Source: Streptomyces sp. 11x1 (GTDB lineage Bacteria > Actinomycetota > Actinomycetes > Streptomycetales > Streptomycetaceae). From it: DNA of 64,000 bases. Positions within the stretch are counted from its first letter, which is position 1, and each line of letters opens with the position of its first letter. Below are positions 1 through 64,000 of this stretch, piece by piece. The notes under the pieces are model-generated. The model was not told the DNA's origin. It was given only the letters and a program-made list of their open reading frames with translations, and did no database searches. The stretch spans positions 9,945,001 through 10,009,000 of the forward strand of contig NZ_CP122458.1 in the NCBI RefSeq assembly GCF_032598905.1. Direction: 5' to 3'. Made by a program: the position numbers and the translations under genes.

Positions 1-2052
1 CGCGCCGCCGTCCTGGTGGCCAGCGGGTGGCACCAGGCCGCCGTCGACGAGGACAACTCCTACGCCACGGACGCGCTCGACCACGAGTGGCGCATATTCG
101 AGCAGGCCACCCGGATGCCCCTGCCGGTGATGAGCCACCTCATCCGGGAGGCGACCGGCATGGCCGACGTGCCTGCCCGGACCGCGCAGGCCGACGTCCC
201 GGCGCACCCTCTCCTGCGGGACCTCGCCGCCGACGACATCACCCTCCTCGACCTGTCCGCCGATGCCGATGCCATGGACCACGGAGCCTGGACCGACCCC
301 GCCACCGAGGCCCGGCTGGTGACGTCCGCGCTCGCGGACGGAGCGGCCGCCGTCGCCACCCGGTACGCCCATGCGCGACTCACCGGGACACCGGCGCTGT
401 CGGCGGAGTCCCCCGCCACGGTGCCCACCGGGATCGACCTCTGGCTCGGCCGGGACGCCGTGCTCCAGGCGCCCGCCGCGGGGAAGGTCCTCGCCGCGGC
501 GCCGGGTCACGTGGAACTCACCTACGGTGCGCAGGCGCTGTCGCTGTCCTTCTCCCGCGAGATCCAGCCCGTGGTCACCACCGGTGCGACGGTGCGGGCG
601 GGCGAGGACATCACCCACCTCTGCTCCGGTGCCTCCCTCCACATCGCGCTGCGCGACACCGACGGCCCCGCCGCACCGTGCCTGGTCCGTCCCGAGTACG
701 CAGCCGGCTGGCTCGCGCTCACCGCCGACCCCGCTCCACTCCTCGGCCTCGCCGCCGAATCCGACCGTACGCGCGAGAGGGACCTGCTCGACCGGCGTGA
801 CGCCGCGTTCGCTTCCGTGCAGGAGCACTACTACGCCGACCCCCCGCGTATCGAACGTGGTTGGCGCCACCATCTGCTGTCCGCCGACGGCCGGTCCTAC
901 CTCGACATCGTCAACAACGTCACCCCGCTCGGCCACGCCCACCCCCGCGTCGAGCGGGCGGTCTCCCGGCAGTTGCGGCGGCTCAACACCAACTCGCGCT
1001 TCCACTACGCCTCCGTGGTGGAGTTCAGCGAGCGCCTCGCCGCCCTCCTCCCCGATCCTCTGGACACGGTGTTCCTCGTCAACTCCGGTTCGGAGGCGGT
1101 GGATCTGGGCCTTCGCCTGGCCATCGGGGCCTCCGGAAGGCCCGACGTCGTCGCACTGCACGAGGCGTACCACGGCTGGACGTACGCCTCCGACGCGGTC
1201 TCCACCTCGCTCCAGGACAACCCGAACGCCCTGGCCACCCGCCCGAGCTGGGTGCACACCGTGGACTCGCCCAACTCCTACCGCGGCCGCCACCGCGGAC
1301 CGGATGCCGCGCGCTACGCGCCCGAGGCCGTCGCGGTGATCGACGAACTGGCCGCCGCCGGCCGCCCGGCGGGAGCGTTCATCGGCGAGACCTTCTACGG
1401 CAACGCCGGAGGAGTCGCCCTTCCCGAGGGTTATCTCGCCCAGGTGTACGCGGCGGTACGCCGTCACGGCGGCTTGGCCGTCGCCGACGAGGTGCAGGTC
1501 GGATACGGCCGCCTGGGACACTGGTTCTGGGGCTTCGAGCAGCAGCAGGCCGTCCCCGACATCGTCTGTGTCGCCAAGGCCATGGGCAACGGACACCCCC
1601 TCGGCGCCGTCATCACGTCCAGGGCGGTCGCGGACCGCTATCGCGACCAGGGCTACTTCTTCTCCTCCACGGGCGGCAGTCCCGTCTCCAGCATCGTGGG
1701 CCTCACCGTTCTGGACACCCTGCGCGACGAGGACCTCCAGGGCAACGCGGCGCGTGTCGGCGGCCATCTGAAGAGCCGGCTCGAGGCACTGGCCGACCGT
1801 CACGGCATCATCGGCGCCGTCCACGGCTCGGGCCTCTACCTCGGCCTCGAACTCGTCCGGGACCGCGTCGGCCTGGAACCCGCCACGGAGGAGACCGCCG
1901 AACTCTGCGACCGCATGCTCGACCTCGGCGTGATCGTCCAGCCCACCGGGGACCACCTCAACATCCTCAAGATCAAGCCACCGCTGTGCATCGACACCAC
2001 CGCGGCCGACTACTTCGCCGACATGCTCGACCTGGCCCTCACCCAACTCTGA
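1..2052 (+). CDS. Class III aminotransferase, C-terminal part of a kinase/M23/aminotransferase fusion (5' partial)
   Basis: The frame is open from the first base, so the gene starts upstream. Visible order: a helical stretch that fits the end of an APH-type phosphotransferase (about residues 1-60), a beta-rich M23-peptidase/lipoyl-like segment (about 140-230), then a complete PLP fold-type I class III aminotransferase (about 265-683). The PLP lysine is in the motif CVAKAMGNG, codon at 1576-1578, and the cofactor-binding VNSGSEA and ADEVQVG motifs are present. This architecture is known from fused aminotransferases related to ethanolamine-phosphate phospho-lyase; the fused kinase suggests substrate phosphorylation before elimination, which is inference. 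A 9-bp inverted repeat (2056-2064 / 2092-2100) just after the stop may terminate it. Confidence 0.9.
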   Translation, partial: RAAVLVASGWHQAAVDEDNSYATDALDHEWRIFEQATRMPLPVMSHLIREATGMADVPARTAQADVPAHPLLRDLAADDITLLDLSADADAMDHGAWTDPATEARLVTSALADGAAAVATRYAHARLTGTPALSAESPATVPTGIDLWLGRDAVLQAPAAGKVLAAAPGHVELTYGAQALSLSFSREIQPVVTTGATVRAGEDITHLCSGASLHIALRDTDGPAAPCLVRPEYAAGWLALTADPAPLLGLAAESDRTRERDLLDRRDAAFASVQEHYYADPPRIERGWRHHLLSADGRSYLDIVNNVTPLGHAHPRVERAVSRQLRRLNTNSRFHYASVVEFSERLAALLPDPLDTVFLVNSGSEAVDLGLRLAIGASGRPDVVALHEAYHGWTYASDAVSTSLQDNPNALATRPSWVHTVDSPNSYRGRHRGPDAARYAPEAVAVIDELAAAGRPAGAFIGETFYGNAGGVALPEGYLAQVYAAVRRHGGLAVADEVQVGYGRLGHWFWGFEQQQAVPDIVCVAKAMGNGHPLGAVITSRAVADRYRDQGYFFSSTGGSPVSSIVGLTVLDTLRDEDLQGNAARVGGHLKSRLEALADRHGIIGAVHGSGLYLGLELVRDRVGLEPATEETAELCDRMLDLGVIVQPTGDHLNILKIKPPLCIDTTAADYFADMLDLALTQL

Positions 2053-2079
2053 CGAGGACCATCCGCTGGGGGTGCGCGG

Positions 2080-2352
2080 TTACCGGGTCCGGGATGGTCC
2101 CGAGCCAGGCCGAGGCGCATCCGGGCCGGCGGAGCCCATGCAGTCGGGGCCGAGGACCGCGGCTGCGAAGTCCTCGGCGTTCCGGTGCGACTCCCGTACG
2201 GCGGCCGGGCCGTCGGCTCCGGGTTCGATACCGAGGCCGGGGACCACGAACGACTCCACGCCGAGCGCGAGAGCGTCCCGCATGCTCGCCGCGATGGTCG
2301 CCGGGCCCACGGCGAGACCGAAGTGCCACGAGTAGTGCTCGTGAACGCCATG
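2080..2352 (-). pseudogene. Possible C-terminal remnant of a luciferase-like (LLM) flavin/F420 monooxygenase
   Basis: The minus-strand reading contains HYSWHFGLAVGPATI, then ALGVESFVVPGLGIEPG and ARNAEDFAAAVLGP-like text. This resembles the last 70 residues of LLM-class oxidoreductases (a 'G-P/T-P-ex-xx-r-l-..-a-l-G-v-..-f-v-v' helix and strand followed by a terminal helix). No start with a ribosome binding site and no upstream body exist, because the AsnC/Lrp gene ends at 2363. I read it as a decayed fragment. The alternative is chance coding potential in GC-rich intergenic DNA. Confidence 0.3.
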
Positions 2353-2362
2353 ATGTCATCGA

Positions 2363-2851
2363 TCAGTTGCGGGCCGACCGGGCCACCGCCGAGCCGATCG
2401 ACTCCACCAACGGCGACAGCCGGTACGGCACCCGCTCCCGCAGTGCCACCTCCGTACGGGTGCGCACCACGCCCGGCAGACTGATCAACGCCTGGATGAC
2501 GTCCTCCAGATGCGCGTTGTCCCGCGCCACGACCCTGGTCAGGAGATCGCCGCCGCCCGTGATCGAGAACGCCTCGATGATCTCCGGTACGGCCGCCAGC
2601 GCGTCACCCACGTCGTCCAGATGCCCCTGGGTGACCTCGATGTGCACGAAGGCCAGCACCGGGTGGCCGAGCGCGGCGGGGGAGAGCGAGGGACCCGTGC
2701 CGGTGATCACACCGTCCCGTTCCAGCCGGTCGAGACGGGCCTGGAGCGTGCCCCGGGCGATGCCGAGGACGCGGGCGTACTCCCGCACGCTGGTGCGCGG
2801 CTGCTCCAGCAGCAGCCGCAGGATGCGGGTGTCGAGTTCGTCCACGGCCAT
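2363..2851 (-). CDS. AsnC/Lrp family transcriptional regulator
   Basis: 162 aa, the normal size for the family. An N-terminal winged helix-turn-helix (about residues 3-60, with TSVREYARVLGIARGTLQARLDRL as recognition region) is followed by the RAM/ferredoxin-fold effector domain (about 75-145), ending in a variable tail. The ATG at 2851 is the first start that gives the standard MAxDELDxRIL opening. It is divergent from the FUSC gene at 3222, and the spacer carries repeated operator-like motifs, so it probably controls itself and that gene. The effector, likely an amino acid or small metabolite, cannot be read from the sequence. Confidence 0.95.
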   Translation of the reverse strand: MAVDELDTRILRLLLEQPRTSVREYARVLGIARGTLQARLDRLERDGVITGTGPSLSPAALGHPVLAFVHIEVTQGHLDDVGDALAAVPEIIEAFSITGGGDLLTRVVARDNAHLEDVIQALISLPGVVRTRTEVALRERVPYRLSPLVESIGSAVARSARN

Positions 2852-3221
2852 GGCCCACCGGCCTCCCTGCGTCGTGCGGTGATCCTGAGAACTGTACCGA
2901 TGGCCCAGTGAACCGCGCCTCGCCCCGACCACCGCACCCGCAGGTCCACGGCTCGACGCGAGTGATCCGTTGGCCCACCGACTGCCGACCGAGAACCTCC
3001 CGGGCTGTACCAATGGCTCAGCCCCGAGAGGCTCAGTTGAGCCATGGGGGCCAGGGGTGCTACCTCTGCCGTATCCACGTAACTCAGGGCGCCGTGCGGT
3101 GCCGGAGCGGCGACGAGGCCGGATCCGGAGCGCGGCGCCTTCGCCGTGCCCGCCGTCCGCCGGAGACCCCGGCTCTGTCGCGGGCGGGGCGGGCACCACG
3201 GCAAGGGGGCGGCACACGGTC
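2852..3221. promoter_or_regulatory. Divergent control region with repeated TGTACCxATGGCxCAG motif
   Basis: The 370-bp spacer between the AsnC/Lrp gene and the FUSC gene holds two near-identical 16-mers: TGTACCGATGGCCCAG at 2893-2908 and TGTACCAATGGCTCAG at 3006-3021. A weaker relative (GATCCGTTGGCCCACC) sits near 2962. The second copy also forms an inverted repeat, ATGGCTCA (3013-3020) with TGAGCCAT (3038-3045). Repeated, partly palindromic elements fit cooperative Lrp-type binding. No open reading frame here looks real. Confidence 0.55.
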
Positions 3222-4724
3222 ATGAAGAGGATGTTCACGGCTCCCGATCCGGGGCTCCTGCGGCTGCGGAACGCACTGCGTGCCGTCATCGGCGTGGGCG
3301 CCGCCGTCGCCGCGTCCGAACTGTGCGGTCTCCCGCTCCCCGCGTCGATCACCGGGGGCCTCGCGGCCCTGCTCGCCCTGTTCACCGTCACCGACGCGAG
3401 CGTCCCCGCCCAGCGGATCACCACCGCGCTCCTGCCGGCGGCCGGGTATCCCGTCCTCGCCCTGGCCGCCGTCCTGCACGACGTCACGGCCGCCCGGGAC
3501 GCGGCGTTCGTGGCCACCGTCCTCTGCGGTGTCTACGCCCGCCGCTGGGGGCCGCGCGGCCAGGCGCTCGGGATCTTCGCGTTCATGAGCTACTTCGTGG
3601 CGCAGTTCCTGCACACCGTCCCCGGGGACCTGCCCGGGCTGTACGCCGCCATGACCCTCGCGCTGCTCGTCGCGGGCGTGGTGCGCTTCGTGCTGTGGCC
3701 GGTCGAGCGTGCCCTCCCGCCCGTCGCGGTCCCCGCCGGGCCGCCCGGAACGGGGCTGGCGCGCCCGACCACCCGACAGGCGTGCCAGGCCGCGGTCGCC
3801 TGCGGCTTCGCCCTGCTCGTCGGACAGTTCCTCTCCGAGGACCGCTGGTACTGGGCCGTCGGCACCGCCTGGTGGATCTTCGTCAACACCGCCTCCCGCG
3901 GCGAGACCCTGGTCCGAGGCTTCCGCCGCGTCCTCGGAACCGTGATCGGCGTCGCCGTCGGTCTGCTCGTCGCCGTCCCGCTGGACGGGGCGCCCGTGCC
4001 GTCGGCCGCGTTCGTCGCGCTCTGCGTCTTCGGGATCTTCTACACGGCGGCTGTCTCGTACTCCTGGATGATGCTGGCCGTCACCGTCATGGTCAGCCTT
4101 CTCTACGGCCTGCTCGGTGTGCTGGACGCGGGTCTGCTCGCGCTGCGTCTCGTCGAGACGGGGGTGGGCGCGGTGTGTGCCATGCTGGCCGTGGTCCTCG
4201 TCCTGCCGGTCACGACGCACGCGACCAACGACGCCTGGATCCAGCGGGCCCTGCACTGTGTGCACGCCGCCGCGGTCGCCACCGCCGCACGGCTGGAGGG
4301 CGTCCCCGGGGCCGACCCGGCTCCCCACGCCGCCGAGCTGGAACTGCTGTTCGGTCGGGCGCGGATGGCGCTCGCTCCGCTGGTCCATCCCCTGAACCCC
4401 TTCCGCGCCCGCAAGGCGCGCGCCCGCGCGGCCCTCCGGCTCCTCGACGACTGTGTGGGCGAGGTGCGTGCCCTGGTCTCCGCCACCGCCGACCCGGTCG
4501 GTTCGCGCGAGGCCTGTCTGATCGCCGCCTGCTGGAGGGTGAAGGCCGCGGTGGAGGCCCTGACCACCCCCGGTGGACACGCGTCCGCGCACCGGCCGAA
4601 GGCGGAGCTCTCCCCCGCGGAGGCCGGGACCGCCCTGGTGCACCTGCACAACCTGGAGAGGGCGCTGTCGGACCTGGCGATGCCGCTCGGAGCGGCCGCG
4701 GCCTCACGCCCGGCCACCCCCTGA
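3222..4724 (+). CDS. FUSC family membrane protein (putative small-molecule exporter)
   Basis: 500 aa with two clusters of hydrophobic segments (about residues 18-150 and 190-340), each followed by a soluble helical part, which is the FUSC/aromatic-acid-exporter (YccS/AaeB-like) layout. The second cluster contains the typical YWAVGTAWWIFVNTAS and RVLGTVIGVAVG segments. The ATG at 3222 follows an AGGGGG ribosome site at about 3204. It is divergent from an AsnC/Lrp regulator, so a link to export of an amino-acid-like or aromatic compound is plausible but not shown. Confidence 0.88.
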   Translation: MKRMFTAPDPGLLRLRNALRAVIGVGAAVAASELCGLPLPASITGGLAALLALFTVTDASVPAQRITTALLPAAGYPVLALAAVLHDVTAARDAAFVATVLCGVYARRWGPRGQALGIFAFMSYFVAQFLHTVPGDLPGLYAAMTLALLVAGVVRFVLWPVERALPPVAVPAGPPGTGLARPTTRQACQAAVACGFALLVGQFLSEDRWYWAVGTAWWIFVNTASRGETLVRGFRRVLGTVIGVAVGLLVAVPLDGAPVPSAAFVALCVFGIFYTAAVSYSWMMLAVTVMVSLLYGLLGVLDAGLLALRLVETGVGAVCAMLAVVLVLPVTTHATNDAWIQRALHCVHAAAVATAARLEGVPGADPAPHAAELELLFGRARMALAPLVHPLNPFRARKARARAALRLLDDCVGEVRALVSATADPVGSREACLIAACWRVKAAVEALTTPGGHASAHRPKAELSPAEAGTALVHLHNLERALSDLAMPLGAAAASRPATP

Positions 4725-5030
4725 CCGACGGCCCTTCACCAAGAACCCCCGTGCCCCTGCAAAGGGGCGCGCGGAACTGCGCGAGAAGTCCCACCGTCCC
4801 GCGGACGAACCGAAAGTGATCGACGCCGAAAGCGATCGACGCCGAGGGGGCGCAGCCCCGAGGCGGGTACGGGCAGGGGCGCCCCCCCCGCGCGTCGTGG
4901 GCGGTCGCGCACGGTGGGGCCGAGGGCGATCCCGGGGCGCACGCGGCAGCGCGCACGCCACCCCGAGGACTTTGGTCTAGACCTACTGCTAGGGTCACCC
5001 CGCACACCGGACGAGCGGGAGGGGACGGCA
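4725..5030. other. Intergenic region with a dispersed GC-rich hairpin repeat
   Basis: After the FUSC gene there is a hairpin element at 4754-4788 (CCCCTGCAAAGGGG followed by CGCGCGGAACTGCGCGAGAAG) that recurs in inverted orientation near 48914 and in diverged form near 29606. A short direct duplication of a GATCGACGCCG-containing unit follows (4815-4847). The last 60 bp hold the DasR-like site and promoter of the lactonase gene. No gene is seen. Confidence 0.6.
4972..4984. promoter_or_regulatory. DasR-type (dre-like) operator
   Basis: TTGGTCTAGACCT matches the core TGGTCTAGACCA recognised by the GntR-family GlcNAc regulator DasR of Streptomyces, with only the last core base differing. It lies just before a likely -10 box (TAGGGT, 4990-4995) and about 47 bp ahead of the lactonase start, a position where binding would block transcription. 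Confidence 0.6.
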
Positions 5031-6116
5031 GTGACGACGGAAGTGGGCGCGGACGGCGGCTCGATGGACGCGGGCCAGGCGACCGGGCCGCGACGGCGGG
5101 CGTACATCGGGTCGTTCACATCGGCGGGAGGCCCCGGCGTCCTCGTCGCCGAGGTCGACGACGGCAGCGGCGCGCTCACCGTCGTGGGCGGCGCGGATGA
5201 CGTCCGCGACCCGAGCTACCTAGCCCTCGCACCGGACGGGCGCACTCTTTACGCGGTCAGCGAGCGCTCCGAGGGAGCGGTGGCCGCCTATCGGGTGACG
5301 GGCGACAAGCCCGAGTTGACCGGGCCCCCGGTGGCGGTCGGGGACGGCCCCACCCATCTCTCCCTGTTCGCCGGTCACGTCCTGACCGCCGACTACGGCT
5401 CCGGCAGTGTCACCGCCGTCCGGCTGCGCCCCGACGGCACCCTCGCGGCCCCCGCCTCCGGGACCCTCCGGCACGCCGGGGCCGGCACCGGCCTCCGCGG
5501 CCGACGGAAGCCGCGCGCCCACCAGGTGGTGCCCGAGCCGTCAGGCCGCCGGTTCCTCGCCGTGGACCTCGGCACGGACTCGGTGCGGGTGTGCGCGCTG
5601 CGGGACGGCGTCCCCGTCGCGCACCACGAGACGGCGCTGCGGCCGGACTCGGGGCCGCGTCACCTCGCCCTCCACCCGGGCGGACCGGACGGATCGTACG
5701 TCTATGTGCTGAACGAACTGTCGCCCACGGTCACCGTGTGCCGCTGGAACGCCCCTGACGGCCCGCTGGAGCCGCTGGGGGAGACCCCGGTGCTCTCGCA
5801 CGCTCCGGAGGCCGACGCGTACCCCTCGGGACTCGCTGTGTCCCCCGACGGCCGCTTCGTGTGGACGGCCACCCGCGGCACGGACGTGCTCTCCGTGCTC
5901 GCGGTCGAGGGCGACGGACTGCGCCTGGTCACGACCGTGGACTGCGGCGGCCACTGGCCCCGTGCCCTCACCTACGCGGCAGGCACGCTGTACGTCGCCA
6001 ACGAGCGCTCCGGCGACGTCACCTGGTTCACGGTCGACCCGCACACCGGCCTGCCGGTGCGGGCCGGCTCGATCGAGGTGCCCGCGGCCTCCTGCGTCGT
6101 CCTGGGAACCCTCTAG
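5031..6116 (+). CDS. Lactonase family protein (6-phosphogluconolactonase-like beta-propeller)
   Basis: 361 aa with the YIGSFTSAGG opening and repeated YVYVLNE, RFVWTATRGTD and LYVANERSGDVTWF blade motifs of the seven-bladed lactonase/PgL family (Lactonase Pfam family). No signal peptide, so cytoplasmic. The GTG at 5031 was chosen because GGGAGGGGACG precedes it; an in-frame start at 4914 would run through the promoter. The dre-like site upstream suggests control by DasR and amino-sugar status. The physiological lactone is unknown. Confidence 0.9.
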   Translation: MTTEVGADGGSMDAGQATGPRRRAYIGSFTSAGGPGVLVAEVDDGSGALTVVGGADDVRDPSYLALAPDGRTLYAVSERSEGAVAAYRVTGDKPELTGPPVAVGDGPTHLSLFAGHVLTADYGSGSVTAVRLRPDGTLAAPASGTLRHAGAGTGLRGRRKPRAHQVVPEPSGRRFLAVDLGTDSVRVCALRDGVPVAHHETALRPDSGPRHLALHPGGPDGSYVYVLNELSPTVTVCRWNAPDGPLEPLGETPVLSHAPEADAYPSGLAVSPDGRFVWTATRGTDVLSVLAVEGDGLRLVTTVDCGGHWPRALTYAAGTLYVANERSGDVTWFTVDPHTGLPVRAGSIEVPAASCVVLGTL

Positions 6117-6174
6117 CCCGGCGGGATCCCGCGGCCCACCGAGGCCGTCCTTCCGAGAAGTCGCGCGCGGTACG

Positions 6175-6225
6175 CGTACGGCCGAGGGCCCGCTCCTGCG
6201 AGAGGAGCGGGCCCTCGGCCGTACG
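6175..6225. terminator. Strong bidirectional hairpin terminator
   Basis: A 23-bp perfect inverted repeat: left arm 6175-6197, loop GCGAG, right arm 6203-6225. It sits between the convergent lactonase and CbiX-like genes. Confidence 0.85.
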
Positions 6226-6249
6226 GGTCACGGTCCGGGCGCGCCTGAC

Positions 6250-7173
6250 TCAGCGGACCGGCATGCCCTGCGGCTGCTGCGGCGCGATGCCGAGCGCCGT
6301 CGTGTACTTGCCGAGCGCCAGCTTGCCGATCGCCGGGTAGGGACCGAGCGCCTCGGCGGCGGAGCACCCCGCCTCCTTCGCGGCCGCCTCGATCAGACCG
6401 GCGTCGATCTCCGGCCCTATCAGGTACGGGGCGAGCGCCAGCTGCTGCGAGCCCGAGGAACGCAGCTGCTCGGCCACGGAGGTGATGGAGCCCTCCTGGT
6501 CGAGCGCGGCGGCCATCACCGGCACGGCGAGCCGCGCGGCCAGCAGCATGCCCGTGATCCCGGCGGCCTGCACGGCCTCCTCGCCGCCCACGGTGGCGAG
6601 GACGATGCCGTCCGCGGCGGTGGCGACGGTGAACAGCCGGGCCCGGTCGGCACGTGCCAGTCCCGCCTCGGACAGGCGCACGTGCAGCGCCTCGGCGAGC
6701 AGCGGGTGCGGGCCGAGGACGTCGGTCAGCTCGGCCGCGATACGGCTCTCCATGACCGCCTGGCGGACCTGGCGGAGCGTGGCGCTGTCCGGACCGGCCA
6801 GCAGGGGCACGACGACGGCGACGGGGCCGTCCGGCTCCTTGACGTCCAGGCCGGCGGCGCGCGCCTGCTCGTAGCGGGCGGTGCGCTCCTCGGCGGCGTG
6901 CGTGAGCACCGACTGCAGCGTGGGGAACTCGTCGGCGCCACCGTCGACGTAACCGATGCGGGCGTCGAGGCCGGGCAGCTCGGAGCGCGCGATGCTCACG
7001 ACCTCCTCGGCGAGGCTGCGCGTGGCGGCGCTGGGCGTGCCCGGCACCGCGAGGACGAGCGCGGGCGCGCCCTCGGGAGCCGCCAGCGGCTCGGGACGGC
7101 GGTGCCGCCCGGGCTGGCGGGGTCGCGGCATTCGTACAGGCAGGCCGGACGCGGGCCCAGTGGGGGAGCTCAT
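6250..7173 (-). CDS. CbiX/sirohydrochlorin-chelatase-like protein lacking the metal-binding histidines
   Basis: 307 aa with two tandem CbiX-like halves. In functional chelatases each active half starts with a HGSR-type motif and a later L-Y-H motif. Here the first is ALVLAVPGTPSA and the second VPLLAGPDSATLRQV, so the expected histidines are absent. The fold signature (two halves, ending GPYPAIGKLALGKYTTALG) is still recognisable. It probably does not chelate cobalt or iron as such and may have a binding or structural role. The first ~40 residues are Pro/Arg-rich and may be overcalled; the true start could be at one of several downstream in-frame GTGs. Confidence 0.8.
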   Translation of the reverse strand: MSSPTGPASGLPVRMPRPRQPGRHRRPEPLAAPEGAPALVLAVPGTPSAATRSLAEEVVSIARSELPGLDARIGYVDGGADEFPTLQSVLTHAAEERTARYEQARAAGLDVKEPDGPVAVVVPLLAGPDSATLRQVRQAVMESRIAAELTDVLGPHPLLAEALHVRLSEAGLARADRARLFTVATAADGIVLATVGGEEAVQAAGITGMLLAARLAVPVMAAALDQEGSITSVAEQLRSSGSQQLALAPYLIGPEIDAGLIEAAAKEAGCSAAEALGPYPAIGKLALGKYTTALGIAPQQPQGMPVR

Positions 7174-7228
7174 GGCGCCGCATGTTACTGGCTTCTTGGG
7201 CTCCCCTGTTCGGGGAGGGTGCAGGTGA

Positions 7229-7288
7229 GCGGTATCCGTCCTGATTTGTCTGATGAGTTACGTGCCGATCAGGACCGATCGATACCGC
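7229..7288. other. Long imperfect hairpin upstream of the CbiX-like gene
   Basis: Two nested perfect 8-bp stems, GCGGTATC (7229-7236) with GATACCGC (7281-7288) and GTCCTGAT (7238-7245) with ATCAGGAC (7268-7275), separated by an asymmetric internal loop. A second small hairpin, CTCCCC-TGTTC-GGGGAG, lies at 7201-7217. The region lies between the GlcNAc-kinase-like stop and the CbiX-like start on the same strand, so it could be a 5' leader structure, an operator, or an attenuated terminator. Confidence 0.5.
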
Positions 7289-7365
7289 ATTTATCTGCTG
7301 AGCGGTGCACTTGGGTGACCCGACCACGCTTGTCCGACAGGCTGGATTACTCCCTGTTTCAGGTA

Positions 7366-8370
7366 CTATTTTTCGGCCATCACGTACAACATCCGCTCGT
7401 CGTACGGCAACCCGGGCCCGTCGACCGCCAACGCCGACGCGATACGCACGGCACCGAGGAGCGGATCCCCCTCCGCCGGCACCAGCGGCGCGTGCGGCAG
7501 CCGCGCGGCCAACTCCGCCTCCAACGGGACCAGGAGCGGGGCGCCCAGCTTGAACAGACCGCCGGTCAGGGCCACTCGGGGCCCGCCGGAGGTCGGGCAG
7601 ACGGCGGCCGCGGCGTCGGCCATGTGCCGGGCCGCCTCGCGCAGGACCGCGGCCGCGACCGGGTCGTCCCCGGCGCAGGCGGCCACCTCGGGCGCGAACG
7701 ACGCGAGGACCGCCGGACGGTCGGCCCTCGGGTAGATCCGGCCGGGAATCCCGGCCGGCGGGCCGAACACCTCCTCCGCGCGCGCCAGCAGCCGGGCCGA
7801 ACCGCCGTCCCGTCCGTCGTGCGCCCGCATCGCCGCCTCCAGCCCGGCCCGCCCGATCCACGCGCCGCCGCCGCAGTCCCCGAGGAGATGGCCCCAGCCG
7901 TCCGCCCGACGCCACGCGGTCAGATCCGTACCGATCGCGATCAGTCCCGTACCGGCGGCGATCACCGCGCCCGGCCGTGCCCCGAGGGCGCCGGTGTAGG
8001 CGGTGACCGCGTCGGCCACCAGCGCGACCCGGCGAACCCCCCACTCGCGCGTGAGCGCGGACGGCAGCTCGGCGCGCAGCCGCTCGCCGAGCGAGGCGAA
8101 CCCGGTGGCTCCGACGGCCACCGCCACCGGCCGCGCGCACCCGGCGTCGGCGAGCAACCGCCCCGCCATCGGCAGCAGCAGCTCCAGCAGATGGCCTGCG
8201 TCGACACCGCCCGCGCCGGTCCGCACCGCCTCCCCGCACACCGCCGGCTCCCCGAGCATCTCGGTGCCCCGGGCCAGCACCGCCCGCAGTCCGGAGCCTC
8301 CGGAGTCCACCGCGAGCACGACCGGTGCCTGGTCCTCCGGGGGCCGGAAGGGCGCGGGGCCGCCGGTCAC
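7366..8370 (-). CDS. BadF/BadG-family ATPase, N-acetylglucosamine-kinase-like
   Basis: 334 aa, actin-like ASKHA fold. Phosphate-1 motif DSGGSGLRA (residues 22-30), central [10 protein letters not shown] phosphate-2 region, and ALTGGLFK adenosine motif near the C-terminus match eukaryotic-type GlcNAc kinases. The GTG start (8368-8370) overlaps the TGA of the upstream ung gene in a GTGA, so translation is coupled. It likely phosphorylates an amino sugar or muropeptide sugar in the cytoplasm. The pairing with a DNA-repair enzyme may be only positional. Confidence 0.88.
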
Positions 8371-9044
8371 GGCAGACGCCAGTCCACGGGAGCGCCGCCC
8401 TGGCGGACCAGATGGTCGTTGGCACGGCTGAAAGGGCGGGAGCCGAAGAAGCCACGGTCGGCGGACATGGGGGAGGGGTGGGCGGACTCGATGGACGGGA
8501 GGTCGCCGAGGAGCGGGCGGAGGTTACGGGCGTCACGGCCCCAGAGGATCGACACCAGAGGTCGCCCGCGCGCGGCCAGCGCGCGTATCGCCTGCTCGGT
8601 GACCTCCTCCCAGCCCTTGCCCCGATGCGCCGCCGGCTTGCGCGGAGCGGTGGTCAGCGCTCTGTTGAGCAGCAGCACGCCCTGCCGGGTCCAGGGCGTC
8701 AGATCACCGTTGGACGGCTGCGCGTGCCCCAGGTCGGTGGTGAGTTCCCGGTAGATGTTGAGGAGGCTGCCCGGCAGCGGTCGCACGTCCGGCGCGACGG
8801 AGAAGGAGAGCCCCACCGCGTGTCCCGGGGTCGGATAGGGGTCCTGCCCGACGATGAGGACGCGGACGTCGTCGAAGGGCTGTTGGAAGGCCCGCAGGAC
8901 GTTCGGTCCGGCCGGGAGGTAGGTCCGGCCGGCGGCGATCTCCGCGCGCAGGAAGTCGCCCATCCCGGCGATCCTTCCGGCCACCGGTTCCAGGGCCTTC
9001 GCCCAGCCCTCTTCGACGATTTCGTTCAACGGTCGTGGTGCCAC
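8367..9044 (-). CDS. ung: Uracil-DNA glycosylase, family 1
   Basis: 225 aa, the normal length. The water-activating loop GQDPYP is at residues 66-71 (catalytic Asp68) and the minor-groove loop HPSPMSA at 189-195, both diagnostic of family 1 UDG. It removes uracil from DNA to start base-excision repair. It ends in a 4-bp overlap with the downstream GlcNAc-kinase-like gene. Confidence 0.97.
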
Positions 9045-9200
9045 GGCGTCACCCTACTGCCGTAACGGCCATGACGATCAACCGGCGGTCGCCGGGCGAT
9101 CGAAGATGACCGTTACGGTGCCGAACGAGACCGTCCGCAGGGCGACTTGACGGACGGCAGGGGCTACTCGTGGACGCCGCCGACACCCCTCCCCTGCCGC

Positions 9201-10286
9201 TCAGCCGACGACCGCCGCGCGCACGCACAGAACGTCCGGCAGATGTGACGCCAACTGCCGCCAGCTGTCGCCGTCGTCGGCCGACGCGTACACCTCACCG
9301 TTGCGGTTGCCGAAGTACACGCCCGCCGGGTCGGCGTCGTCCGTGCACATCGCGTCGCGCAGCACTGTGCCGTAGTGGTCCGCCGTCGGCAGGCCCGCCG
9401 CCAGCGGCTCCCAGCTCTTGCCCGCGTCCGCCGTGCGGAAGACCCGGCAGCGGTGGTCGGCCGGGACACGGTCCGCGTCGGCGTTGATCGGGAAGACGTA
9501 GGCGGTGTCCCCGCGGTGCGGATGGGCCACCGCGGCGAAACCGAACGTGGAGGGCAGACCCGCGCCGATGTCCTCCCAGTGCGCTCCCGCGTCGTCACTG
9601 CGGTACACGCCCCAGTGGTTCTGGAGGTACAGCCGGTCGGGGGTCACCGCGTCCCGGGTCACCTTGTGCACGCACTGGCCGAACTCCGGGTCCGGGTCCG
9701 GCAGGAACACCGCCGAGACACCGGAGTTGGAGGGGGACCAACTGGCCCCGCCGTCCTCGGTGCGGAACACCCCGGCGGCGGAGACGGCCACGGTCAGCGC
9801 GCGCGGATCGCGCCGGTCGGTGAGGATCGTGTGCAGTCCCTCGCCCCCGCCGCCCGGGGCCCACCTGTCGCGCGTCGGGTGCTCCCACAGCGGCCGTACC
9901 AGCTCGAAGGTCTCGCCTCTGTCCTCCGAGCGGTACAACGCGGCCGGTTCCGTGCCCGCGTACACCACGTCCGGTTCGGCCGCCGAGGGGTGCAGCTGCC
10001 AGACCCGCTCCAGCGAGGCGCCGGTGTCCTTGGGGAACTTGACCGCGGGCCGGGTGGGTTCGGTCCAGGTGCGGCCGAGGTCGTCGGAGTGGAAGACGGA
10101 GGGTCCCCAGTGGGCGCTGTCGCCGCCGACCAGCAGCCGCGGGGTCTTGGAGCGGGTGTCGATGGCGACCGCGTAGATCGCCTGCGCGTTGAAGTACGGC
10201 GTCTCGTCGAACTCCCAGGCGGCACCCCGCCGCCGTCCGATGAACAACCCCTTGCGTGTGCCCACGGTGAGCAGTACCTCGGCCAT
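9201..10286 (-). CDS. BNR/sialidase-fold (VPS10-like) repeat protein
   Basis: 361 aa. It opens LLTVGTRKGLFIGRR and contains repeated Asp-box/BNR signatures (SDDLGRTW, SEDRGETF, TEDGGASW, SDDAGAHW, TADAGKSW, SADDGDSW), giving a six- or seven-bladed beta-propeller. No signal peptide, so probably cytoplasmic. Homologues are usually labelled glycosyl hydrolase or exo-sialidase without proof, and the catalytic Arg triad and Tyr/Glu pair of true sialidases are not evident. The ATG at 10286 has GGGAGG about 8 nt upstream. Confidence 0.88.
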   Translation of the reverse strand: MAEVLLTVGTRKGLFIGRRRGAAWEFDETPYFNAQAIYAVAIDTRSKTPRLLVGGDSAHWGPSVFHSDDLGRTWTEPTRPAVKFPKDTGASLERVWQLHPSAAEPDVVYAGTEPAALYRSEDRGETFELVRPLWEHPTRDRWAPGGGGEGLHTILTDRRDPRALTVAVSAAGVFRTEDGGASWSPSNSGVSAVFLPDPDPEFGQCVHKVTRDAVTPDRLYLQNHWGVYRSDDAGAHWEDIGAGLPSTFGFAAVAHPHRGDTAYVFPINADADRVPADHRCRVFRTADAGKSWEPLAAGLPTADHYGTVLRDAMCTDDADPAGVYFGNRNGEVYASADDGDSWRQLASHLPDVLCVRAAVVG

Positions 10287-10523
10287 CCCGGCCACCTCCC
10301 GGACATCGTCGTCCCCAGTCACCGGCCAGTCTGCACCCCGCCACTGACAGTCACCCCTCGAAACGGCTCCGCCGCAGGTCAGCGGGCGCGGGAGGGGCCG
10401 GCCGGGCGGCCGGTGCCGATCGAGGCCGGCGGGGGTGACCCACGTCGCATGAGCGGGCCGGGAGCCGCCGCCGTATGGGAGAGCGGTCCGGCAGTCCTGC
10501 GTGTGCGAGGGAGGGTGCCCCCG

Positions 10524-11105
10524 ATGGTGGCATTCCGTGGTCCGAAGGTGTGGCTGTGGCGATGGCGGCGCAACCCGCTCAGACGGCGCAGCGATCGGCT
10601 GGAGTCCTGGGTCGTGCTGATCGCCTGGGCGCTGACACTGTTCGGCGGGGTGGCCGCGGGCCTCCTGGCCGCCGACTCCGTGGAGTCCGGCCTCGCCCGG
10701 CAGCGCGCCGAGTGGCGCCCGGTCGGCGCGGTCCTCACGGAGGACGCGCCCGAGCCGTCCGGGCAGAGCGGTACGGCCCCGGAGAAGGTGTGGGCGAAGG
10801 TCCGCTGGACCGCGCCGGACGGTTCCGAGCACGAGGGCCAGGCCCGGGTCGACCCCGCCGGCCTGATGGGAGAGCCGGTCACCGTCTGGACGGACGCCGA
10901 GGGGCTGCTGGTCACCAAGCCCGCCAGTGAGTCCCAGGCCCGGTTCCGCGCCGCGCTGGTGGGCGGTTTCGCGGGTCTGTTCGTGGCGTCCGTGCCCTTC
11001 GTGGGCGGCCGGCTGGTGCGCGGCCGGATGGAACGGCGGCGGATGGACCAGTGGGACGTGGAGTGGGAGCGGATCGGTCCGCTCTGGGAGCGCAAGATCT
11101 GGTGA
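10524..11105 (+). CDS. Rv1733c-like membrane protein
   Basis: 193 aa. It starts with an Arg/Trp-rich cytoplasmic stretch (WLWRWRRNPLRRRSDRLESW) followed by a membrane segment at about 31-53, an extracytoplasmic domain, and a second membrane segment at about 135-160 with a basic tail. This two-helix arrangement matches the actinobacterial Rv1733c family of unknown function. The ATG at 10524 has an AGGGAGGG site; an in-frame start at 10449 would add an unlikely extension. Confidence 0.85.
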   Translation: MVAFRGPKVWLWRWRRNPLRRRSDRLESWVVLIAWALTLFGGVAAGLLAADSVESGLARQRAEWRPVGAVLTEDAPEPSGQSGTAPEKVWAKVRWTAPDGSEHEGQARVDPAGLMGEPVTVWTDAEGLLVTKPASESQARFRAALVGGFAGLFVASVPFVGGRLVRGRMERRRMDQWDVEWERIGPLWERKIW

Positions 11106-11159
11106 GCGTGAGCGCGGGCGGGGCGTGGACGTGACGGCGATCGTCCCGCGCGAGGCCGA

Positions 11160-11199
11160 CGGCCGGACGAGGCCCGTGGGGGGGGGCTCCGTCCGGCCG
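11160..11199. terminator. Hairpin between convergent genes
   Basis: CGGCCGGAC (11160-11168) pairs with GTCCGGCCG (11191-11199). The loop contains a run of nine G (11178-11186). It lies between the Rv1733c-like and PL3 pectate lyase genes. Confidence 0.6.
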
Positions 11200-11231
11200 C
11201 CGGGGGACTCACCGGTGGGTGACGAGCGCCG

Positions 11232-12014
11232 TCACCGGTAGGTGATGTCCGAGGTGGAGTACTTGCAGTTGGTGCTGTCGGGGCCGGTGCCGACAGCGGT
11301 GTTGTTGTTGTACTTCTGGCAGGGGATGACCTTGCGGCCGCTGTCGTTGAGGATCGTGATGCCCCGCAGGGTCGCCACGTCGCCCCGGTTGACGTTGATG
11401 CCGACCAGCCGCGCTGTGGAGCCCGTCCCGGTCACCTCGATGTTGCTGAGGTTCACCTTGCGGGTGTACTGCGTCGAACAGTCGCCGCAGGACCGGTACA
11501 GCGTCTTGAACTCGCTGACCGCGAAGTTGGAGATGTTCAGGGTGCCGGGCCCGTTGTGCTGGAAGACCTTGTCGGCCGCCTTCCTGGCGCCGCCGCCGGT
11601 CACCGTGTAGGTGGAGCCGCCGCGAAAGGTCGCCGCGTCCTCGCCGACGTCCTCCCACCAGACGTTCTGCAGGGTGCAGTTGCCCTCGCAGTGGATGCCG
11701 TCGGCGCCGGGCGCGCCGATGATGACGTTCTTGAGCGTCGCGCCGGCCGCGAGCTTGAAGATCGGGTCCTGGCCCTCCTCCTGCCCGTCGCCGGCCAGTG
11801 CGCCGCTGCCGTAGTAGCGGACCATGCCGCCGTCGCGGGTGCCCGACACCGAGATGGTGGAGGAGACCGGCTGACTGCCGTTGGCGGACGGCCAGGTGGC
11901 GGCGTTCGCCGGGGTGGCACCACTAGTCATGATCATGCCAAATGAGAGGCTGAACGCGGCGAACGTGCCGGTCAGTGCGCGCGTGCGGGCACGCGGACGT
12001 GCTGCAGAAGTCAT
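11232..12014 (-). CDS. Secreted pectate lyase, polysaccharide lyase family 3
   Basis: 260 aa. Signal peptide of about 35 residues (RARTRALTGTFAAFSLSFGMIM...ANA|A). The mature protein shows PL3 parallel beta-helix features: KNVIIGAPGADGIHCEGNCTLQNVWWEDVGEDAATFRG, ADKVFQHNGPGTL and a Cys-rich turn SCGDC. It cleaves pectate by beta-elimination outside the cell. It follows the PL1 lyase by 43 bp on the same strand, so the two pectinases probably form an operon. Confidence 0.95.
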   Translation of the reverse strand: MTSAARPRARTRALTGTFAAFSLSFGMIMTSGATPANAATWPSANGSQPVSSTISVSGTRDGGMVRYYGSGALAGDGQEEGQDPIFKLAAGATLKNVIIGAPGADGIHCEGNCTLQNVWWEDVGEDAATFRGGSTYTVTGGGARKAADKVFQHNGPGTLNISNFAVSEFKTLYRSCGDCSTQYTRKVNLSNIEVTGTGSTARLVGINVNRGDVATLRGITILNDSGRKVIPCQKYNNNTAVGTGPDSTNCKYSTSDITYR

Positions 12015-12057
12015 GTCCCGATTCCTTCTGTCCGAGCGGATGGGGGGTGGCGGGTTC

Positions 12058-13035
12058 TCAGAGTTGCCCGGCGCCCGCACCCGAGGTCACCGAGGCGACG
12101 ACGGAGGAGGCGGGCTCGGCGCTGTAGCCGTAGGGCGGGGTGGTGAAGCTCCCCACCCGGGAGATCTCGGTGGCGGCCCCACCGAGGTCGTTGCCGCGCA
12201 GATTCGCGTAGCCGTCCACGTCGCTGCTGCGGTTCGTGGTGACCGCGACTCCCGTGTTGCGGAAGACGTTGTTCTCCGCGAGCATCTGGGCGCCCATGCG
12301 CGAGTGGCAGGCGGTCTCGGCGCCGTTCACGTAGTTGTTGTAGAAGTGCCCGGTGCCGAAGCGCAGGCTCGGGATGCGCGAGTGCACGTTGCTGAAGTGG
12401 TTGTGGTGGTACGTCACCCTCAGGCGGCCGGTGTCCTCGGAGGCGTTGTTGTCGCTGTGCCCGACGAGCGAGCCCTTGAAGTGCTCCCTGAAGGTGTTCC
12501 ACGACACCGTCACGTTGTCGGAACCGTGGTTGATGTCCAGCAGACCGTCGTAGTGGTCCTTGTCGTGATTGCGGTCCGCCGAGAAGGAGTTGTGGTCGAT
12601 CCACACCCTCGTGGACTCCTGGACGGTGACCCCGTCGGCGGGCGCCACCGGCTTGCTGATGTTCAGGTTGCGGACGACGACATTGGTCTCCTCCTTGATG
12701 CGCAGGCCGCCGCCGGTGAACCCGGAGGACGAACCCACGCCCAGCACCGTCGTGTTGGAGCCGATGTCGACCTGGCCGCTGAGCGAGATCAGGCCGTTCA
12801 CCCGGACGACCTTCGCCGCGTTGCCGGTGACGGCGCTCTGGAACGCGGCGAGCGTGGAGACCGTGACCGCGGAGGCGCCGCCGCCGCCGGTGGTCCCGGC
12901 ACCGAAGCCGATGGGCGAGGTCTCCGCCGCGCCCGCCGCCTGCGGCAGGGCGAGCACGGCGGTCGTCGCCAGCGCGGCGGCCGCGGCCACCAGCGCCGAT
13001 CTTTGCGCGTGTGTACGTGGGGGGACGGTACGCAT
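12058..13035 (-). CDS. Secreted pectate lyase, polysaccharide lyase family 1
   Basis: 325 aa. Signal peptide with twin Arg near the start, hydrophobic core LVAAAAALATTAVLALPQAAGAAE. The beta-helix has the PL1 signatures VWIDHNSF, DGLLDINHGSDNVTVSWNTF and the HHNHFSNVHSRIPSLRFG region with the catalytic arginine. The ATG at 13035 follows GAAGGGA at a 9-nt spacing; the alternative at 13077 lies before the site. It is the first gene of a likely pectinase operon with the PL3 gene. Confidence 0.95.
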   Translation of the reverse strand: MRTVPPRTHAQRSALVAAAAALATTAVLALPQAAGAAETSPIGFGAGTTGGGGASAVTVSTLAAFQSAVTGNAAKVVRVNGLISLSGQVDIGSNTTVLGVGSSSGFTGGGLRIKEETNVVVRNLNISKPVAPADGVTVQESTRVWIDHNSFSADRNHDKDHYDGLLDINHGSDNVTVSWNTFREHFKGSLVGHSDNNASEDTGRLRVTYHHNHFSNVHSRIPSLRFGTGHFYNNYVNGAETACHSRMGAQMLAENNVFRNTGVAVTTNRSSDVDGYANLRGNDLGGAATEISRVGSFTTPPYGYSAEPASSVVASVTSGAGAGQL

Positions 13036-13365
13036 GCGGGTGCGTCCCTTCAGGGGAGAGCTGATGGCCATATACATGAATCACGTTCACTGTTCTGATC
13101 AGGACGTACCAATGCTAGGGAGCTGTGCCGCGATTGGTTCACATCACTGAACGGAAAGTAGAGGGCAAGCGCTTTCTGGTCAACGCTTTGCGCAAAAGAC
13201 GTTGGGTCGGCCCAGGTGGGAGGCGGTCACCCGGGCCGGACGGGTGCGGCCGACGGATCCGGGGTCGGCGGGAGCGAATTCTTTCGACGGGTGGGAGCGC
13301 TTCCATGGCCTCCATGTCCATGTCACGATGCCCTTCCCGCCGACCTCACGGGAAGGCACAACGAC
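13036..13365. promoter_or_regulatory. Divergent control region of pectate lyase and esterase genes
   Basis: The 330-bp spacer contains AAGCGCTT (13167-13174), a palindrome of the LacI-family kind, a further AACGCTTTGCGC half-element near 13182-13193, and the CebR-like box at 13292-13305. No gene is seen inside. The layout suggests carbohydrate-dependent control of both directions. Confidence 0.5.
13292..13305. promoter_or_regulatory. CebR-like operator
   Basis: TGGGAGCGCTTCCA differs at one base from the TGGGAGCGCTCCCA palindrome bound by the cellobiose repressor CebR of Streptomyces. It lies 60 bp ahead of the CBM2-containing esterase, which fits induction by cello-oligosaccharides. Confidence 0.65.
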
Positions 13366-14691
13366 GTGACCCCCACCCCCCGCCACCGCACCCGCGGACC
13401 ACGGCGTCCGATGTTCGTCGCGCTGCTGGGAGCGCTGACGGCGCTGCTCGCCGCCACGCTCCTGACCGCCCCCGCGGCCGCCGCCGCGGACATGGGAACC
13501 GAGGCCGCCCCCCGGGCCGCACTCACCGAGATCACCGGCTTCGGCACCAACCCCAGCAACCTGCAGATGTACCTGTACGTGCCGCAGAACGTGACCGCGA
13601 AGCCGGCGATCGTGGTGGCCGTGCACTACTGCACCGGCTCGGGACCGGCGATGTACAACGGCACCGAGTACGCCTCGCTGGCCGACCGCCACGGGTTCAT
13701 CGTCGTGTACCCGTCCGTCACCCGGAGCAGCAAGTGCTTCGACGTGGCCTCCCCGCAGGCGCTGACCCGGGGCGGCGGCAGCGACCCCGTGGGCATCAAG
13801 TCCATGGTCGACTGGACCGTCCGCACCTACGGCGCCGACACCGACCGGATCTTCGCCACCGGTATCTCCTCCGGCGCGATGATGACCAACGTCCTCCTCG
13901 GCGACTACCCCGACGTGTTCGCCGCCGGCGCCGCCTTCGCGGGCGTGCCCTTCGCCTGCTTCGCCACCACCAACGGCTCCGAGTGGAACAGCGACTGCGC
14001 GAACGGCACCGTCGTCCGCACCCCGCAGGCGTGGGGCGACCTCGTCCGCGGTGCCTACCCCGGCTACACCGGGCCCCGGCCGCGTATGCAGGTCTGGCAC
14101 GGCACCACGGACGACGTGCTGCGCTACCCCAACTTCGGCGAGCAGATCAAGCAGTGGACCAATGTGCACGGTGTCGGCCAGACACCGGCCACCACCGACT
14201 CGCCCCAGTCCAACTGGACCCGCACCCGCTACGGCGGCACCGGTGACCGCGCCCCCGTCGAGGCCGTCAGCCTCCAGGGCACCGGCCACAACGTCTACGC
14301 CTGGGGCATGGGCGAGCGCGTGCTCACCTTCTTCGGCCTGGGCGGCTCCGGCCCCGCGCCCCAGCCTCCGGCCGGCCCCTGCAAGGTGACCGTCACCACC
14401 AACGCGTGGAGCAACGGGCTGACCGCCTCGGTGACCGTCACCAACACCGGTACGACGGCGGTCAACGGCTGGAAGCTGGGATTCACCCTGCCCTCCGGAC
14501 AGACCGTCACCAACGGCTGGGGCGCGACGTACAGCCCGGCGAGCGGCGCGGTGACGGCGACGAACGCCACGTACAACGCCGCGATCGCACCCGGAGCGAG
14601 CGTCAGCATCGGCTACCAGGCCACCCACACCGGCAACAGCGCGGCCCCCTCGGCGTACACGCTCAACGGGACGGCGTGCACGACGGGTTGA
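13366..14691 (+). CDS. Secreted PHB-depolymerase-like esterase (CE1 type) with C-terminal CBM2
   Basis: 441 aa. A twin-Arg-containing signal peptide (RRPMFVALLGALTALLAATLLTAPAAAAA) leads into an alpha/beta hydrolase with nucleophile elbow GISSGAMM and the HGTTDDVLRYPN and GTGHNVY segments holding the acid and base. A short Pro-rich linker (PAPQPPAGP) precedes a family 2 cellulose-binding module (CKVTVTTNAWSNGLTASVTVTN... to the end). The likely role is deacetylating or deferuloylating xylan on plant cell walls. GTG at 13366 with GGAAGG ahead; the CebR-like box upstream supports this role. Confidence 0.93.
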   Translation: MTPTPRHRTRGPRRPMFVALLGALTALLAATLLTAPAAAAADMGTEAAPRAALTEITGFGTNPSNLQMYLYVPQNVTAKPAIVVAVHYCTGSGPAMYNGTEYASLADRHGFIVVYPSVTRSSKCFDVASPQALTRGGGSDPVGIKSMVDWTVRTYGADTDRIFATGISSGAMMTNVLLGDYPDVFAAGAAFAGVPFACFATTNGSEWNSDCANGTVVRTPQAWGDLVRGAYPGYTGPRPRMQVWHGTTDDVLRYPNFGEQIKQWTNVHGVGQTPATTDSPQSNWTRTRYGGTGDRAPVEAVSLQGTGHNVYAWGMGERVLTFFGLGGSGPAPQPPAGPCKVTVTTNAWSNGLTASVTVTNTGTTAVNGWKLGFTLPSGQTVTNGWGATYSPASGAVTATNATYNAAIAPGASVSIGYQATHTGNSAAPSAYTLNGTACTTG

Positions 14692-14945
14692 CGCGTGCGG
14701 GCGGGGCGGGTTGACGCGCGCGGGAAGGGCTCGGCTCGGGGCGGCGGCGCACCGGGTGGACCCGCCCGAAGCGCCGTCGGCCGGGGTTCTCCCCGCTCCG
14801 GGCGGACCCCTCACCGCCCCGGGCGCACACCGGCCACGCGTGCGCCCGGACCACGTGTCCGACCTCCCGGCCCCGGTCCGCCCGATTCAACCTGGTCGCC
14901 CGGCCCCTGCCCGCTTCCGCCCCCTTTCTCAGAGAGGCACCGTCC

Positions 14946-16310
14946 TTGCACCCGATCGACAGCCCTCAGCCCGTTCGGCCGACCGGCAGGGCGCCGTTCG
15001 CCGCCGTGCTCGGCGTCTGTGTCCTCGCCCTGGCCCTCATCGTGGCCTCGTCCGCCGTGGTCGCCCTGGTCAGGAGCCCGCACCGAGCCGACGGGACCGG
15101 CGCCGGTGACACGGCGACAAGCGCCCGGCACTGGGTGAACACCTGGTCCGCGATGCCGCAGCTCACCGAGCCGCACAACATGCCGCCCGCGCCGTTCACC
15201 GGGGACCGGGCCGTGCTGGTCGACACCACCCTGCGGCAGACCGTGCGCGTCACCACCGGCGGCGACCGCCTCCGGCTGCGCTTCTCCAATGCCTTCGGCG
15301 GCAGCGCGCTGCCTCTGACCGCCGTACGGGTGGCCCTTCCGCTGGACGGGCGGGCGGGGGTCGGCGCCATCGAACCCGGCACCTCCCGGCCGGTGACGTT
15401 CAGCGGGCGGAGGTCCACGACCGTGCCGGTCGGCGCCCAAGTGGTCTCGGACCCGCTGGACTTCGCGCTGAGGCCCGGCACCAACCTCACCGTGACGGCG
15501 TACCTCGCCGAGGGACAGGCATCCCTCGCCCTCACCTCGCACCCCGGCTCCCGCACCACCTCCTACCTCTTGCACGGCGACCACACCGAGGACGCGGACC
15601 TGTCCGGCGCGACCCCGACCAACCACTGGTACCTGCTCAGCGACGTCGAGGTGCTGTCCCGGCCCGCCACGACCGCCGTCGCCGTCCTCGGCGACTCGCT
15701 CACCGACGGCCGGGGCTCCACCACCAACGGCAACAACCGCTGGCCGGACCAGCTCTTCGACCGGCTGCAGCGGCAGCCCGGCACCCGGCACATCGCCGTG
15801 GTGAACCAGGCGGCGGGCGGCAACCGCGTCCTCAACGACGGGCTCGGGCCGGGCGCCCTCGCCCGCCTGGACCGCGACGTCCTGGCCCACAGCGCGGTCG
15901 GACAGCTCATCGTCTTCGAGGGCGTCAACGACCTGGGCACCGCCGAGGCCACCCCCGCAGCCCAGCAGCGCGTCGCCGCCGACCTCATCGCCGGCTACGA
16001 GCAGATCATCGTCCGCGCCCACGCGCAGGGCATCCGCGTGTACGGCGCCACCCTGCTGCCCTTCGGCGGCAACACCCCCTACGACGACGCCGCCGGGCAC
16101 CGCGAGGCCGCGCGGCAGACCGTCAACGCCTGGATCCGCGGCAGCGGCCGCTTCGACGCCGTCCTCGACTTCGACCGCGCGGTCCGCGACCCCGCCGACC
16201 CGAGCCGCCTCCTGTCCGGCCTGCACGACGGCGACTGGCTGCACCTCAACCCGGAGGGCTACCGGCTCCTGGCCGAGGCGGTCCCGGCCCGGCTGCTCCG
16301 GCGGGGCTGA
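14946..16310 (+). CDS. Membrane-anchored or secreted SGNH/GDSL hydrolase
   Basis: 454 aa. An N-terminal hydrophobic segment (about residues 17-42) acts as signal or anchor. A beta-rich region of about 180 residues precedes the SGNH hydrolase domain, with block I GDSLTDG, block III GVNDLG and block V DWLHLN carrying the Ser, Gly/Asn and Asp/His residues. It likely hydrolyses an ester, perhaps acetyl groups on polysaccharide given the neighbours. The start is TTG at 14946 with AGAGAGG ahead; no better ATG or GTG exists before the hydrophobic segment. Confidence 0.9.
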   Translation: MHPIDSPQPVRPTGRAPFAAVLGVCVLALALIVASSAVVALVRSPHRADGTGAGDTATSARHWVNTWSAMPQLTEPHNMPPAPFTGDRAVLVDTTLRQTVRVTTGGDRLRLRFSNAFGGSALPLTAVRVALPLDGRAGVGAIEPGTSRPVTFSGRRSTTVPVGAQVVSDPLDFALRPGTNLTVTAYLAEGQASLALTSHPGSRTTSYLLHGDHTEDADLSGATPTNHWYLLSDVEVLSRPATTAVAVLGDSLTDGRGSTTNGNNRWPDQLFDRLQRQPGTRHIAVVNQAAGGNRVLNDGLGPGALARLDRDVLAHSAVGQLIVFEGVNDLGTAEATPAAQQRVAADLIAGYEQIIVRAHAQGIRVYGATLLPFGGNTPYDDAAGHREAARQTVNAWIRGSGRFDAVLDFDRAVRDPADPSRLLSGLHDGDWLHLNPEGYRLLAEAVPARLLRRG

Positions 16311-16373
16311 CCGGCACGCGGGACATCCGTACCGGTGGCCCCGGCGTGCACCCGTACGGTGCCCCGGGCCGGC

Positions 16374-17450
16374 CTAGACCGAGCGGTGGTACTGCTCGGG
16401 GACACGCACCTCGCCCCCGAGTTCACGGGCCGCCTGCCGGGCCCAGGAGGGGCTGCGGAGCAGTTCCCGGCCGAGCAGGACCGCGTCGGCCTCGCCGTTG
16501 GCGAGGATCTTCTCGGCCTGCTCGGCCTCCGTGATCAGACCGACCGCGGCGACGGGCAGCGCGCTCTCGTTCCTGACCCGGGCGGCGAAGGGCACCTGGT
16601 AGCCGGGGCCGACGGGGATGCGGACCCCGGGGGCGTTGCCGCCCGAGGAGACGTCCAACAGGTCCACGCCGTGCGCCTTCAGCTCGGCGGCCAGCCGGAC
16701 CGTGTCGTCGGCGGTCCAGCCGCCCTCCTCCAGCCACTCGGTGGCGGAGACCCGGAAGAACAGCGGCTTCTCCGTCGGCCACACGTCCCGTACCGCGTCG
16801 ACGACTTCGAGCGCGAGACGGGTCCGGTTCTCCCACGAGCCGCCGTAGGAGTCGGTGCGCCGGTTGGAGTGCGGGGAGAGGAACTCGTTGATCAGATAGC
16901 CGTGGGCGCCGTGGATCTCGACGACCTCGAACCCGGCGGCCAAAGCCCTGCGGGCCGCCTCCGCGAACTGCCCGACGACGTCACGGATCTGATCGACCGT
17001 CAACTCGTCCGGTACCGGGTGCCGTTCGTCGAAGGCCAGCGCGCTGGGCGCGACCGGCTGCCAGCCGTGCGCGTCCGTGCCGACCGGCGCCCCGCCCCGC
17101 CACGGCTGATCGGTCGAGGCCTTGCGCCCCGCGTGCGCGAGCTGCACGGCCGGCACTGTCCCCTGCCCCTTCAGGAACCCGGTGATCCGGCGGAACGCCT
17201 CGACCTGGGTGTCGTTCCAGAGGCCGAGGTCGTACGGCGAGATGCGGCCCTTGGGGGAGACGGCGGTCGCCTCGACGATGATCAGGCCCGCGCCGCCGGT
17301 GGCGCGCGCCGCGTAGTGCGCGAAGTGCCAGTCGTTCGGGGCGCCCGCCAGGGGGCCCTCGGGCGCGGCCGAGTACTGGCACATCGGGGGCATCCACACC
17401 CGGTTCGGGATGGTCAGCTCACGCAGGCGGTAGGGCTCGAAGAGCGCGCT
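16374..17450 (-). CDS. NADH:flavin oxidoreductase, old yellow enzyme (YqjM-like)
   Basis: 358 aa FMN TIM barrel. It shows the YqjM-class signatures: MPPMCQYSA, the QLAHAGRKAS segment, HGAHGYLINEFLSP with the substrate-binding His pair, and LGRELLRSP. It reduces activated C=C bonds with NAD(P)H in the cytoplasm. The GTG at 17450 has GGAG five bases upstream; an ATG at 17471 is possible but lies before that site. It is divergent from an ArsR-family gene with palindromes between, so it is probably repressed by it. Confidence 0.95.
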   Translation of the reverse strand, partial: SALFEPYRLRELTIPNRVWMPPMCQYSAAPEGPLAGAPNDWHFAHYAARATGGAGLIIVEATAVSPKGRISPYDLGLWNDTQVEAFRRITGFLKGQGTVPAVQLAHAGRKASTDQPWRGGAPVGTDAHGWQPVAPSALAFDERHPVPDELTVDQIRDVVGQFAEAARRALAAGFEVVEIHGAHGYLINEFLSPHSNRRTDSYGGSWENRTRLALEVVDAVRDVWPTEKPLFFRVSATEWLEEGGWTADDTVRLAAELKAHGVDLLDVSSGGNAPGVRIPVGPGYQVPFAARVRNESALPVAAVGLITEAEQAEKILANGEADAVLLGRELLRSPSWARQAARELGGEVRVPEQYHRSV

Positions 17451-17502
17451 CACGGCGACTCCAATCGTCACGGGATGCCGTCACGGAACGGACGGTGTAC
17501 GG

Positions 17503-17563
17503 CTCGTACGATAGTCATCGTAGTACGGTGGATGTCAAACTACGATAGGTCTCGTACAATAGG
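17503..17563. promoter_or_regulatory. Palindromic operators between old yellow enzyme and ArsR genes
   Basis: CTCGTACGATAGTCATCGTAGTACGG-type text at 17503-17528 is an imperfect palindrome (CGTACGAT against ATCGTAGTACG). The related ACTACGATAGGTCTCGTACAAT stands at 17539-17560. Two related AT-richer elements in a 150-bp spacer suggest binding by the ArsR product. Confidence 0.55.
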
Positions 17564-17596
17564 TTCGACCTGAAGGCCCGACGCAGTGGAGCCGCC

Positions 17597-17950
17597 GTGA
17601 CCTCGCCCGCCGTCAGCAGCCGCGACCTCCCGCACCCGGCTCGTGCGGAGATCCGGCTGGAGTCCGTGCTGCACGCGCTCTCCGACCCCATGCGGCTGCG
17701 CATCGTGCGCGAACTCGCCGCCGACAGCGACGAGCTCTCGTGCTCGTACTTCGACCTGCCCGTCACCAAGTCCACGACCACCCACCACTTCCGGGTGCTG
17801 CGCGAGAGCGGGGTGATCCGGCAGGTCTACCGGGGCACGGCCAAGATGAACGGTCTGCGCCGGGACGACCTCGACGGCCTCTTTCCGGGGCTCCTCGACA
17901 CCCTCGTCGACGCCGCCGCCCGGGAGGCCGCCCGCCTCGCGGCCGACTGA
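17597..17950 (+). CDS. ArsR/HxlR-type winged-helix transcriptional regulator
   Basis: 117 aa. The ArsR-type wing-helix core is ALSDPMRLRIVRELA, LPVTKSTTTHHFRVLRESGVIRQVYRGTAKMN. No metal-binding Cys pair (ELCVC) is present; the single Cys is in ELSCSYFDLPV, so it is more likely a redox or small-molecule sensor. GTG start at 17597. Divergent from the flavin oxidoreductase it probably represses. Confidence 0.93.
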   Translation: MTSPAVSSRDLPHPARAEIRLESVLHALSDPMRLRIVRELAADSDELSCSYFDLPVTKSTTTHHFRVLRESGVIRQVYRGTAKMNGLRRDDLDGLFPGLLDTLVDAAAREAARLAAD

Positions 17951-17987
17951 ACCCACGACGAACGCCGACCGAACCCGCCCCCGCCCC

Positions 17988-19334
17988 TCAGGGCGCGGCG
18001 CCACCGCGCGCGGCCGTCATCAGGGACTCCCAGTCGGGGATCTTCACCACGCCTCTGCCCAGGGAGGCCCCCAAGGCCGCCTCGGCCCTCTCTATCGACT
18101 GCCAGCCGGACCACTCGACCGGGTCGGAGCCCGCTGCCCGGAGCAGCGCCACCGGGTCGTCCGGCAGGCTCCTGGCCGCCAGCTCCGGCGCGTCCTCCAG
18201 CAGTGAGGTCGCCGTCTCCTTCGCGCAGGGTCGGTTGGTGCCGATCACTCCGGTGGGGCCGCGCTTGATCCAGCCGGCCACGTACTCGCCCGGGGAGGGC
18301 GCCCCGTCGCGGAGCACGCGTCCGGCGGCGTGCGGGACCGTGCCGTGGACCGGGTCGAAGGGGAGGCCGTCGACCGGGACACCCCGGTAGCCGACCGAGC
18401 GGAGGACCAGCTGGGCCTCGATCACCTCGTACCGTCCGGTGCCGCTCACCCCGCCGTGGCCGTCGGGCTCCGTGCGCTCCAGACGTACGCCGCGGACGCG
18501 GTCCCCGTCGGCGAGAATCTCGACGGGCCGCAGGAAGAAGCGCAATCGGATGCCGTGGCGGCCGGCCGGGGCGGGCGCGGTGGCCCAGCCGCGCAGCACC
18601 TCGACGTTGCGGCGCTGCGGGGCGGGCAGGGACGAGGGGTCGACATAGCCGGGGTCCAGCTCCAGTTCGGCCGGGTCGACGGTCACCCGGGAGTCCGGGA
18701 GGGTGCTCAGCTCGCGCAGCTCCTTGGTGGTGAACCGGGCCTGGGAGGGGCCCCGGCGGCCCACCATGTGCACGCGGGTGACCGTGCCGGCGGCGAGGGA
18801 GTCCAGGGCGGCCTGCGGCATGTCGGTGGGCGTCAGCTCGGTCGCCCCGCGCGCGAGCATCCGCGTGACGTCCACCGCCACGTTGCCCACCCCGACGACG
18901 ACGGCGGTGCGTGCCCCGGCGAGGAAGCCGTCGGTCACCGCGTCCGGGTGCGCGCTGTACCAGGAGACGAACTCCGTCGCCGACCAGCTGCCGCGCAGGT
19001 CCTCGCCCGGGATGCCGAGCCGTCTGTCCGTCGCGGCGCCCACGCAGTACACGACCGCGTGGTACAGCTCCCGCAGCCGGGCGACGGGTACCCCGTCCGC
19101 GCCCACCCGGACGCCGCCGAGGAACCGCACCCGTTCGTGCTCCAGCACGGTCCGCAGATTGTTCTGCAGCGACTTGATCTTCTCGTGGTCCGGGGCCACC
19201 CCGTAGCGCACCAGGCCGTACGGGCACGGCAGCCGGTCCAGCACATGGACCTGCACCCCCGGGTCCTGCTGGACGAGGCTCTGGGCGGTGTAGCACCCGC
19301 TCGGCCCCGAACCGACGACGGCGACGCGCAGCAC
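17988..19334 (-). CDS. Ferredoxin/adrenodoxin-NADP reductase (FprA type)
   Basis: 448 aa. FAD-binding GSGPSGCYTA near the N-terminus, CPYGLVRYGVAPDH typical of adrenodoxin-reductase-type enzymes, NADP-binding VVGVGNVAVDVTRM, and the C-terminal AGWIKRGPTGVIGTNRPCAKET segment closing the FAD site. It transfers electrons from NADPH to ferredoxin, for example for P450s. No ferredoxin or P450 gene is adjacent. Confidence 0.95.
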   Translation of the reverse strand: MLRVAVVGSGPSGCYTAQSLVQQDPGVQVHVLDRLPCPYGLVRYGVAPDHEKIKSLQNNLRTVLEHERVRFLGGVRVGADGVPVARLRELYHAVVYCVGAATDRRLGIPGEDLRGSWSATEFVSWYSAHPDAVTDGFLAGARTAVVVGVGNVAVDVTRMLARGATELTPTDMPQAALDSLAAGTVTRVHMVGRRGPSQARFTTKELRELSTLPDSRVTVDPAELELDPGYVDPSSLPAPQRRNVEVLRGWATAPAPAGRHGIRLRFFLRPVEILADGDRVRGVRLERTEPDGHGGVSGTGRYEVIEAQLVLRSVGYRGVPVDGLPFDPVHGTVPHAAGRVLRDGAPSPGEYVAGWIKRGPTGVIGTNRPCAKETATSLLEDAPELAARSLPDDPVALLRAAGSDPVEWSGWQSIERAEAALGASLGRGVVKIPDWESLMTAARGGAAP

Positions 19335-19505
19335 GGCGGAACTCCTTGCGCGAGGAGATGCGCTGATGCCTCAAGGATCCCACCGCCGGGCCCGCCGGGG
19401 GAGGGGCGGGAAGCGAGGGCGGGGTGCTGCGCCGTCGGGGTGCCGTGCGTTCCCGGCACGCGTGGCTGGCCGCAGAGAATGTGATCATGCGTTTACGTTG
19501 CGTGG

Positions 19506-20036
19506 GTGCTGGAAGCATCCTTTCTGAATCTCTCCGACCGCCACTGGCAGGACGGCGCGGTGTCCGTGCGGCCCGCGTGGGAAGTGCAGGAGCACGACGG
19601 CGCCACGGCCTGGTTCAACGCCCGGCTCTCGTTCCCGGACGGTGCCGGGGTCGAGGTTCTCGCCGTGGTCTGCGGGGGCCGGCTGTCGCTGGAGGACGTA
19701 CGCGCCCAGCCACCGCTGTCCCTGGACGACCTCGCGGAGCTCGCCGACTGGATCGAGGGTCCGCTGTTCGAGGTGTGCGGCACGGTGCCGGACCTCGTCG
19801 AGGAGGAGCCGCCGCGGACCCCGTACGGGCCCGGGCGGCGGGCCCGGCCCGCGTGGCCGTGCGGTGTGGAGGGGCGGCGGCTGGTGGCCGAGGAGTATCT
19901 CGCCGCGCAGCGGTGCGGCTACGACCCGGTCCTCGCGGTGATGTGCGCGACCGGGCACAGCCGCCGCAAGGCGCTGCGGCTGATCGCCGGGGCGCGTGAC
20001 GAGGGCCTGCTCGGCCCCCGTCACGCCCGCCGCTGA
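19506..20036 (+). CDS. Conserved Streptomyces protein, probably DUF6214
   Basis: 176 aa soluble protein. The first part (RPAWEVQEHDGATAWFNARLSFPDGAGVEVLAVVCGGRLSLEDVRAQPPLSLDDLAELADWIEGPL) fits my recollection of the DUF6214 family. The second part is basic and ends in a small helix-turn-helix-like segment (EEYLAAQRCGYDPVLAVMCATGHSRRKALRLIAGARDEG), which might bind DNA. GTG start. The function is unknown. Confidence 0.8.
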   Translation: MLEASFLNLSDRHWQDGAVSVRPAWEVQEHDGATAWFNARLSFPDGAGVEVLAVVCGGRLSLEDVRAQPPLSLDDLAELADWIEGPLFEVCGTVPDLVEEEPPRTPYGPGRRARPAWPCGVEGRRLVAEEYLAAQRCGYDPVLAVMCATGHSRRKALRLIAGARDEGLLGPRHARR

Positions 20037-20069
20037 GTGTGGGGCCGGGAGCCCGGGGAGGGCGGCCGG

Positions 20070-20735
20070 TCACTGCGTCAGGTCGCGCATCCGGCTGATC
20101 TCCGTGGTCTGCTGGGCGATGACGTCGTCGGCCATCTCCTCGATCAGGATGTTGTTGCCCTGCGCCTTCACATCCGTGGCCATGGTGATCGCTCCCTCGT
20201 GATGGGTGATCATCAGTTTCAGGAACAACTGGTCGAACTTCTTCCCGTCGAGCGTGCCGAGTTCCTTCAGCTGGGCCTCGGTCGCCATGCCGGGCATCGT
20301 GTCGTGGTCGTGCGAAGTGTCCTGCCCGTCGTCGCCGTTGGCCTTCAGCCACCCCTCCATGGCCTCGATCTCGGGCTTCTGGGCGGCCGAGATGCGCTCG
20401 GCGATGCGCTTCACCTGGGTCGACTTCGCGTGGTCGGGCGCGAGTTCGGTCATCTCCAGGGCCTGGGCGTGGTGCTGGATCATCATGCGGGCGTAGTCGA
20501 AGTCCGCGGAATTCGGGGAGTCGTCCTCCGCCCGCTGCTTCTCGACGTCTTCCGGTGACAGGGTTCGAGCGGCCTCACCGGGTTTTCCGGGCGCGATCAC
20601 CGCCGGTCCGCTCGACCCGCCCGAGCCGCCGTCGGGGGCCGCCTCGGTCCCCGAGTCGCAGCCCGCGAGCGCCAGCAGAGCGACCGTCAGCGAGGCCGTG
20701 ACCAGCGGCGCGCGGGATGTGCGGCGAACGAGCAC
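20070..20735 (-). CDS. DUF305 lipoprotein
   Basis: 221 aa. Lipoprotein signal with lipobox LALAGC followed by a Gly/Ser-rich linker. The ferritin-like four-helix DUF305 domain has duplicated MMIQHHAQALEM and LMITHHEGAITM His-His motifs, suggesting metal binding (copper has been proposed for the family). GTG at 20735 follows AGGAGG at 5 nt; the ATG at 20753 lies ahead of that site. Divergent from the LVIVD-repeat gene. Confidence 0.94.
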   Translation of the reverse strand: MLVRRTSRAPLVTASLTVALLALAGCDSGTEAAPDGGSGGSSGPAVIAPGKPGEAARTLSPEDVEKQRAEDDSPNSADFDYARMMIQHHAQALEMTELAPDHAKSTQVKRIAERISAAQKPEIEAMEGWLKANGDDGQDTSHDHDTMPGMATEAQLKELGTLDGKKFDQLFLKLMITHHEGAITMATDVKAQGNNILIEEMADDVIAQQTTEISRMRDLTQ

Positions 20736-20851
20736 AGTGACCTCCTGGGGCACAGCAACGGGCGTACACCTCGTGAGTGTTGACGAATGTTCCTAACACG
20801 CTTTCGCGTGCGGGTGATCAAATTTGTTCGTTACAAGTACATTGCCGTCTG

Positions 20852-20879
20852 TTGATCTGTGCATGATGAAGACGATACT
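20852..20879 (+). promoter_or_regulatory. Candidate housekeeping promoter of the LVIVD gene
   Basis: TTGATC (20852-20857), a 16-bp spacer and GATACT (20874-20879), about 50 bp before the GTG start. Confidence 0.45.
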
Positions 20880-20929
20880 GCGGAGGTGCTCGAACCGTTC
20901 AACTGCGAACGGCCACAAGGGAGGACACA

Positions 20930-22441
20930 GTGACCCTGTTGAACAACCTTCGGACGCGGCGCAGACGTCTGGGAGTCGCCGCGACTGCGGCCGGCCTCCT
21001 GGCCGCGTTGCTCACCGCCGGTCCGGCGGCCGCGATCCCCGACCCCGGGGACTCGCCCGCCGTGCGGGAGAAGGTCTCCAAGAGCGATGCCGCCGAGGCG
21101 CGGGAGGCGATAGCCTCCGGCGAGATCCCCGGCCAGGACGAGATCGTCCACTCCAGCAACATCCAGCACCTGACCAACATCCCCAAGGATGCGCTGCCGG
21201 GCACCAACTCGGACCTCGCCTTCCAGGGCAAGTACGCCTACGCCGGCAACTACGACGGCTTCCGCGTCTTCGACATCAGCAACCCGAAGGCGCCGAAGAC
21301 GGTCGCCCAGGTCCTCTGCCCGGGTGCGCAGAACGACATCTCCGTCTCCGGGAACCTGCTGTTCCTGTCCACGGACTCCTCGCGCAGCGACAACTCCTGC
21401 AGCAGCACCACGCAGCCCGCGACCGAGAAGTCGTCGTGGGAGGGCATGAAGATCTTCGACATCAGCGACAAGGCGAACCCGAAGTACGTCGCCGCCGTGG
21501 AGACGCCCTGCGGCTCGCACACCCACACCCTGGTGCCCGAGCACAGGAACATCTACGTCTACGTCTCCTCGTACTCGCCGAACGCCGCGTTCCCCGACTG
21601 CCAGCCCCCGCACGACGGCATCTCCGTCATCAAGGTGCCGCGCAAGTCCCCGGAGAAGGCGGCCGTGGTGGGCTTCCCGGTGCTGTTCCCCGGTGAGGGC
21701 CCGGACGGCGGCGGCAACCCGGGTTCACCCACGAACCCCGGTGTCTCCAAGACCACCGGCTGCCACGACATCACGGTGCTGCCGTCGAAGGACCTCGCCG
21801 CCGGCGCGTGCATGGGCGACGGCATTCTGTTCTCCATCAAGGACCCGGAGAACCCGAAGGTCATCGACCAGGTCCAGGACAACGTGAACTTCGCGTTCTG
21901 GCACTCGGCCAGCTTCAACCAGAAGGCGAACAAGGTCGTCTTCACCGACGAGTTGGGCGGCGGCGGCGCGGCCACCTGCAACGAGGCGATCGGCCCGAAC
22001 CGCGGTGCCGACGGCATCTACGACATCGTCGGCAAGGGCGACAAGCGCAAGCTCGTCTTCAAGAGCTACTACAAGATCCCCCGCCACCAGGCCGACACCG
22101 AGAACTGCGTCGCCCACAACGGCTCGCTGATCCCGGTCCCGGGCAAGGACATCATGGTCCAGGCGTGGTACCAGGGCGGTGTCTCCGTCTGGGACTTCAC
22201 CGACTCCTCCAAGCCCAAGGAGATCGCGTACTTCGAACGCGGTCCGATCTCCACCACCACCCTGGTGGGCGGCGGCTCCTGGTCGGCGTACTACTACAAC
22301 GGCTACATCTACTCGAACGACCTCGTGAAGGGCTTCGACGTCCTGAAGATCAACGACAGGCGGACGGACCCGGCCAAGTGGGTCCACCTGCGTGAGCTCA
22401 ACGTCCAGACGCAGCCGGACTACTTCGGCTTCAACTGGTAG
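20930..22441 (+). CDS. Secreted LVIVD-repeat beta-propeller protein
   Basis: 503 aa. Signal peptide with RRRR and the core LGVAATAAGLLAALLTAGPAAA. The mature part carries LVIVD-type repeats (FRVFDISNPKAPKTV, MKIFDISDKANPKYV, ILFSIKDPENPKVI, VSVWDFTDSSKPKEI) that make a secreted propeller, with CHD and HSHTHTL-type His/Cys residues possibly binding metal. The strongly C/G-ending, very regular codon use suggests high expression. GTG start with GGGAGG ahead. It shares a divergent promoter region with the DUF305 lipoprotein, so the two may act together on the cell surface. Confidence 0.92.
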   Translation: MTLLNNLRTRRRRLGVAATAAGLLAALLTAGPAAAIPDPGDSPAVREKVSKSDAAEAREAIASGEIPGQDEIVHSSNIQHLTNIPKDALPGTNSDLAFQGKYAYAGNYDGFRVFDISNPKAPKTVAQVLCPGAQNDISVSGNLLFLSTDSSRSDNSCSSTTQPATEKSSWEGMKIFDISDKANPKYVAAVETPCGSHTHTLVPEHRNIYVYVSSYSPNAAFPDCQPPHDGISVIKVPRKSPEKAAVVGFPVLFPGEGPDGGGNPGSPTNPGVSKTTGCHDITVLPSKDLAAGACMGDGILFSIKDPENPKVIDQVQDNVNFAFWHSASFNQKANKVVFTDELGGGGAATCNEAIGPNRGADGIYDIVGKGDKRKLVFKSYYKIPRHQADTENCVAHNGSLIPVPGKDIMVQAWYQGGVSVWDFTDSSKPKEIAYFERGPISTTTLVGGGSWSAYYYNGYIYSNDLVKGFDVLKINDRRTDPAKWVHLRELNVQTQPDYFGFNW

Positions 22442-22765
22442 GAGGCAGCGGCACCGAGGCCGCCACCGCGGTCAAGTAACCCGTTCCGCCGGGCCCTTCG
22501 GGGACCGGCGGGACACCGCGCTCCCCGGCGTCCGCATCGACCGGGGCACCCTGCGAGGACATCCTGTAACTCCCGAGCCGGCGGACGATCGGCGAACTAT
22601 ACTCAGCGCCTCCGGGCGGCGCCCCTGTGTGCGCCCGCCCGGCCGTTGTTCGTCCCGGGCCGCACGGGGGACGGTCCGGGACGGACGTCCGGCGGTGACG
22701 AACAGCCGTGCGGCGCACCGGACGCGGGCGGACGGCCCCCTCACGGTGAGACGGCCGACGGCACC
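22442..22765. other. Intergenic region after the LVIVD gene
   Basis: A weak hairpin (CCGCCGG 22486-22492 / CCGGCGG 22505-22511) may terminate the LVIVD transcript. A TATACT hexamer at 22597-22602 could be part of a promoter, but no gene follows on the plus strand and no good -35 was found. No reading frame here looks coding. Confidence 0.4.
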
Positions 22766-23464
22766 TCAGTCCAGCAGCTCCAGCACGGGCCGCAGTCCGT
22801 CCGGCCGCCCGGCGATCGGCAGATGGTCCACGAAGTGCACCCCGCACCCCAGTGCCGCCGCCCCGCCGTCGGCCCGCCGGTCGTCACCGACCATGAGGGT
22901 GTCGCGCGCGTCGACACCGAGCTCCGCGCAGGCGAGCGCGAACAGCCTCGGGTCCGGCTTCTGCACACCGTGCTCGTACGACAGCGCGTAGACGTCGACA
23001 TACGCGTCGAGGCCGTGCGCGCGGAACACCGGTCGCAGGTCCCAGCCGATGTTGCTCACCACACCGACGGCGACCCCGCGCCGCCGCAGGGCCGCGAGCA
23101 CCTCGGCGGCGTCCGGGTAGGGGCTCCACGCCGACGGTGTCATATGGCGGTCGTACAGCGCGTCGTGGAGCGCGGGGGCCGGGAGCGCCACCCGACGGGA
23201 GAGGCCGGTGTACGCGGCCCGGTGCTCCTCGGCGCTCCGGTCCCGCAGCGCCCACAGGCCGGCCAGGTCGCCGGTCGGCGCTTCCTCCGGGGCCGCACCG
23301 CCCGGCAGGGCGCCCGCATGCTCCAGCGCCTTGGCCGTCCGGACCAACTCGGCCTCGGGCAGGGTGAGCGAGGAGTCGGTGAGGGCCGCGCGGAGCCAGG
23401 ACTCGGTGGACTCCACGCGGAAGAGCGTCCCGGAGAAGTCGAACAACACTCCCTTGACCGTCAT
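22766..23464 (-). CDS. HAD-superfamily hydrolase
   Basis: 232 aa. Motif I is FDFSGTLF, where the second Asp of the usual DxDGT is Ser (D-F-S), which is unusual for a phosphatase. Motif II is VVSNIG, motif III lysine lies in VQKPDPRLF, and motif IV is MVGDDRRADGGAA. A helical cap sits between motifs I and II. Loss of the acid/base Asp suggests altered or weak phosphatase activity. ATG at 23464. Confidence 0.9.
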   Translation of the reverse strand: MTVKGVLFDFSGTLFRVESTESWLRAALTDSSLTLPEAELVRTAKALEHAGALPGGAAPEEAPTGDLAGLWALRDRSAEEHRAAYTGLSRRVALPAPALHDALYDRHMTPSAWSPYPDAAEVLAALRRRGVAVGVVSNIGWDLRPVFRAHGLDAYVDVYALSYEHGVQKPDPRLFALACAELGVDARDTLMVGDDRRADGGAAALGCGVHFVDHLPIAGRPDGLRPVLELLD

Positions 23465-23496
23465 GCCGTCGATCCTTAGTGACCGTGCGCACCCGG

Positions 23497-24180
23497 TCAA
23501 GTACGCCTCGGCGCGCCCCATTTCTCGTACGCGAGCACCGCCAGCGCGATCGTCAGGCCGCCCAGCAGCCAGCCGGCCAGCACGTCCGACGCCCAGTGCA
23601 CGCCCAGCCAGATCCGGGTCAGCCCGACGCCCACGACGGAGACGACGCTCACCACCACGGCCGTACGCACGACGGCGCGACCGGCGCCGTACAGGTGCAG
23701 CAGCCACACCAGCAGTCCGAGAACGACCATGGCCGTCATGGCGTGGCCCGAGGGATACGCGGCGTAGTGGGCGGAGTCGACGGGGTCGGGCCACGCGGGC
23801 CGTTCCCGGCCGACGGCCGCCTTCAGCCCCTGCTGGAGCGCCGTGCCCGCCGCGCAGGTGGCCGCCAACCAGAGGGCGAGCCACCACTCCCGGTGGCGCC
23901 ACACCAGCCAGATCGCGGCGGCCGCCGCCAGCAGACGCATCGTCACCGGGTCCCAGACCCAGTCCGTCAGGATGCGGAACGCGTGGGTGACGCCGGGTTC
24001 GTCGACGGCCCATCCGTGCGTGGTGTTCGCGACGCTCTGGTCCAGCGACATGAGCGGCGCCCACGAGATCGAGACCAGGACGAGCACTACGACGGAGGAC
24101 ATCGCGAACCCGACGGTGGCGCGGACGGTGCGGTGGGTCGACGGCCGGTGGGGCGGCGAGTCGACGGTGGGGGTGTGCAT
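23497..24180 (-). CDS. PAP2-family membrane phosphatase
   Basis: 227 aa with five to six membrane segments. All three PAP2 motifs are present: K120-x6-RP (KAAVGRERP), PSGH (143-146) and R189-x5-H195-x3-D199. It likely dephosphorylates a lipid phosphate such as phosphatidic acid or undecaprenyl pyrophosphate at the outer membrane face. ATG at 24180 was chosen because the upstream in-frame region is non-conserved. Next to the HAD gene on the same strand, 32 bp apart. Confidence 0.94.
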   Translation of the reverse strand: MHTPTVDSPPHRPSTHRTVRATVGFAMSSVVVLVLVSISWAPLMSLDQSVANTTHGWAVDEPGVTHAFRILTDWVWDPVTMRLLAAAAAIWLVWRHREWWLALWLAATCAAGTALQQGLKAAVGRERPAWPDPVDSAHYAAYPSGHAMTAMVVLGLLVWLLHLYGAGRAVVRTAVVVSVVSVVGVGLTRIWLGVHWASDVLAGWLLGGLTIALAVLAYEKWGAPRRT

Positions 24181-24314
24181 ACAGCGATCCTGGCCGACTC
24201 CCGGGAGCCCGGACCAATGCCGAGTCGTGAGATCACTGTCACGCCGTGCGACCGGAGCAAAGTCGTCGTGCCGCGCGTTGTCCTTGGGCCGGTCTTGATC
24301 CCCTCTTTGCCAAA

Positions 24315-25256
24315 TCACGACCTGACGAGTGCCCGCAATGCGGGGACGAAAGCCACCAGCACGGGAACGACCGGGATGAGGGCGGCGGACGCGGTCAGCC
24401 GCAGCCGGTGCACCGGGGTGAGCCGCTCCGGGGGCGCGAGCAACCGGTCGACCCGCTGCGGCACATGGTCCTCGGGGGTCGGGCAGGGCCCGAACACCCC
24501 GCGGTCCTCGTTCAGGCCCACGAGGGCGAGGGCGACGGTGAGGCGGCCGTGGCGACGGGAGGCCGTGTCGTCGGCGGCGAGTTCGACCAGCCGGTGCATC
24601 TCGTCGCGGAACGCGGCGAACACCGGAACCCGGGGGAACCCGCCCGCGAGCGCCGCCGAACAGCGCAGCAGCCAGTGGTGGCGGGCCCGCGCGTGCCCCT
24701 GTTCATGGGCGACCACCGCGTCCACCTGCGGTCCCTCCAGGCGGCGCAACGCGGCCGTGGTGATGACCAGTCGGGGCGTGGGGCCGGGCAGCCACCAGGC
24801 GTCCGGCCGCTCGCCCTCGACCACGACCAGCCGGTCGCCGTCCGGCTCCTCGCCGGGCAACAGCGGGGCACGCAGGCGGAGTTCGGCTTGGCGGCGCCGA
24901 CGCTGCCGCCGGTCCCGCAGGATCTCGCGGACCAGCATCGTGCCCGTCCACAGCCCGCCGCAGGCCAGCACCACGGCGGTGGCCACGGCCCAGGAACCCC
25001 CGCTGTCCAGCGCGTACGCCTCCACGACCCCCTGCGGCGCGGGCGCGAACACCCGCCCGCGCACCACCGTCCAGGCCGCCGCCGCGCTCAGCGCCATCGA
25101 CAGCACACAGCACAGCAGTACGGCCACCACCACGCACTGCCACACCCACAGGGCGACCACCGGTTCACGGTCCGACCAGTCGGCGCGGGCCAGCAGTCGC
25201 GGGGCGACGACGGCGGTCAGGGCGCCGAGCAGCAACAACGCCGCGGGGACCATCAT
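24315..25256 (-). CDS. M56-family (BlaR1-like) membrane metallopeptidase
   Basis: 313 aa. Two N-terminal membrane helices, a third near 88-110, a cytoplasmic loop with HEQGH (residues 184-188) zinc site and ELAADD as third ligand region, and a last helix at the C-terminus. It lacks the penicillin-sensing domain of true BlaR1. In Streptomyces such genes usually follow a BlaI-type repressor; none is adjacent here, and the gene upstream is DUF5134. Confidence 0.92.
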   Translation of the reverse strand: MMVPAALLLLGALTAVVAPRLLARADWSDREPVVALWVWQCVVVAVLLCCVLSMALSAAAAWTVVRGRVFAPAPQGVVEAYALDSGGSWAVATAVVLACGGLWTGTMLVREILRDRRQRRRRQAELRLRAPLLPGEEPDGDRLVVVEGERPDAWWLPGPTPRLVITTAALRRLEGPQVDAVVAHEQGHARARHHWLLRCSAALAGGFPRVPVFAAFRDEMHRLVELAADDTASRRHGRLTVALALVGLNEDRGVFGPCPTPEDHVPQRVDRLLAPPERLTPVHRLRLTASAALIPVVPVLVAFVPALRALVRS

Positions 25257-25347
25257 GGGGCGCAGCCTATGAGCGGGCTGGTGCGCGGCGACACGGGCCG
25301 GGCCGTCGAAGTGACGCAGACCACGACGGCCATGGCCTCGCGGCGGT

Positions 25348-25902
25348 TCAGACCGTCAGCAGCATGGCGAACATCCCGATGCCCATGGAGAGCCGGCAGG
25401 CCCGCGCCAGCTCCGGCCGGTCGCCCCAGCCGGTCGCCCCGGCCCGAATCGGCGCCCCCGGGGCGGCCGGTACGGGCACGAGTCGGAGCCCCGCCCGCAC
25501 CACGTACCCGGCGAAGTACACCAGCAGTGCCCCCGTCACCAGGGGCAGGCCCGTGCCACCGTGACCGCCGCCCGGCGCGGCGGCCATGACCGCCGCCATG
25601 TAGACCATCGCCAGCGCGCCCACCAGATGGTGCAGATGGTGCGCGTTCCCGCGGGCCGCCCACAGCGCGCGCACCGCGGCCGCGCCGAACACGAGTGCGT
25701 AGCAGAGCCACGCCCAGCGCGGCGGGGTCAGGGCCGCGGCAGGCACGGCCATCGCCGCCATGCCGAACCCCATGAGAGCTTCGCCGCCGGCGGCACGCCG
25801 CTGCTCCTCCACGGCGCTGCGCATCCGCAGCAGGCAGTACCCCCCGGTCACCGCGCACAGCGCGACCAGCAGCCAGCCGGCCGAAACCGGTCCGTGCACC
25901 AC
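25348..25902 (-). CDS. DUF5134 membrane protein
   Basis: 184 aa with five to six hydrophobic segments and a His-rich loop (GNAHHLHHLVGALAMVYMAA) characteristic of the DUF5134 family, as well as GGGHGG. The clustered histidines could bind a metal. GTG start. It is 91 bp upstream of the M56 metallopeptidase on the same strand, a recurrent actinobacterial pairing in my recollection. Function unknown. Confidence 0.88.
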   Translation of the reverse strand: MVHGPVSAGWLLVALCAVTGGYCLLRMRSAVEEQRRAAGGEALMGFGMAAMAVPAAALTPPRWAWLCYALVFGAAAVRALWAARGNAHHLHHLVGALAMVYMAAVMAAAPGGGHGGTGLPLVTGALLVYFAGYVVRAGLRLVPVPAAPGAPIRAGATGWGDRPELARACRLSMGIGMFAMLLTV

Positions 25903-26119
25903 GTACCTCCCCGTTCGACGACGTAGGTCGGGCCGAGAGTGAGGTCGGACAGTCGGTCATTGGCATGCCCGGGCCCGATGGCGCGCATACGAGCGCAAGG
26001 GTGTACGTGGGGGAGCGCGCGGGAGTGCGCCACGGCAGGCGGGCGCCACCGAGAACCGCGAGACGTGCACCACAGCCCGGCATATATTTCACGAGTAAAG
26101 CACCAGTTAAGGTTGGCGC

Positions 26120-27754
26120 ATGCGCAGCGTCCGACCACCCCGTGCCCGCCGGCTCCCGCTCTCCGGTGCCCTCCGGTTGAACCGCCCCTCCGAGATCTGG
26201 TTCAAGCCCGCGCTCAGCGTGGTCGTCGCGATGGCACCGCCGAACCTGACGCTGCTGACGCTCGGCCGCCTCGACCTGGCCATGTACGCGATGGCCGGCT
26301 CCCTGTGTGCGCTCTACGCCCACCACCGCCCCTACGCGGACCGCGCCCCGACCCTCGCCCGGGTCGTGCTCGGCATGATCGCCGGACTCGCGGTCGCCCT
26401 CGTCACCGCCTCGCTCACCACGAACGCGGTGGCGCTGGTGACCGTGGGCGCGCTTCTCGCCGCCGCGCAGAAGGCCCTGTGCGACGCGAGCCGGATCGGG
26501 CCGCCCGCCAACGTCATCTTCACCTTTGTCACCTCGGCGGCCCTCTTCGCGCCCCAGAGCCTCGCCCAGGTCCCCGGCCACCTCGCCGTGGCCGCCGTCG
26601 CGGGCGCCTGGGCCTGGCTCGTGTGCATGGCCCCCGGCCTGGTGCGCCCCTACGGCCCGGAGTGCCGCGCCACCGCCCAGGCGCTGAACGCGGTGGCCGC
26701 CCACGTCGAGGCACCCGAGCGACCCGGGTCCCGCACGGCCGCCGCGGCCGCCGTGCACACCGCCTGGCAGACCCTGCTCGCCGCCGGCGCCCGCACCGAG
26801 CCGCGGCGCGCCCTCGCGACCCTCCTGGTCCGCGCCGACATCGCACTCGCCGCGCCCGCCGAGGCAGACCCCGACCGGCTGCGCGCGCTCGCGCCGAGAC
26901 CGCGCACTGCCGCGCACCTAGGGCGGGCCGCCGCCCCGGCGGAGGCGGCCGACGAACCGCTCGACACGCGGCCCGGACAGCGGGGCCGCCGTCCGGCGCC
27001 GTGGAGCGCGCTCGGCCCGCTCGCCTCCCTCGCGGTCCGCACGGCGCTCGGTTGCGCCCTCGCCGGGTACGCCTCCCTCGCGCTCGGGGTCGGCCGCCCC
27101 TACTGGGCCCTCGTCACCGCCGCCTCGCTCTACCAGGCGAACCTCACCCTCACCTGGAGCCGGGGCGTCCAGCGCGTCGTCGGCAACATCGCCGGGGTAC
27201 TGGCCTTCGCCGCACTCGTCCCGCTCGCCCACCTCGGCCCGGCGGCGCTCGTCCTGTGCTGCCTCGCGCTCGGCTTCGGCGCCGAGGCCCTGATCAGCCG
27301 CAACTACTGGCTCGGCACGGTCTGCGTCACCCCGATGGCCCTCCTCGTCACCGAGTTCGTCCGCTTCGCGGACCCCGGCGAGCTGATCACCGACCGGCTC
27401 CTGGACACCCTCGTCGGCGTGACGGTCGGCTTCCTCGCGGCGGTCGTCGTCACCGACCGGCGCTCCGGCGACCGGGTCGCCCACGCCCTCGCCGCCGTGG
27501 AGCGCGCCCGCACGCACACCCTCCGCACGGCGGTCGACGCGGACGCCGCCCCCGGCGCTCTGCCCGCCGCACGGCGCGCCCTGGCCGCGGCCCTGGTCGA
27601 ACTGCGCGCCGTCTCCGACACCGCGAGCGGCGAATGGTGGCAACGCGCCCTGCCGGCGGAGCGGGTGACACACGTCGAGCGGGCCGGACACCGTACGCTC
27701 GCGGCGACGGTGCGACAGCACGGGTTCCGGGAAGCGGAGGGCGCACGGGCATGA
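26120..27754 (+). CDS. FUSC family transporter
   Basis: 544 aa. Two groups of six short hydrophobic segments (about residues 32-180 and 295-430) separated by a soluble helical domain, then a cytoplasmic C-terminal helical part: the FUSC (fusaric acid resistance-like) layout, including GVGRPYWALVTAASLYQANL and RVVGNIAGVLAF. Its ATGA stop/start overlap with a MarR gene says the pair is co-translated, which suggests that it exports an aromatic or phenolic compound sensed by that regulator. Confidence 0.92.
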   Translation: MRSVRPPRARRLPLSGALRLNRPSEIWFKPALSVVVAMAPPNLTLLTLGRLDLAMYAMAGSLCALYAHHRPYADRAPTLARVVLGMIAGLAVALVTASLTTNAVALVTVGALLAAAQKALCDASRIGPPANVIFTFVTSAALFAPQSLAQVPGHLAVAAVAGAWAWLVCMAPGLVRPYGPECRATAQALNAVAAHVEAPERPGSRTAAAAAVHTAWQTLLAAGARTEPRRALATLLVRADIALAAPAEADPDRLRALAPRPRTAAHLGRAAAPAEAADEPLDTRPGQRGRRPAPWSALGPLASLAVRTALGCALAGYASLALGVGRPYWALVTAASLYQANLTLTWSRGVQRVVGNIAGVLAFAALVPLAHLGPAALVLCCLALGFGAEALISRNYWLGTVCVTPMALLVTEFVRFADPGELITDRLLDTLVGVTVGFLAAVVVTDRRSGDRVAHALAAVERARTHTLRTAVDADAAPGALPAARRALAAALVELRAVSDTASGEWWQRALPAERVTHVERAGHRTLAATVRQHGFREAEGARA

Positions 27755-28293
27755 CGGCAGGCAACGGGCGGGCGGGGAGCGGCGCGGCTCTCGGGGACAC
27801 GGTCGCCAAGGTGGTGCGCCAGTGGCAGACGGTGCACCCCGGTCTCGACACCGCCCCGATGGAGATCATCGGCCGCGTCAACCGGTGTGCCGCCCTCCTC
27901 CAGCAGGCCGAGGACGCGCCACTGCGTCACGCCGGGCTCACCCGCCCCGAGTTCGACGTCCTCGGCACGCTGCGCCGCACGGGCCACGAACTGACGCCCA
28001 GTGAGATCGCCCGCGAGACCTTCGCCTCCGGCGCCGCCGTCACCAAGCGCCTGAAGCTGCTCACCGAGCGCGGTCTCGTCGAGCGGCGGGGCGACTCCCG
28101 TGACCGGCGCGTCGCCCACGTCCGTCTCACCGACACCGGCCGGGACCTCGTGGACAGCGTCATTCCGGAGCAACTGGCGTACGAGGAGACCGTGCTCTCG
28201 GGGGTGGACACGGGCGACCGCCGCGAACTGGCCGTACTGCTGGGCGAGTTGCTGATCCAGCTGGAGGGCCGACTGGGGCTGCCGCGCGCCTGA
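27751..28293 (+). CDS. MarR family transcriptional regulator
   Basis: 180 aa. Winged helix in the centre (LTRPEFDVLGTLRRTG, TPSEIARETFASGAAVTKRLKLLTERGLVERRGDSRDRRVAHVRLT) flanked by dimerisation helices. Start ATG at 27751 inside the stop of the FUSC gene. It likely represses the FUSC-MarR operon and responds to the exported compound. Confidence 0.96.
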   Translation: MTAGNGRAGSGAALGDTVAKVVRQWQTVHPGLDTAPMEIIGRVNRCAALLQQAEDAPLRHAGLTRPEFDVLGTLRRTGHELTPSEIARETFASGAAVTKRLKLLTERGLVERRGDSRDRRVAHVRLTDTGRDLVDSVIPEQLAYEETVLSGVDTGDRRELAVLLGELLIQLEGRLGLPRA

Positions 28294-28305
28294 GCCGGCG
28301 CCGGG

Positions 28306-29070
28306 TCACCCCTGGGTTTCCGCCCCGCGGACACCGAACACGGCCCCCTGCGGATCCCGCAGCACCGCGATCCGCGGCCCCTCCGGCACCGTGGTGGGCT
28401 CCATGAGGAGGGTGCCGCCCGCCTCGGTGACGATCCGGGCGGTGTCCTCGACGCCCTCCACGGCGAAGTACGGCAGCCAGTGCGAGGGCACCTCGGGCGG
28501 GAACTTGTCGTCCATCGTGATCATGCCGCCGAAGCGGGCGCCGTCGATGTCCCACCGGGGGTAGTCCCCGCCGCTGCTCACGCTCCAGCCGAACACCGCC
28601 GCGTAGAAGGACTTCGCGCGCTCCGGCGCACGGGTCAGCAGCTCGACCCAGCCGAGTGCGCCGGGCGCGTTGAACAGTCCTGCGCCGGGGAAGCTCCGCG
28701 CCTGCCAGAGCTGGAAGGCCGCGCCAGCCGGATCGAACACCACGGCGAACCGCCCGAGGTCGAAGACGTCCATGGGCTCCAGCACGACGGTCCCGCCGGC
28801 CGCCCGCACGGCCGCCATCGCCGCGTCGGCGTCGCGCACCGCGAACGACACGTTCCAGGCCACCGGCTGCGACTCCTGGTACAGCGGCGCGAGGGCGGCC
28901 ACCGCCGCGTCCCCGAGGTGGGCCACCGTGTAGCCGCCGGCCTCCTGGCGCGGATCGGTCTCGGGGCGCCAGCCGAACAGCTCGGTGTAGAACCGCTCGG
29001 CCGACTCCAGGTCGCTGGTCCCCAGCTCGGTCCAGCAGGGCCCGCCGGTCACCGGCCGCTCGAGCTCCAT
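28306..29070 (-). CDS. VOC family protein, two tandem glyoxalase-like domains
   Basis: 254 aa with two vicinal-oxygen-chelate modules (PCWTELGTSDLESAERFYTELFGW and LGWVELLTRAPERAKSFYAAVFGW). This is the tandem arrangement of Streptomyces hydroxylase-like or 27-kDa-antigen-type VOC proteins (CFP30B-like). ATG at 29070 with GGAGG ahead. Metal and substrate are unknown. Confidence 0.92.
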   Translation of the reverse strand: MELERPVTGGPCWTELGTSDLESAERFYTELFGWRPETDPRQEAGGYTVAHLGDAAVAALAPLYQESQPVAWNVSFAVRDADAAMAAVRAAGGTVVLEPMDVFDLGRFAVVFDPAGAAFQLWQARSFPGAGLFNAPGALGWVELLTRAPERAKSFYAAVFGWSVSSGGDYPRWDIDGARFGGMITMDDKFPPEVPSHWLPYFAVEGVEDTARIVTEAGGTLLMEPTTVPEGPRIAVLRDPQGAVFGVRGAETQG

Positions 29071-29163
29071 GGTGTCCTCCGGAAGGGAATCGGGCGCGGT
29101 ACGCGCGGCCCCCTCCTGCACGCTATGCCCGTGTCCCGGCCCCGGCCACCGGGGTGTGCCCCC

Positions 29164-29556
29164 TCAGATGCCGGGGCGGTAGCGCAGCGGATGGTCCGCG
29201 GGGATCTCCACCAGCACGATCTCGGTCCCGTCCGGGTCGGCGATCCACATCTCGATCAGCCCCCAGGGCTCCTTCACCGGCTCTCGCCGCACCTCCACCC
29301 CGGCCGCCAGAAGCTCCGTGTACGCCGCCGTCACGTCCGCGACCTGCAGCCACAGCTTCAGCGCGGGTGACGGCGGCGTCGGCGAGCGGCCCGCGACCTC
29401 CAGGAAACCGCCGCCGAGGAAGTACACGACACCCCGGTGCTCGCCCGTACCGAACTCCCGGTACACGGGGAGCCCGAGCTGCTCGCCGTAGAAGACGCGG
29501 GAGCGTTCGGGGTCGGTGGGGCGCAGGAGGGTGCGGCTGCTGAGTACGTGGATCAT
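29164..29556 (-). CDS. VOC family protein (single glyoxalase/bleomycin-resistance-type domain)
   Basis: 130 aa. It opens LSSRTLLRPTDPERSRVFYGEQLGLPVYREF and ends EMWIADPDGTEIVLVEIP, a full VOC module that would act as a dimer. It follows no obvious operon; the tandem VOC gene lies downstream on the same strand after about 90 bp. Confidence 0.92.
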   Translation of the reverse strand: MIHVLSSRTLLRPTDPERSRVFYGEQLGLPVYREFGTGEHRGVVYFLGGGFLEVAGRSPTPPSPALKLWLQVADVTAAYTELLAAGVEVRREPVKEPWGLIEMWIADPDGTEIVLVEIPADHPLRYRPGI

Positions 29557-29605
29557 GAGTCGAGCGTAGGCGCTGCGGCCCTGTCCTCGGGTGCGGGCGG
29601 GTGGG

Positions 29606-29647
29606 GCTTTTCGCGCCGTTGCCCGCGCCCCTGTCGGGGCGCGGCTG
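29606..29647. repeat. Dispersed GC-rich hairpin repeat, copy 2
   Basis: GGCTTTTCGCGCCGTTGCCC then GCGCCCCTGTCGGGGCGCGGC: a diverged copy of the element at 48914-48954, forming a GCGCCCC/GGGGCGC hairpin. Confidence 0.55.
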
Positions 29648-29699
29648 TCGATACCCTCTTGCGTGTTCGAGCCCCGCAGACGTCCACCAGGAGCACCCC

Positions 29700-30239
29700 A
29701 TGGACACCGCCGCCACCGACCTGACCTTCCGTGACGCCACCGACGCCGACGTGGACGTCCTCGTCGCGCTGATCGAGTCGGCGTACCGAGGGGACTCCAG
29801 CCGGGCCGGGTGGACCACGGAGGCGGACATCCTCGACGGGCAGCGGACCGATCCCGAGGGTGTGCTGGCGGTCGTCGAGGCACCGGACAGCCGGTTGCTC
29901 ACCGTCGAGCGGGACGGCACGGTCGTCGCCTGCTGCCAGCTCGAACACCGCGGCGCGCACGCCTACTTCGGGATGTTCGCGGTGAGCCCGGCCCTCCAGG
30001 GCGCCGGCCTCGGCAAGGTGATCATCGCCGAGGCCGAGCGGATCGCGCGCGAGACCTGGGGGGTGCGCGAGATGCACATGACCGTGATCTCCGTACGGGA
30101 GGATCTCATCGCCTGGTACGAGCGGCGGGGATACCGCCGCACGGGACGGACGACCCCGTTCCCGTACGGCGACGAGCGCTTCGGCATTCCGCGCCGCGAC
30201 GACCTGCGGTTCGAGCTCCTGGTCAAGGAGCTGGTGTAG
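29700..30239 (+). CDS. GNAT family N-acetyltransferase
   Basis: 179 aa. The acetyl-CoA binding motif A is FAVSPALQGAGLGKVIIAEAERIA, and the C-terminal part LIAWYERRGYRRTGRT is typical. ATG at 29700 preceded by AGGAGCACCCC. The acceptor is unknown. Confidence 0.95.
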   Translation: MDTAATDLTFRDATDADVDVLVALIESAYRGDSSRAGWTTEADILDGQRTDPEGVLAVVEAPDSRLLTVERDGTVVACCQLEHRGAHAYFGMFAVSPALQGAGLGKVIIAEAERIARETWGVREMHMTVISVREDLIAWYERRGYRRTGRTTPFPYGDERFGIPRRDDLRFELLVKELV

Positions 30240-30242
30240 CGG

Positions 30243-30926
30243 TCAGGCCGTGAATCGGCCCGTGCGTTTGATGTCCGGGTAGTCGGTCGTGGCGCCGTCC
30301 AGCTGGAGGGCGCGGACCAGGCGCAGGTGGTCCTGGGTGTTCACCACCCAGCCGATGATCCGCAGGTTGGCCTTGCGGGCCTTCTCCACGACCTCCAGCG
30401 TCAGCCGCCGGATGTTGAGCACCAGGGTGGCGGCGCCCACCGCCACCGCCCGGTCCACGACGTCGGTGCCGTAGCGGCTGGCGACCAGCGCGGTGCGTAC
30501 GCCCGGCACGAGACGGGCGATCTCGGCGACCGCCTCGTCGTGGAAGGACAGCACTTCGACCCGTCCCACCAGGTCGCGCCGGTGCATGACCTCGGCGAGG
30601 GCGCGGGCCGCCGCGGTGTCCTTGATCTCGGCCTGGAGCGGCGCCCTCACCGCGTTCAGTACCTCCTCGAAGGTGGGCACGCGCTCGCCGCGGCCCGCGT
30701 CCAGGGCGCGCAGCTCGGCGAGGGTCTTGTCGGCGATCGGGCCCGTGCCGTCCGTCGTCCGGTCCACATCCGCGTCGTGCATGACGACGAGGGCGCCGTC
30801 CTTGCTCAGATGCAGATCGAGTTCGATGACGTCGAGGCCCGCGCGATCGGCGGCCACGAAGGAACGGAGGGTGTTCTCGGGTTCGACACCCATGACTCCG
30901 CGGTGACCGATGGTGAGGAAGTTCAA
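30243..30926 (-). CDS. Glycerophosphodiester phosphodiesterase family protein
   Basis: 227 aa TIM barrel with the catalytic IGHRGVMGVEPENTL, ELDLHLSKDGALVVMHD and QAEIKD segments of the GDPD family. No signal peptide, so cytoplasmic; it probably hydrolyses deacylated phospholipids to glycerol-3-phosphate and alcohol. The start is placed at TTG 30926 because the next ATG would remove the catalytic IGHRG motif; the ribosome site is weak. Confidence 0.92.
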   Translation of the reverse strand: MNFLTIGHRGVMGVEPENTLRSFVAADRAGLDVIELDLHLSKDGALVVMHDADVDRTTDGTGPIADKTLAELRALDAGRGERVPTFEEVLNAVRAPLQAEIKDTAAARALAEVMHRRDLVGRVEVLSFHDEAVAEIARLVPGVRTALVASRYGTDVVDRAVAVGAATLVLNIRRLTLEVVEKARKANLRIIGWVVNTQDHLRLVRALQLDGATTDYPDIKRTGRFTA

Positions 30927-31340
30927 GGTGGACTCGCTTCCGTCGACGGCGGCTCGGCCCGCGTGACCGGGGAGGGGCGGCACGCGGCTGGGGCGCAGCG
31001 TAGTCCTCCCGCCGTGCGATGCATCCGCATGTGCACGGGCCCTTTCGGGTCGTGTCACCCCGTGTCGGCCGGGGGGAGAGGACCGTTTCCGCACCTTGCC
31101 CGCACCGATCGGGTCATCCCTGAGTGGGCGAGTTCGGTGGGCGTTGACCCCGAGTGCCACGGACCCGGAGGTCGGGACGCACGAAGTGTGATCTACGACG
31201 CGTGTGACAGGAGATTCAGCGGTTAGGTGCCGGGAGTGGCGGGAAGATTTCCGGCTGGGCCGCTCAAGATCGGTCTTGCGGTGAGGAACCCTCGCTACGT
31301 ACGGTGTCACTACGAAAGGTTCTCCCGTGAAGGATGGGTC
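30927..31340. other. Divergent intergenic region before DUF6421
   Basis: 414 bp without a convincing gene. A small palindrome CAAGA-TCGG-TCTTG (31265-31278) overlaps a candidate plus-strand promoter TTGCGG (31276-31281), 18-bp spacer, TACGGT (31300-31305), which would serve the DUF6421 operon. Confidence 0.45.
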
Positions 31341-32738
31341 ATGACGGAAATTCTTGTGCAGATGGGTGCGGAGGGCGTTGTTCCTTCGGTCGGTAGGGTG
31401 GTGGGGCACCCGGCCTGGCCCGTGCTCAAGGATGCCGTGGAGCGGATCCGGCCATGGCAGTCCAAGGACGGTTCGATCGACTTCGACGCCGAGCATGCCC
31501 CCGACCGGGGCGCCGCCGAGCAGGCCGTGCGGGACGTCGTCGGGGCCGTCGAGGCACTGTCCCCGCTGCTGCCGCACGACGCCGCCTACCACCGGGCCCT
31601 CGTCGGGGACCTGCGGCGCTGGGCCGACCAGGGCTTCGAGGTGCCCGACTTCCTCGACTCGCTGCTCGCCTTCCAGCCCGCCGCGAACCGTGCGGACGGC
31701 CTCCAGCACCTGGTCGTCTTCCCGATGTACACGCAGAACGGCAACCCCGACCGCAACCTCGAAGCGGTCGTGCTGCGCATGGTCTGGCCCGAGTGGCTGG
31801 CCGAGCTGGAGCGCACCCGGTACGACAACCCGCTGTTCTGCGGCATCAAGTTCGAGGACTTCACGGCGGGCTACGACACCAACTCCGCCGTGCTCTTCCC
31901 GGAGACCATCGCCGTGCGCGAGGCGCCGGAACGATTCTCCTGGGGTGGCATCTTCTGTGACCGCGAGGCCGCGCGGTTCCGTCGGGTGACCGACGCCGCC
32001 GTCGACATTCTCGGCCTGGAGCTGCCCGAGGACATCGCCGCGATGGTCCACGACCAGACCCGCTGCGAGGAGGCGTTCGTCCTGTGGGACATGGTCCACG
32101 ACCGCACCCACAGCCACGGCGACCTGCCCTTCGACCCGTTCATGATCAAGCAGCGCCAGCCGTTCTGGATGTACGGCCTGGAGGAGCTGCGCTGCGACCT
32201 GACCGCCTTCAAGGAAGCCGTGAAGCTGGAGGCCGAAGGCGTCGCGCAGGCCCGTGACGTGCAGTTCGCGGTCCTCTTCGACCGGATGTTCCGCTTCCCG
32301 GTCACCGGTGAGCGCGTCCGCAACTACGACGGCCTCGGCGGCCAGCTCCTCTTCGCCTACCTGCACAAGCACGACGTCGTCCGCTGGACCGACAACAAGC
32401 TGCACATCGACTGGCAGCGCGCCCCGCAGGTCACCAACCAGCTCTGCGCGGACATCGAGCAGCTCTACCGCGACGGCATCGACCGCCCGAAGCTCGTCCA
32501 CTGGTTCGCCGGGTACGAGCTGGTCTCCACCTACCTCGCCCCGCACCCCGGCTCCCGTTGGGCCAAGGGCCCGGACGCCCTGGATCTGACGCAGCCGCCG
32601 CGGAAACTCGTCGACGACGTGCTTCCGGACGAGTTTCCGCTCAGCATGTTCTATGAGGCGCTCGCCAAGAAGCTGAAGACCGTGATCGCCTCGACCAAGG
32701 GCATCACCGCGGCGGACACCGAGCGGGTCGCCGCGTGA
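31341..32738 (+). CDS. DUF6421 family protein
   Basis: 465 aa soluble protein; I recognise it only as the actinobacterial DUF6421 family. No signal peptide. It has well-conserved looking stretches such as FPMYTQNGNPDRNLEAVVLRMVW, CGIKFEDFTAGYDTNSAVLFPE, WDMVHDRTHSHGDLPFDPFM and QPFWMYGLEELRCDL. The clustered His, Asp and Glu could bind metal. ATG at 31341 with GAAGGA ahead. It is followed after 47 bp by an SDR, then a threonine aldolase in 4-bp overlap, so it is probably part of one pathway whose product is unknown. Confidence 0.88.
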   Translation: MTEILVQMGAEGVVPSVGRVVGHPAWPVLKDAVERIRPWQSKDGSIDFDAEHAPDRGAAEQAVRDVVGAVEALSPLLPHDAAYHRALVGDLRRWADQGFEVPDFLDSLLAFQPAANRADGLQHLVVFPMYTQNGNPDRNLEAVVLRMVWPEWLAELERTRYDNPLFCGIKFEDFTAGYDTNSAVLFPETIAVREAPERFSWGGIFCDREAARFRRVTDAAVDILGLELPEDIAAMVHDQTRCEEAFVLWDMVHDRTHSHGDLPFDPFMIKQRQPFWMYGLEELRCDLTAFKEAVKLEAEGVAQARDVQFAVLFDRMFRFPVTGERVRNYDGLGGQLLFAYLHKHDVVRWTDNKLHIDWQRAPQVTNQLCADIEQLYRDGIDRPKLVHWFAGYELVSTYLAPHPGSRWAKGPDALDLTQPPRKLVDDVLPDEFPLSMFYEALAKKLKTVIASTKGITAADTERVAA

Positions 32739-32785
32739 CCGCCCGGCTCGCAGGCGTCACAGTCGCTGCCCAGGAGGCGAAGACC

Positions 32786-33538
32786 ATGCAGAACGGCAAC
32801 GGTGCACTGAGCGGCGCGGTGATCGCGGTGGCCGGCGCGGGCGGACCCGCCGGCCGGGCGGCCCTGCTGCGGCTGGCCGACGCGGGAGCGATCGTCGTCG
32901 GCTCGGACAACGACCCCGAGCGGCTCTCTGAGGCCGTGGACGCGGCCCGCTACGCGCACGGCGGCGCCACCGTCGTCGGCGACACGGTCGATCTCCTCGA
33001 CCTGCAGTCGACCCGTGACTGGGCCACCCGCATCGAGAAGGACTTCGGCCGGGTCGACGGCCTCGTCCACCTCGTCGGCGGCTGGCGAGGCAGCGAGACC
33101 TTCACCAGGACCAGCCTCGACGACTGGGACTTCCTGGAGATGCTGCTGATCCGCACCGTGCAGCACACCTCCCTCGCCTTCCACGAGGCCCTGCAGCGCA
33201 GCGAGCGCGGCCGGTACGTCCTGATCAGCGCGGCAGGCGCCAGCAAGCCCACCGCCGGCAACGCCGCGTACGCCGCAGCCAAGGCGGCCGCCGAGGCGTG
33301 GACGCTCGCCACGGCCGACTACTTCCGCAAGGCGGGCGGGCCGGACGGGCCGACCTCCGCGGCTGCCATCCTGGTCGTGAAGGCGTTGGTGCACGACGCG
33401 ATGCGCGCCGACCGCCCCAACGCGAAGTTCGCGGGCTTCACCGACGTCAAGGAGCTGGCCGAGGCCATCGCCGGGGTCTGGGACAAGCCCGCCGCCGAAG
33501 TGAACGGAAACCGTCTGTGGCTGACCGACAAGCCGTGA
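32786..33538 (+). CDS. Short-chain dehydrogenase/reductase
   Basis: 250 aa Rossmann fold: nucleotide-binding AVAGAGGPAGRAAL, the active-site Ser in LISAAGASKP and the YAAAK (Tyr-x3-Lys) motif. ATG at 32786 with CAGGAGG ahead. It sits between DUF6421 and the threonine aldolase and overlaps the latter in GTGA. The substrate is likely shared with those genes. Confidence 0.93.
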   Translation: MQNGNGALSGAVIAVAGAGGPAGRAALLRLADAGAIVVGSDNDPERLSEAVDAARYAHGGATVVGDTVDLLDLQSTRDWATRIEKDFGRVDGLVHLVGGWRGSETFTRTSLDDWDFLEMLLIRTVQHTSLAFHEALQRSERGRYVLISAAGASKPTAGNAAYAAAKAAAEAWTLATADYFRKAGGPDGPTSAAAILVVKALVHDAMRADRPNAKFAGFTDVKELAEAIAGVWDKPAAEVNGNRLWLTDKP

Positions 33539-34605
33539 ACCCTCCGAAAACCGACGCCCGACGCCATCACGACCCGGAGGTCCGCGGCTTTGCCAGCGAC
33601 AACTACGCGGGCGTCCACCCCGAGGTGCTCGCCGCCCTGGCCCTGGCCAACGGCGGGCACCAGGTCTCCTACGGAGAGGACGACTACACCGAGAACCTGC
33701 AGCGGATCGTCCGCAGTCACTTCGGCGCCACCGCGGAGGCGTTCCCCGTCTTCAACGGTACCGGCGCCAACGTCGTCGCGCTTCAGGCCGTCACCGACCG
33801 CTGGGGCGCGGTGATCTGCGCCGAGAGCGCGCACATCCACGTCGACGAGTGCGGGGCGCCCGAGCGGGTCGGCGGCCTGAAACTGCTCACCGTGCCCACG
33901 CCCGACGGCAAGCTCACCCCCGAGCTGATCGACCGGCAGGCATACGGCTGGGACGACGAGCACCGCGCCATGCCGCAGGTCGTCTCGATCACCCAGAGCA
34001 CCGAACTCGGCACCCTCTACACGCCCGAGGAGATCCGCGCGATCTGCGACCACGCCCACGCGCACGGCATGAAGGTGCATCTGGACGGCTCGCGGATAGC
34101 GAACGCCGCCGCCTCCCTGGACGTGCCGATGCGGACGTTCACCAACGCGGTCGGCGTGGACCTGCTCTCCCTGGGCGGCACCAAGAACGGCGCGATGTTC
34201 GGCGAGGCGGTCGTCGTGATCAACCAGGACGCCGTCCGCAGGATGAAGCACCTGCGCAAGCTGTCCATGCAGCTCGCGTCCAAGATGCGTTTCGTGTCGG
34301 TGCAGTTGGAGGCCCTGCTGGCGAAGGACCTGTGGCTGCGCAACGCCCGCCACTCCAACGAGATGGCCCAGCGGCTCGCCGAGGGTGTCCGCGCGGTCCA
34401 CGGCGTCGAGATCCTGTACCCCGTGCAGGCCAACGCCGTCTTCGCCCGCCTTCCGCACGACGTGAGCGAACGACTGCAGAAGCGCCACCGCTTCTACTTC
34501 TGGGACGAGGCGGCCGGTGACGTCCGCTGGATGTGCTCCTACGACACGACCGAGGAGGACGTGGACGGGTTCGTGGCAGCGCTGAAGGAGGAGGTGGCGC
34601 GCTGA
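33535..34605 (+). CDS. Low-specificity L-threonine aldolase family PLP enzyme
   Basis: 356 aa fold-type I PLP enzyme of the beta-eliminating lyase/threonine aldolase family. SDNYAGVHPEV near the start, the ESAHIHVDECGAPE active-site His region, HLDGSRIANAA, and the PLP lysine in LGGTKNGAM. It cleaves beta-hydroxy amino acids to glycine and an aldehyde. The GTG start at 33535 overlaps the SDR stop, so expression is coupled; the SDR could reduce or oxidise the aldehyde or its precursor (inference). Confidence 0.94.
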   Translation: MNPPKTDARRHHDPEVRGFASDNYAGVHPEVLAALALANGGHQVSYGEDDYTENLQRIVRSHFGATAEAFPVFNGTGANVVALQAVTDRWGAVICAESAHIHVDECGAPERVGGLKLLTVPTPDGKLTPELIDRQAYGWDDEHRAMPQVVSITQSTELGTLYTPEEIRAICDHAHAHGMKVHLDGSRIANAAASLDVPMRTFTNAVGVDLLSLGGTKNGAMFGEAVVVINQDAVRRMKHLRKLSMQLASKMRFVSVQLEALLAKDLWLRNARHSNEMAQRLAEGVRAVHGVEILYPVQANAVFARLPHDVSERLQKRHRFYFWDEAAGDVRWMCSYDTTEEDVDGFVAALKEEVAR

Positions 34606-34651
34606 CGGCCACATGAGGGAATGCATAGATATACGGTCACCCGAAAAGTCA

Positions 34652-34681
34652 TTGACTCGCGGGTGATCGTTTTCCTATGCT
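34652..34681 (+). promoter_or_regulatory. Strong sigma70/HrdB-type promoter giving a near-leaderless mRNA
   Basis: TTGACT (34652-34657), 18-bp spacer, TATGCT (34676-34681). Transcription would start at about 34688-34690, essentially at the ATG of the following gene. Confidence 0.6.
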
Positions 34682-34689
34682 CTGCGGGC

Positions 34690-35283
34690 ATGGAGCTGAT
34701 CCAGCAGAACCCCGACCTTTCCGCCTATCTGGCTGCCGACGAGGTCATAGACCATCACCATCCACGCGTGCGGCAGACGGCCGCGCAGCTGGCCAAGGAG
34801 GTGACCGACTCGTATGACTATGCGCGTGTCGCCTTCGAGTACGTCCGCGACGGCATCCCGCACTCCCAGGACGCCGACGATCCGCGCGTGACCTGGCGGG
34901 CGTCCGACGTCCTCGATCAGCGCACCGGGATCTGTTACGCCAAGGCCCATGCCTTGGCCGCGCTGCTGCGCGCCGAGGACATCCCGACCGCGCTCTGCTA
35001 CCAGCGGCTGGCGCACGACGACGGCGAGGGGCACGTCGTCCACGGCCTGGTCGCCGTCCGCTTCCACGGCGCCTGGCACCGCCAGGACCCCCGGGGCAAC
35101 AAACCCGGCGTGGACGCACGGTTCTCGCTGGACGGGGAGCGCCTGGCCTTCGTACCTGATACGGCGGCGGGCGAGTCGGACGACCCGATCCTCCACGCCG
35201 CGCCGCACCCGGCCGTGCTCGGCGCCCTCCGGGCGGCCCGGGACCGGGCGCACCTGTGGAGGATGCTCCCCGTGGCCCTGTAG
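34690..35283 (+). CDS. Transglutaminase-like cysteine protease-fold protein
   Basis: 197 aa. It carries the transglutaminase-core triad: GICYAKAHALAALLRAEDIPTALCYQ (Cys), VVHGLVAVRFHGAWHRQDP (His) and a following Asp. Microbial members act as proteases or amidases, often on modified peptides. The promoter lies so close that the message should be leaderless, with no Shine-Dalgarno sequence. It follows the aldolase by 84 bp with its own promoter. Confidence 0.9.
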   Translation: MELIQQNPDLSAYLAADEVIDHHHPRVRQTAAQLAKEVTDSYDYARVAFEYVRDGIPHSQDADDPRVTWRASDVLDQRTGICYAKAHALAALLRAEDIPTALCYQRLAHDDGEGHVVHGLVAVRFHGAWHRQDPRGNKPGVDARFSLDGERLAFVPDTAAGESDDPILHAAPHPAVLGALRAARDRAHLWRMLPVAL

Positions 35284-35290
35284 GGCGGGG

Positions 35291-36019
35291 TCAGCGGGCC
35301 TCGGCCTCGCGGACCTGCTCCGGGGTCGGGGCCGTGCCGCCGAGGTGGGCGGGCATCCACCAGGTGTCGTCCGGGCCCTTGGGGCGGACCGGGTAGGCGC
35401 GCTGCGCCGCCTCCAGCAACTCCTGCACCCGCTCGCGGAGTTGGCGGGTGATGGCGCCCGCGTACTTGTCCTTGGAGGCCTCTATCGCCTCGCCGACCCG
35501 GATGGTGATCGGGATGTGGCTGCGCTTGAAGTTGCGCGGGTGGCCCTTGGTCCACAGCCGCTGGGTGCCCCACACGGCCATGGGGATCAGCGGGACACCT
35601 GCCTCCTGGGCCAGCCGGGCGGCGCCCGACTTGAAGCTCTTCAGCGTGAACGACTGGGAGATGGTGGCCTCGGGGAAGACGCCGATGATCTCGCCGGAGC
35701 GCAGCGAGTCCAGTGCGTGCGCGTAGGCCGCCTCACCCTGCTTGCGGTCGACCGGAATGTGCCGCATGTTGCGCATCAGCGGACCGGAGATCTTGTGCCG
35801 GAACACCGACTCCTTGGCCATGAAGCGCACCAGACGCTTCTGCGGGAGCGCCGCCAGGCCGTCGAAGATGAAGTCCAGGTAGCTGATGTGATTGCTCACC
35901 AGCACGGCGCCGCCCTGGCGCGGGATGTTCTCCGAACCCTTGCAGTCGATCTTCAGGTCCCAGACCTTGAACAGGGTGTGGGCGAGACCGACCGCGGGAC
36001 GGTAGACAAGCTCTGCCAT
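35291..36019 (-). CDS. Lysophospholipid acyltransferase family protein (PlsC-like)
   Basis: 242 aa. Acyltransferase motif NHISYLD (H-x4-D) and FPEATIS in place of the common FPEGTRS. An N-terminal hydrophobic helix anchors it at the membrane. It probably makes phosphatidic acid from lyso-phosphatidic acid. ATG at 36019 with AGAGAAGGG ahead; a longer start at 36115 lacks a ribosome site. Confidence 0.93.
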   Translation of the reverse strand: MAELVYRPAVGLAHTLFKVWDLKIDCKGSENIPRQGGAVLVSNHISYLDFIFDGLAALPQKRLVRFMAKESVFRHKISGPLMRNMRHIPVDRKQGEAAYAHALDSLRSGEIIGVFPEATISQSFTLKSFKSGAARLAQEAGVPLIPMAVWGTQRLWTKGHPRNFKRSHIPITIRVGEAIEASKDKYAGAITRQLRERVQELLEAAQRAYPVRPKGPDDTWWMPAHLGGTAPTPEQVREAEAR

Positions 36020-36206
36020 GGACGGAGTGGACCCTTCTCTCTGCCTGGGAAGAGGGGCTCCCGGCGGGAAGTTACGCAGCCGTAGGTTTACGGCATCTCG
36101 CAGATCGTGCCCCAAGAACGCACGAGTAGCCAGTCCTGGTGCCGGGCGGCGGCGAGATTCTCGTCACGTCGGACACACGATCGACCGCCGTTCGTTCACC
36201 AGGACG

Positions 36207-36623
36207 TCACCGCGCGCGTACGGTCACCCGGCGGACCAGCAGGTACATCTCGCACCCCAGGCAGTACCCGAACACCGCGTTCAGGAAGGCCGCGGCGAGC
36301 GCCGCGCCGGTCGCCGCCAGTCCCAGCCACCCGGGCCCGACCGTGAACCCGACCAGGCCCACCAGCGCGAAGACCAGCCCGACTCCCTGGGCGAACCGCG
36401 GCGGCTCCGGCGCCTCGAACTCCGTCGGCGGCCCGACACGCGGCCGGACGAGCCTGCGGAAGACCCAGCCGTACGGCGAACACCCCACCCCGCCCGCCGC
36501 GCCCAGCGCGAACGCGAACGTCTGCCAGGCCAGCAGCCATGCGCTGCCGGTGATCAGCACGACCGCCAGCACCACGGTCGTCACGGCGGCCCCGAAGCGG
36601 GGTCCCCTCACATCGATGTCCAT
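36207..36623 (-). CDS. DUF4395 membrane protein
   Basis: 138 aa with four membrane segments and the family motif FGYCLGCEMYLL holding two cysteines, plus CSPYGW near the second helix. The family is usually next to a thioredoxin-like gene, as here (divergent, 75 bp apart). The paired Cys suggests a membrane redox or sulfur-transfer role. Confidence 0.92.
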   Translation of the reverse strand: MDIDVRGPRFGAAVTTVVLAVVLITGSAWLLAWQTFAFALGAAGGVGCSPYGWVFRRLVRPRVGPPTEFEAPEPPRFAQGVGLVFALVGLVGFTVGPGWLGLAATGAALAAAFLNAVFGYCLGCEMYLLVRRVTVRAR

Positions 36624-36698
36624 GCGTCAAGCATTCCGCAGGCCAATCTCCATGGGGAGGCGGGAATCTTTGCAGTCTCGTGAACGCTGAAGCACGCT

Positions 36699-37112
36699 GT
36701 GACCGGACTTGTGGTGTGTGGACTGGTGCTCGCGGTGGCGAGCGCCTACGGAGTGCTGCATCGGCGGCGGAGCGGGAGAGTCAGGGTGCGCGGGCGGGAC
36801 GGCGACAAGCGGCTCGGCGCGGCGGATTTGGGGGAGGGGCTCGGGGAACGGGCCACGCTGGTGCAGTTCTCCAGCGCCTTCTGCGCCCCCTGCCGGGCGA
36901 CCCGCAGGGTCCTCTCCGACGTGGCCGCGATGGTGCCGGGCGTCGCCCATGTGGAGATCGACGCCGAGGAACACCTGGACCTCGTGCGCCGGTTCGACAT
37001 CCTCAAGACGCCGACCGTGCTCGTGGTCGACGCCGATGGCCGGATCGTGCGCAGGGCGACTGGGCAGCCGCGCAAGGCGGATGTGATCGCCGCGCTGGGC
37101 GAGGCCGTGTGA
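36699..37112 (+). CDS. Thioredoxin-family protein with N-terminal membrane anchor
   Basis: 137 aa. One hydrophobic segment (residues 3-20) followed by a basic stretch, then a thioredoxin fold with the active site FCAPCRA (CAPC) and cis-proline in KTPTVLV. GTG start. Divergent from DUF4395; the pair probably form a membrane thiol redox couple. Confidence 0.93.
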   Translation: MTGLVVCGLVLAVASAYGVLHRRRSGRVRVRGRDGDKRLGAADLGEGLGERATLVQFSSAFCAPCRATRRVLSDVAAMVPGVAHVEIDAEEHLDLVRRFDILKTPTVLVVDADGRIVRRATGQPRKADVIAALGEAV

Positions 37113-37168
37113 CACCGCATACCGGAACGTACTTGACTGTACGCGTCACCCCTCGTCAGCCTGACCGT

Positions 37169-37249
37169 ATGCCACGGGAAATCCTTCTCTTCGAGCGTGT
37201 CCATGTGGACCTCGTCCGCACGGCGAGTTCGCGCTGTCCGGGAACCTGA
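37169..37249 (+). CDS. Short leader peptide of the HVDL-x-R-x-AS-x-x-C type
   Basis: 26 codons: it opens MPREILLFERVHVDLV and ends RTASSRCPGT. The HVDLVRTAS...C pattern is that of the actinobacterial cysteine-containing leader peptides found before sulfur-assimilation and sulfonate-use genes. It ends 45 bp before the flavin reductase start, so cysteine-dependent ribosome stalling could control that gene. Confidence 0.8.
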   Translation: MPREILLFERVHVDLVRTASSRCPGT

Positions 37250-37294
37250 GCCCTTCACGGAACAGCCCGTCGACTCCATCAGAAGGACATCTCC

Positions 37295-37804
37295 ATGACG
37301 GCCACCTCCGGCCTCGGTTCGCCCCGGCTCGCCTCCCCCGACCTCCTGCGCTCCGTCTTCCGGCGCCATGCCGCCGGTGTGGCGGTGATCACCGCCCAGG
37401 GCGCCGCCGGTCCCGTCGGCTTCACCGCCACCTCGCTCAGCTCGGTCTCCGCCGAGCCCCCGCTGCTCTCGTTCGGCATCGGCACCGGCGCCTCCAGCTG
37501 GCCGGTGATCTCCGAGGCGGAGCACGTCGGTGTGCACATACTCGGGGAGCACCAACGGGAGCTGGCGGCCACCTTCGCGCGCAGCGGCGCCGACCGGTTC
37601 GGGGCGCCCACCGGATGGCGTAGCGGCCCGGAGGAAGTTCCCGTCCTCGACGACGTGCTCGCCTGGCTGGTCTGCCGGGTGGTGGCGCGCGTCCCGGCCG
37701 GCGAGCACCGCGTCGTCCTCGCCGAGGTCGTCGTGGGCGATCCCTCGGGCGCCGGCAGGCCGCTGCTGTATCACCAGGGCCGCTTCAACGGTCTGCGAGA
37801 CTGA
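37295..37804 (+). CDS. Flavin reductase family protein
   Basis: 169 aa split-barrel FMN-binding protein: RSVFRRHAAGVAVITAQ, GFTATSLSSVSAEPPLLSFGI and the C-terminal LLYHQGRFNGL. It would supply reduced flavin to a two-component monooxygenase. ATG at 37295 with AGAAGGA ahead. The leader peptide upstream links it to sulfur metabolism, perhaps alkanesulfonate or sulfide use. The partner oxygenase is not adjacent; the frameshifted LLM oxygenase at 57860 carries the same kind of leader. Confidence 0.92.
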   Translation: MTATSGLGSPRLASPDLLRSVFRRHAAGVAVITAQGAAGPVGFTATSLSSVSAEPPLLSFGIGTGASSWPVISEAEHVGVHILGEHQRELAATFARSGADRFGAPTGWRSGPEEVPVLDDVLAWLVCRVVARVPAGEHRVVLAEVVVGDPSGAGRPLLYHQGRFNGLRD

Positions 37805-38008
37805 GTCCCGCGCGATTACGCAGGGTTGCCTAACTCACAGTTCAAAGCGCTTGCTTAGCGGGCACGAAATGCGAGATCGTAGATGTCGTACTGGCGAGTA
37901 ATATTCCGAACGGAGCGCAGGTCGCCCCGATCGGGATCGGCCGCTTCAGGCGCCTATGCTGCCTGGAAGAAGGCAGCCCAGAAATGACGATGCAGTAGGA
38001 GAGCCGGC

Positions 38009-38794
38009 GTGAGCTTGAGGATCGTTGTCACTGTGAAGTACGTGCCCGACGCCACTGGCGACCGGCACTTCGCCGATGACCTGACCGTCGACCGTGACGA
38101 CGTGGACGGTCTGCTCTCCGAGCTCGACGAGTACGCGGTCGAGCAGGCGCTGCAGATCGCCGACGAGGCCGACGACGCCGAGATCACCGTGCTGACCGTG
38201 GGTCCGGAGGACGCCAAGGACGCGCTGCGCAAGGCGCTGTCGATGGGTGCGGACAAGGCGATCCACGTCGAGGACGACGACGTGCACGGCACCGACGCGA
38301 TCGGTACTTCGCTGGTGCTGGCGAAGGCGATCGAGAAGGCCGGCTACGACCTGGTGATCTCCGGTATGGCGTCCACCGACGGCACGATGGGCGTCGTCCC
38401 GGCGCTGCTGGCGGAGCGTCTGGGTGTTCCGCAGGTGACGCTGCTGTCCGAGGTGTCCGTCGAGGACGGTGTGGTCAAGGGCCGCCGTGACGGCGACGCC
38501 GCCTCCGAGCAGCTTCAGGCCTCCCTGCCGGCGGTCGTGTCGGTCACCGACCAGTCGGGCGAGGCGCGTTACCCCTCCTTCAAGGGCATCATGGCGGCGA
38601 AGAAGAAGCCGGTTCAGTCCTGGGACCTGTCCGACCTCGACATCGAGGCCGAGGAAGTCGGTCTGGAGGGTGCCTGGACGGCTGTCGACTCCGCCGCCGC
38701 GCGCCCGGCGCGTACCGCAGGCACGATCGTCAAGGACGAGGGCGAGGGCGGCAAGCAGCTCGCCGAGTTCCTCGCGGGCCAGAAGTTCATCTAA
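38009..38794 (+). CDS. etfB: Electron transfer flavoprotein beta subunit
   Basis: 261 aa. Typical ETF-beta features: VVTVKYVPD near the start, VLTVGPEDAKDALRKALSMGADKA and SGMASTDGTMGVVPALLAERLGVP, ending with the partner-binding segment. Together with EtfA it carries electrons from acyl-CoA dehydrogenases. GTG start. Followed by etfA after 54 bp. Confidence 0.97.
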   Translation: MSLRIVVTVKYVPDATGDRHFADDLTVDRDDVDGLLSELDEYAVEQALQIADEADDAEITVLTVGPEDAKDALRKALSMGADKAIHVEDDDVHGTDAIGTSLVLAKAIEKAGYDLVISGMASTDGTMGVVPALLAERLGVPQVTLLSEVSVEDGVVKGRRDGDAASEQLQASLPAVVSVTDQSGEARYPSFKGIMAAKKKPVQSWDLSDLDIEAEEVGLEGAWTAVDSAAARPARTAGTIVKDEGEGGKQLAEFLAGQKFI

Positions 38795-38848
38795 GGCCCG
38801 CAGTCGCCGACCGCCCCCTCACCCTTTCGCAAGCAGGAGAGCAATCCC

Positions 38849-39811
38849 ATGGCTGAAGTTCTCGTCTACGTCGATCACGCAGGCGGTTCCGTCCGCAAGC
38901 CCACCCTGGAACTGCTGACCCTGGCCCGCCGGATCGGCGAGCCCGTCGCCGTCGCGCTCGGTGCCGGTGCCGCCGACACCGCCGCCGCCCTCGCCGAGCA
39001 CGGCGCGGCTCGGGTCCTCACCCACGACGCCGCCGAGTACGCCGACTACCTGGTCGTTCCCAAGGTCGACGCGCTGCAGGCCGCCGTCGCCGCCGTCTCC
39101 CCGGCTGCCGTGCTGGTCTCCTCCTCGGCCGAGGGCAAGGAGATCGCCGCCCGTCTCGCGCTGCGTATCGGCTCGGGCATCATCACCGACGCCGTCGACC
39201 TGGAGGCGTCCGACGAGGGCCCGGTGGCCACGCAGTCGGTGTTCGCCGCCTCCTTCACCACCAAGTCCCGTGTCTCCAAGGGCACCCCGGTCATCACGGT
39301 CAAGCCCAACTCCGCCGCCGTGGAGGCCGCCCCGGCCGCGGGCGCGGTCGAGGCCCTGGACGTCACCTTCGGCGCGCTGGCCACCGGCACCAAGGTCACC
39401 GGCCGTACCCCGCGCGAGTCGACCGGCCGCCCGGAGCTGACCGAGGCCGCGATCGTCGTCTCCGGCGGCCGTGGCGTCAACGGCACCGAGAACTTCGCCA
39501 TCATCGAGGCCCTCGCCGACTCCCTCGGCGCGGCCGTCGGCGCCTCCCGCGCCGCGGTGGACGCCGGCTGGTACCCGCACACCAACCAGGTCGGCCAGAC
39601 CGGCAAGTCGGTCTCCCCGCAGCTGTACATCGCCAACGGCATCTCCGGCGCCATCCAGCACCGCGCCGGCATGCAGACCTCGAAGACCATCGTGGCCGTC
39701 AACAAGGACGCCGAGGCCCCGATCTTCGACCTCGTCGACTACGGCGTGGTCGGCGACCTCTTCGACGTCGTCCCCCAGCTCACCGAGGAGATCAAGGCCC
39801 GCAAGGGCTGA
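38849..39811 (+). CDS. etfA: Electron transfer flavoprotein alpha subunit
   Basis: 320 aa. The C-terminal FAD-binding half has [38 protein letters not shown] and [24 protein letters not shown], the hallmark ETF-alpha segments. ATG at 38849 with CAGGAGAG ahead. Co-transcribed with etfB; the transcript ends in a strong hairpin. Confidence 0.97.
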
Positions 39812-39825
39812 GCCTCACCGGTCTC

Positions 39826-39869
39826 GCCGAGGCCCCCACGACCGTTCGTACGGTCGTGGGGGCCTCGGC
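39826..39869. terminator. Strong bidirectional terminator after etfA
   Basis: A 19-bp perfect inverted repeat (39826-39844 / 39851-39869) with TTCGTA loop between the convergent etfA and endonuclease-family genes. Confidence 0.9.
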
Positions 39870-40775
39870 TCATCCCAGGGTCAGCGAGGCCTGCACCGGC
39901 AGATGGTCGCTCGGGTACATCCCGCCCCTCGAGAAGGTGTTCATCGCCGCCCAGTGCGTCGTCACCCCGGGCGAGGTGAGGATCCAGTCGATGCGTCTGC
40001 CCCCGGGCCTGGGCTCCCGGTAGCCGTGGTACGTCCCGTACGCCTCGGTGCGCGAGGCGGCTGCGTCCCAGGCGTCCACGAGACCGTTGCCCAGCATCAG
40101 GTCGTAGACCCGGTTGTCGTGTGCGGCGGCGTTGAAGTCACCGGTGACGACGACCGGCGCCGAGCGGTCCCACCCGGCGATCGTCTCGCCGATCAGCCCC
40201 GCCGAACGCTCCCGGGCGTACTGGCTGACGCTGTCCAGATGGGTGTTCAGGACGTAGAACTCCCGGCCTCCGTCGGCGAGATCGGCGAATTTCACCCAGG
40301 TCACCATGCGCAGCCAGTCCGCGCCCCAGGTGTTGGAGGCGATCGTGTACGGGGTGTCCGACAGCCAGAAGTGGTCGAACTCGATCGGGTCGAGTCTGCG
40401 GGTGTCGTAGAAGATCGCCATGAACTCGTCCTTGCTGCCGCCCCCTCGGCCGGTGCCGATCCAGTCGTAGTGCCCGTCGAGATCCTTCTCGATCATGCGC
40501 AGCTGCTGGTAGAGCCCTTCCTGGGTGCCGATGACGTGCGGTCGCTCGCGACGCAGCAGCTCCCGCATCACCGGCCGGCGGACGGTCCAGCGCGGTGTGC
40601 TGTCGACGACGGTCGCGAAGCGCACATTGAACGTCATGACGTTCAGCGCTCCCGCGTACTCACCGGCGGACGCCGGTTGTGACGAGCCCGCCGTCGTCAG
40701 CAGTGGCACGGCGATGGCGGCGGCCGCCGCGGACCTGAGTCCCTGGCGGCGCGTCACTCCGACCTCTTTCGGCAC
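39870..40775 (-). CDS. Secreted endonuclease/exonuclease/phosphatase-family protein
   Basis: 301 aa. A Tat-type signal ([23 protein letters not shown]) precedes an EEP domain with [28 protein letters not shown] and the catalytic [10 protein letters not shown]. It could be a nuclease, sphingomyelinase-like or sugar-phosphate phosphatase. The GTG start at 40773-40775 has GGGGAGG ahead. Confidence 0.93.
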
Positions 40776-40935
40776 GCGATGTCCTCCCCTTGCGAGTCAC
40801 CATGAAGCTTGCCTATGGATACGGATGAAGAGGCCGGATCGATGGTGACCAGGCGAAGAGCATGGGGAATCCCACGTCGAGAGGGTGTTGACCGAGGCGA
40901 AGATCGACCGTTAGCTTCGACATGCGGACTATTAA

Positions 40936-40950
40936 TTCCGTAGTGCGGAA
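40936..40950. promoter_or_regulatory. TTCCG-x5-CGGAA palindrome before the aldolase gene
   Basis: TTCCGTAGTGCGGAA lies 18 bp before the start codon. The form TTCCGnnnnnCGGAA resembles palindromes bound by IclR-family regulators of ureide and glyoxylate metabolism in Streptomyces. Confidence 0.45.
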
Positions 40951-40967
40951 AAATGGAGGGTTGTGGA

Positions 40968-42272
40968 ATGGGGCAGGGCCGACAGGAGAACGTGGCGACA
41001 AGTCTCGCGGGCGCCGTCAGCGAGGAGATCAGCGCCTCCCTCGCCCCCGTCGACGCGGAGTTGGAGCGCCGCTACCCGGGCGACCCCGGCACCCGCCAGC
41101 CCGTGCACACCGTCTACGTCCCCGGCGACGTCTTCGCCGCCGACACCCTGCGCACCTGGGGCGACCGGGCCCTCGCCGCCCTCGACGAGCACGCCCCCGA
41201 CGCGGCGTCCTTCGCCGCCGTCCTCGGCCTCGGCGACGACCTCGCCGAACCCGTGTACGACCGCGTCCGCGCCAAGCTGGAGCGCGAACCGATCGAGGAC
41301 CTCCGGGTCGACTTCGAGGACGGCTACGGGGCCCGCCCCGACGCCGAGGAGGACCAGGCCGCCGCCCACGCCGCCCGGCTGATCGCCCGGGCGTACGCCG
41401 ACGGCACGGCCGCCCCGTACATGGGCATCCGCATGAAGTGCATGGAGGCCCCGGTCCGCGACCGGGGGATCCGCACCCTCGACATCTTCCTCACGGGCCT
41501 GCTGGAGGCCGGCGGCCTGCCCGACGGACTGCTCCTGACCCTGCCCAAGGTGACGTACGCCGAGCAGGTCACCGCCATGGTCCGGCTGCTGGAGGCCTTC
41601 GAGAAGGCACGCGGCCTGGAACCCGGCCGGATCGGCTTCGAGATCCAGATCGAGACCAGCCAGTCCATCCTCGCCGCCGACGGCACCGCCACCGTCGCCC
41701 GGATGATCGGAGCCGCCGAGGGCCGCGCCACCGGGTTGCACTACGGCACCTTCGACTACAGCGCCTGCCTCGGCGTCTCCGCCGCCCACCAGGCCAGCGA
41801 CCACCCGGCCGCCGACCACGCCAAGGCGATCATGCAGGTCGCGGCCGCCGGCACCGGCGTACGCGTCTCGGACGGCTCGACGAACGTCCTGCCCGTCGGC
41901 CCGAGCGCCCAGGTCCACGACGCCTGGCGACTGCACTACGGCCTCACCCGCCGCGCCCTGGCCCGCGCCTACTACCAGGGCTGGGACATGCACCCGGGCC
42001 ACATCCCGACCCGCTACGCGGCCGTCTTCGCCTTCTACCGTGAGGGGTACGCGCAGGCCGCCGCCCGCCTCTCCCGCTACGCCAACCGCGCGGGCGGCGA
42101 CGTGATGGACGAGCCGGCGACCGCCAAGGCGCTCAGCGGCTATCTGCTGCGCGGCCTGGACTGCGGCGCCCTCGACCTCGACGAGGTCTCCGGCGCGACG
42201 GGCCTGACCCGCGCCGATCTGGAGGGTTTCGCCGCGCCGAGGCGGGCGGATCTGACCGTCTCCGGCAAGTAG
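40968..42272 (+). CDS. DUF6986 family aldolase (HpcH/citrate-lyase-like)
   Basis: 434 aa TIM barrel. DFEDGYG and IGFEIQIETSQSIL carry the Glu/Asp ligands, RMKCMEAP and LLTLPKVTY line the barrel, and GTFDYSACLGVS resembles the HpcH/citrate-lyase beta metal site. It probably carries out an aldol or Claisen cleavage of an acid such as a malate or glyoxylate derivative. ATG at 40968 chosen because GGAGGG sits 7 nt upstream; ATG at 40953 lies before it. Confidence 0.9.
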   Translation: MGQGRQENVATSLAGAVSEEISASLAPVDAELERRYPGDPGTRQPVHTVYVPGDVFAADTLRTWGDRALAALDEHAPDAASFAAVLGLGDDLAEPVYDRVRAKLEREPIEDLRVDFEDGYGARPDAEEDQAAAHAARLIARAYADGTAAPYMGIRMKCMEAPVRDRGIRTLDIFLTGLLEAGGLPDGLLLTLPKVTYAEQVTAMVRLLEAFEKARGLEPGRIGFEIQIETSQSILAADGTATVARMIGAAEGRATGLHYGTFDYSACLGVSAAHQASDHPAADHAKAIMQVAAAGTGVRVSDGSTNVLPVGPSAQVHDAWRLHYGLTRRALARAYYQGWDMHPGHIPTRYAAVFAFYREGYAQAAARLSRYANRAGGDVMDEPATAKALSGYLLRGLDCGALDLDEVSGATGLTRADLEGFAAPRRADLTVSGK

Positions 42273-42417
42273 GAACCGGTACGGGACGGTACGGACGGGT
42301 GGGCCGGCGGCAGGGTGCGTAGCGGTCCTGTGACAGCCGCTGCCTACGGTCGGGAGGGCCCCCGACCACGGCTTAGGCTTGCGCCATTCATCGGTGTGTC
42401 ACAGGAACGAGGCGCGG

Positions 42418-44232
42418 GTGTCTTCGGGGGCGAACGAACAGACGGACGGTGCCGGGCGGATCCTCGCCGGGCGGTACCGGGTCGTGGAGCAGCTCGGACG
42501 CGGCGGCATGGGCGTCGTCTGGCGGGCCGTGGACGAGGTGCTCCACCGCGAGGTCGCCCTCAAGGAGCTGCGCACCTACACGGACGCCGGCGCGCCCGAA
42601 CTGGCCGACCTGGGGCTGCGGATGCAGCGCGAGGCCCGGGCCGCCGCCCGCGTCCGGCACCCCGGAGTCGTCGCCGTGCACGACGTGGCCGAGGTCGACG
42701 GCCGCCCGCTGATCGTCATGGAACTGGTCGACGGGCCGTCACTCGACGACGTCCTGAACGACCGGGGCCTGCTCGACCCACGCGAGGCCGCCGCCATCGG
42801 CGCCAAGGTCGTGGACGCCCTCGCCGCCGCCCACCGGGTCGGTGTGCTGCACCGCGACGTCAAACCCGGCAACATCCTCCTGGACCGCTCGGGCCGCGTC
42901 GTCCTCACCGACTTCGGCATCGCCACCATGGAGAACCCGGGCGACGGCTCCGCCACCCACCTCACCCGCAGCGGCGAACTCGTCGGCTCCCTCGACTACC
43001 TGGCCCCCGAACGCGCCCAGGGCAACGACCCCGGCCCCGCCTCCGACGTCTGGGCGCTCGGCGCCACTCTGTACGCGGCCGTGGAGGGCTCGTCCCCGTT
43101 CCGGCGTACGTCCACCTGGTCGACGCTCACCGCGATCGTGACCGACGCGCTGCCCGAACCCCGGCGGGCCGGGCCCCTCGGGCCGGTGCTGCGGCAACTC
43201 ATGGACAAGCGGCCGGAGTTCCGTCCGGACGCCGACGCGGCCCGCGCACTGCTGGAGGCAGTGGCCTCCGGCGGCCCGCTCGACCCCTCGATGACCGGGG
43301 CCACAGGGCCCGCGCCGCAGCCGAGGGCGGAGGCCCAGCACAGTGTCCCCTCGGTGCCGCCCGGCTTCGGGCCGCCGACCGCGGAGACCCCGGCTGCCGC
43401 GCCGACCCCCGGCTTCGGCCCTCCCCGGCCGCCCGCCGGGCCCGGCACCGGGGCCTCCCCGGCCGTCGGGAGCCCCGTCGCGGGCACGCCCGCGCCCCCC
43501 TCGGGCCCCGTCACCACCGTCTCCTCGACCGGAGGCCGGCCGCGCAAGGGCCGCGCCCTGCTCGCCGCCGTGGCCGTCACCGTCGTGCTCGCGGCCACGG
43601 GCGTCACGGTCGCCCTGCTGAACGGGGACGACGGCAAGGAGACAGGCGCCCGGACGTCCGTCGACGCGGCGAGCAGCGGCACCCCTTCCCCGGGCCGCAG
43701 CCGGGGCACGGTCGACCTCACCGACGACTCGGCCGCGAAGGAGAAGGACGCCAAGGAGTCCGCGAGCCCGGACGAGAAGACCGACGACGCCGAGAAGGAC
43801 GACGGCAAGGCGCCGGAGGCGTCCGCGTCGCCGACGAAGAACGCGAGCGGCGGCACCACGGGCGGCGGCACGGGAGGCTCTGACACCTCGGGTGGCACCA
43901 CCGGCGGCAGCACGACCGGGGGCACCACCGGCGGCGGGACCACCGAGGAACCGGTCTGCCACTCCATCGGCGGCGGCAAGTACAACTGCACGGTCTGGCG
44001 CACCGCCGACTCCTACACCGCATCCGGTACGAAGGTCGGCGTCCTCAACCAGGGCACCAACTACTTCTACTGTCAGTCGAACCTGGGCCGCCGCGAGACC
44101 TCCGGCGAGTGGACCAACGTCTGGTGGGCCAAGACCGACGACGACAGCGGCAACACCGATGTCTGGGTCAGCGACGTCTACATCCAGGGCGGCGACAACG
44201 ACGCCCCGGTGCCCGGCCTCCCGGTCTGCTGA
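42418..44232 (+). CDS. Transmembrane serine/threonine protein kinase
   Basis: 604 aa. Cytoplasmic Hanks kinase domain with P-loop GRGGMGVVWRAV, VALKEL lysine, catalytic HRDVKPGNILL and DFGIA (about residues 17-280), then a Pro-rich linker, a single membrane segment (about 379-402), a Glu/Lys and Gly/Thr-rich extracellular stalk, and a C-terminal 90-residue domain with four Cys (CHS, YNC, FYC, final C) resembling an SH3-like sensor. No PASTA repeats. GTG start at 42418 follows GAACGAGG. Ligand unknown. Confidence 0.94.
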   Translation: MSSGANEQTDGAGRILAGRYRVVEQLGRGGMGVVWRAVDEVLHREVALKELRTYTDAGAPELADLGLRMQREARAAARVRHPGVVAVHDVAEVDGRPLIVMELVDGPSLDDVLNDRGLLDPREAAAIGAKVVDALAAAHRVGVLHRDVKPGNILLDRSGRVVLTDFGIATMENPGDGSATHLTRSGELVGSLDYLAPERAQGNDPGPASDVWALGATLYAAVEGSSPFRRTSTWSTLTAIVTDALPEPRRAGPLGPVLRQLMDKRPEFRPDADAARALLEAVASGGPLDPSMTGATGPAPQPRAEAQHSVPSVPPGFGPPTAETPAAAPTPGFGPPRPPAGPGTGASPAVGSPVAGTPAPPSGPVTTVSSTGGRPRKGRALLAAVAVTVVLAATGVTVALLNGDDGKETGARTSVDAASSGTPSPGRSRGTVDLTDDSAAKEKDAKESASPDEKTDDAEKDDGKAPEASASPTKNASGGTTGGGTGGSDTSGGTTGGSTTGGTTGGGTTEEPVCHSIGGGKYNCTVWRTADSYTASGTKVGVLNQGTNYFYCQSNLGRRETSGEWTNVWWAKTDDDSGNTDVWVSDVYIQGGDNDAPVPGLPVC

Positions 44233-44247
44233 GGCCGGTACGCGCCG

Positions 44248-45027
44248 TCACGGCCGCCCCCGGGCCCCCGGGTGCGGCCGTACGTACTGTTCCAGGCCCG
44301 ACACCGTCGTCCACCTCCGCTCGGCGAACAACTCCCTGCCCCGGACGCACAGTTCCCGGTTGCCGCGAGCCCGGGCGGCGAACTCGTCGGGTGTGGTGCC
44401 GAACAGTTCGCGCAACTCGGCCGAGGCGGCGAGGAGTTCGGTGAGCAGCGGGCGCTGACGGCCGGGATGGGGCCGGGGGTCCGGGCCGCCGTCGCGCAGC
44501 ACGCCCCACCGGTTGACGTAGATCCAGGCGTGGTCGAGGACCTGGCCCGACTCCAGCTCGACCCGGAAGTCGGCGGCCGGCAGGGCGGCCCGCTGGAAGT
44601 TGCCGGTCGGCGAGTCGACGCCCTCGCTGGTGTCGACCACGGCGAGCTGGGCCTCGTCGAGCCAGGTGAGGAACAGGTCGGCGGTCGAGCCGGGGGAGTG
44701 GAACGGCGATGCCGAGAGGTAGCCGAGCAGGCTCACATGGGCGGAGACCCCGATCCCGATGCCCGTGACCCGGGCCTTGACCATGGGGATCCGGCACGCG
44801 ACCCCGCGCTCCGCCATCTTGTGGACGAGCTGCGCCGGACAGGCGTTGGAGCCGACGGAGAGCACCGGCAGCCGGTCCTCGAAGACCAGCGTGTCCAGCG
44901 GCAGCATCCGGTTGCCGTCCAGGAGCGCGGACTCGGCCGGCCAGGCGCCGGGATAGCTCAGCGGGTCCTCGCGCGGCGCCACGGCGAGGCCGAGCGCTTC
45001 GAGCGTACGAGGGGCGGGGGCGTCCAA
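44248..45027 (-). CDS. Conserved hypothetical protein with a gamma-glutamylcyclotransferase-like signature
   Basis: 259 aa soluble protein. The VLSVGSNACPAQLVHKM segment recalls the YGSN loop of gamma-glutamylcyclotransferase-fold proteins, and a second region WLDEAQLAVVDTSEG could hold the acid residue. No other recognisable domain. It starts 3 bp after the LacI-gene stop, so it is co-transcribed with that regulator. Confidence 0.75.
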   Translation of the reverse strand: MDAPAPRTLEALGLAVAPREDPLSYPGAWPAESALLDGNRMLPLDTLVFEDRLPVLSVGSNACPAQLVHKMAERGVACRIPMVKARVTGIGIGVSAHVSLLGYLSASPFHSPGSTADLFLTWLDEAQLAVVDTSEGVDSPTGNFQRAALPAADFRVELESGQVLDHAWIYVNRWGVLRDGGPDPRPHPGRQRPLLTELLAASAELRELFGTTPDEFAARARGNRELCVRGRELFAERRWTTVSGLEQYVRPHPGARGRP

Positions 45028-45030
45028 GGG

Positions 45031-46080
45031 TCAGCCCGCGGGCGGGAGTTCGCCCGAACCGCGGGCGATCAGCCGGGTCGGCAGCTCGATGCGCTCGGGG
45101 GCGACGAGGGAGCCGTCCAACTGCTGGAAGAGGCGTTCGGCGGCGGTGCGGCCGAGCCGGGAGGGATCCTGGGCGACGACGGTGATGCCCGGCCGGAGCA
45201 GATCGGCCAGCTCGAAGTCGTCGAAGCCCACGAGGGCGACCTGACGGGTGTGCTCGGCGAGGACCCGTACGACCGTGACCGTCACCCGGTTGTTGCCCGC
45301 GAAGACCGCCGTCACGGGCGAGGGGCCCGACAGCATGTCCTCGGCCGCCCTGCGGACCCGCTCGGGATCGGTGACGCCCAGCGACATCCACGCGTCCTCG
45401 ACGGGTATGCCGGCGTCCTCCATGGCCGCCCGGTAGCCGCGCAGCCGCTCGGCGGCGGTGTGGATGCGGGGCATGTCGCCGATGAAGCCGATCCGGCGGT
45501 GGCCGTGGGCGATGAGATGGGTGACGCCGTCACGGGCCCCGCCGAAGCTGTCCGAGAGCACCACGTCGGCGTCGATCCGCCCGGCCGGGCGGTCCACGAA
45601 CACCGTGGCGACTCCCGCCCTGATCTCGGGTTCCAGATACCGGTGGTCGTCACCGGCCGGAATGATCACGAGCCCGTCCACCCGGCGGGCGCACAGCGCC
45701 AGCGCCAACTCCTGCTCGCGGCCCGGGTCCTCCGCGCTGGACCCGTTGATCAGTAGCGAGCCGTGGGCGCGGGACACCTCCTCCACCGCCCGGCTGAGCG
45801 GGCCGTAGAACGGGTCGGCGAGATCCTCCAGGACCAGGCCGATGCTGGCCGTGCGGCCCTTGCGCAGCACCCGGGCGCTGTCGTTGCGCCGGAAGCCGAG
45901 CGCCTCGATGGCCTCCTGGACCCTGCGCTCGGTGTCCGGGGTGACGCCCGGCTCGCCGTTCACCACCCGGGAGACCGTCTTCAGACCCACCCCGGCCCGG
46001 GCCGCGACGTCCTTCATCGTGGGACGGTTGCCGTAGCGGTTCTCGGGGCGGCGGCTGATGCCGGCTGCGGTCTCGGGCAC
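45031..46080 (-). CDS. LacI family transcriptional regulator
   Basis: 349 aa from the GTG at 46080 (AGGACAG ahead). HTH PTMKDVAARAGVGLKTVSRVVNGEPGV, then a periplasmic-binding-protein-like effector domain with GFIGDMPRI and GFDDFELADLLRPGITVV. An in-frame ATG at 46215 would add 45 Pro/Ala-rich residues, but its codon overlaps a TATGCT -10 box, so the shorter form is preferred. Divergent from the ROK kinase over a perfect palindrome; it probably represses both. Confidence 0.93.
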   Translation of the reverse strand: MPETAAGISRRPENRYGNRPTMKDVAARAGVGLKTVSRVVNGEPGVTPDTERRVQEAIEALGFRRNDSARVLRKGRTASIGLVLEDLADPFYGPLSRAVEEVSRAHGSLLINGSSAEDPGREQELALALCARRVDGLVIIPAGDDHRYLEPEIRAGVATVFVDRPAGRIDADVVLSDSFGGARDGVTHLIAHGHRRIGFIGDMPRIHTAAERLRGYRAAMEDAGIPVEDAWMSLGVTDPERVRRAAEDMLSGPSPVTAVFAGNNRVTVTVVRVLAEHTRQVALVGFDDFELADLLRPGITVVAQDPSRLGRTAAERLFQQLDGSLVAPERIELPTRLIARGSGELPPAG

Positions 46081-46223
46081 GGGGCGCTGTCCTGTCCTGT
46101 CGTCCACGGGGGCGGTCGCGGGTGCTGCTGCGGGTGCGGCCGGTGGTGCGGGGTGCGTGCGATCGGTGGTGCCGTGTCGAAATGGTGCGGCTGTTGTGGA
46201 TGTGCCGTCGAGCATAGAGCCTG

Positions 46224-46260
46224 GACAACGTTGTCACAGCCGGGGGAGACTGTCTATCGC
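46224..46260. promoter_or_regulatory. LacI-type operator and overlapping divergent promoters
   Basis: GACAACGTTGTC (46224-46235) is a perfect 12-bp palindrome. On the plus strand TTGTCA (46231-46236), 18-bp spacer and TATCGC (46255-46260) read towards the ROK gene. On the minus strand TATGCT at 46211-46216 reads towards the LacI gene. The operator overlaps both promoters. Confidence 0.65.
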
Positions 46261-46380
46261 ATTCTCTGGCCGGCGCCCCCCACCAGGCGAGCGTCGTGCT
46301 GCCGGATTTCCGGCCGGAGATCCGGGTGTCGCTGGATTCGGGCGCCCGGTAGGAGACTCGCAGCGGGAGAACTGACACTG

Positions 46381-47337
46381 ATGCAGACCGACCTCGTGGC
46401 CGCGCTCGACATAGGCGGGACCAAGATCGCCGGGGCGCTGGTGGACGGCCACGGCCGGATCCTGGTGCGCGCGCAGCGCCCGACGCCCTCGCGGGAGGAC
46501 GGCGACACCGTGATGCGGGCCGTCGAGGAGGTGTTCGGCGACCTGGCCGCCGATCCGCGGTGGAGCGGGGCGACGGCGGTGGGGATCGGCAGCGCCGGAC
46601 CGGTGGACGCCTCCGCCGGAACGGTGAGCCCCGTGAACATCCACGGCTGGCGCGGCTTCCCCCTCGTCGAGCGGGTCCGGGGCGTCACCGGCGGGTTGCC
46701 CGTCGAACTGATCGGCGACGGCGCGGCCATCACGGCGGCCGAGCACTGGCAGGGCGCGGCGCGCGGCCACGACAACGCGCTGTGCATGGTCGTGTCGACG
46801 GGCGTCGGCGGCGGCCTCGTCCTCGGCGGGAAACTGCACACGGGCCCCACCGGGAACGCCGGCCACATCGGCCACATCAGCGTCGACCTCGACGGTGACG
46901 CGTGCCCGTGCGGCGCCCGCGGCTGCGTCGAGCGCATCGCCAGCGGGCCCAACATCGCCCGGCGCGCCCTGGAGAACGGTTGGCGGCCCGGGCCCGACGA
47001 TGACACCTCCGCCGCCGCGGTCGCCGCCGCGGCGCGGGCCGGCGACCCGGTCGCCGTGGCCTCGTTCGAACGGGCCGCGCAGGCCCTCGCCGCCGGGATC
47101 GCGGCCACCGCCGCCCTCGTCGAGATCGATCTCGCGGTCATCGGCGGCGGCGTCGCGAACGCCGGTGACGTCCTCTTCGCCCCTCTCCGCACCGCACTCA
47201 AGAACTACGCCACCCTCTCCTTCGTCCAGGGCCTGACGATCGCGCCCGCCGTGATGGGGACCGACGCCGGCCTGGTCGGCGCGGCCGCGGCGGCGCTGAC
47301 CGGACGACGGAGCGGGCCGGGATCCGGGACGGAGTGA
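46381..47337 (+). CDS. ROK family sugar kinase
   Basis: 318 aa. ATP-binding DIGGTKIAGAL (residues 10-20), the ROK Zn-binding signature GHISVDLDGDACPCGARGCVE (GHI...CxCGxxGCxE), and STGVGGGLVLGG. It phosphorylates a hexose or aminohexose in the cytoplasm. No DNA-binding domain. Its control by the divergent LacI regulator suggests a role in uptake and use of one sugar. Confidence 0.95.
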   Translation: MQTDLVAALDIGGTKIAGALVDGHGRILVRAQRPTPSREDGDTVMRAVEEVFGDLAADPRWSGATAVGIGSAGPVDASAGTVSPVNIHGWRGFPLVERVRGVTGGLPVELIGDGAAITAAEHWQGAARGHDNALCMVVSTGVGGGLVLGGKLHTGPTGNAGHIGHISVDLDGDACPCGARGCVERIASGPNIARRALENGWRPGPDDDTSAAAVAAAARAGDPVAVASFERAAQALAAGIAATAALVEIDLAVIGGGVANAGDVLFAPLRTALKNYATLSFVQGLTIAPAVMGTDAGLVGAAAAALTGRRSGPGSGTE

Positions 47338-47403
47338 TCGGGGCGAGAACGAAACGCGGAAACGGGGCGTGACCCCTCGGGGGCTTCCGCAGTTGAGCGG
47401 GGC

Positions 47404-47646
47404 ATGAAGAAGCGCAGCATGCTCGCCATCGCCTCCCTGGCCACCGGTTTCGTCGTCGCGGCCGTCACGCCGTCGCACGGTCTGGAAGCCGCCGACACGC
47501 TCGGCAAGACCGACGCACTGAGTAAACTGGACGTCGAGGACACGCTCGGCGAGGTCGGCAAGACGGTCTCCAGCGACAGCCTGGCGGTCGACGACGACGC
47601 CCTGGGAGGCCTGGGCCAGGAGGGCAAGGACGGCAAGCAGGGCTGA
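47404..47646 (+). CDS. Small secreted protein of unknown function
   Basis: 80 aa. The N-terminus KKRSMLAIASLATGFVVAAVTPSHG is a signal peptide. The mature part, about 54 residues, is acidic and Asp/Gly/Leu-rich without Cys (for example LGKTDALSKLDVEDTLGEVGK). It resembles the small secreted Streptomyces proteins of unknown role that follow development. ATG with GAGCGGGG ahead; followed by a hairpin. Confidence 0.75.
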   Translation: MKKRSMLAIASLATGFVVAAVTPSHGLEAADTLGKTDALSKLDVEDTLGEVGKTVSSDSLAVDDDALGGLGQEGKDGKQG

Positions 47647-47697
47647 CGTCCTGGTGGGGGGTGACGGATCCTCCGTCCGCCTCCCCACGCACCGCGC

Positions 47698-47728
47698 ACG
47701 GCGGGCCCGCTTCGGCGGGGCCCGCCGT
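47698..47728. terminator. Hairpin after the small secreted protein gene
   Basis: ACGGCGGGCCCGC (47698-47710), TTCG loop, GCGGGGCCCGCCGT (47715-47728) with one bulged base. Confidence 0.7.
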
Positions 47729-47814
47729 CGTCGTATTCCGGCTCCTCATCAGCGGCTGGTTTCCGTGGCGGAGTGGAGGGCAAGCCTCAGGGGGTCAACA
47801 GAAGAGGGGGAACC

Positions 47815-48852
47815 GTGATCGTCTGGATCAACGGTGCGTTCGGTGCGGGGAAGACCACCACCGCACGGGAACTGATCGAACTGATCCCGAACAGCACGCT
47901 CTTCGACCCCGAGGTCATCGGCGGCGCCCTGACGCACATGCTGCCGGCCAAACGCCTCGCCGAGGTCGGCGACTTCCAGGACCTGCCGAGCTGGCGCCGG
48001 CTGGTGGTCGAGACCGCCGCCGCACTGCTCGCCGAGCTGGGCGGCACCCTCGTGGTCCCCATGACCCTGCTCCGCCAGGAGTACCGCGACGAGATCTTCG
48101 GCGGCCTCGCCTCCCGCCGCATCCCTGTACGGCACCTGCTCCTGGCCCCGGCTGAAACGATACTGCGGGAGCGAATAGCCGGGCGGGAGATCCCGCCCGA
48201 CCTCCCCGAGGGCGAGATGCGGCTGCGTCAATGGGCGTACGACCACATCGCGCCGTACCGCGCCGCGCTGAGCGGCTGGCTCACCTCGGACGCCCATCTC
48301 GTCGACACCGGCACCCTCACCCCGTACGAGACCGCGCGGCGCATCGCCGATGCCGTGGCCACCGACGGGGTACCCGTGTGCGACATCGTGCAGACCCCCG
48401 AGCCGACCGCCGAGACGGTCGCCGCGGGGGTCCTGTTGTTCGACGAGCAGGACCGGGTGCTGCTCGTCGATCCGACCTACAAGCCCGGGTGGGAGTTCCC
48501 CGGAGGGGTGGTGGAGGCGGGGGAGGCACCGGCCAGGGCGGGGGTGCGGGAGGTGCTGGAGGAGACCGGGATACGGCTCGACGAGGTGCCCCGGCTGCTG
48601 GTCGTCGACTGGGAGGCGCCGGTGGCACCGAGGTACGGAGGGCTGCGGCTGCTGTTCGACGGCGGGCGGCTGGACGTCAGTGGGCCGCAGCGGCCCGTGC
48701 TGCCGGGGACCGAGCTGCGTGACTGGCGGTTCGTCACGGAGGAACAGGCCGCGGATCTGCTGCCGCCGGTGCGCTACGAGCGGCTGCGGTGGGCGTTGCG
48801 GGCTCGGGAGCGGGGCGCTGCGCTGTACCTGGAGGCAGGGGTTCCCGTGTAG
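47815..48852 (+). CDS. P-loop kinase fused to Nudix hydrolase
   Basis: 345 aa. N-terminal P-loop NTPase with Walker A GAFGAGKT (residues 7-14) and a small-molecule-kinase layout (about 1-185, TmrB/AAA-like). C-terminal Nudix domain with complete box at residues 231-253 (G-x5-E-x7-REVLEETGI). Such fusions are rare; kinase and pyrophosphohydrolase could act on the same nucleotide-like substrate in turn. GTG at 47815 with GAAGAGGGGGA ahead; an ATG at 47773 is possible but lacks support. Confidence 0.92.
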   Translation: MIVWINGAFGAGKTTTARELIELIPNSTLFDPEVIGGALTHMLPAKRLAEVGDFQDLPSWRRLVVETAAALLAELGGTLVVPMTLLRQEYRDEIFGGLASRRIPVRHLLLAPAETILRERIAGREIPPDLPEGEMRLRQWAYDHIAPYRAALSGWLTSDAHLVDTGTLTPYETARRIADAVATDGVPVCDIVQTPEPTAETVAAGVLLFDEQDRVLLVDPTYKPGWEFPGGVVEAGEAPARAGVREVLEETGIRLDEVPRLLVVDWEAPVAPRYGGLRLLFDGGRLDVSGPQRPVLPGTELRDWRFVTEEQAADLLPPVRYERLRWALRARERGAALYLEAGVPV

Positions 48853-48913
48853 GGGGCTGTTCGTGCCGCCGCCGTTTCGGGTCGGTGGTCGGGCGGGTGC
48901 GGGTGGATCGTGG

Positions 48914-48954
48914 TTGCTCGCGCAGTTCCCCGCGCCCCTTTCGGGGCGCGGGCT
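48914..48954. repeat. Dispersed GC-rich hairpin repeat, copy 3
   Basis: GCTCGCGCAGTTCCCC then GCGCCCCTTTCGGGGCGC: the best-conserved copy of the element also seen at 4754-4788 (reverse) and 29606-29647. Between two convergent genes, so it may also terminate transcription. Confidence 0.65.
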
Positions 48955-48957
48955 CGC

Positions 48958-50313
48958 TCAGTTGGCTGCGTAGTTCCGCAGGAACAGGGCCTCCGTCACC
49001 GACATGCGCTCCAACTCCTCAGGGGACACGCTCTCGTTGACCGCGTGGATCCGGGCCTCCGGTTCGCTGAGGCCGATGAGGAGGATCTCGGCGTCGGGGT
49101 AGAGGGCGGCGAGGGCGTTGCAGAGGGGGATGGATCCGCCGTGCCCCGCGTACTGCATCTCCTGACCCGGGTGGGCGACGGCCATCGCCGCCGCCATCGC
49201 CTCGTACGCCGGGCTGGAGGTGTCGGCGCGGAACGCCTGGCCGTGGCCGATGAGTTCGCAAGCGACCCGGGCGCTCCACGGGGTGTGGGCCACCAGATGC
49301 GCTTCGAGCAGCTTGATCGCCTGCTGGACGTCCACGCCCGGCGGGACGCGCAGCCCGACCAGGGCGCGGGCGCTCGCCTGGATCGACGGGGTCGCGCCGA
49401 CCACGGGCGGGGCGTCGATGCCCAGCACGGTGGCGGCGGGCCGCGCCCAGATCCGGTCGGCGACGGTGTCGGCACCGACCAGCGCCACACCGTCGAGCAC
49501 CTTGGCGTCCTCGCGGAACTGCGCGTCGGTGTACTGCAGGCCGTCCCACGTCCCGTCGCTCACGAGCCCCTCGACGGTCGTCGTGCCGTCCTCGGCGCGC
49601 AGGGAGTCCAGGACACGGATCAGCGCGGCCAGCGCGTCGGGGGCCGCGCCGCCGAACTGCCCCGAGTGCAGGTTGCCTTCGAGGGCGTCGACGCGCACCC
49701 GCATGAGGATCATGCCGCGCAGGGAGGTGGTGACCGTCGGCAGGCCCACCCGGAAGTTGCCCGCGTCCCCGATCACGACGGTGTCGGCGGCGAGCAGTTC
49801 GGGGTGCGCCTCGGCGTACCGCTGGAGGCCGCCGGTGCCCATCTCCTCGGAGCCCTCGACGATCACCTTGACCGTGACCGGCACCCCGCCGTCGGCCTTC
49901 AGGGCCCGCAGTGCCAGCAGGTGCATGATCACACCGCCCTTGCAGTCGGCGGCGCCCCGCCCGTACCAGCGGCCGTCGCGCTCGGTCAGCTCGAACGGCG
50001 GCGACACCCAGGCGGCCTCGTCGAGCGGCGGCTGCACGTCGTAGTGGGCGTAGAGGAGGACCGTCCTCGCGCCCTCGGGTCCCGGGAGGCAGCCGTACAC
50101 GGACTGGGTGCCGTCGGGGGTGTCGAGCAGGGCCACGTCCTGGAAGCCCTCGGCGCGCAGCGCGTCGGCGACCCAGCGCGCGGCGCCCTCGCTCTCGCTC
50201 CTCGGGAACTGGTCGAAGTCCGCCACCGACTTGAAGGCCACCAGTTCGGCGAGCTCCTGCTTCGCCCGGGGAATCAGCGAGGCGACGGTCTCGGCGACCG
50301 GGTTCGACGGCAT
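48958..50313 (-). CDS. M20 family dipeptidase/peptidase
   Basis: 451 aa. Catalytic zinc site AHYDVQP, the bridging Asp in RGAADCKGG, the EGSEEMG Glu pair and the C-terminal GHGGSIPLC His, with a lid domain in between. It hydrolyses dipeptides in the cytoplasm. ATG at 50313 with AGGAG ahead. Confidence 0.96.
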   Translation of the reverse strand: MPSNPVAETVASLIPRAKQELAELVAFKSVADFDQFPRSESEGAARWVADALRAEGFQDVALLDTPDGTQSVYGCLPGPEGARTVLLYAHYDVQPPLDEAAWVSPPFELTERDGRWYGRGAADCKGGVIMHLLALRALKADGGVPVTVKVIVEGSEEMGTGGLQRYAEAHPELLAADTVVIGDAGNFRVGLPTVTTSLRGMILMRVRVDALEGNLHSGQFGGAAPDALAALIRVLDSLRAEDGTTTVEGLVSDGTWDGLQYTDAQFREDAKVLDGVALVGADTVADRIWARPAATVLGIDAPPVVGATPSIQASARALVGLRVPPGVDVQQAIKLLEAHLVAHTPWSARVACELIGHGQAFRADTSSPAYEAMAAAMAVAHPGQEMQYAGHGGSIPLCNALAALYPDAEILLIGLSEPEARIHAVNESVSPEELERMSVTEALFLRNYAAN

Positions 50314-50495
50314 GGGCACGCTCCTGGTGGGTGCGACGTTGTCCTTCTGGGTACGGGGCCGCACACGCTCCTGCCCGGTGTGTCGGTGTAGGGCGCATGC
50401 GCTGCCGATCCTCCCACAGCGGCCTGGGGCGTCACCCGCCGTAGGATGCGGGGGACAGGTGCGGCAGGCGGCTGGATCGGGAGCAGTAGACCATC

Positions 50496-51701
50496 GTGAG
50501 CAGCGAGAACTCTTCGGCGGACGACGTGCAGCGGGTGTGGGACGTCGTCGTGGTGGGCGCGGGCCCCGCAGGGGCTTCGGCCGCCTACGCGGCGGCGGTC
50601 GCGGGACGCAGCGTCCTGTTGCTGGAGAAGGCGGAGCTGCCGCGCTACAAGACGTGCGGCGGCGGCATCATCGGTCCCTCGCGCGACGCGCTGCCGCCCG
50701 GCTTCGAACTGCCCTTCAAGGACCGGGTGCACGCGGTCACCTTCTCCCTCGACGGCCGCTACGCCCGCACACGCAAGTCGAAACAGATGCTCTTCGGGCT
50801 GATCAACCGGCCCGAGTTCGACCAGCAGCTCGTCGAGCACGCCCAGAAGGCGGGCGCCGAGCTGCGGACGGGCGTCACGGTCACCCGTGTCGAGCAGCAC
50901 GGCTCGGCGGTGCCCGACCGGCGTACCGTCGCCGTCGTCCTCCAGGGCGGTGAGACGCTGCTCGCGCGGGCCGTCGTCGGCGCGGACGGCAGCGCCAGCC
51001 GCATAGGGGCACATGTCGGGGTGAAGCTCGACCAGGTCGACCTCGGCCTGGAGGCGGAGATCCCCGTTCCGGAGACGGTCGCCGAGGACTGGAAGGGGCG
51101 CGTCCTCATCGACTGGGGCCCGATGCCCGGCAGTTACGGGTGGGTCTTCCCCAAGGGCGACACCCTGACCGTCGGGGTGATCTCCGCGCGCGGTGAAGGT
51201 GCCGCCACCAAGCGTTACCTGGAGGACTTCATCGGACGGCTCGGCCTCGCCGGCTTCGAACCGAGCGTCTCCTCCGGGCACTTGACGCGTTGCCGGGCCG
51301 ACGATTCGCCGCTGTCGCGGGGCCGGGTGCTGGTCTGCGGGGACGCGGCGGGGCTGTTGGAGCCGTGGACCCGGGAGGGCATCTCCTTCGCGCTGCGCTC
51401 GGGGCGGCTGGCCGGTGAGTGGGCGGTGCGGATCGCCGAGGCCCACGACGCGGTGGACACCCGCCGCCAGGCCCTGAACTACGCGTTCGCCGTGAAGGCC
51501 GGGCTCGGTGTCGAGATGAGCGTCGGCAAGCGGCTGCTGATCGCCTTCGAGCGGCGGCCGGGGCTCTTCCACGCGGCCCTCACCGGATTCCGGCCCGCGT
51601 GGCGGGCGTTCGTCGACATCACGCGCGGGTCGACCTCCCTGGGGGAGATCGTCCGCAGCCACCCGATCGCCCAGCGCGCGCTGACCGCGTTCGACAAGTA
51701 G
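50496..51701 (+). CDS. Geranylgeranyl reductase family FAD protein
   Basis: 401 aa. FAD-binding VVVVGAGPAGASAAYAAA, then CGGGI, the FAD-binding GDAAGLLEPWTREGISFAL and ARAVVGADGSAS. The family reduces polyprenyl chains in quinones and lipids; in Streptomyces it may act on menaquinone or carotenoid side chains. GTG at 50496. No prenyl-synthesis genes nearby. Confidence 0.94.
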   Translation: MSSENSSADDVQRVWDVVVVGAGPAGASAAYAAAVAGRSVLLLEKAELPRYKTCGGGIIGPSRDALPPGFELPFKDRVHAVTFSLDGRYARTRKSKQMLFGLINRPEFDQQLVEHAQKAGAELRTGVTVTRVEQHGSAVPDRRTVAVVLQGGETLLARAVVGADGSASRIGAHVGVKLDQVDLGLEAEIPVPETVAEDWKGRVLIDWGPMPGSYGWVFPKGDTLTVGVISARGEGAATKRYLEDFIGRLGLAGFEPSVSSGHLTRCRADDSPLSRGRVLVCGDAAGLLEPWTREGISFALRSGRLAGEWAVRIAEAHDAVDTRRQALNYAFAVKAGLGVEMSVGKRLLIAFERRPGLFHAALTGFRPAWRAFVDITRGSTSLGEIVRSHPIAQRALTAFDK

Positions 51702-51742
51702 GACCAGGCCGTCGCCCGTGTCGCCACCGGCACCCCGGCCGG

Positions 51743-52195
51743 TCACCGCTGGACGGTGATCCGGAAGACGGGGTGCTTCGGCGCGGCGGCGAGCAATTCG
51801 GCGTCGGTGGAGTCGGCGTCGACGTCACCGAAGAACCGGCCCACTTCCCAGCCCCACTTCTTCAGGTAGGAGCGCAGCACGGCGGGCTTCTCCTCGTCGG
51901 GCAGCTCGACCGCCGTGAACTCCCGCACCCGGCGGCCCACCTGGAGCCGTCCGCCGCCGGCCGCCCGCATGTTGCGCACCCACTCCGAGTGGCCGCGCGC
52001 CGAGACGAGGTAGGGGCCGCCCTCGTACGGCAACGGGTTGACCGGAAGCCGACGCCACTCGCCGCTCCTGCGGCCGCGCACGGAGAGTTCGGCCGTGCCG
52101 AGGAGGCTGACGCCGTGGCGGGCGAGCCAGCCGATGATGCCGTTGAGCGCGCGGTCGACGCGGTTGGCCTTGATGTAGTGGGGCGACGACGACAT
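51743..52195 (-). CDS. Deazaflavin (F420)-dependent nitroreductase family protein
   Basis: 150 aa split-barrel protein of the DDN/FDOR family: VSLLGTAELSVRGRRSGEWRRLPVNPL, GGPYLVSARGHSEWVRNMRAAGGGRL. It would use reduced F420. ATG at 52195. Divergent from a TetR regulator with palindromes between. Confidence 0.94.
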   Translation of the reverse strand: MSSSPHYIKANRVDRALNGIIGWLARHGVSLLGTAELSVRGRRSGEWRRLPVNPLPYEGGPYLVSARGHSEWVRNMRAAGGGRLQVGRRVREFTAVELPDEEKPAVLRSYLKKWGWEVGRFFGDVDADSTDAELLAAAPKHPVFRITVQR

Positions 52196-52243
52196 GGGGT
52201 TCCTCCCGTGGGCGGGCGAGCGGGTCTCCGGGCGATGCGTCCG

Positions 52244-52330
52244 GAGAGCACTGCTCTCACTTGAGAGCAGTGTGCACGAGATTGGTGCTCTGCAGCAAGA
52301 GCAGTGCTCTTGTTTGTGTGCAGTGCTCTG
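52244..52330. promoter_or_regulatory. Array of AGAGCAxTGCTCT palindromes (TetR operators)
   Basis: GAGAGCACTGCTCTC (52244-52258) and AGAGCAGTGCTCT (52298-52310) are perfect palindromes. GAGAGCAGTG (52263-52272), TGCTCT (52286-52291) and GCAGTGCTCTG (52320-52330) are half or diverged copies. They fill the 158-bp divergent spacer between the DDN-type gene and the TetR gene. Confidence 0.75.
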
Positions 52331-52352
52331 AATCTGTGGCACACTCCTCTTC

Positions 52353-53063
52353 ATGAGCACTGCACGAGGGGTTCGCGCCCGTGCCCGGATCGAGGTCACC
52401 GCCGCCATCAAGGACGAGGCGCGCAGACAGCTCGCGGCGGAGGGTGCCGCCAAGCTGTCGCTGCGGGCCGTCGCACGCGAACTCGGCATGGTCTCCTCCG
52501 CGTTGTACCGCTACTTCCCGAGCCGTGACGAGTTGCTCACCGCGCTGATCATCGACGCGTACGAGTCCCTGGGCGGGGCCGCCGAGGCCGCGCACGCGAA
52601 GGCCGCCGGGGAGAGCCCGGCCGGGCAGTGGGTCGCCGTGTGCGAGGGGGTGCGGGCGTGGGCGCTGGCGCGGCCGCACGAGTACGCGTTGATCTACGGC
52701 TCGCCGGTGCCCGGGTACAGCGCGCCCGAGACGACGGTGCCGGCCGCCTCCCGGACGGGGCAGGTGCTCATCCGGATCCTGCGGGACGCGCATCTGGCCG
52801 ACGCGATGGCGTTGCGGGAGCTGCCCGCCGAGCTGCGGCCCGAGGCGGTGCGGATGGCTGAGGACTTCGCTCCCGATCTGCCGCCGGAGGCGCTCGCGGT
52901 GCTGGTCGGGGCGTGGGCCCAGTTGTTCGGGCTGGTCAACTTCGAGGTGTTCGGGCAGTTCAACAAGGTGGTCGAGGACCGCGAGATGTTCTTCCGGTAC
53001 GCGGCGCACGGGCTCGCCCGCCATGTGGGACTGGCCGGTGTGGTCCGCCCGGAGCAGACGTGA
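52353..53063 (+). CDS. TetR family transcriptional regulator
   Basis: 236 aa. HTH ALKDEARRQLAAEGAAKLSLRAVARELGMVSSALYRYFPSRDELLTALI; a helical ligand domain with the long WVAVCEGVRAWALARPHEYALIYGSPVPG segment. ATG at 52353 has no clear ribosome site and may be leaderless. Divergent from the DDN-type gene, whose expression and its own it likely represses by the palindrome array. Confidence 0.95.
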   Translation: MSTARGVRARARIEVTAAIKDEARRQLAAEGAAKLSLRAVARELGMVSSALYRYFPSRDELLTALIIDAYESLGGAAEAAHAKAAGESPAGQWVAVCEGVRAWALARPHEYALIYGSPVPGYSAPETTVPAASRTGQVLIRILRDAHLADAMALRELPAELRPEAVRMAEDFAPDLPPEALAVLVGAWAQLFGLVNFEVFGQFNKVVEDREMFFRYAAHGLARHVGLAGVVRPEQT

Positions 53064-53123
53064 TCACCGACTGGGCGGGCGGCGGCCGGGCGCCCGCGAC
53101 CGCGCGCGGATCGTCGTCCTGGC

Positions 53124-53456
53124 CTACGGGGACTGCGAGTTCGGGTTGTCGCGGCCGGGTCGGCTGGGCCGCGCCTCGCCCGGTCCGTCGGGCGGTGCGG
53201 GAGCCCGCCGGTCCGCCCGGAGGGCGTGCCTGAAGCGGGTCAGCACGATCGTGACGACCGCGACGAAAACCACGACGGTGGCGGCGGCCGAGAGGTGACG
53301 GAGCAGGTCCTCCCGGCCGCGCAGGGAGCCGACGACGTCCGGCAGGAACTCGGTCACCCCGAAATAGGCCGCGCCCGCCATCACCGCCCCCGCGAAGAGG
53401 GCGAACCCGATCTCCGTCGTCATCGCGTCCCGCTCGGCCTGCGTCCGTCTCCCCAT
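53124..53456 (-). CDS. Small membrane protein (probably DUF6332)
   Basis: 110 aa with two membrane segments (about residues 14-36 and 58-75) and a basic Pro-rich tail. The opening MGRRTQAERDAMTTEIGFAL looks like the small Streptomyces family DUF6332. Convergent with the TetR gene. Function unknown. Confidence 0.75.
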   Translation of the reverse strand: MGRRTQAERDAMTTEIGFALFAGAVMAGAAYFGVTEFLPDVVGSLRGREDLLRHLSAAATVVVFVAVVTIVLTRFRHALRADRRAPAPPDGPGEARPSRPGRDNPNSQSP

Positions 53457-53519
53457 GGACCGAGTGTGGGGGCGGCGGGCGTACCGGACAAGAAGGTCGG
53501 CGCGCCCGCCGGTTCGGTT

Positions 53520-54311
53520 TCAGACGATGCCCGAGGCTTCCCGCCACAGCTCGGCGAGTGCGGGGTCGCCGGTGACGGAGGGGAGGGGGATCCGGTTCCA
53601 CAGAGCCAGGTAGAGCCGGGACGCCGGGCCCGTGATCTCGCAGTCCGCGTCCGGGGCGTGTGAGACGTCCACGCGTTCCGCCGCCGGTGGTTGGGACGAC
53701 AGCCGTACGGTCCAGGCGGCGTCCGTGTCGGTCGCGCGCACCCGTAGGACACGTGGTGTTTCGGTGCGCACCCGGCTCTTGGGGCGGGCGTGGAAGCAGA
53801 GCAGCAGTTCGTCGATGCCGTCGACCGCGAAGTCGACGGCGAAGTCGGAGGTGAGGGTCGGGGTGGGGTCCAGGACGGCCTCGGTGAGGTGGGCGCCGCG
53901 CGCGTCGCCGAGGGCGGACTCCGCGTCGGCGCGGTGCACGGCCGTCTCGTGGGCCTGGCGGCGTGCCCAGAAGGCCAGGGGGGAGGGGGCGGGCAGAAAG
54001 CTCCAGCAGTCGAGGTCGGCAGGGGCGGCGCGCAGGGTGTCGAGGAGACGTCGGTGGCCGTCCTCGAACCAGGTCAACAGTGTGTCACCGTCCAGTTCTC
54101 CCGGCCCGTCCGGGAGGGGGCGGGGCGTGGGTTGTCCCTCGGCGACGAAGGCCGTGGCCCAGCGGTGCACGGCTCCCGTGTGGCGTACCAGGTCCCGTAC
54201 CCGCCATGACGGACAGGTCGGGACCTCGGCGTCCGTACCGGCCTTGCGGGCGGCCGTGGCGAGCAGTCGGCCTTCCTCGTCCAGGGCTCTGATGTGCTCA
54301 GCGGTCTCCAT
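53520..54311 (-). CDS. Maleylpyruvate isomerase family mycothiol-dependent enzyme
   Basis: 263 aa. DinB-like four-helix bundle with PTCPSWRVRDLVRHTGAVHRWA, the later His-x3-H motif HETAVHRADAE giving the metal site, and a C-terminal SCP2-like MDMPI C-domain (ALWNRIPLPSVTGDPALAELW). It uses mycothiol in detoxification or isomerisation. Confidence 0.95.
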   Translation of the reverse strand: METAEHIRALDEEGRLLATAARKAGTDAEVPTCPSWRVRDLVRHTGAVHRWATAFVAEGQPTPRPLPDGPGELDGDTLLTWFEDGHRRLLDTLRAAPADLDCWSFLPAPSPLAFWARRQAHETAVHRADAESALGDARGAHLTEAVLDPTPTLTSDFAVDFAVDGIDELLLCFHARPKSRVRTETPRVLRVRATDTDAAWTVRLSSQPPAAERVDVSHAPDADCEITGPASRLYLALWNRIPLPSVTGDPALAELWREASGIV

Positions 54312-54349
54312 GGGAGGAGTCTGCCGGACGAACCGCGCGTGCAGCGCCT

Positions 54350-54735
54350 GTTACGGGCCGATGTACGTGCCGAGCCGACGTACCTGCCCCGGCACGCAAT
54401 GCCCGAGCCGGCGTGCGTGCCGGTGCCGAGGCCATGCCCGAGCCTGCGTGCCCGGGCCGACGCAGTTGCCGAGCCCACGTGTGTGCTCCGGCCGGCGCGT
54501 GCCCGGGCCGATGGTACGCCCGGGCCGACGCACATGCCGAGCCGACGTGTGTGCCTTGGCTGACGCGATGCCCAAGCCTGCGTGCCTGCCAGGGCCGACG
54601 CTGTTGCCGAGCCGACGCGTGTGGCCCGGGCCGACGCAAAGCTCACGCCGGCGTGCCTGCCAGGGCCGACGTGATGCCCGGGCCGATGGCACGCCCGGGC
54701 CGACGCGCATGCCTGGCCCCGCGTGGCCGTCACCG
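54350..54735. repeat. Degenerate tandem repeat array, ~17-bp unit
   Basis: About 385 bp of imperfect repeats of a ~17-bp unit (consensus-like GGGCCGACGCnnATGCCC alternating with GAGCCGACGTGTGTGCC), making ~34-bp higher-order units, at least 20 degenerate copies. For example GGGCCGACG recurs at several steps. It falls just downstream of the graspetide ATP-grasp gene and has no supported reading frame. Confidence 0.8.
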
Positions 54736-54794
54736 GGCTGAGCGCAAGCCCCAGTCGGGTCGGCGCTCGGGGCGCGACTGGGTCGCCGGTGGGG

Positions 54795-55778
54795 TCAGGG
54801 GGCCGAGCGGATGCGCCCGTGGTGGCGTGTCCTCGCCCCCGGGTCCTCCTCGGCCAGCCACTCGGCGACGCTGTGGGCGATCGGCTGGCCGGTGTCCATC
54901 TCCACGAACCCGAACTGGCCGGACTGATTGCACTCCAGGAACCACCAGATCCCGTCCGCGTCCTCAGCGAAGTCGAAGGCACCGTAGGCGAGTTCGGCGT
55001 CCCGCAGATAGGCGCGCGCGGCGGCGGCGGTGCGCGCCGGGACCTCCACCGGCCGCCAGGGCGCGGTGGAGGCCGCGAAGCGGACGTCGACTTCCTCGGG
55101 ATGCGCGTCCGGGGCGACCGCCTTGCGGGCCGCCAGCATGCGGTCGCCGACGACGGTGAGCCTGATGTCCGCCGCCTTGGCGATCCGGCGCTGCAGCAGC
55201 GTCGGTCCGAACGCCACGGCGGTGAAGTCGGTGCCGGGCGCGACCCGACTCGTGGGGACTGTGCGGGCCGGCTCCTGCGGGTGGGTGCCGGAGACCGGCT
55301 TGACCACCAGGTCCGGGAAGCGTTCGGCGAAGTCGCGGGCGGCCTGCGGGAACGTGGTGATGAGCGTGGCCGGGACGGGGAGGCCGCAGCGCTGGGCGTG
55401 CCGCAGCTGCCACGGCTTGTGGCGGGCCCGCCGGGCCGCGTCCGGGTCGTTCATCCAGCGGACCCCCGTGCCGCGCAGCATGCCGTACAGGGCCTGCGAG
55501 GACTCCTCGGTCAGCCAGGCGGACGGCTCGCCGACCCGGCTGGCCGGGACGCCCGGCCGGCGCAGCCAGATGGAGCGCAGCCCGCTCATGCTCACCAGGC
55601 GTCCGCCGGCGGACAGATGTCCGCGGAAGGCGCCGTGCACATACTCGCCGGAGAGGGCCACCCCGCCTGGGAGGTCGGCGGGGTCGAGCCGGACCACCGG
55701 GACGCCGGTCCTGTTCAGTTGTGCCACCACCAGGTCCGCCGTCACATCCTGTTCGCTGGTGAGGATCAGCACCGTCAT
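54795..55778 (-). CDS. tgmB: ATP-grasp ribosomal peptide maturase (TgmB/MvdD-like)
   Basis: 327 aa. ATP-grasp ligase: an N-terminal domain (VLILTSEQDVTADLVVAQLN), lysine in LVVKPVSGTHPQ, and the metal-binding ECNQSGQFGFVE near the end. It belongs to the family that makes omega-ester or omega-amide crosslinks in graspetide RiPPs. It starts 16 bp after the precursor gene, same strand. No methyltransferase (TgmC) or protease is adjacent. Confidence 0.93.
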   Translation of the reverse strand: MTVLILTSEQDVTADLVVAQLNRTGVPVVRLDPADLPGGVALSGEYVHGAFRGHLSAGGRLVSMSGLRSIWLRRPGVPASRVGEPSAWLTEESSQALYGMLRGTGVRWMNDPDAARRARHKPWQLRHAQRCGLPVPATLITTFPQAARDFAERFPDLVVKPVSGTHPQEPARTVPTSRVAPGTDFTAVAFGPTLLQRRIAKAADIRLTVVGDRMLAARKAVAPDAHPEEVDVRFAASTAPWRPVEVPARTAAAARAYLRDAELAYGAFDFAEDADGIWWFLECNQSGQFGFVEMDTGQPIAHSVAEWLAEEDPGARTRHHGRIRSAP

Positions 55779-55794
55779 CGTCGCTGGTCCGCGT

Positions 55795-55986
55795 TCAGTC
55801 GTCGAAATGGGTCTTCGAACCCGCGGTGGACGTCGTCGCCCCCAATTCCCGCATAAGACCCTGGTCGTGAGCGGCTATCCGCCCATCGGCGAGCACGTTC
55901 AACTGCAGCCCGGAGTCGTAGGTGTACGGAGCGCTGAACTCCAACTGCTCAGTGGAGCGAGCGTAGTTGAGCACGAACAGTCGCAT
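55795..55986 (-). CDS. tgmA: ATP-grasp-modified RiPP precursor (graspetide, TgmA-like)
   Basis: 63 aa. The N-terminal leader RLFVLNYARSTEQLEFSAPY holds the family F-x-LNYAR, E and PYxYD leader motifs; QLNVLADGR follows, and the C-terminal core is GATTSTAGSKTHFDD, rich in Thr/Ser/Lys acceptors and ending in the acidic FDD. This is the composition expected for side-chain ester or amide crosslinking by the TgmB ATP-grasp. ATG at 55986 with AAGGAG ahead. Confidence 0.92.
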   Translation of the reverse strand: MRLFVLNYARSTEQLEFSAPYTYDSGLQLNVLADGRIAAHDQGLMRELGATTSTAGSKTHFDD

Positions 55987-56164
55987 CGTTTCTCCTTGTT
56001 CGGGACCATCCGGAAAGCGGATGGTGACGCTCCGGCCTCCCTCTGTTCGGCCGGGTCGCAGTGTCTCCAGGGAGTTATACGAATCGAACGACTGAATGGT
56101 TGCCTCATCTTCTCGGAGGGCTGACTTCATGCACCGCGAGGGGTCAAGAGGCAACGGTGAGTGG

Positions 56165-57397
56165 TCAACTCGCGGCCGAGTGGCGCGTGGCGAAGGCGAT
56201 GACGGAGGCGAACGCGGCGAGTACGGCGACGCTGGTGAGTGCGGAGGGCAGCGAGAACCACTCGGCCATGAAACCGATCGCGGGCGGGCCGAGGAGCATG
56301 CCGAGGTAGCCGAGCGTGGAGGCGGTCGCGACACCGCCCGGACCGGCCATCGCGCCGGCCCGTTCGATGGCCACCGGGAAGATGTTGGCGAGGCCGAGAC
56401 CGGTGACCGCGAAGCCGAGGAGGGTCGCCCAGACCGAGGGGGCGAGGGAGCCGAGCAGCATGCCGGCCGTCGCGGTGGCCCCGCCGGCCACGAGCACGGT
56501 GGACCTGCCCAGACGTTCGAGCAGGGTGGTTCCGGTGAGTCGGCCGACGGTCATGGCGAGCGCGAAACACGAGTAACCGATCGCCGCGACACCGGGTGAG
56601 GCGTCCAGGTCCGCCTCCAGGTGCAGGGCGCCCCAGTCGGCCAGCGCCCCCTCGCCGTAGGCCGTGCAGCCGGCGATCAGGCCGAGGACGACCACCAGCG
56701 CGCGCGTACGGCCGTCCAGGCGGCCGGGGACCCGCGGGCCGGTCTCCCGGGCGGGCAGGCCAGGAGCGCGGTCGAGGGGTGCGGGGGGTTCGTGGCGCAG
56801 CAGGGCGGGCGCGGCGACGGCGGTCACCAGGAGGCCGATCACGGTGATGCCGAGCAGATGGCGGGTGGGGGAGAGTGAGCCCGCGACGAGGCTGCCGAGC
56901 CCGGCCCCGACCATGCCGCCGAGGCTGAACGCGGCGTGGAAACCGGGCATGACGGGCCGCCCCAGCGCGGCCACCAGGTCGACGGCGGCGCTGTTGAAGG
57001 CGACGTTGATCCCGCCGAAGGCCGCGCCGAACACCAGGAGCACCGCGCCCAGGGCGAGCGCCGAGTGGGTGAGCGGGGGCAGGGCCACGCTGAGGGACAG
57101 CAGCACGGCGCAGGCGACCGTCACCGGGTGGCTGCCGAAGCGGCGGCAGAGGCGGCCGGTGAGCATCATCGTGATCACCGCTCCGGCGGACACGCCCAGC
57201 AGGGCGAGCCCCAGGGCGCCGGGCGAGGCGCCGGTCTGCTCCTTGATCGCGGGGATTCTGACCACCCAGCCGGCGAAGACGAAGCCGTCGAGGGCGAAGA
57301 AGGCGGTGATGGCGATACGGAGGGTTCGCAGGTGTGAGGGTCCGGCGGGGTGGCCCGGCACGGCGTTGTGCGATCGGGTTTTGTTTATTCGCGGCAC
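56165..57397 (-). CDS. MFS transporter
   Basis: 410 aa with twelve predicted membrane segments and the MFS signature GRLCRRFGSHPV in the loop after helix 2. Family close to sugar/fucose or drug MFS (FHAAFSLGGMVGAGLGSL). ATG at 57397. It may export the graspetide, being immediately upstream in the same direction (179 bp), but this is conjecture. Confidence 0.92.
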   Translation of the reverse strand: MPRINKTRSHNAVPGHPAGPSHLRTLRIAITAFFALDGFVFAGWVVRIPAIKEQTGASPGALGLALLGVSAGAVITMMLTGRLCRRFGSHPVTVACAVLLSLSVALPPLTHSALALGAVLLVFGAAFGGINVAFNSAAVDLVAALGRPVMPGFHAAFSLGGMVGAGLGSLVAGSLSPTRHLLGITVIGLLVTAVAAPALLRHEPPAPLDRAPGLPARETGPRVPGRLDGRTRALVVVLGLIAGCTAYGEGALADWGALHLEADLDASPGVAAIGYSCFALAMTVGRLTGTTLLERLGRSTVLVAGGATATAGMLLGSLAPSVWATLLGFAVTGLGLANIFPVAIERAGAMAGPGGVATASTLGYLGMLLGPPAIGFMAEWFSLPSALTSVAVLAAFASVIAFATRHSAAS

Positions 57398-57672
57398 AAA
57401 ACGAGGCTAAGTGGGGGCCGAGGCTGGGACAAGGTGGTCCGCGGGGCGGGGCGGCGCCCTGAGCCGGTGGGGCGGGGGAGGGGGGCGGCGCCCGGAAGCG
57501 GTGCCCGTGGGCAAGGTGGCGGCGCCCTGAACTGCGACTCGCGTACGAAAGCAGGGCGCCGCTCCCGCTCGTGCTCGATGATTTCATATGCGTGTACAAC
57601 TAATGTGCTTGCCGTCTTCCCGTGCGGACGACGTAGGTTGAAGCGGCCGGTACTGAACGGGTGGAGGCCCTG
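57398..57672. promoter_or_regulatory. Control region of MFS gene and leader-peptide transcript
   Basis: 275 bp. Three copies of the GGCGGCGCCC element occur at about 57449, 57484 and 57522, and a related AGGGCGCCGCTCC near 57553. An AT-rich stretch (CATATGCGTGTACAACTAATG, 57586-57606) may hold the plus-strand promoter. No gene otherwise. Confidence 0.4.
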
Positions 57673-57789
57673 ATGCGCGTACGTGACGCGGCACCACACG
57701 GTGCCGGCGCCGGTGCGCGGCTGATCACCCGACGGCACGTGGACTACTGCCGTACCGCCTCCGCCGTCTGTCCTTCCGCACGCCTCTGA
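57673..57789 (+). CDS. Leader peptide with RRHVDYCRTASAVC motif
   Basis: 38 codons ending RRHVDYCRTASAVCPSARL. The HVDYCRTAS-x-x-C pattern matches the cysteine-type actinobacterial leader peptides (compare the peptide at 37169). It precedes the flavin monooxygenase by 70 bp. The true start may be shorter, since only the C-terminal part is conserved. It fits cysteine-responsive control of a sulfur-scavenging monooxygenase. Confidence 0.72.
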   Translation: MRVRDAAPHGAGAGARLITRRHVDYCRTASAVCPSARL

Positions 57790-57859
57790 CCCCCGGCCGG
57801 CACCCAGTGGCTACATCACTAGGGCCGGACCTCTCGTCGTGTCCTCGGAAGGAACCCCC

Positions 57860-59052
57860 ATGTCCGGCTCCGCCCTGCGCCTCGCCGTCGAACTCGACGG
57901 CGAGGCGCCCCCCGGCGGCCTGGCGCCGCGCCGCCCACGCTCCCGACCAAGTGCTCACCCCGCGAGGCGTGGCCCGGGTGGCCGTCGCCGCGGAGAGCGC
58001 CGGGTTCACCCCGCTCACCCGGGACGACGGCCTGCTCCCACCCGCCGCCGCGCCCGACACGGTCGGCCGGATCGGCGCGGTGGAACGGGCCGCGTTCGTC
58101 GCCGCGTCGACCGCCGTCGTCGTCGGCGTCGCTCCCGTTGTTCCGCTGACCGTCGCCCGGGCCCTCTGGGACGGCTGGATGGACGGCGCCGCCTCCGGCT
58201 CGCCCGGTGCCTTTCCACCTGCGGCGCCCGGTGCCGTACGCCGACTGAGCCACCGGGGACGGCAGTTCGACGTCGACCTGGTGCCCACCCTGCCGCGCAG
58301 CGCCCAGGGGCATCCGGTGATCTTCCAGGCCGGAGACTCGGCCGAGAGGCGGGACTTCGCCGCCCGCGACGCCGATGTCATCTTCTCCGCGCACGGCGAG
58401 GACTCCGACGACGCGCTCGCCTTCGCCGAGGACGTCCGGGCCCGCCTGGCGGCCGCCGGACGGCCCGAGGGCGATCTGCGCATCCTCCCCGGCACCGAGA
58501 TCATCATCGGGGCCACCGAGGAGGAGGCACAGGAGAAGAAGCGCTGGATCCGCCGCCAACAGGTCACCCCCGCCTCGGCGTTGGGTATCGCCGGGCTTCT
58601 GTGGAACCGGGACCTCTCCGACCGGGACGTGGACGGGCCGCTGCCGAAGGAGGACCCGGTCGTGGTCGAGAACGACGGTTCCTTCGGCGCCCGGCCGCGT
58701 CGCCGATCCGCACAAGGTGGTCGCCGGCTGGCGGGAGAAGGCCGAGGCGGACGGCTGGTCGCTGCGCGAGACCGTCATCGCGCTCGGCCCGCAGTGCGGC
58801 CGTGCCGGCACCCCCCGCCGGCCTCGCCGACCGGTTCGCCCCCTGGGTGCGGCACGGTGCCGTCGACGGGTTCAACGTCACGCCGTACCTGATCCCCGAC
58901 GGGCTGGACGACATCGTCGATCTGCTCATCCCGGAACTGCAGGAACGCGGCGTCTACCGCACCGCGTACACGGGGACGAGGCTCCGCGAACACTCGGCCT
59001 GCGTGAACCCCTCACTCACCGAGCCATGCTCGACGGTCCGCGGGCGGGCTGA
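57860..59052 (+). pseudogene. LLM-class flavin-dependent monooxygenase, four frameshifts
   Basis: Fragments of one ~396-residue SsuD/NtaA-like protein occur in successive frames. ATG 57860 opens SGSALRLAVELDGEAPP; after a run of C at 57908-57913 it continues AAWRRAAHAPD...; after 58695-58696 RVADPHKVVAGWREKAEADGW; after 58811-58816 GLADRFAPWVRHGAVDGFNVTPYL; and, after a missing base near 58993, LGLREPLTHRAMLDGPRAG to the stop at 59052. Removing one C at each of three C-runs and adding one near 58993 restores the whole frame. Either a decayed gene or sequencing indels. Confidence 0.85.
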
Positions 59053-59512
59053 CCCGGGGCGGTCGTCCCGCGACTCCGAAGGCGGGGGCCCGCCCGATCA
59101 GGGTGGGCACCCGCCGCATGCCGCATGGCATGCGCCCTCCGGGAGAACACCCCGGCCGTGACGCCACCCTCGCCTGGCTTGGCGCCCGTCACCCTCAGTG
59201 ATCGCTCGCGTCGAATTCGATCAGCGGTCCTGACGGCTTTCCGTGGCCCCGGCGGGGAATTCGGCAAGGGCGTGGTATTCGAGCGTGATCTCCCGGCCCT
59301 AACCGCTGTGATTCACGGCACAGTTCCGCGATTTGCCGCCCGGTTGAACCGGAGCCGGTAATTCGGCGGCGATTTCGTCGAAGGGGCGCGGGCGTCGCCT
59401 TGAATCGCTCGGCGACCCCGTCCGGGCGTGACCTCGGTGAATTGGCGAAGGTCGCGAATTCGGCGAGGTCACGCCCGGCGGGGGAACGGCCCCACGGCCC
59501 GGGCCGGTCGAT
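59053..59512. other. Non-coding region with a 14-bp inverted repeat
   Basis: 460 bp with lower GC and repeated AATTCG words. A perfect 14-bp inverted repeat, CGGGCGTGACCTCG (59423-59436) and CGAGGTCACGCCCG (59464-59477), encloses a 27-base loop. No convincing reading frame; it looks like debris around the copA deletion or an RNA structure. Confidence 0.5.
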
Positions 59513-59730
59513 TCAGTCGGCCGCCGCGAGCGGCACGGCGGCCACGTTGTAGGCGAACGCCCAGAACAGGTTGGACCGGATCGTGCCGAGGGTCCGGCGG
59601 GCGGGGCGGATGGCGTCGGCCGCCGCGCGCAGGTCGCCCCGTACGAGGGTCACGGGGAGGCGCAGGTCATGCCGCCGATGGTGAGCTCCACCTCCGCGGC
59701 GGTCCCGGTACCGGTGGTGGTGACGGTCAT
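59513..59730 (-). pseudogene. Deletion scar of a copper-transporting P1B-ATPase (copA remnant)
   Basis: The N-terminus MTVTTTGTGTAAEVELTIGGMTCAS is the start of a heavy-metal-associated domain with the CxxC cut after its first Cys, stopping at 59650. Out of frame it passes straight into VTLVRGDLRAAADAIRP, RRTLGTIRSNLFWAFAYNVAAVPLAAAD, the end of a CopA-type ATPase (normally hundreds of residues further on). So about 600 residues of the middle, with DKTG, are missing and the last helix is also cut. Not functional. Confidence 0.82.
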
Positions 59731-59768
59731 GGCTGCTCCCTCGTACGTGATGGGTAGCGATCTTCTCG

Positions 59769-59823
59769 GATACAGGGCGGGGGTATCCTTGCCCACTGCT
59801 GCCTACATACCCCCTAGGGGTAT
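59769..59823. promoter_or_regulatory. Two CsoR-like copper operators
   Basis: ATACCCCCTAGGGGTAT (59807-59823) is a near-perfect palindrome of the CsoR type (ATACCC...GGGTAT), one base longer in the centre. GGATAC (59769-59774) with GTATCC (59783-59788) is a second palindrome around a G-rich centre. They lie in the divergent spacer of the copA remnant and the secreted protein gene. Confidence 0.65.
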
Positions 59824-59857
59824 CTGTGTGAAGACCTGAACCTCGAAGGAGACGGCC

Positions 59858-60805
59858 ATGAACACCGGACTGAGGATCACCGCGTTCGCCGCCGCGCTGG
59901 CCGCGACGTTCGGCGCCGCCTACGGCGTGGGCAAGGGCGTCGAACCCGTCGTCTCGGACACGGCGAAGAAAGAGCCCGCGCGCCGCGACGGCCACACCGG
60001 GAAGTCACCGGAGCCCGGAGAGGGCGCCGGTGCGCACGCGGCCGCCCCGGCCGGCGGACTGCAGATCTCCGAGGGCGGCTACAGCCTCGACCTGCGCACC
60101 CCGAGCGTCACCGCCCAAGACCGCTCCGACCTGCGCTTCGTGATCAGGGACGCGAAGGGCCGCGCCGTCACCGCGTACCAGCGCGAGCACGACAAGGAAC
60201 TCCACCTGATCCTCGCCTCGCGCGACCTGGTCACCTATCGCGATCTGCACCCCACCCGTGCCGCCGACGGAACCTGGAGCACCCCCGTGGACCTGCCCGA
60301 GGCCGGTGACTACCGCGCCTTCGCCGACTTCACCCCGGCCGGCGCGGACGCCGAGAACCTCACCCTCGGCGCCGACCTCGCCGTCTCGGGGACGTACAAG
60401 CCGCGCGAGCTCCCGGCACCGGCCGACACCGCCGAGGTCAACGGCTACGAGGTCGAACTGGAGGGCGGCCTGCGCCCGGGCGCCGCGAGCGAGCTGGAAC
60501 TGAAGGTCTCCCGGGACGGCAGGCCCGTCACCGATCTGCAGCCCTACCTCGGCGCGTACGGCCACCTGGTGGCCCTGCGCTCCGGTGACCTCGCCTACCT
60601 GCACGTCCACCCGAACGGCGAGCCCGGCGACGGCACGACCGCTCCCGGCCCGGACATCTCCTTCACGGCCACCGCCCCCAGCTACCGGCTCTTCCTGGAC
60701 TTCAAGCACGACGGCAGGGTCCACACGGCGGCGTTCACGGTCGAGGCCGGGGGAGCGGCCGCACCGAGCCCGGCGGAGGAACCGCCGGCCGAACACACGC
60801 ACTGA
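59858..60805 (+). CDS. Membrane-anchored or secreted copper-locus protein
   Basis: 315 aa. N-terminal anchor TAFAAALAATFGAAYGVG, then a His/Glu-rich linker and two beta-rich domains (LDLRTPSVTAQDRSDLRFVIRDAKG, ELELKVSRDGRPVTDLQPYLGAYGHLVAL...LHVHPNGE), ending in a His-rich tail. Met/His residues such as AYGHLVALRSGDLAYLHVHP may bind copper. It follows CsoR-like boxes and is divergent from the copA remnant, a usual gene partner. RBS GAAGGAG before ATG 59858. Confidence 0.88.
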   Translation: MNTGLRITAFAAALAATFGAAYGVGKGVEPVVSDTAKKEPARRDGHTGKSPEPGEGAGAHAAAPAGGLQISEGGYSLDLRTPSVTAQDRSDLRFVIRDAKGRAVTAYQREHDKELHLILASRDLVTYRDLHPTRAADGTWSTPVDLPEAGDYRAFADFTPAGADAENLTLGADLAVSGTYKPRELPAPADTAEVNGYEVELEGGLRPGAASELELKVSRDGRPVTDLQPYLGAYGHLVALRSGDLAYLHVHPNGEPGDGTTAPGPDISFTATAPSYRLFLDFKHDGRVHTAAFTVEAGGAAAPSPAEEPPAEHTH

Positions 60806-60821
60806 CGCCGCGGCCCGGCTC

Positions 60822-62321
60822 TCAGCCGGCGGCCGTCACCACCGGAGGCCGCCGCTCCCCGACCCGCGTCGCCCGCTCGAAGGCGTACCCGGCCTTCAGG
60901 ACCGACCAGTCCCGCCGGTGCGGGCCCACGATCTGCAGCCCGACCGGCAGCCCTCCCGGAGTGAACCCGGCCGGGACGGACAGGGCCGGACAGCCCGTCA
61001 CGGAGATCAGGTACGCCGAGCGCATCCAGTCGAGATAGGTCTCCATCGGGGTGCCGTCCACGACCGTCGGGTGCGCCAGCCCGATGTCGAAGGGCGCGAC
61101 CTGGCTGACCGGCAGCAACAGCAGGTCGTACCGCTCGAAGAACTCGCGGACCCGGTGGAAGAGCGCGCCGTGCAGTGTCTGGGCCCGTCCGAGGTCGGGG
61201 CCGCCGAGCCTGCGGCCCTCCTCGATGTTCCAGACGACGTCCGGGGCCAGCAGGTCGCGGTGCTCGTCGAGCAGCTTCCCGTAGGAGAGCTCCATCTGCC
61301 AGGCGCGCTGGGTGAGGAACACCTCGTCCGCGCCGCGCAGATCCGGGCAGGCCTCCTCCACTTCGCAGCCCAGCGCGGCGAACACCTCGGGCGCCGGCCG
61401 CAGCGCCTCCCGTACCTCCGGATCGACGGGCACGGCCCCACCGAGATCGGGCGAGAAGGCGACCCGCAACCCCCGCAGATTCCCGTCGAGTTGCCAGGCG
61501 AAGGTGGAGCCCGGCGTCTGCAGGGAGCGCGGATCGCGGGGATCCGGGCCCGCCAGCACGGACAGGGTCAGCGCGACGTCCGCCACGGTCCGGGCCATCG
61601 GCCCCTTCACCGACAGCTGTCCCCAGGGCGCCTTGTCGGGCCAGGACGGCACCCGGCCCGGCGACGGGCGCAGTCCGACGACGTTGTTGAAGGAGGCGGG
61701 ATTGCGCAGCGAGCCGCCGGTGTCGCTGCCGTCGGCGATGGGCTGCATCCCGCACGCCAGGGCCGCGCCCGCCCCACCACTGCTGCCGCCCGCGCTGCGG
61801 GAGAGGTCGTAGGGGTTGCGGGTGGCCCCGAAGACGGGATTGACGGTGTGCGAACCCAGGCCCAGTTCGGGGACGTTGGTCTTGCCGAGCGTGATCGCGC
61901 CCGCCTTCCGCAGCCGCTCGACGACCAAGTGGTCACGGTCGGGCACCCGCTCGGCGAAGACCGGCGAACCGGAGGTCGTGCGGATGCCCGCTGTGTCGTG
62001 CAGGTCCTTGTGCGCGACGGGCAGCCCGTGCAGCGGGCCGACCGGCTCCCCGGCCGCCATCCGGTCGTCCGCCCGGGTGGCCTGCTCCAGCGCCCGGTCG
62101 GCCACGAGCGTCACGATCGCGTTCACCGCCGGATCGACCCGCTCGACGCGTTCCAGATGCGCGGTCACCACCTCCCGCGCCGAGATCTCCCGGCGCGCCA
62201 GCGCGACGGCGAGTTCGTACGCGGTCCGGAAGCACAGGTCGTCCGACGGGTCCGTGTCGCCCGTCGGGTTCACGGGGTACTTGGCGGGGTGGTCGACGAG
62301 TTGACGCACGAGGTGGTTCAC
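60822..62321 (-). CDS. Amidase signature family enzyme
   Basis: 499 aa. The Ser-Ser-Lys triad is visible: AHKDLHD lysine, the GGSSGGAGAALACGMQPIADGSDTGGSLRNPA signature with both serines. It probably hydrolyses a small amide in the cytoplasm. GTG start at 62319-62321 overlaps the TGA of the NRAMP gene (GTGA), so the two are translated together: perhaps nitrogen or metal uptake with amide hydrolysis. Confidence 0.95.
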   Translation of the reverse strand: MNHLVRQLVDHPAKYPVNPTGDTDPSDDLCFRTAYELAVALARREISAREVVTAHLERVERVDPAVNAIVTLVADRALEQATRADDRMAAGEPVGPLHGLPVAHKDLHDTAGIRTTSGSPVFAERVPDRDHLVVERLRKAGAITLGKTNVPELGLGSHTVNPVFGATRNPYDLSRSAGGSSGGAGAALACGMQPIADGSDTGGSLRNPASFNNVVGLRPSPGRVPSWPDKAPWGQLSVKGPMARTVADVALTLSVLAGPDPRDPRSLQTPGSTFAWQLDGNLRGLRVAFSPDLGGAVPVDPEVREALRPAPEVFAALGCEVEEACPDLRGADEVFLTQRAWQMELSYGKLLDEHRDLLAPDVVWNIEEGRRLGGPDLGRAQTLHGALFHRVREFFERYDLLLLPVSQVAPFDIGLAHPTVVDGTPMETYLDWMRSAYLISVTGCPALSVPAGFTPGGLPVGLQIVGPHRRDWSVLKAGYAFERATRVGERRPPVVTAAG

Positions 62322-63640
62322 GCCCCTCCCAGGGACTCCTTGAGCTGGACGACAGCGAGCACTCCGAAGAGCACGAAGGAGCCGCCCAGCAGCGTGTTCG
62401 AGACGGTCCGGTTGCGCAGCGCCGGCTCCATGCTCCGGCGGTTGAGGAGCACCAGCAGCGCGCCGGAGAGCAGCGGCAGGATCAGCGAGCCGACCGCGGC
62501 GTAGGTGAGCACCAGGGGCACCGGCCGCCCCAGGAAGACGACGGCGACCGAGGCGACGGCGCAGTAGAGGACGAACAGCCGGAACGGACGGCCGTGCTGC
62601 GCGATGTGCGGTTCCGCCTCGGCGTCCGGGACGCCCCGCAGCGCCCGCAGCGAGTCGGCGAGCAGATAGCACAGGCCGTTGAAGCCGCCGACCAGTGCGC
62701 TCAGCGTCACCAGGAAGAACGTGCCCAGGAACAGCACCCGGGCCACGGACCCCAGATCGGCGCCGAGCGGATCGGCGAGCGCGGCCAGCCCGTCGTTGCC
62801 GGTGATGCTGCCGCCCGTGCCGTACAGCAGGCCCGTGCCCACCACCGTCGTGCACAGCACGAACAGCAGGGTGACTCCGTAACTCACCGCCGAGTCCGTA
62901 CGCATCAGCCGCAGTCGGCTCCGGTCCGCCCAGCCCTTCTCCCGCACCCAGTAGCTGTACGAGGCGATCCCGGCCGTCCCGCCCACGCCGCCGATGAGAG
63001 CCAGCACCGTCACCACGTCGCCCTCCGGCAGCCTCGGCCGCAGCGTGCCGAGCAGGCCGGACAGATCGTCGGCGGTCGCGAGGATGAGCACCGCCAGGAC
63101 GGCCATGCCGAGGAACTTGGCGAGCAGGAAGACACTCATCACCCGCTCGAACAGCGCGTACCGCCCGACGTACACGAGCGCCGCCGCCGAGAGCGCGATG
63201 GCGACGGCCACGGGCCGGACGGGCAGCACGGGGAACAGCGTGGACAGCGCCAAGGACGCCACCGAGCCGAGCGCCGCCCCGTAGAGCAGCCCGATGACCA
63301 GGACGAAGAGCATGAACGCCGCCGGAAGCCAGCGGGCGGCCGACCGCAGACCCGCGATCACGGTCTGTCCGGTGGCCAGGTACAGCCGGCCGACCGCCTC
63401 GGTGAGCGCGTACTTCAGGACGACCCCGATGACGATGGCCCACATCAGCGCCATCCCGTACCCGGCCGCGCCCGCGAGCGAGGTCACCATGTCCCCGGCG
63501 CCCACACTGGCGGCCGCAAGCACCAGCCCGGGACCCAGGAGCGCCGACCGACCCCGGCGGGAGCCGCCGGGACGCGGCGGCACCTGTGGGGCGGCGTCGG
63601 CGGCCGGGGAACGTGGGGGACTGCCGGGAGTCACGGTCAC
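62318..63640 (-). CDS. NRAMP family divalent metal transporter
   Basis: About 440 aa with eleven or so membrane segments; opening LGPGLVLAAASVGAGDMVTSLAGAA (compare the Nramp DPGN motif, here GAGD, so the classical DPGN is missing) and GIASYSYWVREKGW. The metal-binding Asp/Asn pair and Met of canonical MntH are not evident, which suggests another substrate, such as an amino acid or urea-like compound. The GTG at 63640 has GGAG nine bases ahead; an ATG at 63649 has none. Confidence 0.86.
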   Translation of the reverse strand: MTVTPGSPPRSPAADAAPQVPPRPGGSRRGRSALLGPGLVLAAASVGAGDMVTSLAGAAGYGMALMWAIVIGVVLKYALTEAVGRLYLATGQTVIAGLRSAARWLPAAFMLFVLVIGLLYGAALGSVASLALSTLFPVLPVRPVAVAIALSAAALVYVGRYALFERVMSVFLLAKFLGMAVLAVLILATADDLSGLLGTLRPRLPEGDVVTVLALIGGVGGTAGIASYSYWVREKGWADRSRLRLMRTDSAVSYGVTLLFVLCTTVVGTGLLYGTGGSITGNDGLAALADPLGADLGSVARVLFLGTFFLVTLSALVGGFNGLCYLLADSLRALRGVPDAEAEPHIAQHGRPFRLFVLYCAVASVAVVFLGRPVPLVLTYAAVGSLILPLLSGALLVLLNRRSMEPALRNRTVSNTLLGGSFVLFGVLAVVQLKESLGGA

Positions 63641-63666
63641 GTCGACCATCTCCGTAGATCGGGGAG

Positions 63667-63691
63667 TCACGGGAGTCACGGGAGTCACGGT
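63667..63691. repeat. Short tandem repeat GGGAGTCAC
   Basis: Three to four direct 9-bp copies (GGGAGTCAC) between the NRAMP start and the upstream region, just before the divergent AsnC/Lrp gene. If translated on the minus strand they would give VTPVTPVTP. Confidence 0.6.
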
Positions 63692-63851
63692 GCGCGCGGC
63701 CCGTGCGGGCCGAGGGGGACGGGGCGTGGCCCGCGCAGCGGGGAGACCGCGTGGGACCGAGCGATTCCGCTTCCCGGCAGGCTGGGCCACGGCGACGGAA
63801 GGGAACAAGAACCCCTGCGGAATTGACGGAATCCGCCATAGTCTGGGGCCG

Positions 63852-64000
63852 ATGGACGCACCGCGGACCGGCCCCGTGACGGATTCACTGGACCGGCGCA
63901 TCATCAGCGCGCTGCAGATCGACGGCCGGGCCGCCTGGCACCGCATCGCGGCGGCCCTCGGCGAGCCCGAACGCACCGTCGTCCGCCGCGGCACCCGGCT
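63852..64000 (+). CDS. AsnC/Lrp family transcriptional regulator (3' partial)
   Basis: The first 49 codons: TDSLDRRIISALQIDGRAAWHRIAAALGEPERTVVRRGTR, an AsnC-type HTH. It runs off the window end. Divergent from the NRAMP/amidase pair (about 200 bp apart), which it may regulate. Confidence 0.88.
   Translation, partial: MDAPRTGPVTDSLDRRIISALQIDGRAAWHRIAAALGEPERTVVRRGTR

Follow-up and report, generated by a model that had tools for sequence, protein, structure and literature searches.

Among the closest described relatives of the locus analysed here are the graspimiditides (group 13: fuscimiditide, amycolimiditide, albusimiditide and SsfA), the products of TgmABC systems; in these four characterised examples the target of the methyltransferase is a loop Asp, according to the excerpted text of PMC13001092. 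Fuscimiditide itself is described, in the portion of PMC12291112 available to us, as a product of ester chemistry with nested Thr–Asp rings. A second point of reference is the Strep_pep family (PF14404), which the available part of PMC8939145 lists as an ATP-grasp-linked precursor family and traces to a 2009 analysis. The precursor studied here matches Strep_pep over its full length and comes from the same genus, and we found no difference from that family; a search of the open-licence literature returned no study of this peptide, its product or its function. With the graspimiditides it shares the TIGR04186 precursor model, a related maturase and the expectation of Thr–Asp esters. It differs from them in having no PIMT-type methyltransferase and no Asp following the Thr-rich stretch, in acceptors that are adjacent and placed at the C-terminus, in a nearly fixed core and in a separate maturase branch.

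The window, by which we mean the whole 64,000-nt stretch of Streptomyces sp. 11x1 DNA that was analysed, comes from a genome of 10.67 Mb in two contigs. The following features are referred to below:

54795–55778, minus strand: tgmB, ATP-grasp ribosomal peptide maturase of 327 aa with an ATG start, TIGR04187 (GRASP_SAV_5884)
55795–55986, minus strand: tgmA, 63-aa graspetide precursor with an ATG start, PF14404 (Strep_pep) and TIGR04186
55798–55842, minus strand: presumed core GATTSTAGSKTHFDD, residues 49–63 of the precursor, with D62 and D63 as its only acidic residues
55870–55929, minus strand: leader motif PYTYDSGLQLNVLADGRIAA, residues 20–39 of the precursor, with a putative recognition role
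55992–55997, minus strand: ribosome-binding site of tgmA, AAGGAG, five bases 5' of the ATG, as read from the sequence
56075–56104, minus strand: promoter-like element GGCAACC-N16-CGTATAA, containing GTTCGATTCGTATAA, conserved upstream of tgmA

The preliminary description had reported a 63-aa precursor and an ATP-grasp maturase 16 bp apart and had assigned them to the graspetides; coordinates and spacing (55779–55794) agree with this, and curated family models recognise both genes. The tgmA product matches PF14404 (‘Ribosomally synthesized peptide in Streptomyces species’) with 127 bits over model positions 1–63 of 63 and TIGR04186 (‘putative ATP-grasp-modified RiPP’) with 30.7 bits, the cut-off being 25 in both cases, and tgmB reaches 401 bits with TIGR04187, whose cut-off is 350, as a maturase of a graspetide family should. 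Since these scores exceed the cut-offs, the pairing is not due to chance. The arrangement is that of a graspetide, with a maturase-adjacent precursor, a leader motif and Ser/Thr/Lys donors preceding Asp/Glu acceptors, and not that of a pamtide or imiditide (precursor plus PAMT only), as the partner is an ATP-grasp enzyme. The precursor ends in TTSTAGSKTHFDD, and the core put forward earlier is correct at its C-terminal end (residues 49–63), its start being presumptive. A genome-wide search returned one TgmA and a single TgmB over cut-off, the second TgmB match lying far below at 24.9 bits.

Structural relatives were found for the maturase. The best PDB relative of tgmB is 9bou_A, a close relative with a solved structure (527 bits across residues 1–315), for whose code we found no mention in the open-licence literature; the PDB matches that follow are AMdnB, CdnC and other ATP-grasp ligases with at most 89 bits. 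Five residues, K160, D204, R206, E282 and N284, are invariant in a 21-row maturase alignment made up of close relatives, every row being at least 77% identical to the tgmB of the window. We take K160, D204-x-R206 and E282-x-N284 to be the ATP/metal and substrate contacts. A PDB search with the tgmA precursor gave no relative at E 1.

The locus is an ordinary member of a Streptomyces graspetide family already annotated in Pfam and NCBIfam, and many of the database relatives listed are already named ‘putative ATP-grasp-modified RiPP’. Of 392 Streptomyces genomes, 219 gave a PF14404 match at E 0.001, and in 215 the match exceeded the cut-off; its absence at cut-off from 177 of the 392 means that the genus as a whole does not depend on the peptide. 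A sample of the class comprising 296 genomes gave 19 PF14404 matches, all from Streptomyces, which is one of the 114 genera represented. On re-examination of 13 genomes, four had only sub-cut-off matches inside long frames, and one similar sub-cut-off match (L153) proved on translation to be a segment of a protein kinase. For closer comparison we used 78 loci of 16 kb from 75 genomes, including that of the window, which were hand-picked from the matches listed and therefore lean to strong matches; nine loci with the weakest matches were added to give 87, one of them (L159) covering 6.1 kb. In all 78 loci a tgmA-like and a tgmB-like gene lie on the same strand no more than 217 bp apart, although the TgmB match of one locus (L057) is partial at 232 bits. 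The nearest named precursors, among the best 80 of 217 loci, are those of S. adelaidensis, S. sp. MNU76, S. scabiei and S. europaeiscabiei. In 40 of 52 hand-tabulated long-contig cases (uniform expectation 17.4) the precursor is less than 1.5 Mb from the end of its contig, a position that suggests the chromosome arms. The precursor is also found on three of 72,556 plasmid records, and on plasmid NZ_CP130725.1 (L276:4989–6537) tgmA and an ATP-grasp gene are followed by an overlapping third small gene.

A point absent from the preliminary description is that the core of Strep_pep is nearly fixed and the leader variable. We pooled the 78 loci, the query and the best 120 of 227 database matches, which gave 199 sequences, 179 of them distinct; one of these, of other length, was left out, leaving 178 precursors of 63 residues, a set that is skewed to close relatives, the loci having been hand-picked among the matches listed. 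Residues T51, S53, A55, S57, T59, H60, F61, D62 and D63 are unchanged in all 178, and so are D24, Q28, N30 and G35 of the leader motif, D24 being replaced by Ser in one weaker relative (L141). Substitutions within the core affect K58 (Ala or Gln in 10), T52 (Ala in 2) and T54 (Lys in 5), so these three are not obligatory donors; T51, S53, S57 and T59 are never replaced among these 178. Pairwise amino-acid differences among 62 loci, a set without near-copies, amount to 6% for core residues 50–63 as against 38% for residues 1–22, 21% for 23–39 and 43% for 40–49, in an ungapped comparison from the C-terminus in which a leader indel would inflate the differences. Where the core residue is the same, 36% of comparisons among these 62 loci have different codons, so the DNA itself does vary under the fixed residues. 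The core pattern also ends all 80 named loci (the best 80 of 217, from a search that relied partly on core words). Taken together, the near-frozen core in the copies read points to a constraint on the product itself.

Exceptions to the fixed core do occur: genome G303 carries a tandem pair of precursors with the altered cores GPTQSSAGSKTHDDDTD and STSTAGSKVHRDDDDHEYVH, in which position 51 is Thr or Ser and, in one of the two, T59 is replaced by Val. In that locus (L156:7615–8051) the tandem PF14404-like precursors lie beside one TgmB and have more acidic C-termini; it is the only clear core variation in an open frame among the loci examined. In genome G085 (L157) the tgmA reading frame departs from the core, and THFDD is kept in the other seven of the nine weakest-match loci.

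The dehydration and ester chemistry of the window peptide is inferred from studied graspetides. In the proposed scheme TgmB would bind the leader motif of TgmA and would convert the Asp62 and Asp63 side chains into acyl phosphates at the expense of ATP, and Ser/Thr hydroxyls in TTSTAGS would attack these to give up to two omega-ester rings, at −18 Da per ring and −36 Da in total. Any protease and exporter acting afterwards would be unlinked. No methyltransferase step is expected, as every Asp in the core is one of the two presumed to form rings. As T50, T52, T54 and K58 vary, the candidate donors are T51, S53, S57 and perhaps T59, with the first three as the most likely. A lactam at K58 was considered and rejected, as this residue is replaced in 10 of 178 precursors. 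Plesiocin-type hairpins have an adjacent pair of acceptors, and the window core resembles them in offering two neighbouring acidic residues as likely acceptors; it differs from them in being single and non-repeated, and its acceptors are C-terminal Asp. With two acceptors, the number of side-chain esters is limited to two; a third ester would require the C-terminal carboxylate, whose participation is proposed for SsfA in the available part of PMC10787088. As a weak guess, the rings might be nested as T51–D63 and S53–D62, which would resemble the stem-loop of fuscimiditide with its Thr7–Asp18 and Thr3–Asp22 rings, as given in the accessible text of PMC12291112.

Upstream of tgmA, the loose pattern G[AC][AG]ACC-N15/16-CGTA occurs within 250 nt in 64 of the 78 loci, compared with 25 of 3900 mononucleotide shuffles and 22 of 2487 other windows, and the octamer TTCGATTC occurs upstream of tgmA in 60 of 78; these counts are inflated by shared ancestry, and the surrounding bases are conserved too, though less. 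The 56 distinct stretches around the octamer give the consensus GTRAGGMAACCAWYCACNCGTTCGATTCGTATAAG. In shape the element resembles ECF sigma promoters. The strict element, AACCANNCANNCGTTCGATTCGTATAA, has a single site in the genome at up to three mismatches, so no regulon was found at that stringency, and the idea of the element as a regulon mark was dropped. Control by bldA through TTA codons was also discarded, such codons being present in none of 78 tgmA and 2 of 78 tgmB genes.

The absence of TgmC next to the pair, recorded in the preliminary description, extends to the surrounding 16 kb (L138), where none was found. TgmC was likewise found in none of the 78 loci with the own-genome query, which as a positive control recovered TgmC in 29 of 29 TgmC loci, and in none of the 87 with six TgmC queries. 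TgmC is over cut-off in 28 of the 61 Streptomyces genomes searched. A TgmB-like gene is present in 26 of 29 TgmC loci, in the stretch covered, and scores 99.5–178 bits against the TgmB of the window; no window-like precursor was detected in the TgmC loci by phmmer. In a tree of the maturases, one 100/100 branch parts 40 two-gene rows, drawn from the 87 loci, from 26 TgmC-linked rows, with a long-branch warning that includes L156, the placement of which is unsure. Precursor tails of the TgmC-linked loci were read from frames just upstream of TgmB without requiring DG; two loci gave none, and the other 24 of 26 were legible and all have, as judged by eye, an Asp directly after the Thr-rich stretch; the residue that comes next is Gly in 17 tails, Ser in 5, and Asn and Arg in one each. 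Residues 49–63 of the window precursor contain D62 and D63 only and offer no loop Asp as a methylation site. Both D62 and D63 are presumably needed as acceptors, and with no Asp beyond this C-terminal pair a TgmC-type methyltransferase would lack a free substrate.

We weighed these results against the possibility that the pair is a TgmABC (graspimiditide) system whose TgmC has been lost or is kept elsewhere in the genome, an explanation that we consider very improbable. It can draw on the shared TIGR04186 model, which the precursor passes, and on the presence of TgmC-like genes in the genome; TgmC-like genes do exist outside the locus, but in settings of another kind. The best TIGR04188 (TgmC) match, at C1:6.855 Mb and 3.1 Mb away, reaches 273 bits, below the cut-off of 380, and the gene sits between a globin gene and an FHA-domain gene, with a VWA gene next; no precursor–maturase pair was seen beside it. 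This setting resembles the FHA–VWA PAMT setting described in the available part of PMC10787088. A second TgmC-like stretch, at C1:116–117 kb, is fragmented and lies beside a radical SAM gene. This part of the genome (L100:6582–10366, C1 about 113.6–117.4 kb) holds the radical SAM gene, a short peptide ending in FQVIADLDVDVAESASCSCSAGDDQPY that no NCBIfam model matched, a further open frame and the fragmented TgmC-like methyltransferase. It is possibly a decayed FxLD-like RiPP locus. Against a lost or unlinked TgmC stand its absence near any of the 87 loci, the separate and fully supported side of the tree formed by the two-gene maturases tested, and the extra Asp that every legible TgmC-linked tail has (in DG in 17) and the window core lacks. 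The view of the pair as a minimal form of the three-gene system is thus not upheld; as read from these sequences, the two-gene arrangement is the usual one in a separate family spread across Streptomyces and not a reduced TgmABC.

Export and proteolysis bear on where the product might act. The MFS transporter gene at 56165–57397, earlier named as a possible exporter, immediately precedes tgmA on the same strand at a distance of 178 bp, which is what speaks for its exporting the product. It is present in only 5 of 78 loci, however, the window and its four closest relatives, and these five also share the TetR, F420-type and geranylgeranyl-reductase-like (flavin) genes that flank the window pair, so that we think a role in export hardly credible. 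Among ORFs of at least 80 aa within about 6.5 kb of the pair, no cluster besides tgmB and frames overlapping tgmA/tgmB occurs in more than 31 of 78 loci. A Pfam scan of nine recurrent neighbours at E 0.001 left three without a match; the matches of the other six include an AraC-type regulator, two molybdopterin-enzyme subunits, an aldo/keto reductase and DUF5133, and we have taken these neighbours for lineage synteny. No recurrent neighbour of at least 80 aa could be a dedicated protease, in line with the earlier remark that no protease is visible. Two further observations concern the surroundings of the pair: a degenerate G+C-rich tandem repeat with units of about 17, 35 and 68–71 bp lies at 54368–54713, between tgmB and an MDMPI-type gene, and the luciferase-like FMN monooxygenase gene at 57807–58990 has its PF00296 part and its C-terminal TIGR03860 part in different frames and looks frameshifted.

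As the core is near-constant while the leader varies, the product probably meets one conserved target in the producer, and it would then probably be a signal or internal effector, not an arms-race toxin. Conservation of the core is as compatible with a role in protease inhibition or metal binding as with signalling. If the fixed core belonged to a secreted protease inhibitor like the microviridins, it would serve neither as signal nor as internal effector; two ester rings would make a rigid loop, and microviridins are potent against serine proteases in the accessible text of PMC13039773. We judge this unlikely, as no exporter or protease is common to the loci and an inhibitor directed at outsiders would be expected to vary, which the core hardly does. 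A narrower form of our preferred reading, to which we would give about the same low probability, is that the peptide stays in the cell with a cytoplasmic target and that leader removal may never occur. The lack of a recurrent linked protease or exporter in the 78 loci would fit, as would a 63-aa product with no signal peptide apparent by eye. Unlinked processing is common among RiPPs, however, and weakens this argument. The native protease is likewise not established for any graspimiditide in the portion of PMC12291112 available to us.

Based on these observations, we propose with good confidence that the window contains a chromosomal, two-gene, Streptomyces-specific PF14404 graspetide locus, whose product is predicted to carry up to two ester rings at D62/D63 and would probably meet a conserved target in the producer. 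Family membership, the gene pair, the absence of TgmC, the near-invariant core and the conserved upstream element are observed; the ring pattern, the target and the role of the product are guesses. A more far-reaching proposal, which we put forward tentatively and as doubtful, is that one near-invariant cyclic peptide in more than half of Streptomyces, with a frozen core and a drifting leader contrary to the usual RiPP pattern and with a dedicated bipartite ECF-like promoter, may act as a genus-wide signal or internal regulator rather than as an antibiotic. If true, this would be a graspetide that serves the physiology of its own producer.

The locus itself adds a further copy to an annotated family, and its possible importance lies in that family: a RiPP family with a core more conserved than its leader, a precursor found in 215 of 392 Streptomyces genomes, and two genes alone common to the loci read. 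Isolation of the cyclised peptide would give a single structure to represent the product of most carrier genomes.
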